From contig NZ_JANXCG010000006.1 in the NCBI RefSeq assembly GCF_025060375.1, positions 1 to 52,053 of the forward strand: a DNA stretch of 52,053 bases, written 5' to 3'. The notes below the pieces were generated by a model. That model made no database searches. It saw nothing but the letters and a program-made list of their open reading frames with translations, and was not told the origin of the DNA. This document shows, piece after piece, positions 1 through 52,053 of the stretch (position 1 is the stretch's first letter; every line of letters starts with the position of its first letter). Source of the DNA: Meiothermus sp. Its GTDB lineage: Bacteria; Deinococcota; Deinococci; Deinococcales; Thermaceae. A program made the position numbers and the translations under genes.

Positions 1-144
<144 letters not shown>

Positions 145-149
145 AATCA

Positions 150-199
150 ACGTGGCTTAGACCACGTGAGGATCGGTTTCACTGGCCTTCCCTTGTCAA
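150..199 (-). promoter_or_regulatory. 16S leader: inverted repeat and -35-like box
   Basis: Reading toward the 16S gene, a consensus-like TTGACA lies at complement 199-194. A perfect 6-bp inverted repeat (ACGTGG, six-base loop, CCACGT) lies at 150-167, just outside the mature 16S end. I see no convincing -10 hexamer at the right spacing, so the promoter assignment is weak. The repeat could be part of the pre-16S processing stem or a leader hairpin. Confidence 0.4.
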
Positions 200-235
200 G
201 GTTCCCCGCCGCCTTCCGGCAGCGCAACGAGAAGT

Positions 236-1369
236 TTAGCGGCCCCCCAGTGGCCTGTCAAGCCCCCCCACTAGGCTCATCTGCGCTGAGCGAAGCTGCA
301 GAGCCCTCAGAAGGTCGGTTTTGCTCAGGATGCCGACCAGGTTGCCCGCCTCGTCCACCACCACCAACCTAGAAAAGCCCTCCTGGGCCATGCGCTGTAG
401 GGCAACGAGGGCCTCCGCCTCTGGGCCTATTTGTGCTGGTGGGCGCATGCGCTCCAGCACCTGGGTCTGTGGGGTAGCCCCGCGTAGGTCCTCCAGGCTG
501 ATAAGGCCCAAGAGCCTCCCTTCCTCCACCACGGGGTAGCCCACATGCCGCTCCTGCATCATCTTGTCCAAAAGCTCAGCCACACTCAGGCTCGGAGGGA
601 CCGTGCTCACCTGGCGGGTCATCAAATCGCCCACCCTAAGACCTTCCAAGGTGCGGTTCAGGATGGACTGCTCCGCCTCAGCGCTGGCCGCCATGTAGAC
701 AAAAAACGCCACCAGAAGCATGAAGAGGTTACCAATCAAAAGCCCCAACAAGCCCAGGGCAAAAGCCAGCACCTTGCTCACCGCAACAGCCGTCTGGGTA
801 GCCTCGAGGTAGGGGCGGTACAAGGCCAACAGGCTCCGCAGAATACGCCCGCCGTCCAGCGGCAAAGCGGGCAACAGGTTGAAAAGGGCCAGGCTCAAGT
901 TGATGAAGGCTAGGTATCCCAGCAAAAACTGCCCTATCGTCCCCTCAACCAAACCCCGCAACCAGGCGCTCACCCCTGAAAGGAGAAAGCTCACGATGGG
1001 GCCAGCGATGGCAATGACCGCCTCAGCCCCCCGGGTCCGGGGTATGGCCTCGAGCTGGGCCACCCCCCCCAGGAGCCAGAGGGTTATCTCGCGGGTCCTC
1101 ACCCCATAGGCCCGCGCCGCCACGGCGTGGCCCAGCTCGTGCAAAAGCACGCTCAGGAAAAGCCCTAGAGCTGCCATCAACCCCAGCAGGTAGGGCGTGG
1201 CCCCCTCAAGAAGCCATGGGGAAGGCTCTATTCGCAGGAGGCGAAGGTACAAAGGGAGCTGGCTGCCTATCAGAAAGGCCAAAAGCGGCAGCACCACCAG
1301 GAAGCTCAGATCAAGCGATAGGGGTATACCCAGTGGACGAAAGGGGAGTTTGAGGGTCCGGGAGAACAT
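236..1369 (-). CDS. site-2 protease family (M50) membrane metalloprotease with CBS domains
   Basis: This 377-residue integral membrane protein belongs to the M50 site-2 protease family, zinc enzymes that cut substrates within or near the membrane. The zinc-binding HELGH motif is at about residues 77-81 inside a hydrophobic segment. The second conserved motif, NLLPALPLDGGR, which supplies the third zinc ligand, follows near residue 165. Several further membrane segments come next, and the last 130 residues form a pair of CBS domains, which bind adenine nucleotides in other proteins and may regulate the protease. The ATG start follows a TAACAT box (complement 1382-1377) by seven bases, suggesting a leaderless mRNA. 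The gene sits just upstream of the 16S gene on the same strand. The substrate is unknown. Confidence 0.9.
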   Translation of the reverse strand: MFSRTLKLPFRPLGIPLSLDLSFLVVLPLLAFLIGSQLPLYLRLLRIEPSPWLLEGATPYLLGLMAALGLFLSVLLHELGHAVAARAYGVRTREITLWLLGGVAQLEAIPRTRGAEAVIAIAGPIVSFLLSGVSAWLRGLVEGTIGQFLLGYLAFINLSLALFNLLPALPLDGGRILRSLLALYRPYLEATQTAVAVSKVLAFALGLLGLLIGNLFMLLVAFFVYMAASAEAEQSILNRTLEGLRVGDLMTRQVSTVPPSLSVAELLDKMMQERHVGYPVVEEGRLLGLISLEDLRGATPQTQVLERMRPPAQIGPEAEALVALQRMAQEGFSRLVVVDEAGNLVGILSKTDLLRALQLRSAQMSLVGGLDRPLGGR

Positions 1370-1450
1370 CCAGCCTATGTTACATCAGGGCATGGGAGCC
1401 TCAGAGGCAAACCCCAACGGCCGACCCCCTAGAAGCACTAGACTGGTGGT

Positions 1451-2245
1451 GTGCGCTTGGTGCTCGTGCCGACCCCCATAGGCAACCTCGAGGACATCAC
1501 CCTACGGGCACTACGGGTGCTCAGGGAAGCAGATGTGGTGGCCTGCGAGGACACCCGGCGCACCGGAATACTGCTCAAGCACTTCGGCATTGCCAAGCCC
1601 ACCATAAGGCTTGACCAGCACACCATGGGCCAGGCCAAACGCCTCTTGGAGCGTTACGGGCAGGTGGCCTACACCACCGACGCCGGCACCCCGGGCATTT
1701 CCGACCCTGGGGCTGAGCTGGTCTCCTTGGCCCTGCGGGAGGGTTGGGAGGTGGAAGTGCTGCCCGGACCCACCGCTTTCGTTCCCGCCTTGGTGGCCTC
1801 GGGTCTGCCCACCGCTCGCTTCACCTTTGAGGGCTTTCTGCCCCAAAGGCGCTCGGAGCAGAGGGAGCGGCTTTCACGGCTTGCCCCCGACCACACGCTG
1901 GTGCTCTATGAGGCCCCCCACCGCCTGCGGAGCACCCTGCAAGCCCTGGCTGAATTCTACGGCCCCGAACACCCCATTGCCGTTGCCCGAGAACTCTCCA
2001 AAAAGCACGAGGAGCTCTGGAGGGGCACCCTGCAGGCGGCGCTGGAGCGCTTCAGAGAACCTCGAGGCGAGTTCGTCCTGGTGGTGGGGCCCAAAGGGTC
2101 TAAGCCCACCCCAGAACAACCCGAGGCCACGGAGCTCGCCGCCCAGCTCCGGGCCCAAGGCCTAAAGGGCAGAGCGCTGGTCAAGGCCCTGGTGGAAGCC
2201 GGTGTACCCCGCAACCAGGCCTACGCCCTGGCTCACCTGACATAA
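1451..2245 (+). CDS. rsmI: 16S rRNA (cytidine-2'-O)-methyltransferase
   Basis: The 264-residue protein is RsmI (old name YraL), which methylates the ribose of C1402 in 16S rRNA using S-adenosylmethionine. The diagnostic N-terminal TPIGNLEDITLRALRVL is at residues 8-24, followed by CEDTRRTGILLKHF and the TDAGTPGISDPG motif of the tetrapyrrole-methylase fold. The length is slightly short of the usual 270-290. The GTG start at 1451 lies six bases after a TAGACT -10 box (1439-1444) and has no Shine-Dalgarno sequence, so translation is probably leaderless. Confidence 0.95.
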   Translation: MRLVLVPTPIGNLEDITLRALRVLREADVVACEDTRRTGILLKHFGIAKPTIRLDQHTMGQAKRLLERYGQVAYTTDAGTPGISDPGAELVSLALREGWEVEVLPGPTAFVPALVASGLPTARFTFEGFLPQRRSEQRERLSRLAPDHTLVLYEAPHRLRSTLQALAEFYGPEHPIAVARELSKKHEELWRGTLQAALERFREPRGEFVLVVGPKGSKPTPEQPEATELAAQLRAQGLKGRALVKALVEAGVPRNQAYALAHLT

Positions 2246-2316
2246 GCGCGCGGTTTCCCGGTAAACTAACTGGCGGCTTTTGGCCTGTCGTTCCTGAGTC
2301 CTTTTGCGGAGCCTGC

Positions 2317-3285
2317 ATGAAGCGAATCGCAGTGTTTACCAGTGGAGGGGACGCCCCGGGAATGAACGCGGCCATCCGGGCGGTGGTGCGCAGCGGGGTT
2401 GCCCACGGCCTGGAGGTCATCGGCATACGCAACGGCTACCGAGGCATGATAGAGGGCGATTTTGTGCCCCTGGGGCCGCGGGACGTGGCCAACATCCTTC
2501 AGCGGGGGGGCACCATCCTGCTCACTGCCCGCAGCAAGGAGTTTATGAGCCCCGAAGGCCGGGCCAGAGCCGCGGAGAACCTAAAAAAAGCCCGGATAGA
2601 CGGGGTGATCGCCATCGGCGGAAACGGCACCTACACCGGAGCGGCCAAGCTGATTGAGGAGCACCACATCCCAGTGGTGGGCGCCCCCGGCACCATTGAC
2701 AACGACCTGTACGGCACCGACTACACCATTGGCTTTGATACAGCCGTAAACACCGCCCTGGAGGCCATCGACCGTATCCGCGACACCGCCGCCAGCCATT
2801 CCAGGGTTTTCTTCATCGAGGTAATGGGCCGCCATGCGGGTTTCATCGCGCTCGAGGTGGGCATCGCCGGCGGAGCTGAGGTCATCGTGATTCCCGAGAT
2901 TCCCACCGACGCCAAAACCTGCGCTGAGGTCATCAACAAATCGGCCGAAAGGGGCAAGCGCTCCTCTATTGTGGTGGTGGCCGAGGGAGGCTATGAGGGA
3001 GGGGCCGAGCAACTGGAGAAGGACGTGCGCCAGTACTCCGGCTTTGAGGGTCGGGTCTCGGTCCTGGGGCACATCCAGCGGGGCGGCAGCCCCACTGCCA
3101 AGGACCGGGTGCTGGCCAGCCGGCTGGGCGCAGCAGCGGTGGAGGCCCTGCTCCGCGGGGCCAGCGGGGTGGCGGTGGGCGAGGTAAACGATGAAATTCG
3201 CCTCACCCCCTTTAGGGAAGCCATTGAGCGGCGCAAAGAAATCCGCCATGAAAAGTTCGAGCTAGCCAAGGTGTTGGCCCTCTAA
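2317..3285 (+). CDS. pfkA: ATP-dependent 6-phosphofructokinase
   Basis: This cytoplasmic glycolytic enzyme phosphorylates fructose 6-phosphate to fructose 1,6-bisphosphate with ATP. The 322 residues match the normal bacterial PfkA length. The ATP-site glycine-rich GGDAPGMNA motif is at residues 11-19, the catalytic PGTIDNDL near residue 124, the substrate-binding MGRHAG near 170 and the GGSPTAKDR motif near 250. The chosen ATG is preceded by GGAG at 2307-2310. A TAAACT -10-like box lies at 2262-2267 in the short gap after rsmI. The stop codon overlaps the stop of the convergent MFS gene. Confidence 0.97.
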   Translation: MKRIAVFTSGGDAPGMNAAIRAVVRSGVAHGLEVIGIRNGYRGMIEGDFVPLGPRDVANILQRGGTILLTARSKEFMSPEGRARAAENLKKARIDGVIAIGGNGTYTGAAKLIEEHHIPVVGAPGTIDNDLYGTDYTIGFDTAVNTALEAIDRIRDTAASHSRVFFIEVMGRHAGFIALEVGIAGGAEVIVIPEIPTDAKTCAEVINKSAERGKRSSIVVVAEGGYEGGAEQLEKDVRQYSGFEGRVSVLGHIQRGGSPTAKDRVLASRLGAAAVEALLRGASGVAVGEVNDEIRLTPFREAIERRKEIRHEKFELAKVLAL

Positions 3286-4424
3286 CCGGCCCTGCGGGGG
3301 TGCAGCAGTCCCGCCATTGCGGCAATCAACAAGGACAGCCCCGCCACCAAAGCCAGTGAAACCCGCAAAGAAGTGGCCTCAGCGATAAGCCCTATTACGG
3401 GTGGCCCGGCCAGAAAGCCTAGATAGCCCATGGTAGCCACCGAGGCCAGGGCCACCCCGGCCGGTACCCCTGGCACCCGCCCGGCTGCGCTGAAGGTTAG
3501 AGGGAAAAGCGTACAATACCCTAGCCCCACCACCGCAAAACCCAAGAGGGCCACCCCCGCATACTCGGTCAGCAGGACCAGCCCAAATCCCGAGGCCGCC
3601 AGCAGGCCGCCGGCTCGAGCCAGGGCCACCGGGCCGAAGCGGTGGGTGAGGGCGTCCCCACTCAGGCGCCCCACCACCATGGCCAGAGAAAAGGCCGAGT
3701 AGGCCAGGGCAGCCACGGCCTCGCTGCTGCCCAGCACCTGCCTCATGAAAACCGCGCTCCAGTCGCCCACCGCCCCTTCGCCCAAGCCCGTGCAAAACAC
3801 GATCAGGCCAAGGCCCAGAAGTACACCCCGGGGCCAGACAAACCGCGGCCCCCCTGTAGTAGGCCGGGCCTCCAGCAGGTGACGGCTGGCCCAGAACAGG
3901 AGGACCGCCGACCCCACCGCAGTCCAGCCAAAAAAGGCCAGGGGCCCCATCCCTACCCCTGCAGCAGCCCCACCCAAGGCTGCCCCCACCAAGCCTCCCA
4001 AGCTGAAAAAGGCGTGGAAGCCGGACATAACGGGCCGGGCCAGCCGCCGTTCCGCCTCCACAGCCTGGGCGTTCATGGAAACGTCCATGGCTGCATTGGC
4101 GAAGCCAAAGAAGAAAAGGGCCAGAGCCAGCACTCCCCCGCTGCCCGACAGGGCCAGCAGGGGCAAGGCCAGGCAGTTAGCCAGGGCCGAGCCAATGAGC
4201 ACAGGCCGGCTTCCCAGGTGGACGATGAGCCCTCCGGTAAGGGGCATGGCTAGCACCAGGCCCAAGGGGGCGCTGAGCAAGATTAGGCCCAGCTCTCCAG
4301 TGCTGAGGCCCAGGTTCTGCTTGATGGCCGGGATGCGGGAGACCCAGGCAGCGACAAGCAACCCACAGACAAAAAAGACCAGGTAGATGGCCAAGCGGGC
4401 CTGCAAAAGGTGCTCCCTGTTCAT
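3282..4424 (-). CDS. MFS family transporter
   Basis: The 380-residue, very hydrophobic protein shows about twelve membrane segments and the major facilitator fold. It resembles the YbjJ-like branch, with a conserved FVCGLLVAAWVSRIPAIKQ at the start and a second half built like the first. The transported compound cannot be read from sequence. It is the last gene of a three-gene minus-strand operon: its ATG overlaps the stop of the cupin gene as ATGA, implying coupled translation. It ends tail-to-tail with pfkA, the two stop codons overlapping by four bases. Confidence 0.85.
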   Translation of the reverse strand: MNREHLLQARLAIYLVFFVCGLLVAAWVSRIPAIKQNLGLSTGELGLILLSAPLGLVLAMPLTGGLIVHLGSRPVLIGSALANCLALPLLALSGSGGVLALALFFFGFANAAMDVSMNAQAVEAERRLARPVMSGFHAFFSLGGLVGAALGGAAAGVGMGPLAFFGWTAVGSAVLLFWASRHLLEARPTTGGPRFVWPRGVLLGLGLIVFCTGLGEGAVGDWSAVFMRQVLGSSEAVAALAYSAFSLAMVVGRLSGDALTHRFGPVALARAGGLLAASGFGLVLLTEYAGVALLGFAVVGLGYCTLFPLTFSAAGRVPGVPAGVALASVATMGYLGFLAGPPVIGLIAEATSLRVSLALVAGLSLLIAAMAGLLHPRRAG

Positions 4425-4921
4425 CGGGTGAGCCTTTCTATAAGCGCGCGGTGCTGGGGAAAGCGGCCAATAAGGGCATGCCGTTCGGCCAGCTCGAGGT
4501 CGGCAAAGTCAAAGCCAGGGGCCACGGTGCAGCCCACCAAGGCAAAGCTACGGGGCTCCTCGAGGCTCGCCGCAAACCAGTGGCCCGCGGGAACCACGGC
4601 CTGAAACTGCTGGCCGCGCGTGGGGTCGGGCCCCAAAGAAAAAACCTTCAGCTCCCCCGAAGGGGAGATGAGCCAGAGGGTAAGGGGAGCCCCCAGGTAG
4701 AAATGCCATACCTCGTCGCTTTGCAGGCGGTGAAAGGCCGAAAAATCGGGGTGCTCCAGTAGGTAGTAAATCGCCGTGGAAAAGGGCCGGCTCCCTCCGT
4801 AACGGGCAGGCAAGGCCGTGCCGTCCAGCTCCTCAGCGGCCCGGTAGGTCTGGCGGTAGTACCCTCCTTCGGGGTGGCGGATCAGCTCGAGCCTCTCTAT
4901 CCAAAACGACGCACTTCGCAT
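4421..4921 (-). CDS. cupin superfamily protein, DUF985
   Basis: This 166-residue protein matches the DUF985 cupin family. The N-terminal LIRHPEGGYYRQTYR is diagnostic, followed by STAIYYLLEHPDFSAFHRLQSDEVWHF spread over residues 48-75, where the histidines and glutamate of the cupin beta-barrel lie. The biochemical role of the family is not established. It lies three bases after the DUF2227 gene and overlaps the MFS start by four bases, so the three are almost certainly co-transcribed. Confidence 0.88.
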   Translation of the reverse strand: MRSASFWIERLELIRHPEGGYYRQTYRAAEELDGTALPARYGGSRPFSTAIYYLLEHPDFSAFHRLQSDEVWHFYLGAPLTLWLISPSGELKVFSLGPDPTRGQQFQAVVPAGHWFAASLEEPRSFALVGCTVAPGFDFADLELAERHALIGRFPQHRALIERLTR

Positions 4922-4924
4922 AGT

Positions 4925-5440
4925 TCAACGGCGGCGCTTGGCCCGCCACAGCGGGCTGGGATCAGGCCAGATCCCATCGGCCAGCAGGTGCAGCCACTGG
5001 GAGGCATAATACCCCATTACCAAAGCCCAGACGACCTCCTGCGGGGGGGCCTGGACGCTCGCCCTCAGGTCCAGGCCCAGCCCCAGGTAGCCGAACAAGG
5101 CCTGAACAGCCCAGCCCAGGACCAGCCCTACCCCTCCCAGGTAGAGCAGCCGGGTGAGCGGTCCCACAACCCAGGTGTGGGAAAGACCGCGGTGGGGAAA
5201 CATCCACCCATACGGCACCCAAAGCCAGCCCAGCCAGCCCCACCGGCTCTTGGAGCGCACCCTCCGTTCGGCTAGGTCCAGGTCGGGGGTGATAAGGAAG
5301 GTGCCCGCCAGGTAGCTCCCCACGAAGGCCACCGCCACCGGCTCCGGCAGGGCAAGCTGCTCCCGATAGGCCCAGTAAGCGGCGGCGGCCAAGCCCAGCA
5401 CGCTTAGGTTGATGGCCTCGTGTACCCGTCCCGATGGCAC
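4925..5440 (-). CDS. DUF2227 putative metal-binding membrane protein
   Basis: The 171-residue protein matches DUF2227. It has several hydrophobic segments and conserved histidine and aspartate positions: GRVHEAIN at the N-terminus, TPDLDL near residue 54 and MFPHRGLSHT near residue 80, resembling the metal ligands of membrane-bound metal-dependent hydrolases. No activity is known to me. The GTG start lies six bases after a TAGACT -10 box (complement 5452-5447) with no Shine-Dalgarno sequence, so it is probably leaderless. It is the first gene of the operon with the cupin and the transporter. Confidence 0.85.
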   Translation of the reverse strand: MPSGRVHEAINLSVLGLAAAAYWAYREQLALPEPVAVAFVGSYLAGTFLITPDLDLAERRVRSKSRWGWLGWLWVPYGWMFPHRGLSHTWVVGPLTRLLYLGGVGLVLGWAVQALFGYLGLGLDLRASVQAPPQEVVWALVMGYYASQWLHLLADGIWPDPSPLWRAKRRR

Positions 5441-5594
5441 AGGGCTAGTCTAGCCTCCAGAAGACAAAGCGGCCACCGGTTGCATAAAAATCGGGGAAAA
5501 CTAAGCGCAGGAAACCTGCAAAAAACCGCGTACTTGGCAGATGGAAGGCCCCATCTCATCCACACCACCCGGCCCTCTGTTAGACTATATATTC

Positions 5595-6158
5595 GTGACC
5601 GTGGAGGCTCGGAGTGCCCCCAAGCGCGAGGCAATCCTCGAGGCGACCATCCGAGTCCTAAGGGACCGAGGGTTGTCGGGCCTAAAAATCGAGGAGGTGG
5701 CTAGGGAGGCCGAGGTCGGAAAGGGCACGGTTTACCTCTACTTCCGAGACAAACAGGACCTGCTCAAAGCGCTGGTGGAGCACCACACCTTTTCCTACTA
5801 CCGCAAGGTGGAAGGCGTGGTGCGCCAGGAGGCCTCCTTCCGCCAGCGGCTGGCCGAGGTGGTGCGGCTTCGCATCGCTTGGGTGGAGGAATGGCGTGGG
5901 CTTTGGGCAGCGGTGGCGCGGGAGGCCCATCCAACCGACACCAGCGGATGGCTCCGGGGTATGCACGAACACTACCAGCACCTGCTGGAGAGGCTGGTGC
6001 GGGACGGCCAGGCCCGGGGCGAGGTGCGGCCTGACCTCGACGTGAGCCTCACCGCTGCCAGCATCGCCGCCCTGGCCTGCAGCCCGCAGCTCGAGTTTCC
6101 GCGGGAAACCTACCTCGAGCACCTGCTCGAGGTCCTTTTGAAAGGAGTGGCGTTGTGA
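5595..6158 (+). CDS. TetR/AcrR family transcriptional regulator
   Basis: A one-component DNA-binding repressor of the TetR type, 187 residues from the chosen start. The N-terminal helix-turn-helix is clear (KREAILEATIRVLRD, then IEEVAREAEVGKGTVYLYF and KQDLLKAL). The C-terminal helical domain, which would bind an unknown effector, follows. An in-frame ATG at 5541 would add 18 residues not expected in the family. I prefer GTG 5595, eight bases after TAGACT (5581-5586); GTG 5601, after TATATT (5588-5593), is also possible. The stop overlaps the carD start, so both are translated from one message. The target genes are unknown; the divergent DUF2227 operon is one candidate. Confidence 0.9.
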   Translation: MTVEARSAPKREAILEATIRVLRDRGLSGLKIEEVAREAEVGKGTVYLYFRDKQDLLKALVEHHTFSYYRKVEGVVRQEASFRQRLAEVVRLRIAWVEEWRGLWAAVAREAHPTDTSGWLRGMHEHYQHLLERLVRDGQARGEVRPDLDVSLTAASIAALACSPQLEFPRETYLEHLLEVLLKGVAL

Positions 6159-6649
6159 GCGAGTACCGTCCAGGAGATAAGGTTGTTCTGCCGCCGTATG
6201 GCGTAGGCGTGGTGGCGGGGATAGCCCAACGTTCGGTGGCCGGCGCGGACAAGTCCTACTATCAAGTTGACTTTCCCGGAACCCGTTCTAAGGCTTATGT
6301 GCCGGTAGAGTCCCCCCAAAGCACCCGCCTGCGCCGGGCCTTGTCGCCGGACCAGGTAAGCGAGATCCTAGCCCTGCTGCGCGATGGCCGCCTGCCCTTA
6401 CCCCGGCAGTGGGCCGCTCGGCATCGCAAAACCACCGAGATTCTGGCTGAAGGCGACCCCTTCCGCATCGCCACCCTGGCGGGCCAGCTCCGGGCTTGGG
6501 AGCTGGAAAAGGGCCTACCCGACCTAGACCGTCAGGCCCTGCGAAGGGCCCTGCACTTGCTGGCCGAGGAAATCTCCCAGGTGTTGGAGATAAGCCCCGA
6601 GGAGGCCCGAAAGATGTTTGAGGAGGCCGTAGGCGAGGGCCTCAACTGA
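6155..6649 (+). CDS. carD: CarD family RNA polymerase-binding regulator
   Basis: CarD proteins bind the RNA polymerase beta subunit and stabilise the open promoter complex, especially at rRNA promoters. The 164 residues match the Thermus CarD length. The N-terminal RNA polymerase-interacting domain is visible (FRPGDKVV-like YRPGDKVVLPPYGVGVVAGI at residues 4-23, then a Tudor-like beta barrel), followed by the helical DNA-binding C-terminal domain. The GTG start overlaps the TGA of the TetR gene, with GGAG about ten bases upstream. Coupling to a TetR gene is noteworthy because CarD is normally a housekeeping factor. A hairpin follows the stop. Confidence 0.93.
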   Translation: MSEYRPGDKVVLPPYGVGVVAGIAQRSVAGADKSYYQVDFPGTRSKAYVPVESPQSTRLRRALSPDQVSEILALLRDGRLPLPRQWAARHRKTTEILAEGDPFRIATLAGQLRAWELEKGLPDLDRQALRRALHLLAEEISQVLEISPEEARKMFEEAVGEGLN

Positions 6650-6663
6650 GCTGAGCCCACCCC

Positions 6664-6686
6664 AAGGAGCCCCTAGAGGGCTCCTT
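6664..6686 (+). terminator. hairpin after carD
   Basis: A perfect 9-bp stem (AAGGAGCCC with GGGCTCCTT) and five-base loop starts 15 bases after the carD stop. The following bases are not a clean T-run, so termination may be partial. The -10 box of the next gene begins four bases later. Confidence 0.65.
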
Positions 6687-6702
6687 GTGCTACTTTGGGG
6701 TT

Positions 6703-7527
6703 GTGCTCCTTTCGGTCTACCATCTGACCGAGTACAGCTACCCCGAAGCAGCCAAGGACTCCTACAACGAGCTTTGGCTCTGCCCAGCAGACGACCATCG
6801 GCAGGGGCTCCTCGAGTTCTGCCTCAACATCACCCCCCCTGCCCGAACCCAAAGCCGCCGGGACTACTTTCAAAACCGAGTCTACCAGTTCCACATCCCC
6901 CAGCCCCACCGGCAGCTAAGGGTGGAGGCGCGGGCCCGGGTGGTCACATTTCCTTCCCCCCAGCCCCACGAGGTAGCCCTTCAGGCCCTCCACCCGCTGA
7001 AAGGGCGGTTCTTTGACTACCTGACCCCCACCCCTCGTATCCCGCTTCACCACCCCTGGCTCGAGCTCCTGGACCTCCGCCAGCCCCACCCAAAGGAAGG
7101 GTTGCACGCCTACTTGCTCGAGGTCACCCAGCACATCCATCAGGTCTTCACCTACGACCCCGAGGCCACCCGGCTGGACACACCGCTTCACCAGGTGGTG
7201 CGGGGCCGGGCTGGGGTCTGCCAAGACTACGCCCAAGCCATGCTGGCGGCCTTGCGCAGCCTGGGCATTCCAGCCCGCTACGTCTCGGGCTATCTGGTCG
7301 GCGGGGTTGGTGCAGAGGGCAGCCACGCCTGGGTAGAGGTCTTCCTGCCGGGGACAGGCTGGCTCGGCTACGACCCCACCAACAACAGCGTGGTCGGCGA
7401 GGCCTACGTGAAGAAAGCTCATGGGCGCGACTACGACGACTGCCCGCCCCTGCGGGGCCAGCGCCGGGGCGGGGGTCTGGAGCAGCTTCGGGTCTCGGTC
7501 CAGGTGGAGGCTTTGGAGCACCTCTAG
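6703..7527 (+). CDS. transglutaminase-like cysteine protease family protein
   Basis: The 274-residue protein has the bacterial transglutaminase-like arrangement: an N-terminal beta-rich domain starting SVYHLTEYSYPE, then the catalytic domain. The Cys-His-Asp triad is recognisable as Cys173 in GVCQDYAQ, His208 in GSHAWVEV and Asp224 in GYDPTN. Members act as cysteine proteases or amide hydrolases; the substrate here is unknown. A TTG further upstream (6685) would lie inside the carD hairpin. GTG 6703 is preferred because TACTTT (6691-6696) ends six bases before it, fitting a leaderless message. The stop codon TAG overlaps the stop of the convergent ribokinase gene. Confidence 0.88.
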   Translation: MLLSVYHLTEYSYPEAAKDSYNELWLCPADDHRQGLLEFCLNITPPARTQSRRDYFQNRVYQFHIPQPHRQLRVEARARVVTFPSPQPHEVALQALHPLKGRFFDYLTPTPRIPLHHPWLELLDLRQPHPKEGLHAYLLEVTQHIHQVFTYDPEATRLDTPLHQVVRGRAGVCQDYAQAMLAALRSLGIPARYVSGYLVGGVGAEGSHAWVEVFLPGTGWLGYDPTNNSVVGEAYVKKAHGRDYDDCPPLRGQRRGGGLEQLRVSVQVEALEHL

Positions 7528-8471
7528 GAAAGCTGGGCCACCCCTTCCAACACCTCGGCCCGGCAGGGCAGGGCTGACTGGGCCCCCATCCGGGTGGTGG
7601 CCAGGGCACCGGCCACCACTCCCCAGCGCACTGCTTCGGCCAGATCGCGCCCCTCGTACAGGGCTGCTACCAGGGCACCCACAAATGCATCGCCAGCCCC
7701 TGTGTTGTCCACGCTCTTCACCCTGAGGGCAGGCCGGTAGCCCGAAGTTTCCGGCCCAGCCCAGACCGCTCCCTGCTCGCCCAAGGTAATCACCACGCTG
7801 GCCACCTTCTGGCTCAACTGCTGGGCCAGCTCGAGGGCCGCCTCGGGTGAGGCCGGCGCCACGCCGGTCAGACCCAGCGCCTCGCTTTCGTTGATGACCA
7901 GAACGTCCACCTGGTCCAAAAGCTTTTCGGGAAGCTTCTGGACAGGGGCAGCGTTCAAGACCACCCGGGCCCCAGCCGAGCGGCCCAGCTCCGCAGCCCG
8001 GCGCACGGTGTCCAGGGGGATCTCGAGCTGCAAAACCACCACTCTAGCGCCCTCAAACTCCGCCGGGGTCAGGTGCTCTGGGCGAAGGCGATGGTTGGCC
8101 CCGGGGGATACGATGATGGTGTTCTCTCCCTCTTCGTCCACCGCGATAAAGGCCACGCCGGTTGGAGCGGGAATGGGTAGGACGGCGTGGACATTGATCT
8201 GCTCACGCTTGAGGCCATTGCGGAGCCGCTGACCAAATTCGTCTTGCCCCACCCGACCGATCATGCGCACAAGGGGCTGGGCAGGGGCCCCGCTGGCCTT
8301 GGCGGGGGCCGTCTTCCCTAGCATCCGGGCAGCCGCCACGGCCTGATTGGCCCCCTTGCCCCCGCAGTGGGTTTCATAGTCCGAGCCCAAAACGGTCTCC
8401 CCAGGATGGGGGTGCCGCCTGACCCGCACCAACAAGTCCATGTTCAGGCTTCCTACCACCACCACGCCCAT
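7524..8471 (-). CDS. rbsK: ribokinase (PfkB family carbohydrate kinase)
   Basis: This 315-residue PfkB-family kinase most resembles ribokinase, which phosphorylates ribose at O5 with ATP. Evidence is the N-terminal VVVGSLNMDLLVRV, the GGKGANQAVAAARML sugar-binding motif near residue 38, and the C-terminal DNTGAGDAFVGAL motif with the catalytic Asp near residue 255. Another pentose or nucleoside substrate is possible. It begins three bases after the CDGSH gene, so the two are co-transcribed. No ribose transporter or operon regulator adjoins it. Confidence 0.88.
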   Translation of the reverse strand: MGVVVVGSLNMDLLVRVRRHPHPGETVLGSDYETHCGGKGANQAVAAARMLGKTAPAKASGAPAQPLVRMIGRVGQDEFGQRLRNGLKREQINVHAVLPIPAPTGVAFIAVDEEGENTIIVSPGANHRLRPEHLTPAEFEGARVVVLQLEIPLDTVRRAAELGRSAGARVVLNAAPVQKLPEKLLDQVDVLVINESEALGLTGVAPASPEAALELAQQLSQKVASVVITLGEQGAVWAGPETSGYRPALRVKSVDNTGAGDAFVGALVAALYEGRDLAEAVRWGVVAGALATTRMGAQSALPCRAEVLEGVAQLS

Positions 8472-8474
8472 GGC

Positions 8475-8690
8475 CTACAGCTCAGCCTCCAACTCCATCT
8501 CCCCCGCCGGCGCTTGAAAGCCCACCCGCTTGTGGCTCCCGTCGCAAAGGGGTTTGGCACCCGACCAACCGCAGCGGCACAGGGCCAGCTTAGCCCTCTC
8601 CAATCGCCTCTCCTCCCCGTTGAGCAGGTACCGGCTTCCCTCGGGTAGGTCCAACACCAGCGACCCATTCTCCCGCAAGCGGATTTTCAT
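8475..8690 (-). CDS. CDGSH iron-sulfur domain protein
   Basis: A 71-residue protein with one complete CDGSH motif (CRCGWSGAKPLCDGSH), whose three cysteines and one histidine ligate a redox-active [2Fe-2S] cluster. These small proteins have electron-transfer or redox-sensing roles that are mostly undefined in bacteria. An in-frame TTG two codons earlier is less likely than this ATG, which lies six bases after TAGGCT (complement 8702-8697). It is followed after three bases by ribokinase. Confidence 0.92.
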   Translation of the reverse strand: MKIRLRENGSLVLDLPEGSRYLLNGEERRLERAKLALCRCGWSGAKPLCDGSHKRVGFQAPAGEMELEAEL

Positions 8691-8727
8691 ACCCAAAGCC
8701 TAAGCGCTCCCCCAACAACCCACAAGT

Positions 8728-9885
<1,158 letters not shown>

Positions 9886-9934
9886 CTAGGCCCAAGGTCG
9901 CCCCAAGCGGCCCGTTGCCAAAGAGGAGGAAGCC

Positions 9935-10174
9935 ATGCCCCACGTGATCACCGAACCCTGCATCGGAACCAAGGACAAGTCCTGCGTAGAGGTCTGCCCG
10001 GTTGAGTGCATCTACGACGGTGGAGACCAGTTCTACATCCACCCCGACGAGTGCATTGACTGCGGGGCCTGCGTCCCCGCCTGTCCGGTGTCCGCCATCT
10101 ACCCTGAGGAAGACGTCCCTGAGCAGTGGCGCGACTACATCGCCAAGAACCGCAAGCTTGCGGGCCTAGAGTAG
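9935..10174 (+). CDS. fdxA: 7Fe ferredoxin ([3Fe-4S][4Fe-4S])
   Basis: This 79-residue acidic electron carrier is the Thermus-type seven-iron ferredoxin. Cys9, Cys17 and Cys50 fit a [3Fe-4S] cluster. Cys21 (in VEVCPVEC) or Cys25 together with Cys40, Cys43 and Cys46 (ECIDCGAC) complete the [4Fe-4S] site, with conserved prolines after Cys21 and Cys50. The ATG is preceded by a strong GAGGAGG at 9923-9929. It serves general low-potential electron transfer; no specific partner is adjacent. A strong hairpin follows its stop. Confidence 0.96.
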   Translation: MPHVITEPCIGTKDKSCVEVCPVECIYDGGDQFYIHPDECIDCGACVPACPVSAIYPEEDVPEQWRDYIAKNRKLAGLE

Positions 10175-10176
10175 CC

Positions 10177-10210
10177 GCAAGGCCAGAGGCGGTGTCGCCT
10201 GCGGCCTTGC
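10177..10210. terminator. hairpin between convergent ferredoxin and ilvE genes
   Basis: GCAAGGCC (10177-10184) pairs perfectly with GGCCTTGC (10203-10210), with an inner GGCG/CGCC stem. It lies between two convergent stop codons, so it can serve both directions. The rightward side is followed by AGGGCCTTTT. Confidence 0.75.
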
Positions 10211-10219
10211 AGGGCCTTT

Positions 10220-11173
10220 TCACACGTAGGTCAGCCAGCCCTCGTAGCGGGGGTTCATGCCCTGAACCACCTCCATGTAGGCGGCCCGAAGGCGGAGCGT
10301 GTGGGGGCCGGCTTCGCCGTTTCCAATGGGGCGGTGGTCGAGGTAGGAGATGGGGGTGACCTCAGCGGCGGTGCCCACCATGAAGGCCTCGTCGGCCATG
10401 TAGAGCTGGTCGCGGGTGGCCCGCACCTCCCGAACCTCGTAGCCCAGATCGCGGGCCAGGACTATCACCGTGTCGCGGGTGATGCCCATCAGGTTAACCG
10501 AGTGCTCGATGGCATAGAGCACCCCTCCACGGAAGAAGAAGATGTTCTCCCCCGACCCCTCAGCGATAAAGCCCTCCTTGTCCAGCAGCAAAGCCTCATC
10601 GGCCCCTGCCTGATGCGCCTCCATACGAGCTAGAGCGCTGTTGACATAGTTTCCCCCAACCTTGGCCTTACCGGGCATCACGTTGGCGGGAAAACGGGCC
10701 CAAGAGGACGTGATCAGCCGGGCCCCCTTGCGCACTGCCTCGTCCCCCAGATAGGTGCCCCACTCCCAGGCCGCCACCATCACCTCGGCAGGGTTGTTGG
10801 GCAGCGGGTTTACCCCCAGGGTATGGGCCCCCATCCAGGCCAGCGGACGGATGTAGCAGCTCCTGTAGCCGTTGGCCCGGACCACCTCCAAAATGGCCTG
10901 GTTGATAGCCTCAGGACCGAAGGGCATCTCAAAACGCATCACCCTGGCGCTGTGAAAGAAGCGCTCAGTGTGCTCCCGTAAGCGGAAAACGGCCGGGCCC
11001 TTGGGGGTTTCGTAGGCCCTAAGCCCCTCAAAGATGCTGGTGCCGTAGTGAAGCGCGTGGGTCAGCACCGAGACCTTAGCCTCCTCCTGAGGGACCAGCC
11101 GCCCGTTAAACCAAATGAGCCCCGCCTTTATCCTGCTATCGCCGCCAATTTTGGGTCGGGTTTCGGTGGACAT
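10220..11173 (-). CDS. ilvE: branched-chain amino acid aminotransferase
   Basis: This PLP enzyme interconverts branched-chain amino acids and their 2-oxo acids with glutamate as amino donor. The 317-residue class IV aminotransferase begins with a typical IWFNGRLVPQEEAKVSVL. HYGTSIFEGLRAY is near residue 45, the probable PLP lysine is in KAKVGGNYVNS near 165, and EGSGENIFFF is near 200. An in-frame start eight codons earlier exists, but ATG 11173 is preceded by an ideal GGAGGA and is preferred. It lies 52 bases downstream of the DciA-like gene on the same strand. Confidence 0.95.
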   Translation of the reverse strand: MSTETRPKIGGDSRIKAGLIWFNGRLVPQEEAKVSVLTHALHYGTSIFEGLRAYETPKGPAVFRLREHTERFFHSARVMRFEMPFGPEAINQAILEVVRANGYRSCYIRPLAWMGAHTLGVNPLPNNPAEVMVAAWEWGTYLGDEAVRKGARLITSSWARFPANVMPGKAKVGGNYVNSALARMEAHQAGADEALLLDKEGFIAEGSGENIFFFRGGVLYAIEHSVNLMGITRDTVIVLARDLGYEVREVRATRDQLYMADEAFMVGTAAEVTPISYLDHRPIGNGEAGPHTLRLRAAYMEVVQGMNPRYEGWLTYV

Positions 11174-11225
11174 GAATTCCTCCAGACAAGCGCCCAACAG
11201 GCTAAGCCGAGGGCGGTATGGCTCA

Positions 11226-12026
11226 TCATATCTCCTTTAGCAAGGAGAGCACCGCCTCAGGCAGCAAGTGGCGGTAGGACCGAACTTCCTGCTGCCCTGT
11301 GCGAAGCTGGAGGTAACGGCGTGCGGTATCCCGCAGTATGGCGATGAGCTCGGGGTCTCGGACCGCCTCAGGCAGGAGTTCCTGGAGCTGGGCCCAAAGC
11401 CTTTGCTGAGCCAGGTACCGTGCCGCCTCGAGCGGCTCTCCCTCGAGCCTGGGCCGGAGCGGAAAGCAAACCAGCCGAGCAGCCTCCCGCTGCACGTAGG
11501 GCTGCGCCAGCAAGCGCCCGCAGGAAGCGCAGGGCCGCTTCGGACTGGAGGCCCCGCACACCGGGCACGGGGGGTGGGGGCTGGCCTTCTGCTTTCGGAG
11601 CACTGCCCTGCCCGCGCCCATGACAGCCTGGCGAAGCGCCGGATGCACCCTCTCCGCCAACGCCTGCAGGTCCGCCTCTTCAGCAGGGGCAATAGGCGGG
11701 AGGGGCGGGTCTTCAGCCCTGGTCTTCCCTTTGGAAACGGCCCCCACCTGAAACCGCACCTCCCGCACTACCCCGGGGAGCATTTCCTGGTAGCGCCGGA
11801 CCAACTCCTCCTTTAGGTAGGTAAGCTGATGGGCCACCACCGAGTCCGGCACCCGCACAAACAACACCCCACCCTCCAACCGCTCGGCCTGGCTCATCTC
11901 GCTTAGGATGGGCCCTACCACCCGAGGCCATAGCAAAAGCACTCGGCCTCGCTGGAGGCCAGACTGAAAGGGGTTCTGCTCCAGAATTTTCTGGATGATC
12001 TCAGCGGCCGACCGGGCCTCCGACAT
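11226..12026 (-). CDS. DUF721/DciA-like protein with C-terminal zinc ribbon
   Basis: The N-terminal 100 residues (AAEIIQKILEQNPFQSGL, WPRVVGPILSEMSQAERLEGG, DSVVAHQLTYLKEELVRRY) match the DUF721/DciA domain, whose characterised members help load the replicative helicase. After a linker near residues 110-150 a zinc-ribbon-like motif, CPVCGASSPKRPCASCG, appears near residue 185, followed by about 75 residues of unclassified helical sequence. Total length is 266 residues, long for the family. The frame stays open upstream, but ATG 12026 lies six bases after TACCCT, giving a leaderless start. The DciA assignment is by domain; the whole-protein role is inferred. Confidence 0.7.
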   Translation of the reverse strand: MSEARSAAEIIQKILEQNPFQSGLQRGRVLLLWPRVVGPILSEMSQAERLEGGVLFVRVPDSVVAHQLTYLKEELVRRYQEMLPGVVREVRFQVGAVSKGKTRAEDPPLPPIAPAEEADLQALAERVHPALRQAVMGAGRAVLRKQKASPHPPCPVCGASSPKRPCASCGRLLAQPYVQREAARLVCFPLRPRLEGEPLEAARYLAQQRLWAQLQELLPEAVRDPELIAILRDTARRYLQLRTGQQEVRSYRHLLPEAVLSLLKEI

Positions 12027-12270
12027 GCCTATAGGGTAGACCTCGAGGGAAGGTCTGGCTAGGAGAAAGCCTTGGCTCGAGGGTGCTTTCCAAGGCGGGG
12101 CACCCCGTGTTATGGTTGCAATTACGAGCGAGGCCGAAGGAGGCTCTGCTGGGCTTCTTTCGGAGTGGGAAGGGTGGAGAAAACCCGACCCAGCACACCG
12201 GTGAGGCATTCGCCCACCCGCGCGGCGCGACCATAAATCGCGATTTTTCCCACTACAAGGAGGAAGCGTG

Positions 12271-13767
12271 ATGAAGCGTTGGTTGCTCGTCGGTTTGCTG
12301 GCTCTCTTTGGGCTGGGCCTGGCCCAGCAGCGGGGGGGTTCCATCACCATCGCCCTTCAGACCGAGCCCGCGGCCTGGGACCCCACCCAGGTGGCCGGGG
12401 CTGATATCTCCCGGGTGGTGTACGACAACGTGCTCCAGGGACTGGTAAAGCGCAACCCTAAGGGCGAGATCGTGCCTTCGCTGGCCACCCGCTGGACGGT
12501 CTCGGACTCGGGGCTCACCTACACCTTCACCCTGCGCCAGGGGGTGAAGTTCCACGACGGCTCCGACTTCACCGCGCAGGACGTGCTGGCCAAGTTCAAC
12601 CGGGCCAGAAACCCCGACACCCGGGCCTCGGGCCATCTGCGCCCCGACCTCTACCGCGACATCGCCGAGGTCACGAGCCCAAACCCCAACACGGTGGTCT
12701 TCCGCCTGCGCCAGCCCAACAACGACTTCCTTTTCATCCTCTCGCGCCCTGAGTCGCTGATTGGCCCGCGCCAGCGGCCCCTTGCGGAACAGCGGGTGCA
12801 GCCCATTGGCACCGGGCCCTTCCGCTTTGCCGCCTGGGAGCGGGGGGTGGCGGTGCGGCTCGAGCGCAACCCCAACTACTACCTGCCGGGCCTGCCCTAC
12901 CTGGACCGGGTCAACTTCCGCTTCCTGGGGGACGGGGATGCCCAGCTTGCGGGTCTGCGGGCAGGCGACCTGGACGTGATTGCCTACGCCCTGTTGCCCG
13001 AGAACGCGGTGGTGCTCTCGCGGGACAGCAACTTCAGGGTGTTCTCCGGCTCGGCCACCGCCGAGGCGGTGGCTGGCTTCAACAACAGCCGCCCCCCCTT
13101 CAACGACGTACGGGTGCGCCGGGGCATCACCCTGGCCATCAACAAGGATGAGCTCATCCAGGGGGCCATGCTGGGCTACGGTACCAAGATCGGCTCCATG
13201 CGCTCGCCCGGCGAGGCCTGCTCCGTTGACCTCTCCAACGTCAACGCCTATAACCCCGACGAGGCCCGCCGCCTCCTAGCCGAAGCCGGCTTCACCAACC
13301 AGAACCCCCTGCGCTTCACCTTCAACCTGGCCGCCGAGTTCCCCTACGAGCGGCGCATTGGCGAGGCCTTGGTGGCCCAGCTCAACAGGCTGGGGCCCCT
13401 GCAGGTAACCATTCAAGTGACCGACTTCAACACCTGGATTCAGCGAGTCTTCACCCAGGCCGACTACGCCATGACCATCATCGGCCACGTGGAAGCCAAC
13501 GACATCGGCAACTACGCCAACCCCCGCTACTACTGGCGCTACAACAACCCCCGCTTCCAGCAGCTTTTCACCCAGTACCTGCGGGCACCAAACCAGACCA
13601 GGGCCTGCGAGGCCCTGGCCGCAGCCCAGCGCCTTTTGGCCGAGGACGCCGCCAGCGTGTGGGTGATGAGCCTCCCTGCGCTGGGAGCCCATCGGGCTCG
13701 GGTGCAGAACTGGCCGGAGGGCTTCCTCTCCCCTGGCATCAGCCTGGCCGAGGTCTGGGTGCGGTAG
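12271..13767 (+). CDS. ABC transporter substrate-binding protein, family 5 (peptide type)
   Basis: A 498-residue exported solute-binding protein of the OppA/DppA family. A signal peptide is clear (basic start, hydrophobic LLVGLLALFGLGLA, cleavage after Ala-Gln) with no lipobox cysteine. The mature protein opens with GGSITIALQTEPAAWDPTQ and contains the family signature LTYTFTLRQGVKFHDGSDFTA-like stretch near residue 90. Ligands of such proteins include di- and oligopeptides, nickel and glutathione; the sequence does not decide. ATG 12271 is preferred over GTG 12268 because AAGGAGGA (12257-12264) is better spaced. The two permeases follow after a hairpin. Confidence 0.92.
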   Translation: MKRWLLVGLLALFGLGLAQQRGGSITIALQTEPAAWDPTQVAGADISRVVYDNVLQGLVKRNPKGEIVPSLATRWTVSDSGLTYTFTLRQGVKFHDGSDFTAQDVLAKFNRARNPDTRASGHLRPDLYRDIAEVTSPNPNTVVFRLRQPNNDFLFILSRPESLIGPRQRPLAEQRVQPIGTGPFRFAAWERGVAVRLERNPNYYLPGLPYLDRVNFRFLGDGDAQLAGLRAGDLDVIAYALLPENAVVLSRDSNFRVFSGSATAEAVAGFNNSRPPFNDVRVRRGITLAINKDELIQGAMLGYGTKIGSMRSPGEACSVDLSNVNAYNPDEARRLLAEAGFTNQNPLRFTFNLAAEFPYERRIGEALVAQLNRLGPLQVTIQVTDFNTWIQRVFTQADYAMTIIGHVEANDIGNYANPRYYWRYNNPRFQQLFTQYLRAPNQTRACEALAAAQRLLAEDAASVWVMSLPALGAHRARVQNWPEGFLSPGISLAEVWVR

Positions 13768-13783
13768 CCAAATGAGGTAGACA

Positions 13784-13813
13784 ACCGGTGGTCAGGCTGG
13801 TTTGGCCACCGGT
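13784..13813 (+). terminator. hairpin between binding protein and permease genes
   Basis: ACCGGTGG (13784-13791) pairs perfectly with CCACCGGT (13806-13813) across a 14-base loop, in the 73-base gap after the binding-protein gene. Such hairpins commonly attenuate transcription or protect the upstream mRNA, so that binding protein is made in excess of permeases. Confidence 0.6.
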
Positions 13814-13840
13814 CTTCTGCTGTAAGCTGCGGCTGTCCTT

Positions 13841-14788
13841 ATGCTTTCCTACGCCCTCAGGCGTCTGGCCCTCGCCCTGGTCACCCTCTGGCTGGCTACC
13901 CTGCTGGTCTTTGGGGCCCTGCTCCTAATCCCGGGCAACCCAGCCCAGGCCATCCTCGGCCTCGAGGCCACCCCTGAGGATGTGGCGGCCTTGGAGGCCC
14001 GGCTGGGCCTAGACCGCCCCCCCCTCGAGCGGTACCTGGGCTGGCTGGGAGGGGTGCTGCGGGGCGACCTGGGCCAGTCCATCCGCTACGAGCAGCCCAT
14101 CTCGGCGCTGATTGCGGCCCGGCTGGGCATCACCCTGCCCATCGTGGCGGCCTCCTTGCTCTTGGCCACCCTAATTGCTGTTCCGCTGGGCATTCTGGCC
14201 GCCCGGCGGGCAGGAAGCCTGGTGGACCTTGCGGTCTCGCTGGGGGCGCTTTTGGGCATCGTGCTGCCCTCGTTCTGGGTAGGGCTGATGTTCATCTACA
14301 TCTTCATCGTCTGGCTCAAGCTACCCCTGCCCACCAGTTTCCCCATTGAGGGTTGGGGGAACCCCGAGCGGGCCCTGGCCGCGCTGGTGCTGCCGGTGCT
14401 CACGGTAGGACTGGCCAGCGCCTCGTTCCTGGTGCGGCTGGTGCGGGGAAGCGTGCTCGAGGTCTTGCAGCAGGACTACATCCGTACCGCCCGGGCCAAG
14501 GGCCTCTCCGAACGGGTGGTGCTCTACAAGCACGCCCTCCGGAACGCCTCCTTGCCTGTGGTCACGGTGCTGGGGCTCGAGTTCGCCAACCTACTCATCG
14601 CCACGGTGGTGGTGGAAACCGTCTTCGGCATTCCCGGTCTAGGCTCCCTATCGCTCACCGCGATCAGCGCCCGCGACTACCCACTGGTGCAGGGGTTGGT
14701 GTTGGTCATCGCAGCTTTCATTGTGCTGATGAACCTGCTGGTGGACTTGCTCTACGGTCTGCTGGACCCAAGGGTGAGCTATGGGTAG
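13841..14788 (+). CDS. ABC transporter permease, DppB/OppB type
   Basis: A 315-residue inner-membrane permease with about six membrane segments. It has the typical DppB start (LRRLALALVTLWLATLLVF) with the PGNP motif near residue 28. The EAA loop that contacts the ATPase is at about residues 205-225 (DYIRTARAKGLSERVVLYKHAL). It pairs with the next gene to form the channel for the peptide-type importer. It overlaps that gene by eight bases. No ATPase genes follow, so these must be encoded elsewhere. Confidence 0.93.
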   Translation: MLSYALRRLALALVTLWLATLLVFGALLLIPGNPAQAILGLEATPEDVAALEARLGLDRPPLERYLGWLGGVLRGDLGQSIRYEQPISALIAARLGITLPIVAASLLLATLIAVPLGILAARRAGSLVDLAVSLGALLGIVLPSFWVGLMFIYIFIVWLKLPLPTSFPIEGWGNPERALAALVLPVLTVGLASASFLVRLVRGSVLEVLQQDYIRTARAKGLSERVVLYKHALRNASLPVVTVLGLEFANLLIATVVVETVFGIPGLGSLSLTAISARDYPLVQGLVLVIAAFIVLMNLLVDLLYGLLDPRVSYG

Positions 14789-15608
14789 GAAGAGATGGCG
14801 GCAACTGCCCCTTTCCCTAAGGCTAGGGGCCTTCCTGATCGGTCTGGTCCTGCTGATGGCCCTGGCGAGCAGCCTCAACCCCACCGACCCCAACGCCACC
14901 ACCCCGAACCGCCTGGCCCCGGTTTTTTCCCAAGGACACCCCTTGGGCACCGATATCCTGGGCCGCGACACCCTAGCCAGGGTGCTGGCTGGGGCCCAAA
15001 ACGCCCTCTACGTGGGCCTGGTGGCGGTGGGCATCGGGCTCTCGCTGGGAATGGCCCTGGGGGTTCTGGCGGGGTATGTGGGGGGCTGGCTAGACCAGGC
15101 CCTCTCCGTGCTGTTGGAAGCCCTTTACGCCCTACCCGCCCTGCTGCTGGCCCTCCTGCTGGCAGCGGTCTTCAGCCCGGGGGTGACCACCTCCATGGTG
15201 GCCATTGGGCTGGCGGCAGTGCCTGCCTTTGCTCGAGTGGCTCGAGCCGGGGTGCTGGCGGTCAGAAACCTCCCTTACATTGAGGCGGCCCGGGCCTTAG
15301 GAGCGGGCAGCGGGCGCATCGTGCTGAGGCACATCCTGCCCAATATCCTAGGGCCCTTGGTGGTGCAGGCCAGCCTGGCTTTTGCCGTGGCCATCCTGGC
15401 TGAGGCCGCGCTCTCGTACCTGGGCCTCGGCACCCAGCCCCCCGACCCGAGCTGGGGCCGGATGCTGCGGGAAGCCCAGAGCTACCAGGAGCTCACGCCC
15501 TACCCGGTCGTCTTCCCGGGTCTAGCCATTGGGCTTGCAGTTTTGGGCTTCAACCTGCTGGGCGACGGCCTGCGGGACTACCTTGACCCTAGAAGGCAGA
15601 GCCGATAG
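14781..15608 (+). CDS. ABC transporter permease, DppC/OppC type
   Basis: The 275-residue partner permease. It shows the DppC signature HPLGTDILGRDTLARVLAGA near residue 52 and an EAA loop near 170 (YIEAARALGAGSGRIVLRHI), followed by the conserved EAALSYLGLGTQPPDPSWG near 210. The start lies inside the end of the upstream permease gene, so translation is coupled. The usual dppD and dppF ATPase genes are missing here; the next gene is an unrelated SDR. Confidence 0.93.
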   Translation: MGRKRWRQLPLSLRLGAFLIGLVLLMALASSLNPTDPNATTPNRLAPVFSQGHPLGTDILGRDTLARVLAGAQNALYVGLVAVGIGLSLGMALGVLAGYVGGWLDQALSVLLEALYALPALLLALLLAAVFSPGVTTSMVAIGLAAVPAFARVARAGVLAVRNLPYIEAARALGAGSGRIVLRHILPNILGPLVVQASLAFAVAILAEAALSYLGLGTQPPDPSWGRMLREAQSYQELTPYPVVFPGLAIGLAVLGFNLLGDGLRDYLDPRRQSR

Positions 15609-15627
15609 GCCCTATGCTGGGGTGGGC

Positions 15628-16419
15628 ATGAACTATGCAGAGATGTTCCGACTAGACGGGCAGGTGGCCTTGGTGGTGGGGGGTGGTTCGGGTATCGGGC
15701 AGGCCTCGGCCGAGGCTCTGGCTGCCCAAGGGGCCGCGGTAGTGGTGGCCGACCTAAAGGCCGAGCTTGCAAACAACACTGCGGCCAAGATCCAAGCCCA
15801 GGGCGGACAGGCAGAGGCCCAGGAGGTCAACCTCACCAACGCCCACGAAGTCCAAAGGCTCATCCAGGACCTTTGGGAAAGGTATGGCCGGCTGGACATT
15901 GCCGTGACCACCCCCAGCATCAACATCCGCAAACCTGCCCTGAGCTACAGCAGCGAGGAGTTTGACCGGGTGGTGGGGGTCAACCTTAGGGGAACCTTCC
16001 ATCTCCTAACCGAGGCTGGCCGGGTCATGGCGGAACAGGGTTCAGGCGTCCTTATTGCCTTTTCCTCTATCCGCTCCTTGGTGGTGGAGCCAGGGCAGTC
16101 GGTCTACGCCATGACCAAGGCCGGTACCGTTCAGCTCATCCGTGGCCTGGCCGCAGAACTGGGACCTCGGGGGGTGCGGGCCAACGCCATCGCCCCCGGG
16201 GTGATCGATACCCCTCTTACCGCCCCCATAAAGGAAAGGCCTGAGTGGTACAAAGCTTACGCCGAGCGCAGCATCCTCAAGCGTTGGGGCCGACCGGAGG
16301 AGGTGGCGGCTGCGGTGGTGTTCTTGGCCTCCCCAGCCGCCTCCTACATCACCGGCACCGTGCTCTTTGTAGATGGCGGTTGGACAGCGATAGACGGACG
16401 CTTCGAGCCGCCCCTGTGA
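15628..16419 (+). CDS. SDR family oxidoreductase
   Basis: A 263-residue classical short-chain dehydrogenase/reductase using NAD(P)H. The cofactor motif GGGSGIGQ is at about residues 17-24. The catalytic serine is in IAFSSIRS near residue 140 and the YxxxK pair in YAMTK near 155. The C-terminal ASPAASYITGTVLFVDGG is standard. An Asp (VVADLK) at the end of the second beta strand favours NAD over NADP. The substrate is unknown. An in-frame start 33 codons upstream lies inside the permease gene and is rejected; ATG 15628 is nine bases after TATGCT. Confidence 0.9.
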   Translation: MNYAEMFRLDGQVALVVGGGSGIGQASAEALAAQGAAVVVADLKAELANNTAAKIQAQGGQAEAQEVNLTNAHEVQRLIQDLWERYGRLDIAVTTPSINIRKPALSYSSEEFDRVVGVNLRGTFHLLTEAGRVMAEQGSGVLIAFSSIRSLVVEPGQSVYAMTKAGTVQLIRGLAAELGPRGVRANAIAPGVIDTPLTAPIKERPEWYKAYAERSILKRWGRPEEVAAAVVFLASPAASYITGTVLFVDGGWTAIDGRFEPPL

Positions 16420-16517
16420 GCCCGGGTTGAACTTGGTTCAGGCCCTGCAAACCCCGGAGCAGGCCGCCGGTATAGTAACCTGGGAGCGTTTGCCCTTTTG
16501 GGCAGACGAGGTTGCGC

Positions 16518-17351
16518 ATGGGTCGGAGGTCCGCCTACTGGTTCGCCCTTCCTGCGGTGGGATTCCTGGGGCTCTTTCTGCTCTATCCCTTTTTGGACGT
16601 GCTGCGCTTCTCCACCTGGGACTGGTCGGGACTTTCCGAGCCCAGGCCCATCGGCCTTGAAAACTATTGGGACATCCTCCAAGACCCCGATTTCTACAAA
16701 AGCCTGCGCATCACCCTGGTCTTCGGGGCCATGACCCTGCTCCCCTTCATCCTGCTTTCCATACTGCTCGCACTGGCCCTAGACGGCCAGCCCTACGAAC
16801 GCCCGGTCAAGGCTCTGCTCTTCCTGCCTGGGCTGGTCACCCTGGGGGGGGCCACGGTGGCCTGGTACACCCTATTCAGCCCCGAATACGGGGCCCTGGC
16901 CTCGCTGGTACCGGTACCCCGCTGGGACCAAAGTCCCTTCTGGGCCCTGGTACTGGTGAGCCTCTTCACCATCTGGCGACACATCGGATACGGGGTGCTG
17001 GTGGTTTCGGCAAGGCTCAAGGCCATCCCCAAGACGCTGCTCGAGGCCGCCGCAGTGGACGGGGCTTCTCCCGCACAAACCTTTCGCTTCATCACCCTGC
17101 CCCTCCTGCGGCCGGCCATCACTTACCTGCTGGTCATCGGCACGGTGCTCTCGCTCCAGTCCTACACAGCGGTCTTCCTGCTGACCCGGGGGGGGCCTTT
17201 TGGAGGCACCGAGGTGCTCGGCTACTACCTGTACAAGACCGGTTTCGAGGTGGGCCGGCTGGGCTACGCCGCAGCGCTCACGGTGGTCATCCTGCTGCTG
17301 ACCCTGTTCTTCGCTGCGGCCCAGGTACGGCTCTTGCGGGAGGAGAAATGA
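16518..17351 (+). CDS. sugar ABC transporter permease, MalF type
   Basis: A 277-residue carbohydrate-uptake (CUT1) permease with six membrane segments. It begins YWFALPAVGFLGLFLLYPFL and carries the EAA loop near residue 180 (LLEAAAVDGASPAQTFRFIT). It forms the channel with the next gene. ATG 16518 is preferred over TTG 16512. A TATAGT box is at 16471-16476. The gene opens a four-gene transport cluster with a second permease and two binding proteins. Confidence 0.92.
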   Translation: MGRRSAYWFALPAVGFLGLFLLYPFLDVLRFSTWDWSGLSEPRPIGLENYWDILQDPDFYKSLRITLVFGAMTLLPFILLSILLALALDGQPYERPVKALLFLPGLVTLGGATVAWYTLFSPEYGALASLVPVPRWDQSPFWALVLVSLFTIWRHIGYGVLVVSARLKAIPKTLLEAAAVDGASPAQTFRFITLPLLRPAITYLLVIGTVLSLQSYTAVFLLTRGGPFGGTEVLGYYLYKTGFEVGRLGYAAALTVVILLLTLFFAAAQVRLLREEK

Positions 17352-17388
17352 GCGGGCGGTCTTTGCTGCTGGACAGGAGGTGGGCCTG

Positions 17389-18183
17389 ATGCGCTGGGCC
17401 GGCCATGCCTTTGTGGGAGTGGTGGTCTTCCTGGTAGCCCTGCCCTTCATCTGGATGGCCTACGCCGCCTTCATCCCACCCCAACTCATCTTTACCGGCG
17501 ACATCTTCAGCCAGCTCGCCTTCAGCCTGGAAAACTTCCGGGTACTGAGCCAGGAAGGGTTTTGGGATGGATTTTGGGGGCGCCTCCTCTTCTCAGCCCT
17601 CCTCACCGGAGGGGTGACCCTGCTCCAGCTCCTTACCGGGTTCCTGGCCGCCTATGCCCTAAAGGAGGGAGCCCCCTTGCTACCCTTCTTCCTGCTCCTT
17701 CTGGCCATCCCGGTGGAGCTCCTGCTGGTGCCTCTCTATGGTCTATTGGCCGGGCTTCGCCTGCTGGACACGCTGTGGGCCCTGGTTCTGCCCTTCGCGG
17801 CAAGCCCCTTCATCGTCTACCTGCTCTTCCAAGGGATGCGCACCGTGCCAGAGGAGCTTTTAGAGGCAGCCAGGCTCGATGGGGCGGGCCACCGGGTACT
17901 CCTGACCCGCATCCTGCTGCCCCTTCTGCGACCCCAGCTTATCGCCGCGGGGGTGCTGGCTTTTGCTGCCCACTGGAATCTGGTGCTCTACCCTCGCATC
18001 GTGGCCGGAAGCAAGGAGCTCAAGACGGTGCAGACCTGGATTACCGACCTGCAGCGGCAAAACCCCGCCGACTGGGGCCCGCTTTCCGCTGCAGCCCTGG
18101 CCGCCACCCTGCCCCTGGTCATCGTCTACCTGCTCTACGAGCGCCGCATTGTAGAGACCTTTGAGGAAGGGCTAAAGGGCTGA
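17389..18183 (+). CDS. sugar ABC transporter permease, MalG type
   Basis: The 264-residue CUT1 partner permease, with six predicted membrane segments and an EAA loop near residue 160 (LLEAARLDGAGHRVLLTRIL). ATG 17389 follows a strong AGGAGG at 17375-17380 and is chosen over the in-frame GTG at 17380, which overlaps that site. It starts 37 bases after the MalF-type gene. As usual in Thermaceae, the ATPase is not in the cluster and is probably a shared MsmK/MalK-type subunit encoded elsewhere. Confidence 0.92.
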   Translation: MRWAGHAFVGVVVFLVALPFIWMAYAAFIPPQLIFTGDIFSQLAFSLENFRVLSQEGFWDGFWGRLLFSALLTGGVTLLQLLTGFLAAYALKEGAPLLPFFLLLLAIPVELLLVPLYGLLAGLRLLDTLWALVLPFAASPFIVYLLFQGMRTVPEELLEAARLDGAGHRVLLTRILLPLLRPQLIAAGVLAFAAHWNLVLYPRIVAGSKELKTVQTWITDLQRQNPADWGPLSAAALAATLPLVIVYLLYERRIVETFEEGLKG

Positions 18184-18269
18184 GCTGGGGGGCTCGAGCC
18201 AAACAAACAGCTTTCTCATCTGCCCTATGCCAAACTTATCTGGGGCCTGAAGAGGGCCGGGAGGAAGGC

Positions 18270-19469
18270 ATGCGTGCTTGGATAGGCTTTTTGGTGGTTT
18301 TGGGAGTGGCCCTAGCCCAACGCCCAGTGGAAATTCCCTTCTGGCACACCGCAGGACCGCCAGGGCAGGAACCGCTGGAGGAGATGATCCGGGAGTTCAA
18401 TGCCCGACAACGGGAATACCGGATTGTGCCCAGCTTTGTGGGCGACTACCGGGAGGGAGGGCTGAAACTCCTGGCAGCCCTGCGTTCGGGTGGAGCCCCG
18501 GTGCTTTTTCACGCCGAGCTTTCCTTCCTAGGACGGATGGCCCAGGACAACGTGGCACTACCCCTGGATGAGTACCTGGGTGGCATACCAAACGATTTCT
18601 ACCCGGGCTTTCTGGAAGCGGGTCGGTTCCGCGGGCGTACCTACGGCCTGCCCATCGGGCTCTCGGTGCCGGTCTTCTTTTACAACGCCGACCAGTTCGC
18701 CGCCCGCGGGCTGAACCCACCCCGCACCTGGGAGGAGGTGGCCCAGGCGGCCCAACAGCTGACCACCCGGGCAGCTAAGGGATACACGCTCTCCAGCGAC
18801 ATCTACAGCTTCAACGTGTTGGTGATGAGCCGAGGCGGGCGCATTGTGGATGCCCAGGGTCGCCCAGACTTCACCAACCCCAAGGTGGTGGAAAGCCTGG
18901 AGTTCCTGCAGGACATGGTGCGCAGGAACATCGCCCAGAGTCGCAACATCGCCGAGGCCCAGTTCTCGGTGGCCGACTTCTTGCGGACCAAAACCTTCAT
19001 GGGCGTCGCCCCCATCACCATGTGGCCCCTGATTGAGAGCCGGGCTCCCATCCCCTTCCGGCTGGGTGTGGGGGCGGTACCCCGAGCGGAGGGGGGCAAG
19101 GTGCCGCTGGCCGGAGGGACCCTGGTGGTCCTGCGAGGGGCCAGCGAACCCCAGGTGCGCGGTGCGGTGGCCTTCTGGCGCTACCTGATGGAGCCGGCCA
19201 ACATCGCCCGCTGGGTTCGGGCCACCTACTACATGCCCATGCGAAGGGCTGCGCAGGCCCAGCTTGAAGACTTCTACCGCGAAGACCCGCGCCGCCGGGT
19301 GGCCTTCGCCCAGGTGGAACACGCCGACATCTGGCTGCAAGACCCTGAGTTCACGATCTGGTACAGCTACCTGGAGGACGCTCTCGAGCGGGCCCTCAAA
19401 GGCAACGCCAACGCCCGGCAGGTCCTGGAGGAGGCCCAGCGCCGGGCCCTGGCGGTAGAGCGGCGCTAG
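18270..19469 (+). CDS. sugar ABC transporter substrate-binding protein, family 1 (first copy)
   Basis: A 399-residue exported binding protein. The signal peptide ends at about ALAQ; then comes PVEIPFWHTAGPPGQEPLEE, typical of family 1 proteins for glycerol phosphate or oligosaccharides (UgpB-like). It is clearly paralogous to the gene at 19613: both share a GDYREG motif, LLAALRxGGAPVLF, and closely similar C-termini. GGGAGGAAGG precedes the ATG. A perfect terminator follows it, so it may be transcribed with the permeases while the second copy has its own promoter. The ligand is unknown. Confidence 0.92.
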   Translation: MRAWIGFLVVLGVALAQRPVEIPFWHTAGPPGQEPLEEMIREFNARQREYRIVPSFVGDYREGGLKLLAALRSGGAPVLFHAELSFLGRMAQDNVALPLDEYLGGIPNDFYPGFLEAGRFRGRTYGLPIGLSVPVFFYNADQFAARGLNPPRTWEEVAQAAQQLTTRAAKGYTLSSDIYSFNVLVMSRGGRIVDAQGRPDFTNPKVVESLEFLQDMVRRNIAQSRNIAEAQFSVADFLRTKTFMGVAPITMWPLIESRAPIPFRLGVGAVPRAEGGKVPLAGGTLVVLRGASEPQVRGAVAFWRYLMEPANIARWVRATYYMPMRRAAQAQLEDFYREDPRRRVAFAQVEHADIWLQDPEFTIWYSYLEDALERALKGNANARQVLEEAQRRALAVERR

Positions 19470-19486
19470 CACCAAACCGACCGTTG

Positions 19487-19510
19487 GCCCCGGCTCGAGC
19501 CGGGGCTTTT
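19487..19510 (+). terminator. intrinsic terminator between the two binding-protein genes
   Basis: A perfect 20-base palindrome (GCCCCGGCTCGAGCCGGGGC, 19487-19506) is followed directly by TTTT. It starts 18 bases after the stop of the first binding-protein gene. Confidence 0.85.
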
Positions 19511-19559
19511 CCCTTCAGAAGGCCCGCAGGCAGCCGAGAAGCACCCGCCTGACCCGCTG

Positions 19560-19587
19560 CTGACAGCCGGATGGTTTTCTGTAAAAT
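19560..19587 (+). promoter_or_regulatory. promoter of the second binding-protein gene
   Basis: CTGACA (19560-19565), a 16-base spacer and TAAAAT (19582-19587) form a good sigma-A-type promoter. Transcription would begin near 19594, just before the AAGGAGG of the gene at 19613. Confidence 0.7.
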
Positions 19588-19612
19588 GGAGGCTATCCGC
19601 AAGGAGGCATGT

Positions 19613-20809
19613 GTGAGGCGTCTTTTCCTTCTGCTTCTGCTCACCGGAACCGCCCTGGCCCAGACCGAGGTCACCTTCTGGCACAGCATGGACGGCCCCG
19701 CCGAGCGGGCCATCCAGCAGTTCGCCAACGCTTTCAACGCCTCCCAACGCAGCTACCGGGTTACCCCGCGGCTTATCGGCGACTACCGGGAGGGGGAGAC
19801 CCGCCTCCTGGCCGCCCTGCGGACTGGCGGAGCGCCGGTTTTGTTCCAGGCCGAGATCCTTCTCTTCCCAAGGCTGGTGGCCGAAGGGGCGGTGCTGCCC
19901 CTTGACGAGCTGGCCAGCAGCCTACCCAAGGCCTTTACCGACGACCTCTTCGAGGCCGCCTGGGAGTACGGGCTCATCAACAACCGCCGCTACGGACTGC
20001 CCTTCAACACCTCTACCCCAGTGCTCTACTTCAACGAAAGCCAGCTGAGGGCCAAGGGACTTAGGGTGCCCGGCAATTGGCGGGATTTTGAGCAGGTAGC
20101 CCGTGCCCTGACCAGCCGGAGCGCTAAGGGGTTCATCGCCTTATCGGAGTCCTGGACCTTTGAAGCCCAGGTCACCAGCCGTGGGGGCAACCTGGTCACG
20201 GCGGAGGGACGGCCCAACTTCACCTCCCGGGAGGCCGTAGAAACCCTGGAGTTCCTCCAGCGCCTGGGGCGCGAAGGGGTGATCAGCGTGCGCAACCTTT
20301 CGGAGAGTTTTTTCGCGCAGGCCGACTTCATCCGCACCAAGGGGATGATGGTTATGGCCTCCATCGCCAACTGGCCCGCCGCCGAGAACGCCTCCTTTGC
20401 TTTCAAGCTGGGCGTGGCCCCTGTCCCACGAGAACCAGGCGGCAAGGTACCCTTGGGGGGGGCCCAGCTCGTGGTGTTGAGGGGAGCCAGCCCGGAACAG
20501 CAGCGCGGTGCTTTTGAGTTCTGGCGCTTTCTGATGGAGCCCCAGAACATCAAGGCCTGGGTGGAGGCCAGCTACTACGTGCCTTTGCGCAAGTCCGCCA
20601 CCCCCCTGCTAGAGCCCTTTTACCGGGAGAATCCCTACCGCAAGGTGGCCTTCGAGCAGGTAGCGGTAGCCCAGCCCCGACCGAGAACCCCCCAGTTCGC
20701 GGTTTGGCGCAACTTCCTGGAAGAGGCCCTGGAAAAAGCCCTCAAGGGGGGCGTTCCCGCGCGGCAGGCCCTGGAGGAGGCCCAACGCAAGGCCGAGGCG
20801 GCTCGGTAA
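19613..20809 (+). CDS. sugar ABC transporter substrate-binding protein, family 1 (second copy)
   Basis: A 398-residue paralogue of the gene at 18270. It has a signal peptide (RRLFLLLLLTGTALAQ) and a mature start of TEVTFWHSMDGPAERAIQQF. The frame is open 14 codons further, but GTG 19613 follows AAGGAGG (19601-19607) at ideal spacing. It has its own promoter, so it can be expressed separately from the permeases. Possibly the two proteins present different sugars to the same permease pair. It ends four bases before the convergent thioesterase stop, with no terminator visible between them. Confidence 0.92.
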   Translation: MRRLFLLLLLTGTALAQTEVTFWHSMDGPAERAIQQFANAFNASQRSYRVTPRLIGDYREGETRLLAALRTGGAPVLFQAEILLFPRLVAEGAVLPLDELASSLPKAFTDDLFEAAWEYGLINNRRYGLPFNTSTPVLYFNESQLRAKGLRVPGNWRDFEQVARALTSRSAKGFIALSESWTFEAQVTSRGGNLVTAEGRPNFTSREAVETLEFLQRLGREGVISVRNLSESFFAQADFIRTKGMMVMASIANWPAAENASFAFKLGVAPVPREPGGKVPLGGAQLVVLRGASPEQQRGAFEFWRFLMEPQNIKAWVEASYYVPLRKSATPLLEPFYRENPYRKVAFEQVAVAQPRPRTPQFAVWRNFLEEALEKALKGGVPARQALEEAQRKAEAAR

Positions 20810-20813
20810 ACCC

Positions 20814-21182
20814 CTAAAGCGGGTCCACCGGCTTTGGCCTGCCGTCCGGCCCCAGCGCCACCATCACAAAGCCGGCCCGGCAGGCCAGCAAGCGTTCCTC
20901 GCGCTCTATGGGTTCCACCCACATCTCCACCTCGAGCCGCATCGAGGTCCTACCCACCTCCTTCACCCAGGCCACCAGCTCCACAATCGAGCCCTGCGGC
21001 ACCGGATGGCGGAAATCCATGGCATCGGCGTGTACCGTGACCACCTTGGCCCGGGCGTGCCGGGTGGCGGCCACAAAAGCCGCCTCATCCATCCAGGCCA
21101 TGGCCGTGCCACCGAAGAGGCTGCCGTAGTGGTTGCAATCGCCGGGGCGCACTAGGTGCACGGTGCGGGTCTCGCGGCTCAT
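20814..21182 (-). CDS. acyl-CoA thioesterase, hotdog fold
   Basis: A 122-residue YciA/BACH-type hotdog thioesterase that hydrolyses acyl-CoA. The motif DCNHYGSLFGGTAMAWMDEA at residues 15-34 contains the conserved Asn, the GG and the catalytic Asp at the start of the hotdog helix. It is the last gene of the nrdI-nrdE-metE-nrdF transcript. Its ATG overlaps the nrdF stop as ATGA, so it is translated from that message. Why a thioesterase should follow B12-sparing enzymes is unclear. It could be fortuitous, or linked to the CoA esters of B12-dependent mutase metabolism. Confidence 0.88.
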   Translation of the reverse strand: MSRETRTVHLVRPGDCNHYGSLFGGTAMAWMDEAAFVAATRHARAKVVTVHADAMDFRHPVPQGSIVELVAWVKEVGRTSMRLEVEMWVEPIEREERLLACRAGFVMVALGPDGRPKPVDPL

Positions 21183-22471
21183 GCCCCTCCTTGCCGGACC
21201 CGGGCCCGCTCCTCGCGGTAGAGGATGTAGGCCCGGGCTACCTCTGGGTAAGTCCGCATCAGCCCCTCCTCCACCAGGTCCTGAATCTCCTCCACCGAGA
21301 GGCTTTGGCGCTCAGCCCTGCGCTTGATGGGCTCCACCACACCCCGCGCAACCCGCTCCAGTTCTACCGTCACACCCACAGCAGCAGCGGCCTTCCCCAC
21401 CGCCCGCACAATGCGCATCTCATCAAAGGGCACCTCACGCCCATCCCGCTTCCGCACCGGCTTCAGGTCAGGGCTTTCCTCGGGAAAGTAGAAGTCAAGG
21501 TCCGAGAGGGGCTCTACCCGGGTGGTCTTGATGTAGCCGTTGCCCTTGGTGGAGAAAAAGTCGTGGTTCTTGGTCTCGGTGCGCAGGCCGGCCAGCACCA
21601 CCGGGTTCACCTCTTCGGCCTCCACCCCAAAGAAGGGCTCCAGCCCCAGGTTCATCAGGGCCTTATCGGCGTTGTAGCGGGAGAAGGTGCGCACCGCCTC
21701 CTCCAGGCCAATCGGCGCGTAGAGGGCCTGGGTATAGCGAGCCTCGAGGGCATCCAGCCGCTCCAGCAGCCCCAGCACTTCCCCTTGGAGCCTCCTCCGC
21801 TCCCCATCGCTCATCCCCGCGGCCCTTTCCTGGGCCAAGAGGCCCACATACACGCCGTGGATGGCCTCGTCGCGGAGGATTAGGCTGATGATCTCCCCCG
21901 AGCTGGTCAGCCGCCCCTGCCCGGCTAGGTAGAGAGGGTAGAAAAAGCCCGAGTAGAAAAGGTAAGACTCCAGAAGGACGCTCGCGGCCATGGCCCGGTA
22001 CAGGGTAGCTCTGTCGCCAATGGTGGTGTAGGCCTCGTGAATGAGGGCCAGCTTGGCCTGCAGCTCAGGCTGGCGCCGCACCCAGGCAAAAAGCTCCTCA
22101 ATGCGCTCCGAGGTGCAGAGGGTAGAGAAGATGGAGCTGTAGCTCTTGGCGTGCATCTGCTCCATGGCCCCCATGAAGGAAAGCACCGCCTTAGCCTGAA
22201 GGCTCTCCACCCCCAGAGCAATCCGCGGCATCCCCACGCCGCCCTGCAGGGTGTCCAAGAGGGTAAGCCCGGCCAGCACCTCCTCGTAGGCCCGCTGCTC
22301 GGCCCGGCTCAAGGTCATCCAGGACAGCTTGTCGTCGGCCAGGGGGATCTCTTCGTCGGTCCAGAACTGCCGCACGTTCTGGTCCCAGAACATCTTGGTA
22401 TAGGCGTCATCGGGTCGGTTCCAGTTGACCGCGCTGAAGGGGCTTTGTGGGCTGGAGAGGGGTCCGTTCAT
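21179..22471 (-). CDS. nrdF: class Ib ribonucleotide reductase radical subunit with C-terminal ATP-cone
   Basis: NrdF houses the metal-tyrosyl radical used by NrdE to reduce ribonucleoside diphosphates. All expected ligands are present: Asp73 (LLDTLQ), Glu104 and His107 (MEQMH), radical Tyr111, Glu168 (LLESY), and Glu202 and His205 (DEAIH). A normal NrdF is about 320-330 residues; this one has 430. After the R1-binding tail (SDLDFYF, about residue 323-329) comes an added domain of some 90 residues starting PVRKRDGREVPFDEMRIVRA. This is an ATP-cone, the allosteric ATP/dATP switch usually found on the large subunit. The ATG overlaps the metE stop as ATGA. Assignment to class Ib rests on nrdI and the NrdE type. 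Confidence 0.95.
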   Translation of the reverse strand: MNGPLSSPQSPFSAVNWNRPDDAYTKMFWDQNVRQFWTDEEIPLADDKLSWMTLSRAEQRAYEEVLAGLTLLDTLQGGVGMPRIALGVESLQAKAVLSFMGAMEQMHAKSYSSIFSTLCTSERIEELFAWVRRQPELQAKLALIHEAYTTIGDRATLYRAMAASVLLESYLFYSGFFYPLYLAGQGRLTSSGEIISLILRDEAIHGVYVGLLAQERAAGMSDGERRRLQGEVLGLLERLDALEARYTQALYAPIGLEEAVRTFSRYNADKALMNLGLEPFFGVEAEEVNPVVLAGLRTETKNHDFFSTKGNGYIKTTRVEPLSDLDFYFPEESPDLKPVRKRDGREVPFDEMRIVRAVGKAAAAVGVTVELERVARGVVEPIKRRAERQSLSVEEIQDLVEEGLMRTYPEVARAYILYREERARVRQGGA

Positions 22472-24783
22472 AAAGACTCCTGCGGGTTGAGGGGGGATTC
22501 TGCCCGCTTCCGAAGTTGCCGGGCAGCCTCAACAAGGTTGACCAGGGCTGGCTTAACCTCTTCCCATCTGCGGGTTTTCAGGCCGCAGTCGGGGTTGACC
22601 CATATCTGATGGGGGGCTAGGCGCTCTAGGGCCTTCTCCAAAAGCTCCACCATCTCGGCCACGGGCGGCACCCGCGGGGAGTGGATGTCGTAAATCCCGG
22701 GCCCGATCTGGTTGGGGTAGCGGTAGGAGACAAAGGCCTCGAGCAGCTCCATCTTTGAGCGCGAGGCCTCAATGGAGATCACATCGGCGTCCATATCGGC
22801 GATGGACTCGATGATGTCGTTGAACTCGGAGTAGCACATGTGGGTGTGAATCTGGGTCTCATCGGCCACCCCCGAGGCGCACAGCCGGAAGCAGGCCACC
22901 GCCCAGGCCAGGTAGCCGTCCCACTCGGCCCGGCGCAGCGGCAGGCCCTCCCGCAGGGCTGGCTCGTCAATCTGGATGACGCGGATTCCGGCTCGCTCGA
23001 GGTCGGCCACCTCATCCCGAAGGGCCAGGGCAATCTGGCGGCAAACCTGCTCGCGCGGAAGGTCGTCGCGCACAAAAGACCACTGCAGCATGGTCACGGG
23101 CCCGGTCAGCATGCCCTTGACCGGCTTTGAGGTAAGGGACTGGGCGTAGCTCGCCCACTCGAGGGTCATCGGACGGGGGCGCGAGACATCGCCAAAGAGA
23201 ATCGGGGGGCGCACGTAGCGCGAGCCGTAGCTCTGAACCCAACCGTGCTGGGTAAAGGCGTAGCCGCGGAGCTGCTCGGCGAAGTACTGCACCATATCGT
23301 TGCGCTCAAACTCCCCGTGCACGAGGACATCCAGGCCGATTTCCTCCTGCCAGCGCACCGCCTCCTCCACCTTGCTCTTGAGGAAGTCCGTGTAATCGGC
23401 GGCGCTCAGCTCACCCTTGGAGAAAGCAGCCCGGGCCTTGCGCACCTCGCTGGTCTGGGGGAAAGAGCCGATGGTGGTGGTGGGGAAAAGGGGCAGCCCA
23501 AGGCGGGCCTGCTGGACCTCTCGGCGCACCGGGAAAGGGCTCTTGCGGCGGGTCATCTCGGGCGTGATCCGCGCGAGGCGCTCCTGCACCTGAGGGTCGT
23601 GGATCCTGGGCGAGGTGCGGCGCGCGGCCACCGCCGCCGCCGAGGCGGCCAGCTCGTCCCTTACCGCCCCTCGCCCCTGGTTGAGGGCCCGGCCCAGAAT
23701 CGAGAGTTCTTCCAGCTTCTGCACCGCAAAGGCCAGCCAGCTCTTCAGCTCCGGGTCGAGGGCGGTTTCCAAGGAGAGGTCTATCGGCACGTGCAGCAAG
23801 GAGCAAGAAGGGGCGATGATCACCCGGTCTTCCCCCCGCGCCTCCACCACCGGCTCAATCCAATCCAAGATGGCCGGCAGGTTCGCCCGCCAGACGTTGC
23901 GCCCGTCAATCACCCCAAGCGAGAGGGTGAGTTCCCCTGGCGCCTTGAGGAGAACCGCCTCGAGCTCACCGGGGGCGCGCACCAGATCGAGGTGCACCCC
24001 GGCCACCGGCAGGGAAAGCGCGAGCTCGAGGTTCTCCCCGTAACCGCCAAAATAGTTGGTCAGGAGAAGGTTCAGCCCCGGCGCCGCCTCGGCCAGGGCT
24101 GTGTAGGCCCTGCGGAACGCGCTGTGGCTGGCCTCATCGAGGTCAAGCGAGAGCGCCGGCTCGTCCATCTGCACCCACCGGGCGCCGCAGTCGCGCAAGC
24201 GGCGCAGCACCTCGGCGTAGACCGGCAGAAGGCCCTCGAGCCAATCGAGCGGGTTCAGCGTCTTGTCCTTGCTTTTGGCGAGCTTGAGGTAGGTTACCGG
24301 CCCCAGCAGCACCGGCCGGGTCTCGTAGCCCAGGGCTTTGGCCTCCAGGTACTCGTCGATGGGCTTGGTGGAGGCCAGCTGGAAGGTCTGGTCCGGCTCG
24401 AGCTCCGGCACCATGTAGTGGTAGTTGGTATCAAACCACTTGGTCATCTCGAGCGCGGGCAGCCCCCTGGTTTCGCTGCCGCGGGCCATGGCGAAGTAGA
24501 GCTCGAGCGGAACCTCCCCGCCCTTCCACCCATACACCGCTGGAATTGCCCCAACCATAACGCTGGTGTCAAGCACGTGGTCGTAGAAGGAGAAGTCGTT
24601 GCTGGGGATATGGGTGATGCCCAGGGCGTGCTGCCTGGCCCAGTTGGCCTTGCGCAGCCCGCGCCCCACCTCCAGCAGGACGGAGGCAGGAGCCTTGCCC
24701 GACCAAAAATTCTCCAACGCGAACTTCAGCTCCCGCTTGGAGCCGATCCTCGGAAAACCCAAACTGCTGATTGCAACAGGCAC
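22468..24783 (-). CDS. metE: cobalamin-independent methionine synthase
   Basis: MetE transfers the methyl group of methyltetrahydropteroyl-triglutamate to homocysteine to make methionine, without B12. At 771 residues it has the full two-barrel length. It starts with the typical SSLGFPRIGSKRELKFALE. The C-terminal half carries the zinc ligands: HTHMCYSEF near residue 645 and NPDCGLKTR near residue 735. The GTG start is preceded by AAAGGAG. It lies 53 bases after nrdE and overlaps nrdF by four bases, placing it inside the reductase operon under the upstream cobalamin riboswitch. This fits its role as a B12-sparing enzyme. Confidence 0.97.
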   Translation of the reverse strand: MPVAISSLGFPRIGSKRELKFALENFWSGKAPASVLLEVGRGLRKANWARQHALGITHIPSNDFSFYDHVLDTSVMVGAIPAVYGWKGGEVPLELYFAMARGSETRGLPALEMTKWFDTNYHYMVPELEPDQTFQLASTKPIDEYLEAKALGYETRPVLLGPVTYLKLAKSKDKTLNPLDWLEGLLPVYAEVLRRLRDCGARWVQMDEPALSLDLDEASHSAFRRAYTALAEAAPGLNLLLTNYFGGYGENLELALSLPVAGVHLDLVRAPGELEAVLLKAPGELTLSLGVIDGRNVWRANLPAILDWIEPVVEARGEDRVIIAPSCSLLHVPIDLSLETALDPELKSWLAFAVQKLEELSILGRALNQGRGAVRDELAASAAAVAARRTSPRIHDPQVQERLARITPEMTRRKSPFPVRREVQQARLGLPLFPTTTIGSFPQTSEVRKARAAFSKGELSAADYTDFLKSKVEEAVRWQEEIGLDVLVHGEFERNDMVQYFAEQLRGYAFTQHGWVQSYGSRYVRPPILFGDVSRPRPMTLEWASYAQSLTSKPVKGMLTGPVTMLQWSFVRDDLPREQVCRQIALALRDEVADLERAGIRVIQIDEPALREGLPLRRAEWDGYLAWAVACFRLCASGVADETQIHTHMCYSEFNDIIESIADMDADVISIEASRSKMELLEAFVSYRYPNQIGPGIYDIHSPRVPPVAEMVELLEKALERLAPHQIWVNPDCGLKTRRWEEVKPALVNLVEAARQLRKRAESPLNPQESL

Positions 24784-24836
24784 CGCTACTCCTTTCCCGG
24801 TACTCCGAGAAACGTTCCGCTAAGCTGTTAAGTCCA

Positions 24837-26915
24837 TCACACCGCGCAGCTTATGCACTCCTCCACCGAAAGGTTCTTGGTGCGGGTGTAGTAGAGGCTT
24901 TTGAGGCCCTTCTTCCAGGCGTAGATGTAGAGCCGGGCCAGCTCGCGGGTGCTGGTCTCGCTGGTCACATACAACACCGTGCTGATGCCCTGGTCCACGT
25001 GGGGCTGAATCTCGGCCACCAGGTCAATCAGGCGGTACATGTTGATGTGGTAGGCCGACTTGTAGTACCAGTAGGTCTCCTCCGAGAGGAAAGGGGCAGG
25101 GTAGTAGGTGGTGGCGTTGCCGTAGGTGCGGGTCTCCACCACATCCACGATGGGAGCGATGGAGGGGGTGGCGTTTTGGATGTAGCTGATGCTGGCCGTG
25201 GGGGCAATCGCCAGGCGGTAGGCGTGGTAGAGGCCGTGGACCCGCACCTCGTCCCTAAGGCGTGCCCAGTCGGCAGGGGTGGGCAGGGCGATGCCCTCGA
25301 AGAGGCGCCGCACGGCTTCGGTGCGCGGGCGGAAGTCCTCCTCTAGATAGGGCTCGAAGTAGACCCCGCTGGCGTAGTCGGAGCGCTCGAAGCCCTCAAA
25401 GGTCAGCCCGCGCTCCCGGGCAATCTGCATGGAGCGCTCTATGGAGTAGAAGTTCACCGCGGCGAAGAAGCTCCGGGCGAAGTCGCGGGCCTCTTTCGAC
25501 TCGTAGCGGATGCGGTTTTTGGCCAGGTAGCCGTGCAGGTTCATGGCCCCCAGGCCCACCGAGTGGAAGGCCCGGTTGGCCCGGCGCACCCCAGGGGCGT
25601 TCCTAATGTCCGAAAGGTCGCTCACCGCGGTGAGCATGTCCATGGCGGTGTGCACGCTTTCCTGCAGCCCCTTGGACTCCATCACGTTCACGATGTTGAG
25701 TGAGCCCAGGTTGCAGCTGATGTCGTAGCCAATCTGGTCGCCCGCGCCGTAGTCGCCGATGATGGAGGTGGTCTGGAGCTGGAATATCTCGGTGCAGAGG
25801 TTGGACATCTTGATCTGCCCGAGGCCCTTGAGCGGGTGGGCCCGGTTGGCGTTGGACTTGTAGATGAGGTAGGGGTAGCCGGACTCAAACTGGGTCTGGG
25901 CAATGCGGGTGAGCATGGCCCGGGCCGATAGGGGGCGCTTTTTGACCGCGGGATGGGCCAAGAGCTCCTCGTAGCGCCGGTCCAGGTCCATGTCGTCGAG
26001 GTGTTCGCCGAAGGCCTGGTAGACCGAGTAGGGAGCGAAGACATAGAAGTCCTCCCCCCGCTCGGCCAGCTCGAAGAACTTGCTCGGCACAATCAGCCCC
26101 AAGGAGAGGGTCTGAAGGCGGCTTTTCTCGTCGGCATTGATCTTCTTGGTGTCGAGGAACTCCTCCACATCCCAGTGGAAGATGTTGAGGTAGACCGCCC
26201 CGGCCCCCTTGCGCTGGCCCATCTGGTCGGCGTAGTTGAAGGCGTCCTCGAACAGCTTCGCCACCGGCACCACCCCCTTGGCCGCGTGGGCCACGCCCTT
26301 GATGGGCTCTCCCCGCCCCCGCAGCTTGGAGAGGTTGATGGCCACCCCCCCGCCGATTTTGGAGAGCTGCATGGCGGTGTTGAGGGTGTAGCCGATGGAG
26401 TTGAGGGAGTCGTCGAGCTCGAGCAGGAAGCACGAGACCAGCTCCCCCCGCCGGGCCCGGCCCGCGTTCAAGAAGGTGGGGGTGGCGGGCTGGTAGCGCC
26501 CCTCCATCATCGCCCGCACGTAGGCGCGGGCTTTACCCACGTCGCCCTGGGCTAAGTGCAGCGCCACCGCCACAACGCGGTCCTCGTAGCGCTCGAGGTA
26601 GTGTTTTTTATCGTCGGACTTCAGGGCGTAGTCCTTGTAGAACTTGGAGATGGCCATGAAGCTGGCAAAGCGGAAGCCGTAGCTGTAGGCCAGGTCGGAA
26701 AGCTCAAGCAGGTCTTCCTCCCGGTACAGCCGGAAGAAGTCCTCGTAGTAGCCCTCAGCGATCAGGGCCCGCAAGCGCTCGATGGGCCCGGGGAACGACC
26801 TCAGCTTCTTCTGAACCTCCTCCTCAAAGGCCTGGGCGGCCTCGAGATCCTTCTCCAGCTGGAAAAAACCATCTCTCTTGTGCAACAGGGCGCTGTTCAG
26901 CTCAAGGTAGCGCAT
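24837..26915 (-). CDS. nrdE: class Ib ribonucleotide reductase catalytic subunit
   Basis: NrdE reduces ribonucleoside diphosphates to deoxy forms using the radical from NrdF. The 692-residue protein lacks the N-terminal ATP-cone of class Ia enzymes. It has the first redox cysteine in ELVSCFLLELDDS, the KIGGGVAINLSKLRG segment, and the radical site NLCTE (Asn, Cys, Glu). The second redox cysteine is in SCNLGSLNIVNV, APTASISYI follows later, and the C-terminal CISC pair is reduced by a redoxin. Unlike the nearby nrdJ, its NLCTE site has no intein. The ATG lies inside the last codons of nrdI (14-base overlap). Confidence 0.96.
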   Translation of the reverse strand: MRYLELNSALLHKRDGFFQLEKDLEAAQAFEEEVQKKLRSFPGPIERLRALIAEGYYEDFFRLYREEDLLELSDLAYSYGFRFASFMAISKFYKDYALKSDDKKHYLERYEDRVVAVALHLAQGDVGKARAYVRAMMEGRYQPATPTFLNAGRARRGELVSCFLLELDDSLNSIGYTLNTAMQLSKIGGGVAINLSKLRGRGEPIKGVAHAAKGVVPVAKLFEDAFNYADQMGQRKGAGAVYLNIFHWDVEEFLDTKKINADEKSRLQTLSLGLIVPSKFFELAERGEDFYVFAPYSVYQAFGEHLDDMDLDRRYEELLAHPAVKKRPLSARAMLTRIAQTQFESGYPYLIYKSNANRAHPLKGLGQIKMSNLCTEIFQLQTTSIIGDYGAGDQIGYDISCNLGSLNIVNVMESKGLQESVHTAMDMLTAVSDLSDIRNAPGVRRANRAFHSVGLGAMNLHGYLAKNRIRYESKEARDFARSFFAAVNFYSIERSMQIARERGLTFEGFERSDYASGVYFEPYLEEDFRPRTEAVRRLFEGIALPTPADWARLRDEVRVHGLYHAYRLAIAPTASISYIQNATPSIAPIVDVVETRTYGNATTYYPAPFLSEETYWYYKSAYHINMYRLIDLVAEIQPHVDQGISTVLYVTSETSTRELARLYIYAWKKGLKSLYYTRTKNLSVEECISCAV

Positions 26916-27291
26916 GGTTCTCCTCTAAAGCGGCCACAGCGGCCAAAAAGCGCAGCCGGTCCTTCTCTGTACCCGAAAGCTCAAACTTAAGGAGCACCGG
27001 CAGACCGTAGCGGGCGGAGAGCAGGTCGGCGGCACGGGCGAAGTTTTGGCCCCAGTTGCGGTTGCCACTGGCCGCCACGCCCTTTATGAAGGGCCGGTTG
27101 CCCTCCACAAAGCGCACCACCTCCGGGGGTACCTGGCCAAAGCCGGTGGTGTAGGTTACCAGCAGGCAGGGCACCTCTACCCGCTCCCCTCCATCCAGAA
27201 TCCGCCTTTTTGGCAGGGGCAGGCGCTCAACGAAGCGGGCCACATTGCCGGTTTTGGAAGCATAGACCAGGAGCAATTTCCCAGAAGGCAC
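26902..27291 (-). CDS. nrdI: NrdI flavodoxin-like activator of class Ib ribonucleotide reductase
   Basis: NrdI is a small FMN protein that supplies superoxide to assemble the dimanganese-tyrosyl cofactor of NrdF. The 129-residue protein starts KLLLVYASKTGNVARFVERL, with the FMN phosphate loop SKTGN. VTYTTGFGQVPPEV and GVAASGNRNWG, which form the flavin pocket, follow. The frame is open 24 codons upstream, but GTG 27291 follows a strong GGAGG-rich site and matches the family start. It is the first gene of the riboswitch-controlled operon and marks the downstream reductase as class Ib. Confidence 0.94.
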   Translation of the reverse strand: MPSGKLLLVYASKTGNVARFVERLPLPKRRILDGGERVEVPCLLVTYTTGFGQVPPEVVRFVEGNRPFIKGVAASGNRNWGQNFARAADLLSARYGLPVLLKFELSGTEKDRLRFLAAVAALEENHALP

Positions 27292-27464
27292 AAAACCCTC
27301 CCTCCTGTGCAAAACTGCCAGGCTCAAACCCGAGAAGGCCCCCCGCTGGCCCAAGGGGCGCATCGACCGGACGCCGCATCACACCCCCGCCTGCGGGCTG
27401 GTGGAGAGGCAAGCAAGAGCCACTCTAGTTTCTTGGGGGAGCTTTCACCTTGACCATCCTTTCC

Positions 27465-27572
27465 GTCCTTGACGCGAGGACTAGGAGACCCAGCCGGGCA
27501 GGTAATCGGGCTTTCACCGTTGCGCGACAGCGGCGGAATTGCACCGCACTTCCCCTGTCACCGGTGGGGAAA
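27465..27572 (-). ncRNA. cobalamin (B12) riboswitch upstream of nrdI
   Basis: On the minus strand, GGTGACAGGGGAAG (complement 27562-27549) is followed by GCGGTGCAATTCCGCCGCTG. Then come CGCGCAACGGTGAAAGCC and CGATTACCTGCC (ending at complement 27497). These are the conserved core segments of cobalamin riboswitches, including the B12 box. A GTCCT/AGGAC hairpin follows (27465-27481) and may be the kissing-loop or switching stem. Further down, a CACC-CCCG / CGGG-GGTG hairpin (27382-27403) could be part of the expression platform, although it has no T-run. Adenosylcobalamin binding would be expected to lower expression of nrdI-nrdE-metE-nrdF. Confidence 0.93.
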
Positions 27573-27626
27573 CCACATCTTGTGGTTTCTGAGCGAAAAA
27601 CTACTACATGTTGTAGCCGCTGTCAA
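27573..27626 (-). promoter_or_regulatory. nrdI operon promoter with two NrdR-type boxes
   Basis: TTGACA (complement 27626-27621), a 17-base spacer and TAGTTT (complement 27603-27598) form a strong promoter. One palindrome, CTACAACATGTAG, fills the spacer (27604-27616). A second, CCACAAGATGTGG, lies just downstream of the expected start site (27573-27585). Their centres are 31 bases apart, about three helical turns, which is the standard spacing of paired NrdR boxes. NrdR represses ribonucleotide reductase genes in response to ATP/dATP. The nrdR gene itself is not in the window. Confidence 0.85.
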
Positions 27627-27638
27627 TTCCCGCGACAC

Positions 27639-27662
27639 GCCCACGGCCTCGCGGCCGTGGGC
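27639..27662 (-). terminator. hairpin downstream of nrdJ
   Basis: GCCCACGGCC pairs perfectly with GGCCGTGGGC around a four-base loop (GCGA on the nrdJ strand). It starts 16 bases after the nrdJ stop and ends 13 bases before the -35 box of the nrdI promoter. There is no T-run. It probably ends most nrdJ transcription, keeping the riboswitch operon independent. Confidence 0.65.
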
Positions 27663-27677
27663 GGCTTGAGGCTCGAG

Positions 27678-30600
27678 CTAGCCACACTTGCTGTACCCAC
27701 AGCTGTAGCACTTAACGCAGCCCTCCTCCCGCACCAGGGCCGCCTCGCCGCACTCGGGGCAAGGAGAGCCGGGCTTTGGCGGAGGGGTCAGGGCCCGCTG
27801 CATGGCCTGGGGTACCAGGTCCTCGCCCTTGACCTCTGAAAGAGAAACCTTCCCACTGGTCTCGAGCGCCACTGCAATCAGGTCGGCCTTGCTGGTCACA
27901 AAGCGACCCTGGTAGCTGCCGTACAGCCCCCCGTTGATGCCGCGCAGGGTCCGGACCAGCTCGGCTGGGGGCACCCCGTACTGCAGAGCTTTGGAGATGA
28001 TGCGGCCCAGGGCCTCACTATCAGCATTGGCCTCGTCCCCAGCCTTGCCCGAGGTAAGGATCACCTCTATCGGATGCTCACCCTGCATGTTCACCGTAAC
28101 CAGAAAGCTGCGGCGGGTACCATCAGCCGCGGTAAGCTTAACCATATCGGTGTACCCCACCAGCCGACCGGTTCGCTCAAAGACGGGGCGGGCTGGGGCC
28201 GGCGCCGGGGGCACCTCGAGCAACCCGGGCTGCACGGCTACGGTCTTCTCCGTAGACTTCTCCTCCTTGCTCACCGAAAGCACCTGGAACTCCCTGGAGC
28301 CGTCCCGGTAAACGGTAATCCCCTTGCACCCCGTGCGGTAGGCTTCTGTGTAGGCCGCCTCCACGTCCTCCACCGTAGCCTCGTGGGGAAGGTTTATGGT
28401 TTTGGACAGGGAGTTCCCTGCGTAGCCCTCTGCATCAAAGGCAGTCTGCACCACCCCCTGCATCCGCACATGGTCCAGGGGAGAAACGTCGTGGGCACAC
28501 TGGAAGACCTCACGAATGGCCTTGGGAACGAAGGACAGGTTCTGCACCGAACCCCGTCCATCCTTTTGGATTTCCTCCACGACCTTTTCCCAATCCCACC
28601 GCCCGCCTTTTTCGTAACCAGGAGGGGGCGGATAACCTTCCATGAGCTCCACGAAGAGGGGATGGAGAAGGGGCTTGTACTCCCCCCCAATGCGGCGCCA
28701 GACAAAGGGGCTGAAGACCGGCTCAATGCCGCTAGAAACCCCCATCAACATGCTCGTAGTGCCGGTAGGAGCCACAGTGAGCAGGGCAACGTTGCGGCGG
28801 GGACGAATGCCCAAGGAGCGGAAGTACTCCTCGTGCTCGGCATAGAGGGGGAAAACCCCCCGCTCTTCAGCAAGCTGCTCCGAAGCTGCGATGGCCTCCT
28901 CCCGCAGGGCGCTCATCACCTGGGCCACGGCCCGCCTTGCCTCGGGAGAGGCATAGGGCAGGCCCAGCTTGATGAGCATGTCGGCCAGGCCCATGACCCC
29001 TAGGCCCAACCGGCGCAGCTTCTGGCTGGCCACCCGGTTGTCCTCTAGGGCGAAGACGTTCACGTCTAGAACGTTGTCCAGGAACCGCACCGCAGTCCGG
29101 ACGTCTTTGCGAAACTCCTCCATCTGGAAGGCCCCGTCCTTGACGTAAGCGGCAAGGTTAAGAGCCCCCAAATCGCAGGGTTCGCCCACGGTGAGGGGGA
29201 TTTCACCGCAGTTGTGGCAAACAAAGCCGTTGGCAACAAGGCTGTGGGTCACCGGCTCGGTGAGGTCGTAAACGGGGAGCTCTCCTAAGGGCTCTATGCG
29301 CTCCACCCGCGCCACGAAGGGCCGGCGGTGGCTGCCCTGCGGGGGGTTCTGAAGGAAGCTCCGAAGCTTTGCCTGCTTCTCCTCCTGCAAGAAACCCACT
29401 GCCTCGGTAAAGCGGTCCCGGTTCCAGGCCCCCAGGACAAGCTCGTACTCCCCCGCCACGGGGTATTCCCTCGTACCACCCTGCCCGTTGGCCAAAGGCT
29501 TTTTGCCCACGGAGCGGCGCCGGCCAATTTTGCTGAAGATGCCCAGGTTCAGGAGAAGAAGCTGCACATCCTGGAGAAAGCCCAGACTGGGGGAAGCAAG
29601 GCGCAGCGAAGCACCCTGCCTGCCCTGGCTCACCTGCACCGCGCCATCGGCACTGAAGAGCCCCTGGAGGAAGCCCACCACGGCTTCCCGCGGTGCCCGG
29701 AAAATGCTTTCGGGAAGCCGCTTTTCCGTGGCCTTGGTCGCTTTCACCCCCAATGCCTGGAAGAACTCCACCGGCGTGCCTTTGAGGTGGAAGTGGTACC
29801 CGTTGAAGGGCGTTTCCTGTAGGGTACCCCCGCCAAACCAGTCCCCAAGGAGGTCCAGAAGCCAGCCCACAGCCCGGTAATCCTCCTTGGAGAAGAAGAG
29901 GCCCACCCCGTCCTCCCGTAGGTAGCCACTCCCCAAAAGCCACCCTATGGCCACACCCAACTCGCGGCTCCACTGAGTGGGGAGGTTCCCGCACCGTACC
30001 CGGACATCCGCCCCGCCCAGCCCGTCCCTCCCGCTTGCCGCAACCACCCGCTCACGCACCACAGCCAAAGCTGGGGCAGGCAAAGCCTGTTCCTTCGGGA
30101 AAAGGCCCTCCCCGCTTTGGATCAGGATCTGGTCGCCCGGGCGCAGGCTGCCGGCCTCCTTGTAGCCCTCGGGAGTAAGAACCCGGTGGTCGGGGGTAAG
30201 CGCAAGCTCCAACCCCTCCTTCGTGCTAAGGCGGATCACGGGCTTTACCCCGGTGAAAAAGGCCCTAGCCGCCCGACGCACCGTGGTGCCTCTCAAGCTT
30301 AAGGGCCGCCCAACCCCACCCAGGGGCGCCCGGTTGTCCGTGACCAGGAAGAACCCCTCGGGTCTTTTTGCCAACTCCGCAATGGGCACCAAGCCGTACT
30401 CCGTGGGCACCCGCGTGGAGCCGACAAAGCAAGGATTGGTGGAGCGGATCTGGTAGCGTTCCCCCAACCCCTTCAAGGCGGAGAGGGCGTTGATGCGATC
30501 TACGAAGATGAGCCCCGGCTCCCCCGTGGCCCAGGCGTGCCAGGCAATCTCGTGCCAAAGCCAACGGGCTGGAACCTTGCCGCCAAAGAGAGGAATGGGA

Positions 30601-31784
30601 CGAGCCCCATCTGAGGGCCGTTCCGGTAGGTCGGGGAGTTTACCGGTGTAGGCCCCCTGGACGGGGCAGGGGTAGTACTTGCCCGGCACCTCGGCGGGCT
30701 CTACTGGCCAAAGCCCATCGTTCTGCAAGGCCTGCCAAAAGGATTCGGTAACCAGGATGGAGATGTTGAAAGTGGAGATGTCGCCCTCTGCAGCCTCACG
30801 ATCCAAGTCCTTGGCGGTGAGGAAGTCCAGGAGATCGGGGTGGTCGATGGAGAGGGTGGCCATCCCTGCCCCGCGCCGGGTACCCCCCTGGCGCACCACC
30901 CGGAGCACGGGGGCATAGACATAGCGCAGCGTCGCCACCGGCCCAGCCTTCTCTGCCCCCAGGTTAGCCCACTCCAAGAAGTTGTCAAATATCTCCACCA
31001 AGAAACTCACAGGGCCGCTGCTGGTACCCCCCGAGCCCCGGATGGGAGCCCCTTCGGGGCGCAGGGCGCTGAAGTCCACGTGGGGCTCCTGGCCTCTTAT
31101 TGCCAGGCCCAAGGCAGCCTGGGCGCTCTCAATAATGCCCCGCATATCATCGGGAACCACCAGGGCATCCGCGGGCTTCTCCCGCACCGTCATCACCCCG
31201 TAGCGGCGGGCCATAGCGGCCAGCTCCGGGCGCAGAAGGCCGTAGACCACCCGGGTCCAGTTGCGCACGGTAATCGGCTCTTTCTCCCCATCGGGGTTGA
31301 TGGGGGGCCGCATCAACCCCCTGATAAAGTCCTCCACATCCGGGTGGGCAGCGCTCATGTAGGCGAACCCCCGCACAGTACCCCGGGAACCGGCGTTCCT
31401 GCGGGAGACGTAAGGGTCAAGGTTCACCCCGTTCCCTCCCCCCACCTTGGTGACCAGGGCCAGTTTGGCGGCCACCTCCATAATCCCCTCAAAGCTACTG
31501 GGATCGTGCTCGGTGGCCCCCTGCACAAAGCAGTTGAGCACGTTGCCGTGCTGGGTACCGGCTCCAGCCAAGACCCGTCCTCCTGGGCAGAAGCGCTTGG
31601 AGGCCATCAGGCGGTAAAACTCCTCTGCCCAATGGGCCCTCTCCCCCTCCCTTTCGGGCAAGGCCACCCAGTTGGCCACCCGGCGAAACATCCCGAAGAC
31701 ATCGCCATCCCCGGGCTGCATGTACTGGCGTTTAGCGATAGAGCGGGCGTGGTCGTCAAAAGTAGCCGGCTGAAAACTGCCCAT
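27678..31784 (-). CDS. nrdJ: class II (B12-dependent) ribonucleotide reductase, intein-containing
   Basis: NrdJ reduces ribonucleotides with a radical made from adenosylcobalamin and needs no separate radical subunit. The 1368-residue precursor has the first redox cysteine in GNVLNCFVQG near residue 100, KVGGGNGVNLDPY near 130, and the radical-site motif NPCGEIPL split by an intein. The second redox cysteine is in GEPCDLGALNLAAY, and APTGTTSMLMG follows later. The C-terminus is cysteine-rich (CPECGE, CVKCYSCGYSKCG). Removing the 407-residue intein leaves 961 residues. The frame extends 68 codons upstream, but ATG 31784 follows GGAGGA at the right spacing. It has its own NrdR-box promoter and no riboswitch. 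Confidence 0.95.
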   Translation of the reverse strand: MGSFQPATFDDHARSIAKRQYMQPGDGDVFGMFRRVANWVALPEREGERAHWAEEFYRLMASKRFCPGGRVLAGAGTQHGNVLNCFVQGATEHDPSSFEGIMEVAAKLALVTKVGGGNGVNLDPYVSRRNAGSRGTVRGFAYMSAAHPDVEDFIRGLMRPPINPDGEKEPITVRNWTRVVYGLLRPELAAMARRYGVMTVREKPADALVVPDDMRGIIESAQAALGLAIRGQEPHVDFSALRPEGAPIRGSGGTSSGPVSFLVEIFDNFLEWANLGAEKAGPVATLRYVYAPVLRVVRQGGTRRGAGMATLSIDHPDLLDFLTAKDLDREAAEGDISTFNISILVTESFWQALQNDGLWPVEPAEVPGKYYPCPVQGAYTGKLPDLPERPSDGARPIPLFGGKVPARWLWHEIAWHAWATGEPGLIFVDRINALSALKGLGERYQIRSTNPCFVGSTRVPTEYGLVPIAELAKRPEGFFLVTDNRAPLGGVGRPLSLRGTTVRRAARAFFTGVKPVIRLSTKEGLELALTPDHRVLTPEGYKEAGSLRPGDQILIQSGEGLFPKEQALPAPALAVVRERVVAASGRDGLGGADVRVRCGNLPTQWSRELGVAIGWLLGSGYLREDGVGLFFSKEDYRAVGWLLDLLGDWFGGGTLQETPFNGYHFHLKGTPVEFFQALGVKATKATEKRLPESIFRAPREAVVGFLQGLFSADGAVQVSQGRQGASLRLASPSLGFLQDVQLLLLNLGIFSKIGRRRSVGKKPLANGQGGTREYPVAGEYELVLGAWNRDRFTEAVGFLQEEKQAKLRSFLQNPPQGSHRRPFVARVERIEPLGELPVYDLTEPVTHSLVANGFVCHNCGEIPLTVGEPCDLGALNLAAYVKDGAFQMEEFRKDVRTAVRFLDNVLDVNVFALEDNRVASQKLRRLGLGVMGLADMLIKLGLPYASPEARRAVAQVMSALREEAIAASEQLAEERGVFPLYAEHEEYFRSLGIRPRRNVALLTVAPTGTTSMLMGVSSGIEPVFSPFVWRRIGGEYKPLLHPLFVELMEGYPPPPGYEKGGRWDWEKVVEEIQKDGRGSVQNLSFVPKAIREVFQCAHDVSPLDHVRMQGVVQTAFDAEGYAGNSLSKTINLPHEATVEDVEAAYTEAYRTGCKGITVYRDGSREFQVLSVSKEEKSTEKTVAVQPGLLEVPPAPAPARPVFERTGRLVGYTDMVKLTAADGTRRSFLVTVNMQGEHPIEVILTSGKAGDEANADSEALGRIISKALQYGVPPAELVRTLRGINGGLYGSYQGRFVTSKADLIAVALETSGKVSLSEVKGEDLVPQAMQRALTPPPKPGSPCPECGEAALVREEGCVKCYSCGYSKCG
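29211..30431 (-). other. intein in NrdJ (407 residues)
   Basis: The in-frame insert begins with Cys1 (CFVGSTRVPTEYG) and ends VCHN, followed by extein CGEIPL. It has the splicing block B motif LTPDHRV near intein residues 78-84 and the terminal His-Asn pair, so all splicing residues are present. The central part is a LAGLIDADG homing endonuclease domain: motif 1 near residues 159-170 (IGWLLGSGYL) and motif 2 near 253-264 (FLQGLFSADGA). Motif 1 has Ser where inteins usually have Asp (GDG), so cleavage may be lost. It sits directly before the predicted thiyl-radical cysteine, which serves as the +1 splicing nucleophile. Confidence 0.95.
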
Positions 31785-31830
31785 AAGTCCTCCGAACAGC
31801 CTCAAAGCAACCCCCCACTGGCTACTTGCT

Positions 31831-31885
31831 CTACATCTGGGGGATTTCGGCCAAGATGCTACTACATGTTGTAGTTCATAAGCAA
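31831..31885 (-). promoter_or_regulatory. nrdJ promoter with two NrdR-type boxes
   Basis: TTGCTT (complement 31885-31880), an 18-base spacer and TAGCAT (complement 31861-31856) form a plausible promoter. CTACAACATGTAG lies within the spacer (31862-31874) and is identical to the box in the nrdI promoter. A weaker half-matching box (plus-strand CTACATCTGGGGG, 31831-31843) is centred 31 bases away. The geometry copies that of the nrdI operon. Confidence 0.8.
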
Positions 31886-31969
31886 GGGCGTGGGAAAGGT
31901 GGTTCAGAATACCCGCCAACAACCGAACTGGACCCCTCCATCCCAGGCTGACCGGGCAGTAAAAACCAG

Positions 31970-33424
31970 CTACCCTTGAACCTGCCAAACCCCTAGGGAG
32001 AATGGCTCGAGCAGGCCGTCCTCGAGGTACCCCCCCACACAGCGCCCTTCCCTACCAGAGATTAGGTCCACCGCCCGCTCACCCCGCGACCAAGTTCCAT
32101 GAAGGGGAATCTGGATGCGCCAGGGCTCAGGGGTAGCGTTGACGGCAACCACCACGCTCTCCCCACCGTGGAGGCGGGCAAAGGCCAGGTGGCCGTCCTG
32201 TCCGTACAGGTACTGGTAGCGCCCATAGCGGAGCGGGACCAGCGAGCGCCGCAACGCGGCCATCCGCTGGATGGTCTCCCGGATGGGGGTTTGCCAGCGC
32301 TCCGGGTCCCATATCATGCCCCGTCGGTTGTCGGGGTCGTGCCCCCCGGGCATCCCCACCTCATCGCCGTAGTAGACCATGGGGGCCCCGGGCAGGGTAA
32401 AGAGCAGGGCAAAAGCCAGGGAGACCCGCTCCACCTGACCCCGCATCAGGCTAAAGATACGGGGTGTGTCGTGGGAGGTCATGAGGTTCATCTGAGCGGT
32501 CACAACCTCCCAGCGGTAGCGGCTAAAGAGGTCGGCCAAGCGGTGGTGAAAGGCCAAGGCCCCCAGGGTCTCTACCCTTCCCAAACCGCTTCTGGCTGCA
32601 AGGTCCTTGTCCAAGGCCTCGCCCCCCACAAAGCCCAGAACCGCCCGACCCAGGGGGTAGTTCATCACCGCATCGAACTGGTCGCCCTGAAGCCAGCGGC
32701 TGGCGTCATCCCAAATCTCGCCCACAATGTAGGCCTCTGGGTTGATGGCCTTGACCCGCCGACGAAACTCCCGCCAAAACTCGTCATCGTCTATCTCGTT
32801 GGGAACATCCAACCGCCAGCCGTCAATACCCTGCTCAATCCAGTACTCCGCGACCCGGAACAGATAAGCGCGGCACTCCGGGCTCGAGGTGTTGAACTTG
32901 GGCAGCTCGGGGTTGTTCCACCAAGCCGCGTAGTTGGGATGCTTGGTGTAGGCGGCCAAGGGAAACTTGTAGATGTGGAACCAGTCCCGGTAAGGCGAGG
33001 CGGCCTCGTTTTCCATCACATGCTGAAAGGCAAAATGGGCCCTTCCGCAGTGGTTGAAGACCCCATCCAGGATGACCCTCATCCCCCTGCGGTGGGCCTC
33101 CTCGAGGAGGCTCTTCAGGGCTTCGTTCCCCCCCAACACGGGGTCTACCTGGAAGTAGTCGCTGGTATGGTAGCGGTGGTTAGCAGTGGAGCTGAACACG
33201 GGGCATAGGTAGAGGGCATTGAAGCCAAGCTCCTGCAGGTAGTCAAGCCCTTCTATGACCCCCCAAAGGTTGCCCCCCTTAAAGCCCCGCAGGGTGGGTG
33301 GGGCCTCCCAAGGCTCAAAAGCCCCTCGGACTGGCGTAGGTTGCCCCAAGGGCCCTTGGCCAATGCGGAAGCGGTCGGGAAAAATCTGGTAGAAAACCGC
33401 GTCTTTGACCCAATCAGGCGCCAT
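31970..33424 (-). CDS. alpha-amylase family glycosidase (cyclomaltodextrinase/neopullulanase-like)
   Basis: A 484-residue GH13 enzyme that hydrolyses alpha-glucans or maltodextrins. The four conserved regions are present: DGVFNHCG near residue 105, GWRLDVPNE near 200 (nucleophile Asp), VGEIWD near 235 (acid/base Glu) and LMTSHDTPR near 300 (transition-state Asp). It starts directly with the barrel (WVKDAVFYQIFPDRF) and lacks the N-terminal domain of many neopullulanases. No signal peptide is seen, so it is probably cytoplasmic. ATG 33424 is chosen over upstream in-frame starts because the family begins here; a weak GGGGAT precedes it. Confidence 0.9.
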   Translation of the reverse strand: MAPDWVKDAVFYQIFPDRFRIGQGPLGQPTPVRGAFEPWEAPPTLRGFKGGNLWGVIEGLDYLQELGFNALYLCPVFSSTANHRYHTSDYFQVDPVLGGNEALKSLLEEAHRRGMRVILDGVFNHCGRAHFAFQHVMENEAASPYRDWFHIYKFPLAAYTKHPNYAAWWNNPELPKFNTSSPECRAYLFRVAEYWIEQGIDGWRLDVPNEIDDDEFWREFRRRVKAINPEAYIVGEIWDDASRWLQGDQFDAVMNYPLGRAVLGFVGGEALDKDLAARSGLGRVETLGALAFHHRLADLFSRYRWEVVTAQMNLMTSHDTPRIFSLMRGQVERVSLAFALLFTLPGAPMVYYGDEVGMPGGHDPDNRRGMIWDPERWQTPIRETIQRMAALRRSLVPLRYGRYQYLYGQDGHLAFARLHGGESVVVAVNATPEPWRIQIPLHGTWSRGERAVDLISGREGRCVGGYLEDGLLEPFSLGVWQVQG

Positions 33425-33496
33425 CAGATCCCCAACAACCAGCCAGTCTATACCTTGGCGGCAAAATAGCAAGCCTAAACCGACCACAAACCCCCC

Positions 33497-33525
33497 TTAC
33501 CAGAAAGGGCCGGGTTTGGTAGCAT
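33497..33525 (+). promoter_or_regulatory. gmk promoter
   Basis: TTACCA (33497-33502), a 17-base spacer and TAGCAT (33520-33525) give a start site near 33532, only a few bases before the gmk ATG. Confidence 0.6.
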
Positions 33526-33534
33526 GCCCAAGTC

Positions 33535-34203
33535 ATGCCGCTCGGGAACCTTTTCGTGATGACTGGGGCCTCCGGCGTGGGCAAGGGCACCATTCGAGGA
33601 AGGCTGCTGGAGTACCACCGCATGTACTACTCAGTTTCCATGACCACCCGGCCTCCCCGACCTGGCGAACGCCACGGGGTGGACTACTACTTTGTGAGCC
33701 GGGAGGAATTCGAGCAAAAGGTGGCCCAAAACGGCTTTCTAGAGTACGCCCGGTACGTGGACGACTACTACGGCACCCCGCGAGAACCGGTGGAGGAAGC
33801 CCTCAGGAAAGGCCTAGACGTGCTTTTGGAGATCGAGGTACAGGGGGCACTCCAGGTCAAGCAAGCCATGCCCGAGGCCATTCTGGTCTTCATCGTGCCG
33901 CCTTCCCTGTCGGAGCTGCGCCGCAGGCTGCTGGTGCGGGGTACCGACAGCCTAGAGAAAATACGCAAGCGCCTGCTGAGGGCCGAGGAGGAAATCCGCT
34001 TGGCCCCGGAATTCAAATACGTCGTGGTCAACGACCAGCTTGACAGAGCGGTCTCCGACTTTTCCGCCATCATCCAGGCCGAGCGGCTCAGACAGCCCCG
34101 TATGGCCGAGGCCTTGGCCCAGGCCTTGTCCAAAGACCCCAGGCTAGAGGCCGAACTAGACGAGATGGAGCGCCGGCTCCGGGAAGCCGGACATAGGGAG
34201 TAG
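33535..34203 (+). CDS. gmk: guanylate kinase
   Basis: This cytoplasmic enzyme phosphorylates GMP (and dGMP) to the diphosphate with ATP. The P-loop GASGVGKGTI is at residues 11-20. The GMP-binding SVSMTTRPPRPGERHGVDYYFV is near residues 33-54, and EVQGALQVK near residue 100. At 222 residues it is slightly longer than the usual 205 because of a charged helical tail. The predicted leader is only a few bases, so initiation is near-leaderless. Confidence 0.95.
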   Translation: MPLGNLFVMTGASGVGKGTIRGRLLEYHRMYYSVSMTTRPPRPGERHGVDYYFVSREEFEQKVAQNGFLEYARYVDDYYGTPREPVEEALRKGLDVLLEIEVQGALQVKQAMPEAILVFIVPPSLSELRRRLLVRGTDSLEKIRKRLLRAEEEIRLAPEFKYVVVNDQLDRAVSDFSAIIQAERLRQPRMAEALAQALSKDPRLEAELDEMERRLREAGHRE

Positions 34204-34222
34204 CCCCCACCCCGCGGGGTAC

Positions 34223-34696
34223 TTAGCGAAGGCGCTTCAGGTACCAGCTCAGGTTAGGACCGCTATCCCGCAGGTGCTCAAACCCCAACCGCTCCCAGAA
34301 GCGCTTGGCTTGCTCGTTGTGGCCATAGACCACCGCATAAAGCCGCTCCATCCGCTCCTTGAGAAGGACCTCGAGCTGCTCTACGGCAGCTTTACCCAAC
34401 CCCCTCCCCTGCAGGCTCTCCTCTATCAGGAGCAGGCTGATGGTGGCCGAGTGAAGGTCGGGGTGGGCCACCTTGTAATCCAGGAAGCCCACCACCCGCT
34501 CACCCTGCCTGATCAGCACAGCCTGGCGGCGAGTATCTTGGCGAAGGGTTTCCAGCTCGCGCCTGATATCGTTTAGGCTGGGGGTCTCCCCCCCAATCAA
34601 GGCGATGTAGGTGGGGCAGCTCAGGTAAAGGCTGTGCACGGCGGGGGCCAGATCGGCGGTAACGGGCAGGAAATCGAGCTGCACGGAAACCTTCAT
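34223..34696 (-). CDS. GNAT family N-acetyltransferase
   Basis: A 157-residue acetyl-CoA-dependent acetyltransferase. The coenzyme A pyrophosphate loop is QGRGLGKAAV near residue 95, followed by the typical VYGHNEQAKRFWERLGFE. The acceptor substrate cannot be inferred. It is transcribed toward gmk and ends 20 bases after the gmk stop. A TAAAAT -10-like box lies 12 bases before the ATG. Confidence 0.85.
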   Translation of the reverse strand: MKVSVQLDFLPVTADLAPAVHSLYLSCPTYIALIGGETPSLNDIRRELETLRQDTRRQAVLIRQGERVVGFLDYKVAHPDLHSATISLLLIEESLQGRGLGKAAVEQLEVLLKERMERLYAVVYGHNEQAKRFWERLGFEHLRDSGPNLSWYLKRLR

Positions 34697-34779
34697 AGGC
34701 TTGCCCTGATTTTACCGACTCCCCACGGGGAGGGGTGTAATTTCCAACCCATGGTAGGGGAGCACGGGCCATCCGAACA

Positions 34780-34806
34780 CCGGCCCCCGGTTCTCCCGGG
34801 GGCCGG
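34780..34806 (-). terminator. hairpin after the cold-shock gene
   Basis: An 11-bp perfect stem (CCGGCCCCCGG / CCGGGGGCCGG) with a five-base loop lies 17 bases after the csp stop. It is very stable but not followed by a T-run. Confidence 0.75.
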
Positions 34807-34822
34807 CCAGGTGAGAAAACCC

Positions 34823-35050
34823 TCAGTAACGCTTAGCGGGCTCCACCACGCTTACATTGGCGGCCTGGGGGCCCTTGCCGTTCTTCCCCGGCTCAATCTC
34901 AAAGGTGACCACATCGCCCTCGTTGAGGGTGCGGAATCCACGGGCCTGGATGGCGCTGTAGTGGACGAAGACGTCCGGCTCTCCCCCCTCTCGCTGAATA
35001 AAGCCGTAGCCCTTCTCCGCATTGAACCACTTGACTCTACCCTTGTGCAT
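34823..35050 (-). CDS. csp: cold-shock domain protein
   Basis: A 75-residue CspA-type single-stranded nucleic-acid-binding protein that acts as an RNA chaperone. RNP1 is KGYGFIQ at residues 14-20 and RNP2 is DVFVHYSAI near residues 26-34, with the N-terminal [11 protein letters not shown] typical of the family. AAGGAGC precedes the ATG. The nearest convincing upstream -10 box gives a leader of about 145 bases, a length often seen in cold-shock genes. Confidence 0.95.
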
Positions 35051-35203
35051 ACTGCTCCTTGCTGCAGGCCGCCAGGAGGCCGCCTGGCCCAGGACTAAGG
35101 CGCTGAACTACCCAGAGGCTGCTCCTGGCCGGGCCGCAGACCCTGCGCAACCGAACCGGGGGCAAAACTACACGGGCCACCTTAGGAAACTCCCAGACAC
35201 CCC

Positions 35204-35232
35204 AAGATAGCACCCCAAGGGGTCTTGTGTCT
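35204..35232 (-). promoter_or_regulatory. candidate csp promoter with spacer palindrome
   Basis: TATCTT (complement 35209-35204) lies next to a perfect palindrome ACCCC-AA-GGGGT (35212-35223). The -35 region (AGACAC, about 35227-35232) is poor. Transcription from here would give a long csp leader. No other gene is seen in the 230 bases between csp and acpP. Confidence 0.4.
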
Positions 35233-35271
35233 ACAAGAAAAGAGGCCGGGCATAGGGCTACCCAGCCTCGC

Positions 35272-35297
35272 AAAAAGCAGGCTCACCGGGCCTGCTT
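35272..35297 (-). terminator. intrinsic terminator at the end of acpP
   Basis: On the minus strand AAGCAGGC pairs perfectly with GCCTGCTT, the loop contains the acpP stop codon, and TTTTT follows directly. This is a textbook terminator for the fab operon and overlaps the last acpP codons. Confidence 0.9.
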
Positions 35298-35519
35298 GGA
35301 TTGAATGAAGTCAATCGCGTCCTGTACTGTGCGGATTTTCTCCGCCTCCTCATCGGTGATTTCCAAACCGAACTTGTCCTCCAGACCCATGATGAGCTCC
35401 ACGGTGTCTAGGCTATCCGCACCCAGGTCCTCGATGAAGCGGGCCTCGGGAACCACCTTCTCAGGGTCTACCCCCAGCTTGTCCACAATCACTTCCCTCA
35501 CATCGTCTAGGATTGCCAT
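35283..35519 (-). CDS. acpP: acyl carrier protein
   Basis: The 78-residue acidic protein carries growing fatty-acyl chains on a phosphopantetheine arm attached to the Ser in the GADSLD motif near residue 35. Length and the flanking [18 protein letters not shown] are standard. GGAGG precedes the ATG at good spacing. It is the last gene of the fabH-fabD-fabG-acpP operon. The usual next gene, fabF, is not here. Confidence 0.97.
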
Positions 35520-35571
35520 ATTAAACCTCCACGCTCAGGGCTTGCTCCACCTGCGGGATTCTACCACAGGC

Positions 35572-36309
35572 TCAGTGGGGGGTCAGGCCCCCATCTACGC
35601 AAAGGGTTTGCCCGGTAATGTAGCCAGCGTCCTCAGATACCAGAAAGGCCACCGCCTTGGCCACCTCTTCAGGGCGGCCAAACCGACCGGCTGGAATCTG
35701 GCGCAGGTACTCTGCCACCACCCCTTCGGGTAGCTTGGCAGTCATGTCTGACTCAATAAAACCTGGCGCCACAGCATTGACGGTAATACCCCGCCCCGCG
35801 TACTCCTTGGCCACCGAGCGGGTAAAGCCAATTAGGCCAGCCTTGGCCGCCACGTAGTTGGCCTGGCCTGCATTGCCCAGCAAGCCCACCACGCTGGTGA
35901 TGTTGACCACCCGGCCCCAGCGGGCCCGCATCATGAGCCGGATGGCCTCCCGGGTGGTGTGGAAGGCCGCGGTCAGGTTGGTGGCGAGAACCGCATCCCA
36001 GTCTTCGTCCCTCATGCGGACGAGCAGGGTGTCGCGGGTGATGCCCGCGTTGTTGATCAAAACCTCGAGCCCCCCCAAGGCCGCATGGGCCTCAGCGACA
36101 AGCCTCTGCGCAGCCTGGGGCTGGCTCAGGTCAGCGCCCAACACCACCACCTGAGCCGCCCCCAAAGCCCTGGCTTCCTCAGCGGTGGCCTCGGCCGCCT
36201 GGGGGTTGTTGGCGTAGTGCACCGCTAGGGCGTAGCCGCGGCGGGCCAGCTCGAGGGCGATGGCCCGCCCTATTCCCCTCGAAGAACCTGTTACCAGCGC
36301 CTTTCGCAT
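35572..36309 (-). CDS. fabG: 3-oxoacyl-[acyl-carrier-protein] reductase
   Basis: FabG reduces 3-oxoacyl-ACP with NADPH in fatty-acid elongation. The 245-residue SDR has the cofactor motif TGSSRGIGRA at residues 7-16, NNAG near 87, the catalytic Ser in ITSVVG near 138, and YVAAK (Tyr-Lys) near 151. AAGGAGG precedes the ATG. It starts 15 bases after the fabD stop, within the fab operon. Confidence 0.96.
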   Translation of the reverse strand: MRKALVTGSSRGIGRAIALELARRGYALAVHYANNPQAAEATAEEARALGAAQVVVLGADLSQPQAAQRLVAEAHAALGGLEVLINNAGITRDTLLVRMRDEDWDAVLATNLTAAFHTTREAIRLMMRARWGRVVNITSVVGLLGNAGQANYVAAKAGLIGFTRSVAKEYAGRGITVNAVAPGFIESDMTAKLPEGVVAEYLRQIPAGRFGRPEEVAKAVAFLVSEDAGYITGQTLCVDGGLTPH

Positions 36310-36324
36310 ACCACCTCCTTGGGT

Positions 36325-37239
36325 TCAGCCTCTTTGGGCCAGGTACTCGGCAATTTCCTGTGGGGTGGTGAGGGCCCTGGCCTCCACCCCCTCCAGGGTA
36401 CGCCCCACCAGACCGGTCAGAACCCTTCCCGAACCGAACTCGAGGTAGGCCGTAACCCCCCTTTCCCTGAGGTCCTGCAGGGTTTCCACCCAGCGCACCG
36501 GCTGGGTAATCTGCTCCAAAAGGAGCTCCCGAATCCGCTCCGGATCACTTTGTGGGCGGGCCAGCACGTTGGAGTAGACCGGGAAAAGGGGAGGCCTGAG
36601 CTCTACCCTTTCCAAGTCGCGCCTCAGCCGTTCCTGGGCCGGTTGCATGAGCGAGGAGTGAAAAGGCGCTGAAACCGGCAGCGGCACCACCCGCGCCCGC
36701 TGGGCCTTCAAAACCTCCGTAGCCCTTGCCACTCCCTGGGCTGTACCCGAGATGACCGTTTGCTCTGGGGCATTGAGGTTGGCTACCTCCACGCCCTCGA
36801 TGGGCGCAATCAGCTCCGAGATGGCCTGGGCCGGCAGCTTGAGAACCGCGGCCATAGCCCCAGCCCCCACCGGAACTGCCTCCTGCATGTACTCACCCCG
36901 TTTGCGCACCAACCGAAGCCCATCTTCTAGGCTCAGGGTTCCAGCCGCTACATGGGCCGTCCACTCTCCAAGGCTGTGCCCCGCAGCGTAGCCTGGCTGA
37001 GGACCCCGGGCCTCCCGATAGGCCAGGAAGGCCGCGTACCCCACCGCCAACAGCGCGGGCTGCTGGTTGGCGGTGAGCCTGAGTTCCTCCTCGGGCCCTT
37101 CCCACATCAGCCTGAGCAGCCCCGGCAGAACCGCCTCAGCCCGCTCCAAGGCCTCCCGGGCTGCCCGGGAGCCTTCGTAAAGGGCTTTTCCCATTCCAAC
37201 TTCCTGCGAACCTTGGCCAGGAAACAGCGCTGCAACCAC
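36325..37239 (-). CDS. fabD: malonyl-CoA:ACP transacylase
   Basis: FabD moves malonyl groups from CoA to ACP. The 304-residue protein has the N-terminal ALFPGQGSQEVGMG and the nucleophile elbow GHSLGEWTAHVAAG (Ser) near residue 88. QQPALLAVGYA lies just before it, and a conserved His in PVSAPFHSSLM is near residue 197. A TTG five codons upstream (37254) is in frame, but GTG 37239 follows GGAGG and gives the family's usual start, VAALFPGQG. It lies 74 bases after the fabH stop. Confidence 0.94.
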   Translation of the reverse strand: MVAALFPGQGSQEVGMGKALYEGSRAAREALERAEAVLPGLLRLMWEGPEEELRLTANQQPALLAVGYAAFLAYREARGPQPGYAAGHSLGEWTAHVAAGTLSLEDGLRLVRKRGEYMQEAVPVGAGAMAAVLKLPAQAISELIAPIEGVEVANLNAPEQTVISGTAQGVARATEVLKAQRARVVPLPVSAPFHSSLMQPAQERLRRDLERVELRPPLFPVYSNVLARPQSDPERIRELLLEQITQPVRWVETLQDLRERGVTAYLEFGSGRVLTGLVGRTLEGVEARALTTPQEIAEYLAQRG

Positions 37240-37313
37240 GCCCACCTCCGTCAAAAATCGCCCTCCAGCCAGGGGCTACCCTAGCCCACCCACTCCGGCT
37301 CGAGCCCCACTGC

Positions 37314-38291
37314 CTAGTCTGGCTGCCACCAGGTCAGCACGCTGGCCGCCCAGGTGAGCCCAGCCCCAAAGGTCACAAGGAGAATGTGGTCCCCATCATG
37401 GATCTTCCCCGCGTCTAGAGCTTCCTGCAAAGCGATGAGCATGGAAGCGGTGGAGGTGTTTCCGTAGCGGTCCACATTCACCCAAACTTGCTCGGGGGGC
37501 AGCCCTAACCGCTCCCGGGCCGCCTCAATGATGCGGGCATTGGCCTGGTGGGGAATCAGGTACTTGATGTCCTGGGGCCTAAGGCCCGCCTTCTCAATGG
37601 CCTCTAGCGTGGCGGTGTTCATCACCCGCACAGCAAACTTGAAGACCTCCCGGCCGTTCATATAGGCGTACTGGCGCATGGGTGTGCCATCGGGAAGACT
37701 AGGGGCCAGACAACGCAGGTTGAGCTCCTTAGCCCCCGAACCATCAGCACCCAGGACAAAGGAGCGAAAACCATAGCCATCGGGTACCGGCCCGATCACC
37801 GCTGCTCCAGCTCCATCCCCAAAGAGCACCGCCGTGGAGCGGTCGGAGAAGTCCAGAATTTTGGAGAGGGTCTCCGAACCGATGGCTAGCACCTTTCGGG
37901 CCAGGCCACTTTTGACCATGGCGTGGGCCTGGGCAACGGCGTAGCCCCAACCCGGACAGCCCGCCAAGAGGTCGTATGCGCCCGCCTTCAGACCAAATCG
38001 GTCCTGTACCAAAGCCGCCGTGGCAGGAAAGAGCGCGTCGGGGGTGTTGGTGGCCACGATGACCAGGTCCACCCCCTCCAGAGCGCTCGGCCCATGGCGG
38101 CGGAGCAGATCCTCCACCGCCTTGAAAGCTAGATGAGAGGTGTACTCCCCCTCGGCGGCCAGCCTGCGCTCGCGGATACCGGTGCGCGTAACAATCCACT
38201 CGTCTGAGGTATCTAGAATCCTCTCAAAGTCGTGGTTGGTCATGACCCGCTCGGGGGCATAGCAACCCAGCGCCAGGATACCGGTGTTCAA
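37314..38291 (-). CDS. fabH: 3-oxoacyl-[acyl-carrier-protein] synthase III
   Basis: FabH condenses acetyl- or branched acyl-CoA with malonyl-ACP to start fatty-acid synthesis. The 325-residue protein has the Cys in LLAGCPGWGYA near residue 113, the His in IPHQANARI near 250 and the Asn in YGNTSTAS near 280. The start codon is TTG, preceded by AGGAGG; no ATG fits. It is the first gene of the operon, behind a promoter with a spacer palindrome. Confidence 0.95.
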   Translation of the reverse strand: MNTGILALGCYAPERVMTNHDFERILDTSDEWIVTRTGIRERRLAAEGEYTSHLAFKAVEDLLRRHGPSALEGVDLVIVATNTPDALFPATAALVQDRFGLKAGAYDLLAGCPGWGYAVAQAHAMVKSGLARKVLAIGSETLSKILDFSDRSTAVLFGDGAGAAVIGPVPDGYGFRSFVLGADGSGAKELNLRCLAPSLPDGTPMRQYAYMNGREVFKFAVRVMNTATLEAIEKAGLRPQDIKYLIPHQANARIIEAARERLGLPPEQVWVNVDRYGNTSTASMLIALQEALDAGKIHDGDHILLVTFGAGLTWAASVLTWWQPD

Positions 38292-38331
38292 AGCAGCCTC
38301 CTAAAAGACCCCATGGTGGGGCACTCCCCCA

Positions 38332-38361
38332 AAGATAACACCCTGACCAGGTCAGGCCCAA
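38332..38361 (-). promoter_or_regulatory. fab operon promoter with palindromic operator candidate
   Basis: TTGGGC (complement 38361-38356), an 18-base spacer and TATCTT (complement 38337-38332) form the promoter. The spacer holds the perfect palindrome TGACC-T-GGTCA (38344-38354), placed exactly where a repressor would block RNA polymerase. Which regulator binds is not known from the window. Confidence 0.65.
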
Positions 38362-38384
38362 GCCACCCTGCCCCGAAAGAAGCG

Positions 38385-38413
38385 CCTCCGGCGCACCCGA
38401 AAGCGGCCGGAGG
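38385..38413. terminator. hairpin between rpmF and fabH
   Basis: CCTCCGGC (38385-38392) pairs perfectly with GCCGGAGG (38406-38413) across a 13-base loop, 38 bases after the rpmF stop. It lies upstream of the fab promoter and would separate the two transcripts. Confidence 0.6.
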
Positions 38414-38451
38414 GCCTTTTCGTGAACCGAGTTCAAACAGCAACGTCCGGC

Positions 38452-38643
38452 CTAGGCCTTGACCTCCAACACCTTGCGGCCTGCGTAGTAACCGCAGCTG
38501 TCGCAGACCGTGTGAGGAGGAACCTTAGCCCCACAGTTTGCGCACTGGACCAGGGTGGGCGCCGTAAGGGCAGAAACCACAGCCCGGCGAATGTCCCGGC
38601 GGGACTTGGAAACCTTCTTCTTGGGTACGGGGTGCTTGGCCAT
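38452..38643 (-). CDS. rpmF: 50S ribosomal protein L32
   Basis: A 63-residue basic ribosomal protein. The start AKHPVPKKKVSKSRRDIRRA is diagnostic, and the zinc-binding CANCGAKVPPHTVCDSCGYY retains all four cysteines. In many bacteria rpmF is followed by plsX and the fab genes; here plsX is absent and fabH follows after a hairpin and a new promoter. Confidence 0.97.
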   Translation of the reverse strand: MAKHPVPKKKVSKSRRDIRRAVVSALTAPTLVQCANCGAKVPPHTVCDSCGYYAGRKVLEVKA

Positions 38644-38770
38644 CGCAGCTCACTTCCTTGCAGGCATTCTTTGCCGTCTTAGCTACCGGCAAACCGCTCT
38701 CCAATCTACTCCCTGCCGGCCCAAACGTCAATCACACCCAACCTAAATTGTTCCAAGCTAGACTTGACCC

Positions 38771-39871
38771 ATGCGCAGCTTAAGCCTATTTTTGCCCCTC
38801 TTCTGCGTAGCCTCAGCGCAAAGTCTACAGCTCATCCCCGTAGTGGGCAACCTTAGCCGCCCGCTGTTTCTGACCTACGCCCCTGACAACAGCGGGCGGC
38901 TTTTCATCGTAGAACAAGGGGGCACCATCCGCATTCTGCAGGGAACAAGGCTCCTTCCCGAGCCTTTCCTGGATATAGCAGGCCTAGTCTCCTGCTGCGG
39001 GGAGCGGGGGCTTCTGGGCCTGGCCTTTCACCCCCAATTCCGCGAAAACGGCCTCTTCTTCGTCAACTACACCAACCGCAACGGCGACACCGTGGTCGCC
39101 CGCTACCGGGCCAGCGGCAACCGGGCTGACCCCAACTCAGCGCAGATCATCCTCACCATCAACCAGCCCTACGCCAACCACAACGGGGGCATGATCGCCT
39201 TCGGCCCGGACGGCATGCTCTACATCGGCACAGGGGACGGAGGGGCAGCGGGCGACCCCCTCAACGCAGGACAGCGGCTTGATACCCTGCTGGGGAAAAT
39301 TCTGCGAATTGACGTAAACCGCAGTGAAGGGGGGCGTCCTTACGCGATTCCCCCGGACAACCCGGTGTTGGGCGGGCGCCGCTCCGAAATCTGGTCGTAT
39401 GGCTGGCGCAACCCCTGGCGCTTCAGCTTTGACCGGGAAACTGGCGATTTGTGGGTAGCCGATGTGGGCCAGAACGCGGTAGAGGAGGTAAACCTTCAGC
39501 CGGCCAGCAGCAAGGGGGGCGAGAACTACGGCTGGCGGATCATGGAGGGCGACCGCTGCTACAACCCCCCGCAGAACTGCAACCGGGAAGGCCTGGTGAT
39601 GCCGGTGATCACCTACACCCACAGCCAGGGGCAGTCCATCACCGGCGGCTACCGCTACCGAGGCCGTGCCATGCCGGCCTTCCAGGGTGCTTACTTCTAC
39701 GGTGACTACGTGAGCGGGCGCATCTGGATTGCCACCCTTCAAGGAGGCCGCTGGCAAAGCCGGGAACTCCTGAAAACCGACCTCAACATCAGCTCCTTCG
39801 GCGAGGATGCGGAGGGGGAGCTGTACGTAATAGACCACCGGGGAACGGTCTACCGTCTAGCGCAACGGTGA
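38771..39871 (+). CDS. PQQ-dependent soluble aldose/glucose dehydrogenase family protein
   Basis: A 366-residue exported six-bladed beta-propeller of the soluble PQQ glucose dehydrogenase (GDH-B, Asd-like) family. It oxidises aldoses outside the cytoplasm if PQQ is available. A short signal peptide ends at ASAQ. Family motifs are RGLLGLAFHPQF near residue 76, a HNGG metal/PQQ loop near 137, GTGDGGAAGDP near 154 and YGWRNPWRFSFD near 215. The start lies six bases after TAGACT (38759-38764), so it is likely leaderless. No PQQ biosynthesis genes are nearby, so the cofactor source is open. Confidence 0.9.
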   Translation: MRSLSLFLPLFCVASAQSLQLIPVVGNLSRPLFLTYAPDNSGRLFIVEQGGTIRILQGTRLLPEPFLDIAGLVSCCGERGLLGLAFHPQFRENGLFFVNYTNRNGDTVVARYRASGNRADPNSAQIILTINQPYANHNGGMIAFGPDGMLYIGTGDGGAAGDPLNAGQRLDTLLGKILRIDVNRSEGGRPYAIPPDNPVLGGRRSEIWSYGWRNPWRFSFDRETGDLWVADVGQNAVEEVNLQPASSKGGENYGWRIMEGDRCYNPPQNCNREGLVMPVITYTHSQGQSITGGYRYRGRAMPAFQGAYFYGDYVSGRIWIATLQGGRWQSRELLKTDLNISSFGEDAEGELYVIDHRGTVYRLAQR

Positions 39872-39984
39872 GAGCCGGCAAGACCACTCAGCCTCTGCAA
39901 CCCTGGCTCTAGCAGCGCCAAGGTCCTGCTCGCGAACCCCCCTGGCGTGCAAAAAAAATGCCTGCCAGCAATCCAGGCGGCAAA

Positions 39985-40010
39985 ACCCCCTTTGGGGGTA
40001 CTGGTATCTT
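39985..40010 (+). promoter_or_regulatory. glnA promoter with palindrome
   Basis: A perfect palindrome ACCCCC-TTT-GGGGGT (39985-39999) lies five bases before TATCTT (40005-40010), which ends seven bases before the glnA ATG. No -35 box is obvious, so an activator or repressor site in this position is plausible. The 146-base gap upstream of glnA holds no gene. Confidence 0.5.
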
Positions 40011-40017
40011 AGTGAGG

Positions 40018-41376
40018 ATGGCACGAACCAAGCAGGAGATTCTAAGGGAGCTAAAGGAAAGACAGGTGCGCTTTTTGCGCCTTCAGTTCACCGACATTCT
40101 GGGCCTGAACAAGGTGGTTGAGCTCCCCGCCAACCAGTTCGAAAAAGCCCTGGACGGGGAGATCATGTTCGACGGTTCATCCATAGAGGGTTTTGGGCGG
40201 ACGGAGGAAGAGTCGGACATGCTCCTCAGGCCGGACTATCAGACCTTTCTGGTCTACCCAGAGGACCTCGAGCCCACCACCAAAGGCCCCATCGCCCGCC
40301 TTATCTGCGACATCGCCTACCCCGACGGCAAGCCCTTTGAGGGCGACCCGAGGCAGGTGCTCAAGCGGCAGGTCGAACGGGTGAAGAGGTTGGGGTTTGA
40401 CAACCTGTATGTCGGCAGTGAGGTGGAGTTTTTCCTGTTTGTCCGCAGCCCCGAGGGCCAGCCCATCCCCCACACCCCTGACCGGGCCGGCTACTTCGAC
40501 CTAGCCCCCACCGACAAAGGGGAGGAGGCCCGGCGGGCCATGGTGGACATCCTCCAACGCATGGGGCTACCCATAGAGGCCGCCCACCACGAGGGAGCCC
40601 CTGGTCAGCACGAGATCGACCTCAAGTACACCCACGCCCTGGAGGCCGCCGACCACCTCACCACCCTAAAGTTCGTGGCCAAGCGGGTAGCCATCCACTA
40701 CGGCCTGCACGCCACCTTTATGCCCAAGCCCATTGCCGGCCTCAACGGCTCAGGGCTACACTTCCATCTCTCGCTCTTTAAAGAGGGTGCGAACGCCTTC
40801 TTTGAGCCGCAAGGCAAGCTCGAGGTCTGGCCCCACCAGCTCTCAAAGACCGCCCTCAGCTTCATCGCTGGGCTTTTCGAGCACGCCGAAGGGCTGGCCG
40901 CCATCACCAATCCTTTGGTCAACTCCTACAAGCGCTTAACCCCTGGCTATGAGGCCCCCACCGCGGTCTCCTGGTCCGTCTCCCACCGCAGCGCCATGAT
41001 CCGGGTCCCCAAGCGGCGGGGGACGAGCACCCGAGCCGAGTTCCGCCTACCCGACCCTTCCTGTAACCCCTACCTAGCCCTGGCGGTGATTCTAGCCGCA
41101 GGGCTGGATGGTCTGGAAAACCAGCTCACCCCCCCACCCCCTATTGAGCGCAACGTCTACGACCTCTCGGTGCGCGACCGGCGCAAGTACCGGGTAAGCG
41201 AGATGCCCGGCACCCTACGGGAGGCGCTGGAGGCCTTGCAAAAGAACCGGGTAATCCGGGCGGCCCTGGGCGAGCAGGTCTACAAGGACTTTCTCAACGC
41301 CAAGCGGGTGGAGTGGGGTTCTTATCGAACCGCCGTACACCAGTGGGAGCTCGAGCAGTACCTGGCCGAGTACTAA
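40018..41376 (+). CDS. glnA: glutamine synthetase, type I-alpha
   Basis: This enzyme makes glutamine from glutamate, ammonia and ATP and is the main ammonia-assimilating step. The 452 residues and gene type match the Bacillus-like GSI-alpha class. Visible motifs are FDGSSIEGFGR near residue 50, GSEVEFFLF near 135, GQHEIDLKY near 200, NGSGLHFHLSLF near 242 (active-site loop) and RVPKRRGTSTRAEFRLPDPSCNPYLA near 325-350. The adenylylation Tyr region of the GSI-beta class is absent, implying feedback inhibition. An ATG 20 codons upstream is in frame but precedes the -10 box; ATG 40018 is chosen. Confidence 0.96.
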   Translation: MARTKQEILRELKERQVRFLRLQFTDILGLNKVVELPANQFEKALDGEIMFDGSSIEGFGRTEEESDMLLRPDYQTFLVYPEDLEPTTKGPIARLICDIAYPDGKPFEGDPRQVLKRQVERVKRLGFDNLYVGSEVEFFLFVRSPEGQPIPHTPDRAGYFDLAPTDKGEEARRAMVDILQRMGLPIEAAHHEGAPGQHEIDLKYTHALEAADHLTTLKFVAKRVAIHYGLHATFMPKPIAGLNGSGLHFHLSLFKEGANAFFEPQGKLEVWPHQLSKTALSFIAGLFEHAEGLAAITNPLVNSYKRLTPGYEAPTAVSWSVSHRSAMIRVPKRRGTSTRAEFRLPDPSCNPYLALAVILAAGLDGLENQLTPPPPIERNVYDLSVRDRRKYRVSEMPGTLREALEALQKNRVIRAALGEQVYKDFLNAKRVEWGSYRTAVHQWELEQYLAEY

Positions 41377-41398
41377 AGCGGGGTAGGTATAATCGCTT

Positions 41399-42907
41399 GT
41401 GGTGCCACTGTTGGACGAGCAGTTCAGCGTCCTGGCTGAGGTAAGCCGCCAAGGGTTTGTGCGGCTTTATCAAGTGGAGGCCTCGGGAGGGCAAAAGGGG
41501 TGGCTCTTCTGGTTTGAGGTGCACACCCCCGAGGCCCGTACCGCCTTCCACCGCTACAAAAACGCCATCCGAAGGCTCGAGACCCAGGGGTTTTTGCCCG
41601 AAGGGGTGGTGGTCTCGGCCAACCCCGGGCGCTACTACGCCTTCTGGCCGGAGCGACCTAAGGGCCTCCTCAAGACCCGGCGGCTCAAGCCCGTCCTGGA
41701 AATCCTGAAGCCCTTCGGCTACAGCGAAGCCGACCTTGAGCTGGGCGAGGAGAACGGCCAGGTACGGGTAGTGCGGCTTTTTCCCCAGGTGGGCCATCCA
41801 CCTTCCTCACCCCAAACCCAAACGGAAGCTATGCCCCCCCCTGCACACAAGGGAGCTCAGCCTCCCGGCGCCCGCAGGCGCTGGATAGGCTGGCTACCGG
41901 GACTCCTAATGCTGGCCTTGGGCAGCCTGGCCCTCCTTGAGGCGGCCCATCGCTACCTGAACCCCCCCGAGTACGTGCTGCCCGACCTGGTAGGTAAAAC
42001 CCCCCGGCAAGCCCTGGAAGCCGTGCGGGGCTTCGGCCTCCAGGTGGAGTTCGCCGAGGGAAGCGACCCTTCCCTGCCCGAGGACCGGGTGCTGAAGCAG
42101 ACCCCTGACCCCGGCACCCGGGTTAAACCCGGGCGGAGGCTCGAGCTGGTGGTGAACAAGCCCCGTCTGGGCAACGTCCCTACCGTGGTGGGCCGCTCTT
42201 TGGAGGACGCCCGAAGGGCCCTCGAGGCCGCTGGCTACCGCGTCGCCGGGGTTACCCGCATCGCTAGCGGCGATACCGCTGACACCGTGCTCGCCAGCAT
42301 TCCCCGCGAGGGACAACCCATCCGCCCTGGCGAGGGGGTGCGCCTCCTGGTCTCCAGCGGCGCCCGCTCCCCTATCCGCGAGACACTGGTGCCCGACCTA
42401 AGCGGCCTCACCGAGGAACAGGCCCGCTACATCCTGGCGGTGGCCGAACTCCAAGCCCAGGTAACCCGGGTCCCCTCAGGCGCCCCTGAGGGCAGCGTTA
42501 TCGCCCAGGAACCCAGCCCTGGGGCAACCCTAGCCCGGGAGTCAGTGGTCCAGATCATCGTAGCCACCCAGCCAGGCGCCAACCTACCCAAGACCTCTCC
42601 CTTCCCCCCACCCCGTCTAGCCGCCCCACCTCCCCCAGAGCCTCCCCCATCCCCTGGGTCAGGGACTCAAACCAACCCGACCCCCCCCGGCCCAGCAGAG
42701 CGCCGGGTAGTGGTGAGCTATACCCTGCCCGAAAATCTACCCAACGCGGTGGTGGTTATTACCGTGCAGGACGAGGTTATCGTCAATACCCTCTTTGAGG
42801 GCCCCGTGGAGCAGCCCTGGAGCTTCAACCAGGAAGTGGTGGTCCGGGGCAGCGCAATCCTGCGGGTGGTGGTCAACGGGCAGTTGGCGGTGGAGAGCCC
42901 CTTATGA
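41399..42907 (+). CDS. membrane-anchored PASTA-domain protein
   Basis: This 502-residue protein has a cytoplasmic part (about residues 1-160), one membrane segment (about 163-185), three PASTA domains (roughly 190-260, 262-327, 332-395), a proline-rich linker (about 400-440) and a final beta-rich domain. PASTA domains bind cell-wall muropeptides or beta-lactams in Ser/Thr kinases and penicillin-binding proteins. Neither a full kinase nor a transpeptidase domain is present. The N-terminal 110 residues faintly resemble only a kinase N-lobe. The start follows a perfect TATAAT (41388-41393) by five bases, a leaderless GTG. The gene overlaps yraN by four bases. Confidence 0.85.
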
Positions 42908-43233
42908 AAGGGGATTGGGCCGAGGCGCTGGCTTGTCGGTACCTGCTGGGCAAAGGCTACACCCTGCTTGGGAGGAATCGCCGCACGCCCTACGGGGAGA
43001 TAGACCTGTGGATGCAAGACGGACCGACCTACGTGGCGGTGGAGGTTAAACAGCGCCGCGATGCGGCCTTTGGCACCCCCATAGAGGCCCTAACCCCGGC
43101 CAAGTACCGCCGCATCTACCGCTCGGTGCTGCACCTCCTGGGACGGGACGACGTCATGGTGCGGTTTGAGGCAGTCTTGGTCTACGGCACGGAGGAACGC
43201 CACCGCCTTGAGCACCTTCGCCTCGAGCCCTAA
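42904..43233 (+). CDS. yraN: YraN family (UPF0102) nuclease-like protein
   Basis: A 109-residue protein of the YraN/UPF0102 family, which has a restriction-endonuclease-like fold. The motif residues GEIDLW (near 31) and VAVEVKQRR (near 44) match the Asp and Glu-x-Lys catalytic pattern. The N-terminal [17 protein letters not shown] is also typical. Its biological role is not firmly known. The ATG overlaps the stop of the PASTA gene, so the two are co-translated. Confidence 0.92.
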
Positions 43234-43241
43234 AGGGCTCG
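43224..43241 (+). terminator. hairpin at the end of yraN
   Basis: CGAGCCC (43224-43230) pairs perfectly with GGGCTCG (43235-43241), with the TAA stop forming the loop. It lies two bases upstream of the -10 box of the next gene. Confidence 0.55.
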
Positions 43242-43256
43242 GGTATGCTGAATCGC

Positions 43257-44225
43257 ATGAAAGCCATTCTGGTAGAAAAGCCCGGTGGTCCCGAGGTTCT
43301 CCAGCTGACCGATCTTCCCATCCCCCGGCCTGGCCCCCAACAGGTACGCATCCGGGTGGAGGCCGCAGGGCTCAACTTTGCCGACATCCTCTACGTGGCG
43401 GGGGAGTACCTCACCCGCACCCGCTACCCCACCGTGCCGGGGATGGAGTTTGCCGGGATAATAGAGGAGCTGGGCGAGGGAGTAAAGGGGCTCCAGGTAG
43501 GCCAGCGGGTAGCCGCCCTGGGCAGCGGTGCCTTTGCCGAGCACGCCTTGGCCCCGGCCCAGGCCGTCTTCGCCATACCCCCCCAGTGGAGCTCCGCCGA
43601 AGCCGCGGCTTTTCCCGTCTCCTACCTGACCGCCTTTTTCGCCCTGGTCACTCAGGGGCGGGCCCAGCCCGGCGAGTGGGTGCTCATCCAAGCCGCCGCC
43701 GGCGCTTTGGGAACTGCCGCCATCCAGGTGGCCCGGGCCTTAGGGCTTAGGGTGGTGGCCCTGGCCAGCCGAGAGGAGAAGCTGGAACTTTGCCGCCGCC
43801 TAGGCGCCGAGGTGGCCCTCTTGAGCACCCAGGAAGACCTGGTCGAGGCGGTGAAGGCGGCCACCGGTGGTCATGGGGTGGACCTGTTGATGGAGGTGGT
43901 GGGAGGCGCTGGCTTCGCCCAAAGCTTGAGGATGCTGGCCTACCGCGGCCGCCTGCTGGTGGTTGGTTCGGCCTCCCGCAGCCTGGCCCAGATGCACCCG
44001 GTTGCACTGATGAAGGGCAACCAAAGCGTGGTAGGGGTCTGGCTCACCCCCTTTCTGAACGACCCGGAGGCCATGCGGGAGGCTACCGACTTCCTAACCC
44101 CCCTTCTCACCTCCGGTCGGCTCCGCCCCATCGTGGGGGAGCGCTTCCCGCTGGAAGAGGCTGCCCGGGCCTTTGAGTTCATCCTGAGCCGAAGGAACAC
44201 CGGTAAGGTTATCCTCGAGCCATAG
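43257..44225 (+). CDS. NADPH:quinone reductase-like zinc-independent dehydrogenase
   Basis: A 322-residue medium-chain dehydrogenase/reductase of the quinone oxidoreductase (Qor) type. It starts MKAILVEKPGGPEVLQL, has AAGLNFADILYVAGEY near residue 40, the nucleotide-binding AAAGALGTAAIQVARALG near 145-162, and no zinc-ligand cysteines. It probably reduces quinones or enones with NADPH. ATG 43257 lies seven bases after TATGCT (43244-43249), and the upstream in-frame start at 43245 falls within that box. Confidence 0.88.
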   Translation: MKAILVEKPGGPEVLQLTDLPIPRPGPQQVRIRVEAAGLNFADILYVAGEYLTRTRYPTVPGMEFAGIIEELGEGVKGLQVGQRVAALGSGAFAEHALAPAQAVFAIPPQWSSAEAAAFPVSYLTAFFALVTQGRAQPGEWVLIQAAAGALGTAAIQVARALGLRVVALASREEKLELCRRLGAEVALLSTQEDLVEAVKAATGGHGVDLLMEVVGGAGFAQSLRMLAYRGRLLVVGSASRSLAQMHPVALMKGNQSVVGVWLTPFLNDPEAMREATDFLTPLLTSGRLRPIVGERFPLEEAARAFEFILSRRNTGKVILEP

Positions 44226-44228
44226 CCC

Positions 44229-45593
44229 TCAAGAAGCCCCAAAACCTGGGTAGACCCGGGGCAGCAACCCCCGCTCAAAAGCCGCTCGGCTAAGCTCCTC
44301 GCGAAACCGGGGGTGCGCGATCTGGATGAGGGCCTGGGCCCGCTCGCGCAGGCTGCGGCCGAACAGCTCGGCCACCCCGTACTCGGTCACCACGTAGTGC
44401 ACATCGGCCCGGGTGGTCACCACCCCAGCCCCAGGCTGCAGCAGGGGGACAATCCGGCTCACACTACCGCCTTTGCCGGTGCTGGGCAACGCGATAATGG
44501 GTTTGCCCCCGGGACTGGCCGCAGCCCCGCGGATGAAGTCAAGCTGCCCCCCGAAGCCCGAGTAAATCCGGGTGCCGATGGAATCGGCACAGACCTGGCC
44601 GGTGAGGTCTACCTCCAGGGCGGAGTTGATGGCCACCATGCGCTCGTTGCGGGCGATTACGGAGGGGTTGTTAACCCAGTCCGCGGGGCGCATTTCAAAG
44701 AGGGGGTTGTTGTGGACAAAACGGTACAGCCGCTCCGAACCCAGTACGAAGGTACCCACCACTTTGCCCGGCAGGAGGGTCTTGCGCTGCCCTGTCACTA
44801 TACCCCGCTCCAAAGCCTCCATCACCCCATCCGATATCATCTCCGTGTGAACCCCAAGCTCCTGCCGGCCGGTGAGGTGGACCAGCACCGCGTCGGGAAT
44901 GGCCCCGATGCCGAGCTGCAAGGTAGCCCCGTCGTCAATCAGGTCGGCCACGTACTGGCCTATGCGAGCCTCTACCTCACTATAGGGCTCGCGGGGGAGT
45001 ACCGGAAGGGGAAAGTCCACCTCCACGAAGGCCGCGAATCTGGAGATGTGCACAAACGCGTCACCCAGGGTACGGGGCATGCGCCGGTTGACCAGAGCGA
45101 TGGCCCGCCGAGCGGTCTCGATGGCGGCCTTGGTGGCAATTACCTCCACCCCCAGGCTTACAAAACCAAACTCGTCCGGGGGAGAAACCTGCACCAAGGC
45201 GTAATCCAGCGGCAGCACCCCCCGCTTGAAAAGCCAGGGAATCTGGTGCAGCGAGATGGGCACGTAGTCGGCCCTCCCGCTGTTGACCGCTTCCCGGTCA
45301 GCCGGACCCACGAAAAGCGAGCGGCGGCGGAAGTGGCCCTCCATCTCCGGAGCCAGAAAGGGGTCAGCGCCGAGCTGAAGCACGTGGACCAGCTCCACCC
45401 CCTCCAGCTCGTCCTTGCGGGCCGCCAGGGCCTCTAGGAGTGGGGTGGGGGTAGCAGCATTGCCCGAGACAAACACCCTGGAGTGGCTTCGCACCAGCCG
45501 TGCCGCGGTCTCGAGGTCGGCCAGCCTGCTTCGGTACAGCTTCTCCACCTCGCTGCGGCCAAGGGCCTTGCCGGTTCGGGAAAATCGCTTCAT
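44229..45593 (-). CDS. acetyl-CoA hydrolase/CoA-transferase family protein
   Basis: A 454-residue enzyme of the acetyl-CoA hydrolase/transferase family (4-hydroxybutyrate or succinate CoA-transferase branch), which moves CoA between carboxylic acids. Motifs are VSPPDEFGFVSLGVEV near residue 135, LQLGIGAIPDAVL near 222, and TEYGVAELFGRS near 405, containing a conserved acidic residue; the catalytic Glu is probably among the segments before. The exact acid pair is unknown. The ATG lies six bases after TAGCAT (complement 45605-45600). It is convergent with the quinone reductase gene, stops three bases apart. Confidence 0.87.
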   Translation of the reverse strand: MKRFSRTGKALGRSEVEKLYRSRLADLETAARLVRSHSRVFVSGNAATPTPLLEALAARKDELEGVELVHVLQLGADPFLAPEMEGHFRRRSLFVGPADREAVNSGRADYVPISLHQIPWLFKRGVLPLDYALVQVSPPDEFGFVSLGVEVIATKAAIETARRAIALVNRRMPRTLGDAFVHISRFAAFVEVDFPLPVLPREPYSEVEARIGQYVADLIDDGATLQLGIGAIPDAVLVHLTGRQELGVHTEMISDGVMEALERGIVTGQRKTLLPGKVVGTFVLGSERLYRFVHNNPLFEMRPADWVNNPSVIARNERMVAINSALEVDLTGQVCADSIGTRIYSGFGGQLDFIRGAAASPGGKPIIALPSTGKGGSVSRIVPLLQPGAGVVTTRADVHYVVTEYGVAELFGRSLRERAQALIQIAHPRFREELSRAAFERGLLPRVYPGFGAS

Positions 45594-45630
45594 GCCCCCA
45601 TGCTACCCCCACCTGTAAGACCGGAGGTCC

Positions 45631-46281
45631 TCAAGACTGGGTCTGCTCAGGGTGGGCCCAAAGCTGCCGAGCCCGGCTTTCGGGGAGGATGAACCCTGCC
45701 GAAACCACGTATTTGAGGGCGTCCTCTATGCTGATGTCCAGCGGAATCACATCCGCGGTGGGCACGATGATGGCCATCCCCGAAGCGGGCACCGGGCTGG
45801 TGGGCACCAGCACCACCGTATAGCCCTCCGGCAGGGGGGAGAGCCGCCGGCCCACCTGGGGGCTGGCGATAAAGCAGAGGGTGTAGAGTCCTTTTCGGGG
45901 ATACTCGATCAGGGCCGCCCGCTGAAACTGCATCTCGGGCTGGCCCAGCAGGGTCTGGGCGATCTGCTGCACCGCGTTGTAGACCTCCCGCACCAGGGGA
46001 ATGGTCTTTATGCTCCGATCCAAGGCTGCAAACAGCACCCGCCCCACGTAGTTGTTCGTCAGCATGCCCACCAAGGTCACCAGCCCCAGGGTTGCCACGA
46101 TGGCCAGGATAGGCAAGAAGGGCATCATCCACCGGGCCGGCTCCGCATCAATGGCCCGCAAGATACCCTCAATGATGCCGTTTGCCCAGTTGTAAACCCA
46201 GACCAGGACATAAAGGGTTACCGCGATGGGTAGAGTAGAGAGCAGTCCTGCAATGAAGTAGCGGCGAAGTCGGTTGCCCAT
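45631..46281 (-). CDS. DUF502 family membrane protein
   Basis: A 216-residue protein with two strong hydrophobic segments (residues about 9-35 and 52-80), followed by the DUF502 core: TIPLVREVYNAVQQI near 108, then FPRKGLYT-like EYPRKGLYTLCFI and LVPTSPVPASGMAIIVP. Its function is not known. An upstream TTG (46296) is in frame; ATG 46281 fits the family start GNRLRRYFIAG. It follows the LptA-like gene by 57 bases on the same strand. Confidence 0.88.
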   Translation of the reverse strand: MGNRLRRYFIAGLLSTLPIAVTLYVLVWVYNWANGIIEGILRAIDAEPARWMMPFLPILAIVATLGLVTLVGMLTNNYVGRVLFAALDRSIKTIPLVREVYNAVQQIAQTLLGQPEMQFQRAALIEYPRKGLYTLCFIASPQVGRRLSPLPEGYTVVLVPTSPVPASGMAIIVPTADVIPLDISIEDALKYVVSAGFILPESRARQLWAHPEQTQS

Positions 46282-46338
46282 AGGCCCTACGCCCAAGTTT
46301 ACCGGTTAGGGCGTGGGCTCGAGCCAGGTGGGGGCTGG

Positions 46339-47253
46339 CTACGGCTCACCCTGCTTACGGAAATCGTCCATCGGCAGCCTGGGCACCTGGGCCAGCACCC
46401 GCACCTGGGATCGGTTCACGTTGTGCAGGAGGGCCCCTCCCGAGAGGGTTGCGCGCTCTTTAGCGTTCACACTGCGCGCTGGAACGTTCTGGTTGCCCAG
46501 CCGCCCCCCTACCACCGTGGCCTCCCCGGTGTTGTCGTCGTAGACCATTCGCACCCCCGTGGTGGTGATGTCCCCGTCCACCAGGGTCACCCCGCCCGTA
46601 GCCAGAAGCCGCTTCTCCTCGGTCAGGCTGCGCACCTCCTTAGCCCGGATGACGAGGTCTCCTCTCCCCTCCCGGCGGCGGACCAGCACCACCTCCTTCT
46701 CGTCGCTAAAGACCGCCAGACCCCGGTCCTCCTCGTAGTAGACCTGCTGCGACTGCCCTTCCTGGCGGCCATTTTTGAGGATCACACCCCCTTCACTGGT
46801 GGAGATGTTGGTGTCCACCTCAAAGGTCATGCGGGGTGCGGTCACCTCCACCGGGTCGTTGCCCTTCTCCTTGGGCTCCTGGCGCATGCGCGCCCCTCCC
46901 TCCAGCACCCCCCGGCCGTTGCTCTCGCGGTAGACCAGGCGTGGGCCGCTCGCAACCATCCGGTCCCGCTTGACGGTCACGCCCCCCTCGAACGAGGCCA
47001 CCCGCTCTCCCTCGGCCTCCTGCATGGTCTTACCCTGGGGGGCCTCGAGGGTGGCCCTATTTGCGCTGATCTCCAGGTCCTTGACCCGCCCGATCACCCC
47101 ACCGGGCCGGCCCGCCTCGTAAACCCAGGGGCCCATCCGCAGGTTGCCAGAACGCTGACCACCCGGGGCTTCAATGGTAATGATGCGCTGCTCTTTGGTC
47201 TGGGCCAAAACGGCTAGGGCCAGGAGGAAAAGCAAAAAGCCAAGGCGTCTCAT
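46339..47253 (-). CDS. LptA/OstA-like periplasmic protein
   Basis: The 304-residue exported protein has a signal peptide (RRLGFLLFLLALAVLAQ) and OstA-like beta-jellyroll repeats, e.g. LEISANRATLEAPQG, RVASFEGGVTVKRDRMVASG and KRLLATGGVTLVDGDITTTG. In Proteobacteria LptA bridges lipopolysaccharide across the periplasm. Thermaceae have an outer membrane with unusual glycolipids, so a related lipid transport role is an inference. Its ATG overlaps the stop of the LptC-like gene as ATGA. Confidence 0.8.
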   Translation of the reverse strand: MRRLGFLLFLLALAVLAQTKEQRIITIEAPGGQRSGNLRMGPWVYEAGRPGGVIGRVKDLEISANRATLEAPQGKTMQEAEGERVASFEGGVTVKRDRMVASGPRLVYRESNGRGVLEGGARMRQEPKEKGNDPVEVTAPRMTFEVDTNISTSEGGVILKNGRQEGQSQQVYYEEDRGLAVFSDEKEVVLVRRREGRGDLVIRAKEVRSLTEEKRLLATGGVTLVDGDITTTGVRMVYDDNTGEATVVGGRLGNQNVPARSVNAKERATLSGGALLHNVNRSQVRVLAQVPRLPMDDFRKQGEP

Positions 47254-47819
47254 GAACTACCCCCTTCGATAGGGCAAGGTGGCTGCTCCCCCCCGGAGAT
47301 GAACCGCTCCACGGGATCGCGCCAGCTCGGGTTTTCTATGCCAAAGTCGCTTCTGAAGTCTTTGCCCCTCACCTCCAGGCTGGGCGCGGTGATGTGGACG
47401 CTGGGCGCGCGGAAGCCCTCCCGCTGGTCTATGACCACCGGCGGCTCCCCTGGACTCCCCAGTTGCACCGTGTAGCATCCCCTGAGAATCTCCACCCGGG
47501 CGTAGGGCAGGTGCAGGTTGTCCGAGCGGTCTATGGTCACTTCCGGGGCGTAAAGCCGCAGGTCCAGCCGCTCCTCCACGAAGCGCCTACCCGACTCCAA
47601 GCCTGTAACCCGGGCCTCGCGGGTTCCAGGGTCCTGCTCAACCCGCCGCGCAGCAAACTCCCAGCGAGACCGAGGGTCTTGCTCCGGGTAGAGGGTGAGC
47701 CGGACATTCTCCAGCCTAACCCCCCGCTCGGGGGCGGCAGGCGCGGGCAGTGGGCGGCTAGCCAGGTAGAGCGAGAGCAACAAAACCACCGCCAAAGCGG
47801 CAACGGAAGCACGAACCAC
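47250..47819 (-). CDS. LptC-like single-pass membrane protein
   Basis: The 189-residue protein has an N-terminal membrane anchor (AALAVVLLLSLYLA) and a beta-rich domain with phrases such as NVRLTLYPEQDPRSRWEFAA and APSVHITAPSLEVRG, resembling LptC/YrbK. Sequence support is moderate; context (coupled to an LptA-like gene) strengthens it. It starts 44 bases after the FemAB-type gene on the same strand. Confidence 0.65.
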   Translation of the reverse strand: MVRASVAALAVVLLLSLYLASRPLPAPAAPERGVRLENVRLTLYPEQDPRSRWEFAARRVEQDPGTREARVTGLESGRRFVEERLDLRLYAPEVTIDRSDNLHLPYARVEILRGCYTVQLGSPGEPPVVIDQREGFRAPSVHITAPSLEVRGKDFRSDFGIENPSWRDPVERFISGGEQPPCPIEGGSS

Positions 47820-47863
47820 GGCTAGAGGGTAGGCACAGGCCAGCTAAGAAGCGTGAAGTAGGG

Positions 47864-48886
47864 CTAAAGGACGTCCCGCAGGGTTCCGCGGGTGCGGTAG
47901 TTGATCCAGCTCTTGCGCAGCCGTATGGCCCTGGTAAGCGGCGCGTACAGGGGCGAGAGGGGCAGGTCATAGGCGGGGAAGCGTACCCGCCGACCCCCAA
48001 ACCCCTCCTTGAAGCTATCAATCCCAGCGGCGTGGCTGCCCTCACGCCTGCGGGGCACCCCCCAGAGGTCGTAGGTGTGGCAACCGTGTTCCACACCCCA
48101 GAGCATAGCCCTCCAGTGCATCCCGTTGGAGGCCTTGGCATGGGTGTGCTCGCGGGAGCTACCCCCATAGAGGTAGTCAACCCTCCCCGCAAAGGCCACG
48201 AAAAGCCCTGCGGCCAGGGCCTTCCCCTCTAGGCGGGCGATGGAGATGAAAGCCCGCCCCAGGGGCTGGTTCATCTCCCGGAGCACAGCCTGGTAGTAGC
48301 TCTTGGCGTGTTGCAGAAGCCTGGCCCGGCGGTTTGTCTCCTCAAAGAGAACCCAGAACTCCTCAAAGGCTTCCTCGCCCTCTATGCGAGCAACCACCCG
48401 TTTCTCGGCTAAGCGGGTGTTGCGGCGGTGCATGCTCTCCATCTGGGCCAGCAATCCCTCCCGACCCAGTCCAAGCTCGAGCCATATCGAGTACTCGGGC
48501 TGGATGGTCTCGCCCAGGCGCAACCCAGGGAAAACCGGGGCTGGCTCCGAGGCTGGCTGGCCGGTCTCGGGCTCGAGCTTCACATAGGCCGCCCCCCGCG
48601 CCACCTGGCGCAGCGCCTGGGCCACCCTGGGCAGGTCTTCCACCCTCCGCAGGGCCGGACCCCGGGGGGCGTACAGCATGGAAAAGGGCCCCACCAACCG
48701 GCGGCGAAAAAGCTGCACCGCGGCCACCAAGGTACCCCCTTCGTAAAGGGCCAGGCGCTCGGGCTGCCAGCCCGAAAGCCGCTTGACCTCCCCCCAACCC
48801 CACGACTGCAGGGCGCTGGTGATGGGCAATGAGGCCACCAAAGAATTCCACTCCTCGGCACAGGAAACCGGCTCAATCCGCAGCAC
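47864..48886 (-). CDS. FemAB/FemX-type aminoacyltransferase (peptidoglycan bridge formation)
   Basis: A 340-residue protein with two GNAT-like halves, as in FemX/MurM enzymes that add amino acids from tRNA to the peptidoglycan stem peptide. Typical stretches are LQSWGWGEVKRLSGW near residue 27, PRGPAL near 73, MHRRNTRLAEKRVV near 150, and LFVAFAGRVDYLYGGSS followed by GMHWRAMLWG near 240-270. Thermus peptidoglycan carries glycine bridges, which fits. GTG 48886 lies five bases after CATAAT (complement 48897-48892), a leaderless arrangement, with TTGACC 19 bases upstream of that box. It opens the envelope gene string. Confidence 0.87.
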   Translation of the reverse strand: MLRIEPVSCAEEWNSLVASLPITSALQSWGWGEVKRLSGWQPERLALYEGGTLVAAVQLFRRRLVGPFSMLYAPRGPALRRVEDLPRVAQALRQVARGAAYVKLEPETGQPASEPAPVFPGLRLGETIQPEYSIWLELGLGREGLLAQMESMHRRNTRLAEKRVVARIEGEEAFEEFWVLFEETNRRARLLQHAKSYYQAVLREMNQPLGRAFISIARLEGKALAAGLFVAFAGRVDYLYGGSSREHTHAKASNGMHWRAMLWGVEHGCHTYDLWGVPRRREGSHAAGIDSFKEGFGGRRVRFPAYDLPLSPLYAPLTRAIRLRKSWINYRTRGTLRDVL

Positions 48887-48942
48887 GCCTGATTATGCCT
48901 GAGGCCGCAGGCCCCTGGTCAAGCCCGGGTATACTGGCGGGT

Positions 48943-49803
48943 GTGGCAACCGTGATGCGCATTGCCTTCCAGGGCACCGAGGGCGCCTACAGCGAGGAGG
49001 TCTCCCTGAAGGCCTTCCCAGGTGCCCAGACCATCGGGATGCCCACCTTTCACCAGGTCTTCTCCGCCGTAACCGAGGGAGAGGTTGACCTGGGGGTGGT
49101 TCCGGTAGAGAACACCACTGCCGGTATCATCAACCAAACCTACGACCTCCTCCTAGAGACCGACCTGCACGTGGTAGGGGAGCTGGTCTTGAAGGTGGAC
49201 CACTGCCTGCTAGCCCCACCTGGAACCCGCCTGGAGGACGTCCGCAGGGTCATCAGCCACCCCCAGGGTCTGGCCCAGTGCGATGGGTTCATCGCCCGGT
49301 ACAAGCTCGAGGCCATTCCGGTCTACGACACCGCAGGGGCGGCAAGGGCGCTGGCCGAGAACCCCGAGCCAGGGCTAGCGGCCATCGCCAGCCGTCGGGC
49401 CGCGGAGCGCTATGGCCTGGTGGTGCTGGCCCAAAGTATCCAGGACTTCATCGGCAACTACACCCGCTTTTTCGTCCTCTCCCGGGAGGACTGGCCCCGG
49501 CGGGAGGGCCCTTACAAGACCTCGGTGGTCTTCACCACCCGCCACCGTCCGGGCGAGCTTCTGGCGGCGCTCAAGGCTTTCGCCGACCAGGGCATCAACC
49601 TCACCAAGCTCGAGTCCCGCCCCCGCCGCAACCCCGACCGGCCCGTCTCCCCCATCTTCTACGCCGACTTTGAGGGCCACGCCGAAGACCCCGGCCCCTC
49701 CCAAGCGCTTCTGACCCTCCTGCGCCGGGCCTCCTTCGTGAAGGTGCTGGGCTCCTACCCAGCGGTCACAAGCTGGGGCTTCCTGAAGGACCTGGAGGAC
49801 TAG
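48943..49803 (+). CDS. pheA: prephenate dehydratase
   Basis: This enzyme converts prephenate to phenylpyruvate in phenylalanine synthesis. The catalytic domain starts RIAFQGTEGAYSEEVSLKAFPG. PVENTTAGIINQTYDLL is near residue 55, and GNYTRFFVLS near residue 172. A C-terminal ACT domain (about 192-275, with GELLAALKAFADQGINLTKLESRP) binds phenylalanine for feedback control. GTG 48943 lies seven bases after TATACT (48930-48935). The alternative ATG 48955 gives the usual family N-terminus, so the true start is one of these two. It is divergent from the FemX gene, with promoters crowded into 56 bases. Confidence 0.94.
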   Translation: MATVMRIAFQGTEGAYSEEVSLKAFPGAQTIGMPTFHQVFSAVTEGEVDLGVVPVENTTAGIINQTYDLLLETDLHVVGELVLKVDHCLLAPPGTRLEDVRRVISHPQGLAQCDGFIARYKLEAIPVYDTAGAARALAENPEPGLAAIASRRAAERYGLVVLAQSIQDFIGNYTRFFVLSREDWPRREGPYKTSVVFTTRHRPGELLAALKAFADQGINLTKLESRPRRNPDRPVSPIFYADFEGHAEDPGPSQALLTLLRRASFVKVLGSYPAVTSWGFLKDLED

Positions 49804-49806
49804 TCC

Positions 49807-50736
49807 ATGGCAGAAGCGCAAAAGCGCACCCCGGTGAGCGTGGTAGGTGGCTTTCTGGGCGCAGGCAAGACCACCTTGGTCAACCACCTTATCCAAACCG
49901 CCAAGCGCCGCTTTGGCATCATCGTCAACGAGTTTGGCGAGACCGGCATAGACGGCTCGCTCATAGAAAACGTGGACGCCGACGGGATAGCTGAGCTAGC
50001 CAACGGCTGCTTGTGTTGCGTGGGGCGCGAGGACCTGGTCTCGGCGCTGTTCAGGCTTGTGGACCGGAAGGAGCGACCCGAGCACATCCTGATTGAGCTT
50101 TCGGGGCTGGCCGACCCGGTGCCGGTAGCCCAGGCCATCCTTGACCCCTTCGCCCGCACCCGCTTTGAGCTGGACGGCATCATCGGGGTGGCCGACGCGC
50201 GAAACCTCGAGCGCACCCTAGGAGAGGTTCCCGAAGGAGCGGTACAGCTCGCCTACGCCAGCGCGGTGGTGCTGAACAAAACCGACCTAGCCAGCCCCCC
50301 CCAGGTGGCCGAGGCCCGGGCGCTGGTCCAGAGGATAAACCCCCTGGCCAGGGTCTACCCCACCGCCAAAGGCCGCCTCGCCCCCGAGCTGCTCCTGGGG
50401 CACCGGAGCTTTCACCCGGACTGGACCCCCCAGGGTCACCACCACCTACACACCCCCCACCTGCAAACCTTCACCCTAAAGGCCACAAGGCCCCTGGAAC
50501 GCCAAAGGGTCAACGCCTTCATCGACCGCTACCTCATCGGTCGGCCAGACGCAGTCCTCCGCGCCAAGGGCTACCTGAGCGTAAGGGGCTTCAAGCGGCA
50601 AATCCTCCTCCAAACGGTGCGCGAGATCTTCAGCTTAGAGGAGTCCAGCCGCCCGGCCGAGGCGCCTTCTGAGCTGGTGGTCATCGGACGGGGCTTGGAC
50701 CGAAGGGAATACGAGGAGGCCTTCCAGGAGCTCTGA
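49807..50736 (+). CDS. CobW/COG0523 family GTPase (metal chaperone)
   Basis: A 309-residue G3E GTPase. Walker A is GGFLGAGKTTL near residue 14, the metal-binding CLCC motif near 68, ELSGLADP near 100, and NKTD near 158. A His-rich stretch (GHHHLHTPH near 215) precedes the C-terminal CobW_C domain. Such proteins deliver zinc, cobalt (for B12) or other metals; sequence alone does not decide. It starts three bases after pheA and is probably co-transcribed. A link to B12 use in this genome is possible, but zinc delivery is equally likely. Confidence 0.92.
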   Translation: MAEAQKRTPVSVVGGFLGAGKTTLVNHLIQTAKRRFGIIVNEFGETGIDGSLIENVDADGIAELANGCLCCVGREDLVSALFRLVDRKERPEHILIELSGLADPVPVAQAILDPFARTRFELDGIIGVADARNLERTLGEVPEGAVQLAYASAVVLNKTDLASPPQVAEARALVQRINPLARVYPTAKGRLAPELLLGHRSFHPDWTPQGHHHLHTPHLQTFTLKATRPLERQRVNAFIDRYLIGRPDAVLRAKGYLSVRGFKRQILLQTVREIFSLEESSRPAEAPSELVVIGRGLDRREYEEAFQEL

Positions 50737-50760
50737 AGCCTGGAAAACCTTGGGGAGTTC

Positions 50761-50835
50761 TGGTGGAGGCGGGGGGATTTGAACCCCCGACCTTGTCCTT
50801 GCAAAGGACCTGCTCTCCCGCTGAGCTACGCCCCC
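50761..50835 (-). tRNA. tRNA-Ala (anticodon TGC)
   Basis: The reverse complement folds as a cloverleaf. The acceptor stem is GGGGGCG with CGCCTCC, the D arm GCTC...GAGC, the anticodon loop TTTGCAA (anticodon TGC, alanine) on a GGTCC/GGACA stem with one end mismatch, and the T arm GGGGG-TTCAAAT-CCCCC. An encoded CCA ends at 50761. It lies between the convergent CobW gene and the divergent rpsB gene. Confidence 0.96.
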
Positions 50836-50845
50836 GCAAGGGGGG

Positions 50846-50894
50846 AGTATAGCAGTCCCTTGGGCTTCCGTAAAGGGCAGCTTTGGGCTATACT
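50846..50894. promoter_or_regulatory. divergent overlapping promoters for tRNA-Ala and rpsB
   Basis: Leftward: TTTACG (complement 50874-50869), 17 bases, TATACT (complement 50851-50846), leading to the tRNA. Rightward: TTCCGT (50866-50871), 17 bases, TATACT (50889-50894), leading to rpsB. The two -35 boxes overlap by three bases, so RNA polymerase should not occupy both at once. Confidence 0.7.
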
Positions 50895-50904
50895 TCCCCT
50901 TTGG

Positions 50905-51000
50905 GTGCGCCGAGAGCGGCCCCGGGGGGTAGGGAACGGTGCCCGGGGGGTCCGCCAAGGCGCCAAAGAAACGCCCACTCCAACCGTCCCGTTAGGAGAA
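50905..51000 (+). promoter_or_regulatory. structured rpsB leader
   Basis: The predicted transcript has about 100 leader bases rich in complementary G and C runs: a GCGG-CCCC arm at 50918-50925 can pair with GGGG-T-CCGC near 50946-50954. In several bacteria S2 represses its own rpsB-tsf mRNA through leader structure, so this is a candidate for the same control. The fold is judged by eye only. Confidence 0.4.
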
Positions 51001-51003
51001 CAC

Positions 51004-51741
51004 ATGGCTGTGAACGTATCCATCAAGGAGCTTCTGGAAGCCGGGGTGCACTTCGGGCACGAGACCAAGCGCTGGAATCCCAAGATGAAGCGCTACATCT
51101 ACGCTGAGCGCAACGGGATTTTCATCATTGACCTGCAAAAAAGCATGCTCGAGCTCGAGCGCACCTTCAAGTACGTGCAGGACCTGGCCATGCGGGGGGC
51201 CACCATCCTGTACGTGGGCACCAAGAAGCAGGCCCAGGAAATTGTCCAGCAGGAGGCGGAGCGGGCCGGTATGCCCTACGTGAACCAGCGCTGGCTGGGG
51301 GGGATGCTCACCAACTTCCGCACCATCACCGCTCAGGTCAACCGTCTGGCCGAGCTGGAGGCCCTTTTTGAGTCGGAGGAGATCAAAGAGCGGGTCAAGA
51401 AGGAACAGGTTCGGCTCAGGCACGAGCTCGAGCGGCTGAAGAAAAACCTGGGGGGCTTTCGGAAGTTGCGCCGCCTGCCCGATGCTATCTTCGTGGTAGA
51501 CCCTACCAAGGAGGCCATCGCGGTCCGGGAGGCGCGCAAGCTGGGCATCCCGGTCATCGCCCTGGCCGACACCGACTCCGACCCCGACTTGTGCGACTTT
51601 ATCATCCCCGGCAACGACGATGCTATCCGCTCAATTCAGCTCATCGTGAGCCGGATGACCGACCTGATTGTAGAGGCCCGAGGCGGTGGCCGGGAGGCCA
51701 CCTCCCCAGAGGCCGAGGAAGCCCCGGTGGCGGAAGCCTGA
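51004..51741 (+). CDS. rpsB: 30S ribosomal protein S2
   Basis: The 245-residue protein has the characteristic S2 text: [23 protein letters not shown] at the start, YVGTKKQAQ near residue 77, [12 protein letters not shown] near 95, and [12 protein letters not shown] followed by [15 protein letters not shown] near 158-190. The ATG follows TTAGGAGAA. The frame stays open to 50779, but that stretch contains the promoter and the tRNA region and is not coding. tsf follows 27 bases later, the usual order. Confidence 0.97.
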
Positions 51742-51768
51742 GCCCTGGGGAGAGTTAGGGGAGAGACT

Positions 51769-52053
51769 ATGAGCCAGCTCGAGCTAGTCAAAAAACTCCG
51801 CGAGCAGACCGGCGCAGGCATGAGCGATGTGAAAAAGGCCCTGGAGGACGCGGGCTGGGATATGGAAAAGGCCACCACCTTGCTGCGCGAGCGGGGAGCC
51901 CTGAAGGCGGCTAAGAAGGCCGACCGCGAAGCCCGCGAGGGCATCATCGGCTACTACATCCACCACAACCAGCGGGTGGGGGTGCTGGTGGAGCTCAACT
52001 CGGAAACCGACTTGGTGGCCCGCAACGAGGAGTTCCAGCGCCTAGCCAAGGAC
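51769..52053 (+). CDS. tsf: elongation factor Ts (partial, runs off the window)
   Basis: The first 95 residues of EF-Ts, the nucleotide exchange factor of EF-Tu, are inside the window. The start [20 protein letters not shown] matches the family's UBA-like N-terminal domain, followed by [14 protein letters not shown]. The segment [20 protein letters not shown] contains the conserved TDFVAR-type motif as TDLVAR. The ATG is preceded by AGGGGAGAG. The gene continues to the right with no stop in the window. Confidence 0.96.

Follow-up and report, generated by a model that had tools for sequence, protein, structure and literature searches.

Gene order at the locus

The stretch of DNA analysed here, hereafter the window, comprises 52,053 nucleotides of a contig of Meiothermus sp., and begins inside a 16S rRNA gene, at its 5' end (1-144, minus strand). 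Its central part encodes, all on the minus strand, the components of a class Ib ribonucleotide reductase (RNR): the flavodoxin gene nrdI (26902..27363; PF07972, 1.8e-27; TIGR00333), the catalytic subunit gene nrdE (24837..26915; TIGR04170, 1035.6 bits; Pfam RNR_N, lgN and lgC) and the radical-generating subunit gene nrdF (21179..22471). The gene of the B12-independent methionine synthase, metE (22468..24783; TIGR01371, 1131.2 bits), lies between nrdE and nrdF, and its stop overlaps the nrdF ATG. The nrdF stop is in turn overlapped by the start of a 4HBT thioesterase gene (20814..21182; PF03061, 7.7e-22). NrdI and NrdE are encoded alongside NrdF in the window and in the 17/17 loci fetched from relatives. 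The position of metE between nrdE and nrdF is found in 3/18 loci (the window, L189 and L202), and in L197 a diverged copy (57% identity) stands directly behind nrdF.

Upstream of nrdI, we found the aptamer of an AdoCbl-II (cobalamin) riboswitch (27492..27566, minus strand; RF01689, 43.1 bits, gathering 36.5). A cobalamin-class riboswitch occurs just upstream of nrdI in 17/17 fetched relatives (L189-L205), and thus in 18/18 loci with the window; among the relatives, 14 belong to RF01689 (that of L202 is partial), two to RF00174 and one to RF01482. The riboswitch links B12 shortage to the class Ib RNR and, in some species, also to metE. No NrdR-box-like sequence was found in the window by a simple regular expression. 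Our literature search found no paper that brings together riboswitch, Meiothermus and ribonucleotide reductase.

Further upstream lies nrdJ (27678..31988, minus strand; Pfam, TIGR02504), encoding the B12-dependent class II RNR and interrupted at about residues 521-926 by a LAGLIDADG intein; this insert is missing in L189, whose nrdJ is uninterrupted. The nrdJ of L191 (G033) seems to retain the same insert and to have another, some 1.3 kb long, near residue 369. In 21/21 genomes of genera g1-g3 there is a long RNR catalytic frame (980-1786 aa), putatively NrdJ, and it is the sole RNR catalytic frame in the four genomes of the genus that lack NrdF. The nrdIEF genes are an apparent B12-independent backup to NrdJ, and the riboswitch is expected to turn this backup on when cobalamin is short.

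A class Ib NrdF with a C-terminal ATP-cone

The product of nrdF is a class Ib radical-generating subunit of 430 aa that carries an ATP-cone at its C-terminus (open reading frame, TIGR04171, PF00268, PF03477). The reading frame runs uninterrupted from 22471 to 21179 on the minus strand, with an ATG start, 430 codons and zero internal stops. The NCBIfam model of class Ib NrdF (TIGR04171) spans residues 13-329 with 441.7 bits (cut-off 355), and the metal/radical core, residues 15-290 (21602..22429, minus strand), matches Pfam Ribonuc_red_sm (PF00268) with an E value of 6.5e-75. D73, E104, H107, Y111, E168, E202 and H205, which we take to be the metal ligands and the radical tyrosine after E. coli NrdF, are invariant in 18/18 NrdF rows.

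The NrdE-docking motif DLDFYF occupies residues 324-329 (21485..21502, minus strand). It was placed by alignment with the 322-residue NrdF chains 6qo5 and 4bmo, presumably from Bacillus, which align up to their residue 320 and there reach residue 329 of the window protein. Of the cone-less NrdFs of sister genera, L023 and L024 terminate exactly at DEDFVF and L025 four residues further. Judging from these sequences, the counterpart of DLDFYF in ordinary NrdFs is at or close to the C-terminus, so that the cone of the window starts about where NrdF normally ends. A reading of the DNA made from the sequence alone (the sequence-only reading) had put the extension behind the R1-binding tail at about 100 residues; we count 101 after DLDFYF. 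The first nine of them (330-338; 21458..21484, minus strand) form a linker which, in the alignment of the 14 fusions described below, is variable in sequence and near-constant in length (9 residues in 13/14, 8 in one).

The ATP-cone itself covers residues 339-423 (21203..21457, minus strand), where PF03477 matches with 78.3 bits (gathering 25.8) and an E value of 6.7e-22. This value and the single clean open reading frame rule out a frameshift or a chance cone. The profile search thus bears out the ATP-cone that had been proposed for the C-terminus of NrdF, its match lying inside residues 335-426 where the cone had been sought, and PVRKRDGREVPFDEMRIVRA begins, as described, at residue 338. The interval first given for the cone, 21179-21470, covers residues 335-430 and the stop and is one base (21470) too long. 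NrdE had been described as free of a cone, and indeed Pfam finds only RNR_N, lgN and lgC in it, with no ATP-cone match at E 0.01.

An AlphaFold model of residues 325-430 (from a 51-row alignment) has a mean pLDDT of 90.5 and folds into a beta cap and four helices. Its closest PDB fold is the NrdD of P. copri (8p2c; Z 12.8 over 94 residues, rmsd 1.8). When Z and identity are taken jointly, the nearest folds are the cones of P. copri and S. thermophilus NrdD, P. aeruginosa NrdA and L. blandensis NrdB (Z 12.1-12.8, 30-39% identity), while E. coli and human NrdA reach Z values of up to 10.8 with 15-18% identity. The best PDB match by sequence is L. blandensis NrdB (5OLK; 5.4e-9). By Z alone, the repressor NrdR of E. 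coli is level with the RNR cones (Z 12.1; 16-17% identity), so the assignment of the Meiothermus cone to the two-nucleotide RNR type draws on identity and motifs. The full-length model has an ordered core and an ordered cone, and 27 of residues 302-333 fall below pLDDT 50; the docking peptide is therefore predicted to form a flexible tether that is anchored on either side.

Distribution of the fusion

The sequence-only reading had proposed a survey of NrdF architectures in the phylum. We scanned 111 genomes, of which 20 had a match; two of these (G001, G009) are distant R2-like matches that were excluded from the NrdF counts, and 18 encode NrdF. The fusion is confined to one genus in this set: NrdF is encoded by 14/18 Meiothermus genomes (the window's own included), and Pfam finds the cone in 14/14 of them. 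The remaining four have zero NrdF match, and the NrdFs of four genomes from two sister genera (G023-G026) lack the cone by Pfam, so that PF03477 is matched in 14/18 members of the NrdF alignment. One sister-genus genome (G023) has two nrdF copies with identical translations (L025 and L028) on one replicon, G023:C2, which matches the 348-kb Allomeiothermus silvanus plasmid NC_014213.1; the backup RNR is therefore plasmid-borne and duplicated there.

Elsewhere the fusion did not turn up in the collections we searched. The scan of genome contigs used two exact peptide patterns and covered 239 stretches and 192 relatives, of which the best 80 were kept. None of the 72 non-Meiothermus cone loci among these best 80 of 192 has the NrdF motif HDFFS in the frame of the cone; their cones sit 0-164 residues into the stop-to-stop frame, several frames being cut by the contig end. 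Among viral contigs, the best 80 of 240 relatives gave 65 loci (L029-L093), 11 of them without HDFFS; the other 54 NrdF frames, which have HDFFS and a stop, contain no fusion and finish 21-49 residues past HDFFS, versus 123 in the window protein. Plasmids gave 659 matching records, with 0 covering 80% of the query. Bacillota gave 0/398 genomes at E 1e-18, a threshold chosen stricter than the cone-only matches of 9e-17, with no positive control in that set. Phyla beyond those named were sampled only via the genome-contig, viral and plasmid collections.

Published precedent and related systems

The C-terminal cone architecture is already published. An NrdF with a C-terminal ATP-cone was reported, from two sequences, as encoded only by a few Meiothermus species whose NrdE has no cone (Rozman Grinberg et al. 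2018, eLife 7:e31529, PMC5794259), and a later paper cites the fusion as a class Ib case (Burnim et al., Protein Sci 2022, PMC9669993). The NrdF in the first of these papers has the same architecture and comes from the same genus as that of the window. As to function, that paper describes the N-terminal cone of L. blandensis NrdB, and the accessible text counts the two Meiothermus sequences without residue, selection, riboswitch or functional analysis, whereas 14 genomes are compared here. The sequence-only reading knew of no characterised C-terminal cone on a class Ib NrdF; our search of CC-licensed PMC papers likewise found no characterisation of one, although the architecture itself stands in PMC5794259 and PMC9669993. 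What this work adds to print is the 14-genome comparison, the single cone clade, the selection analysis, the residues and the riboswitch context.

The most similar of the described systems differ in where the cone sits. L. blandensis NrdBi (5OLK) has its cone on beta and none on alpha, as here, and the pairing residues are conserved between the two. However, its cone is N-terminal, its docking tail is free, and it is a subunit with a MnIII/MnIV centre and not a class Ib NrdF; the window protein, a class Ib NrdF whose cone occupies residues 339-423, thus falls outside the N-terminal-cone NrdBi group. The NrdB of Facklamia ignava also bears its cone on beta, as a dATP on/off switch that works through tetramers (PMC6187632), but it is a Grx-ATP-cone-NrdB fusion with an N-terminal cone and an extra glutaredoxin domain, and not an NrdF. 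The class III NrdD cones (Prevotella copri 8P2C/8P28, Streptococcus thermophilus 9D3X) are the closest in fold (Z 12.2-12.8), yet they are N-terminal and belong to the catalytic glycyl-radical subunit. NrdR, which is present in the host genome and has a similar cone fold, differs in being a Zn-ribbon repressor.

Conserved residues and selection on the cone

The 14/14 fusions share V339, K341, R342, G344, F349, I354, E394, Q397, E401, L404 and M405, as well as Y415, I416, L417, Y418, R419 and R426. These include the nucleotide-binding motif VxKR[DE]G, which together with R426 is found in all 14. For the cone of L. blandensis NrdB, D73, M80, K89, I92, I93 and R95 were named for cone pairing or helix packing, and R102 as a contact of the gamma-phosphate (PMC5794259). 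We mapped these residues by shifting the numbering of that paper by three residues against the PDB chain, an offset that fits 8/9 of the named residues, Asp76 landing on Glu. With it, D73 corresponds to D398 (13/14; N in L017), and M80, K89, I92, I93, R95 and R102 to M405, R/K413, I416, L417, R419 and R426 (14/14 each). The residues agree with the two-nucleotide cone type (PaNrdA, LbNrdB, PcNrdD), pairing surface included. The conservation of the last helix proves less than it seems, since the comparison cones were retrieved with the pattern AYILYRE[EA], which partly builds in its uniformity, and since the pairing residues are common to a wider group of cones.

One position departs from the solved structures. 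Residue 353 is Arg in 14/14 fusions, and Lys in four solved RNR cones and in the host NrdR. As 17 of 77 other cones also have Arg here (Lys in 55, another residue in 5), R353 is tolerated in cones but may alter the affinity.

The cone is under purifying selection, which in close pairs is weaker than on the core. For the three closest pairs, dN/dS is 0.17, 0.17 and 0.29 in the cone and 0.09, 0.08 and 0.13 in the core, so about twice as high in the cone. Across the 14 pairs of lowest core dS, out of 91, the cone has values of 0.17-0.48, which are below those of the core in two of the 14.

Origin and probable loss of the cone

A phylogeny that also includes 82 other cones unites all 14 fused ones in a single clade (100/99), which indicates a single capture of the cone. 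This clade is nearest to the NrdD cones with weak support (80/49), from few columns and with an unsettled bootstrap. The host NrdR is not supported as the source, its cone being very distant in the tree. Nor is a cone-bearing NrdE or NrdJ of the genus, with 0 cone matches in the RNR catalytic frames of the 24 genomes of the family that were searched. Elsewhere in the tree, one further cone falls next to the L. blandensis NrdB cone (99/93), and L177 is, by the cone, the sister of another locus. Alignment A3, which included cone fragments, looked misaligned, and A4 and A5 were used instead; the trees do not include L028, the identical second nrdF copy.

The core tree suggests a loss. The cone-less NrdF L021 (from G024) is 84% identical to that of the window and groups with nine fused NrdFs (100/99), and its frame terminates in FPEEALR, partway into the former linker. 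An AU test rejects a tree in which all 14 fused NrdFs are separated from the four without a cone (p 0.006), but does not reject L021 just outside the nine (p 0.38); the tested groups were chosen with the tree already in view, several branches are long and deeper forks lack resolution. Because the five other fused NrdFs fall outside the group that holds L021 and the nine, loss of the cone in L021 is the most likely course. G024, the window and L189 have in common that metE is inserted between nrdE and nrdF. The NrdE of G024 branches outside the nine (96/92 in the NrdE tree), and for this reason its operon is probably a mosaic; recombination instead of simple deletion could have removed the L021 cone. 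That a cone-less NrdF groups among fused ones also means that the switch is dispensable.

A probable dATP switch behind the docking tail

We favour the view that the fused domain is functional as an ATP-cone, binds two adenine nucleotides and controls the overall activity of this class Ib RNR, in which NrdE has no cone. The parts of this proposal differ in strength: the cone very probably binds nucleotide and dATP probably inhibits the enzyme, pairing of the cones is somewhat better than an even call, and gating of the tail by the cone is a tentative addition. Since the nucleotide and pairing residues of the N-terminal NrdB cones are kept, the same chemistry is the first expectation. Those cones are dATP switches that act via beta tetramers, and in the class I examples described dATP locks the complex into an unproductive quaternary arrangement (PMC5794259, PMC6187632).

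With ATP bound, the Meiothermus cones would stay apart, NrdF would be a dimer and its docking tails would insert into NrdE, giving an active B12-independent enzyme. On dATP build-up, dATP would fill the cone and the cones would pair through helices alpha3/alpha4; the paired cones would lock NrdF as a tetramer or higher oligomer, making the productive alpha2beta2 complex impossible. Pairing might also withhold or misplace the docking tail, because each cone hangs only nine residues (eight in one species) behind the docking motif. The geometry should differ from that of L. blandensis, where the alpha-binding surfaces stay accessible and alpha does bind beta4, though the complexes are non-productive (PMC5794259), whereas here the paired cones would restrain the tails directly. 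A version in which the paired, dATP-loaded cones act as a leash that holds the NrdF tails off NrdE, so that dATP would govern docking itself and would do so in the backup RNR only, is rather doubtful in our judgement. A role of the cone in dATP control, as the sequence-only reading had it, is likely. Its idea that dATP would control the complex in a distinct manner is a hypothesis: the conserved cone-cone surface points first to the known route, dATP-driven pairing as in L. blandensis or F. ignava NrdB, to which the C-terminal placement would plausibly add a tail-gating step.

The tail could also be gated without any beta oligomers, the cone folding on its own tail or on NrdE so that ATP and dATP would directly tune the affinity between NrdE and NrdF; the cone could even be an ATP-dependent clamp that strengthens docking. 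The linker keeps its near-constant length despite its varied sequence, so the cone must adjoin the docking site, and residues 302-333, from core to cone, are largely disordered in the model. However, the 14 species are close relatives and may simply have inherited the constant linker, and the L. blandensis pairing residues are kept although they would be superfluous to such a mechanism, which we consider unlikely.

It is less probable still that the cone is a passenger, which folds and may bind nucleotide but has lost activity control. In favour are the uniform K-to-R difference at 353, the intact cone-less L021 among the fused NrdFs and a dN/dS that, in the three closest pairs, is about twice as high for the cone as for the core. 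Yet the nucleotide residues are invariant in 14/14, the cone is kept in all 14 NrdF-encoding genomes among the 18 of the genus, and the 14 lowest-core-dS pairs of 91 span 0.17-0.48, with the cone below the core in two. The Meiothermus hosts are thermophiles and NrdI is encoded in the same operon, which would suit a role apart from dATP inhibition such as high-temperature stabilisation or contact with NrdI in cofactor assembly. This last possibility is very remote, since the related genera manage with cone-less NrdFs and the accessible text of PMC5794259 and PMC6187632 describes no such role for an RNR-linked ATP-cone.

Proposed feedback on an apparent B12-independent backup

The preferred reading, a dATP switch on NrdF, can be set against the other cones of the family. 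Neither the NrdJ of the window (by Pfam) nor any other RNR catalytic frame among the 24 genomes has a cone match. Their cone matches outside NrdF lie in frames of 156-306 aa (NrdR size) or 393-598 aa (with several cones), whose identities were read for the window's genome. One example, on host contig C50 (L003:802-2385, minus strand), has 527 aa, with two ATP-cones and then a weak AAA match, and is probably 2-phosphoglycerate-kinase-like; similar several-cone frames occur in the 24 genomes. ATP-cone control of an RNR would thus be found only on the B12-independent enzyme in these genomes, under what we infer to be repression by B12. As a riboswitch stands upstream of all 18 nrdIEF loci examined, the putative cone switch sits on the apparent backup to NrdJ. 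This context and the lack of cone matches in the RNR catalytic frames suggest that only the backup gained feedback through an ATP-cone.

If this is true, Meiothermus would have an allosteric switch on its radical subunit immediately after the docking peptide, at the other end from the cones of the NrdB proteins studied. Whether an ATP-cone works wherever it is attached becomes a question that can be tested within one family, where fused and cone-less NrdFs that are 84% identical, together with a single capture, make a natural comparison pair. The Meiothermus fusion, already published, is not a new kind of system but an easily testable mechanism with a natural cone-less control, in which a nucleotide-sensing domain probably switches the B12-independent RNR off when dATP builds up.

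Follow-up and report, generated by a model that had tools for sequence, protein, structure and literature searches.

A Meiothermus NrdJ intein, predicted to splice, with a very probably inactive and decaying homing endonuclease of likely Thermus-like origin

Most of the VMA endonucleases found in yeasts are inactive and have lost one or both of their catalytic Asp residues (PMC1508164). Similarly, the PhoVMA intein of Pyrococcus horikoshii is without its catalytic Asp residues and shows no cleavage (PMC8966425). Inteins have also been described at the active sites of ribonucleotide reductases, as a preliminary description of the locus studied here had noted: the R2 intein of Aquifex aeolicus splits such an active site (PMC8772380). 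Inteins of the rir1 type have been listed from Thermus (PMC4071816). A literature search on Meiothermus inteins and on active-site Asp mutants of PI-SceI returned nothing useful. We analyzed a window of 52,053 nucleotides from Meiothermus sp. (contig NZ_JANXCG010000006.1, positions 1 to 52,053), in which an intein interrupts the ribonucleotide reductase gene nrdJ; all coordinates below are positions in this window unless a relative is named.

The host gene, nrdJ (27678..31784, minus strand), encodes an adenosylcobalamin-dependent (class II) ribonucleotide reductase (TIGR02504 NrdJ_Z, 585 bits). Its ATG start at 31784 was inferred from relatives, as the alignment begins at that Met; the mechanically called open reading frame runs from 31988. 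The intein (29211..30431, minus strand) was delimited with Pfam and NCBIfam models and by alignment. It comprises 407 residues with no stop, and joining the exteins gives a gapless NrdJ of 961 residues. The insertion splits NrdJ between NP and CGE and thus parts the N-P from the C-G-E of the N-x-C-x-E active site. Within the STNPCGEI stretch, the +1 Cys (codon 29208..29210, minus strand) aligns with residue 322 of Thermotoga maritima NrdJ (1xje), which we take, from what is established of that structure, to be the thiyl-radical cysteine. The intein lies exactly before this predicted radical residue, and the alignment bears out the preliminary description, in which the radical Cys at the NP/CGE split doubles as the +1 splicing nucleophile. 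We strongly infer that unspliced NrdJ is inactive, its active site being interrupted.

The NP|CGE site is not an unusual one, since it is also occupied by inteins in many Thermus species and in other families of the order, and distantly related inteins in Gottesmanbacteria and Microgenomates, which have kept both catalytic acids of the endonuclease, use it too. Several Thermus nrdJ genes (e.g. L088 and L078) harbor up to three inteins per gene, whose insertion points lie close to positions 302, 451 and 723 of the spliced protein.

Searching the protein with hmmscan, we recovered the Pfam models Intein_splicing (PF14890; 39.7 bits, curated cut-off 35.8) and LAGLIDADG_3 (PF14528; 63 bits, curated cut-off 22.5), as well as the NCBIfam models intein_Nterm (TIGR01445) and intein_Cterm (TIGR01443), both above their curated cut-offs. 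The N-terminal splicing (HINT) part spans residues 1-109 (30105..30431, minus strand), with its boundaries taken from the alignment and TIGR01445 covering residues 1-86. It opens with Cys1 (codon 30429-30431), which is invariant across all alleles, and contains a block B TxxH of sequence TPDH (residues 79-82; 30186..30197, minus strand), in which T79 and H82 are invariant in the alignment. The C-terminal splicing part (residues 370-407; 29211..29324, minus strand), placed by TIGR01443 and alignment, ends in His406-Asn407, with the codon of the terminal Asn at 29211-29213. The codon positions agree to the base with the ends first proposed for the intein, and the alignment and profile matches confirm the splicing residues listed with them (Cys1, TxxH, HN and +1 Cys). 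With Cys1, TxxH, a penultimate His, a terminal Asn and the +1 Cys in place alongside the profile matches, the NrdJ insert is, as judged from its sequence, a class 1 intein that is predicted to splice. The splicing domain is under strong purifying selection (omega 0.05-0.09), which lends indirect support to splicing.

The insert also encodes a LAGLIDADG homing endonuclease domain (residues 150-369; 29325..29984, minus strand), identified by PF14528 and by its fold, which we judge to be decayed on the basis of changed columns and dN/dS. Motif 1 reads WLLGSGYL (residues 164-171), where Ser168 (AGT; 29928..29930, minus strand) aligns in place of the metal-binding Asp. Motif 2, FLQGLFSADG (29643..29672, minus strand), keeps its acid, Asp262 (GAT; 29646-29648). 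Column 168 is Asp in every family allele with both acids intact (17/17), encoded by GAT or GAC. To arrive at AGT, two bases of GAT or three of GAC must change, which is more than one miscalled base can account for. We sought a replacement catalytic acid near motif 1 in the family alignment and found none. The RED residues that follow motif 1 are also present in intact family alleles and are therefore no replacement for the lost acid. The substitution of Ser for Asp in LLGSGYL and the retention of SADG in motif 2, both noted in the preliminary description, are thus upheld against 17 intact alleles, and the family alignment did not show a catalytic acid elsewhere in motif 1, the outcome that the description had named as refuting.

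In a predicted structure of moderate confidence (pLDDT 73.5) with poor termini, the LAGLIDADG helices span residues 156-168 and 248-262, with residues 168 and 262 at the helix ends. Foldseek matched this fold most closely to the TliVMA intein (E 2.9e-19), followed by PhoVMA and PI-PfuI. The domain therefore has the two helices of the homing endonuclease fold, with an acid ending motif 2 and Ser168 ending motif 1. We consider it very probable that the LAGLIDADG enzyme no longer makes double-strand cuts. In profile searches of the genome, which is 99.8% complete, PF14528 and TIGR01445 detected neither a further intein nor a further LAGLIDADG gene; these models were used because a genome search with PF14890 missed even the nrdJ intein, probably because the endonuclease splits the model. 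By these searches, the genome offers no endonuclease in trans.

We compared 50 genomes of the family: an intein occupies NP|CGE in 20 of them, and nrdJ is uninterrupted there in the rest, with that of G070 being fragmentary. Within Meiothermus, the intein is present in 4 of 18 species and the site is empty in the other 14, so the decay is not attributable to filling of the site throughout the genus. Both acids are present in 17 of the 20 alleles. Elsewhere, we observed the replacement of Asp by Asn (G027), the replacement of Asp by Ser together with broad decay (the intein described here, hereafter the Meiothermus intein) and an eroded remnant (G014). The inteins of G027 (L084) and G024 (L085) are near-identical and have AAT and GAT, respectively, as the catalytic codon; we read the Asp to Asn change in G027 as a natural, single-base loss that would be very recent. 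G014 (L079) has an intein of 350 residues that has lost the two acids together with portions of the endonuclease and keeps the splicing residues. The motif 1 Asp was lost independently in G027 and G014.

To quantify decay, invariant columns were defined among the 17 intact alleles, with leave-one-out counts for the intact alleles themselves, and compared by Fisher test. The Meiothermus intein departs from the family at 16/110 invariant endonuclease columns, compared to 2/73 splicing-domain columns (Fisher p = 0.010). Endonuclease changes number 0-5 in the intact alleles by the leave-one-out count, 3 in G027 and 41 in G014. Branch codon models, applied to genes whose synonymous changes approach saturation from one genus to another, gave in separate fits an endonuclease omega of 0.22 on the Meiothermus intein branch against a background of 0.075 (LRT 13.9), and a splicing-domain omega of 0.050 against 0.062 (LRT 0.4). 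In a joint fit that shared branch lengths and excluded the motif codon, endonuclease omega was 0.154 against 0.072 (p = 0.0019). One of six other branches in the joint fit was also raised, that of G071 (omega 0.184, p = 0.007), an allele with intact motifs that changes 1/111 invariant endonuclease columns. Raised endonuclease omega as a mark of dead alleles only was rejected on this account, and the invariant-column count is the better evidence of decay.

Endonuclease omega on the Meiothermus intein branch is also well under 1 (LRT against neutrality, 19.3), meaning that the domain is not freely evolving. This residual constraint may reflect a loss that was recent or came part-way along the branch, or a fold that still aids splicing. 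Given its intact allelic relatives, a relaxed endonuclease (with the caveat of G071) and a conserved splicing domain, we place the intein at the decay stage. The preliminary description had likewise seen a fit with the late part of a homing cycle, with the endonuclease apparently lost and splicing kept; this reading draws support from column decay, dN/dS, independent losses and the unoccupied site of the sister species, both functions being read from sequence.

The intein tree joins the Meiothermus intein to those of Thermus genomes G071 and G073 (support 100/97). A same-genus grouping, when forced, is rejected (p-AU 0.006), and the Meiothermus intein is 76% identical to a Thermus allele compared to 59% for same-genus alleles. 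A comparison with intein-free relatives, as had been suggested at the outset, found the site empty in the closest sister species, G007 (L069), whose NrdJ is 94% identical and whose gene order is the same. The outer parts of nrdJ group the host with G007 inside its own genus (support 100). In the segment that bears the site (residues 400-490), the host and G007 instead fall inside Thermus (99/99), and they do so again for residues 590-745 (100/100); the Thermus-like tracts of the two genes lie around residues 390-490 and 590-745. Against a same-genus grouping, the AU test gave a weak rejection for residues 590-745 (p-AU 0.042) and no rejection for residues 400-490 (p-AU 0.21), so co-conversion of the site segment rests on the branch support of 99/99 and not on the AU test. 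A Thermus tract confined to the flanks of the intein-bearing host was considered and rejected, as the empty sister G007 has Thermus-like segments too.

Over 131 nt (nt 1216-1346 of the spliced coding frame), the nrdJ of G007 is identical to that of Thermus G073, and this stretch stops 7 nt short of the insertion site; among cross-genus pairs without G007, the longest exact run is 65 nt. The match may be a trace of homing that happened in the past or was aborted. We also observed that the intein of Thermus genome G066 (L073) belongs to the Meiothermus-like clade. Intein transfer between Thermus and Meiothermus seems to have occurred in both directions. In the simplest history for the intein studied here, a Thermus-like donor would have given the intein along with its flanks, decay would have followed in the lineage of the host, and G007 would have either lost the intein or undergone a separate replacement.

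Directly downstream of nrdJ, the genome encodes a second reductase that is B12-independent and intein-free. This block (21179..27363) consists of nrdI (26902-27363), nrdE (24837-26915), the methionine synthase gene metE (22468-24783) and nrdF (21179-22471), all on the minus strand. The encoded NrdF has a C-terminal ATP-cone (PF03477, residues 339-423). This uncommon architecture has been reported only in a few Meiothermus species (PMC5794259), and its presence points to Meiothermus as the genus of the host. Between nrdJ and nrdI-nrdE-metE-nrdF lies an AdoCbl-II riboswitch (27492..27566, minus strand; Rfam RF01689, 43.1 bits, cut-off 36.5), and this element adjoins nrdJ in G007 (L069, 9511-9585) and G014 (L079, 4102-4176) as well. 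The placement of the riboswitch suggests a B12-controlled switch between two reductases. Going by gene content, ample B12 would presumably keep the backup repressed and make the cell depend on NrdJ and thus on splicing; under B12 shortage, the backup reductase may sustain the cell.

Together, we think it highly likely that the insert is a class 1 intein that splices, that its endonuclease is very probably cleavage-dead and decaying, and that it originated in a Thermus-like donor and is now passively inherited in the Meiothermus lineage. In line with this model, the intein would excise itself and join NP to CGE, restoring the N-x-C-x-E active site, and purifying selection would hold on to the splicing domain, since NrdJ that fails to splice would be without an active site. 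The endonuclease would have lost double-strand cleavage, as one metal-binding acid has given way to Ser and changes are building up in the remainder of the domain. Entry would have been by intergenus transfer, probably along with flanking nrdJ sequence. Such an origin has to be weighed against vertical inheritance within the genus, with the likeness to Thermus arising by chance or from composition. Three other species of the genus do have an intein at the same site, which would fit vertical descent, but the p-AU of 0.006, the higher identity to Thermus (76%) than to same-genus alleles (59%) and the grouping of gene segments near the site with Thermus make it very unlikely. We give hardly any credence to Ser168 being a sequencing or assembly error. 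The species is represented by a single draft genome, which leaves room for such an error, but the codon is two adjacent base changes from GAT and three from GAC, and 15 other invariant columns differ.

The state of the endonuclease allows for further readings. If Ser168 or a nearby acid bound metal, the enzyme could be active still and homing could continue, in agreement with the retained motif 2 Asp, the overall fold and an endonuclease omega below 1. We regard this as very unlikely: Asp occupies the motif 1 column in all alleles whose two motifs are intact, RED is found in active-type relatives too, 15 further invariant columns are altered, and yeast VMA inteins need both Asp residues, with inactive alleles mostly lacking one or both (PMC1508164). 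It is also rather unlikely that the domain serves as a one-strand nickase, a DNA binder or a folding scaffold required for splicing in a mutualism of the two domains. That it remains in frame and close to full length under partial constraint (omega 0.15-0.22) would suit such roles, and dependence of the scaffold kind has been reported in other inteins (PMC8966425). However, a recent loss would leave equal residual constraint, and G014, with part of the domain and both acids lost at the same site, keeps all splicing residues. There is a slim chance that a cleavage-dead domain has acquired a function of its own, such as aiding splicing or tuning the timing of NrdJ activation. If so, the intein would be a kept regulatory part, not a passive relic, in a cell with a B12-independent reductase behind a riboswitch.

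The decaying, passively inherited intein that we favor has clear counterparts among known systems. The Thermus NrdJ inteins (Thermus sp. 2.9, T. arciformis and others) share its insertion codon and block order and are 68-76% identical to it; nearly all of them have Asp in both motifs, whereas the Meiothermus intein has Ser and changes at 16 invariant columns. The A. aeolicus R2 intein interrupts the small subunit, which generates the radical, at a position between metal ligands, whereas the Meiothermus intein is found at the thiyl-radical cysteine. PhoVMA (PDB 7qst) is likewise an intein of the splicing type whose LAGLIDADG domain is almost full-size and has suffered catalytic acid loss, but it resides in a different host protein, with both acids gone and a helix turn deleted, while the Meiothermus intein has lost one acid and kept its length. 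The Debaryomyces hansenii VMA intein, which is without the proximal Asp, shows the same motif 1 acid loss with the intein retained (PMC1508164). The yeast VMA inteins are eukaryotic and occupy another host gene, whereas the Meiothermus case is embedded in an allelic series inside one bacterial family. Inteins with inactivated endonucleases are already well described, and the Meiothermus NrdJ intein adds another that is ordinary in kind. In isolation, it lengthens by one the list of inteins with broken endonucleases, and its value lies in its setting among an unusually complete set of relatives. At one site in one bacterial family, intact alleles, fresh loss, advanced decay, a remnant and empty sites occur together with transfer between genera, so that the steps of the homing cycle become testable with natural alleles of a single site. 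This allelic series is the most useful feature of the system.
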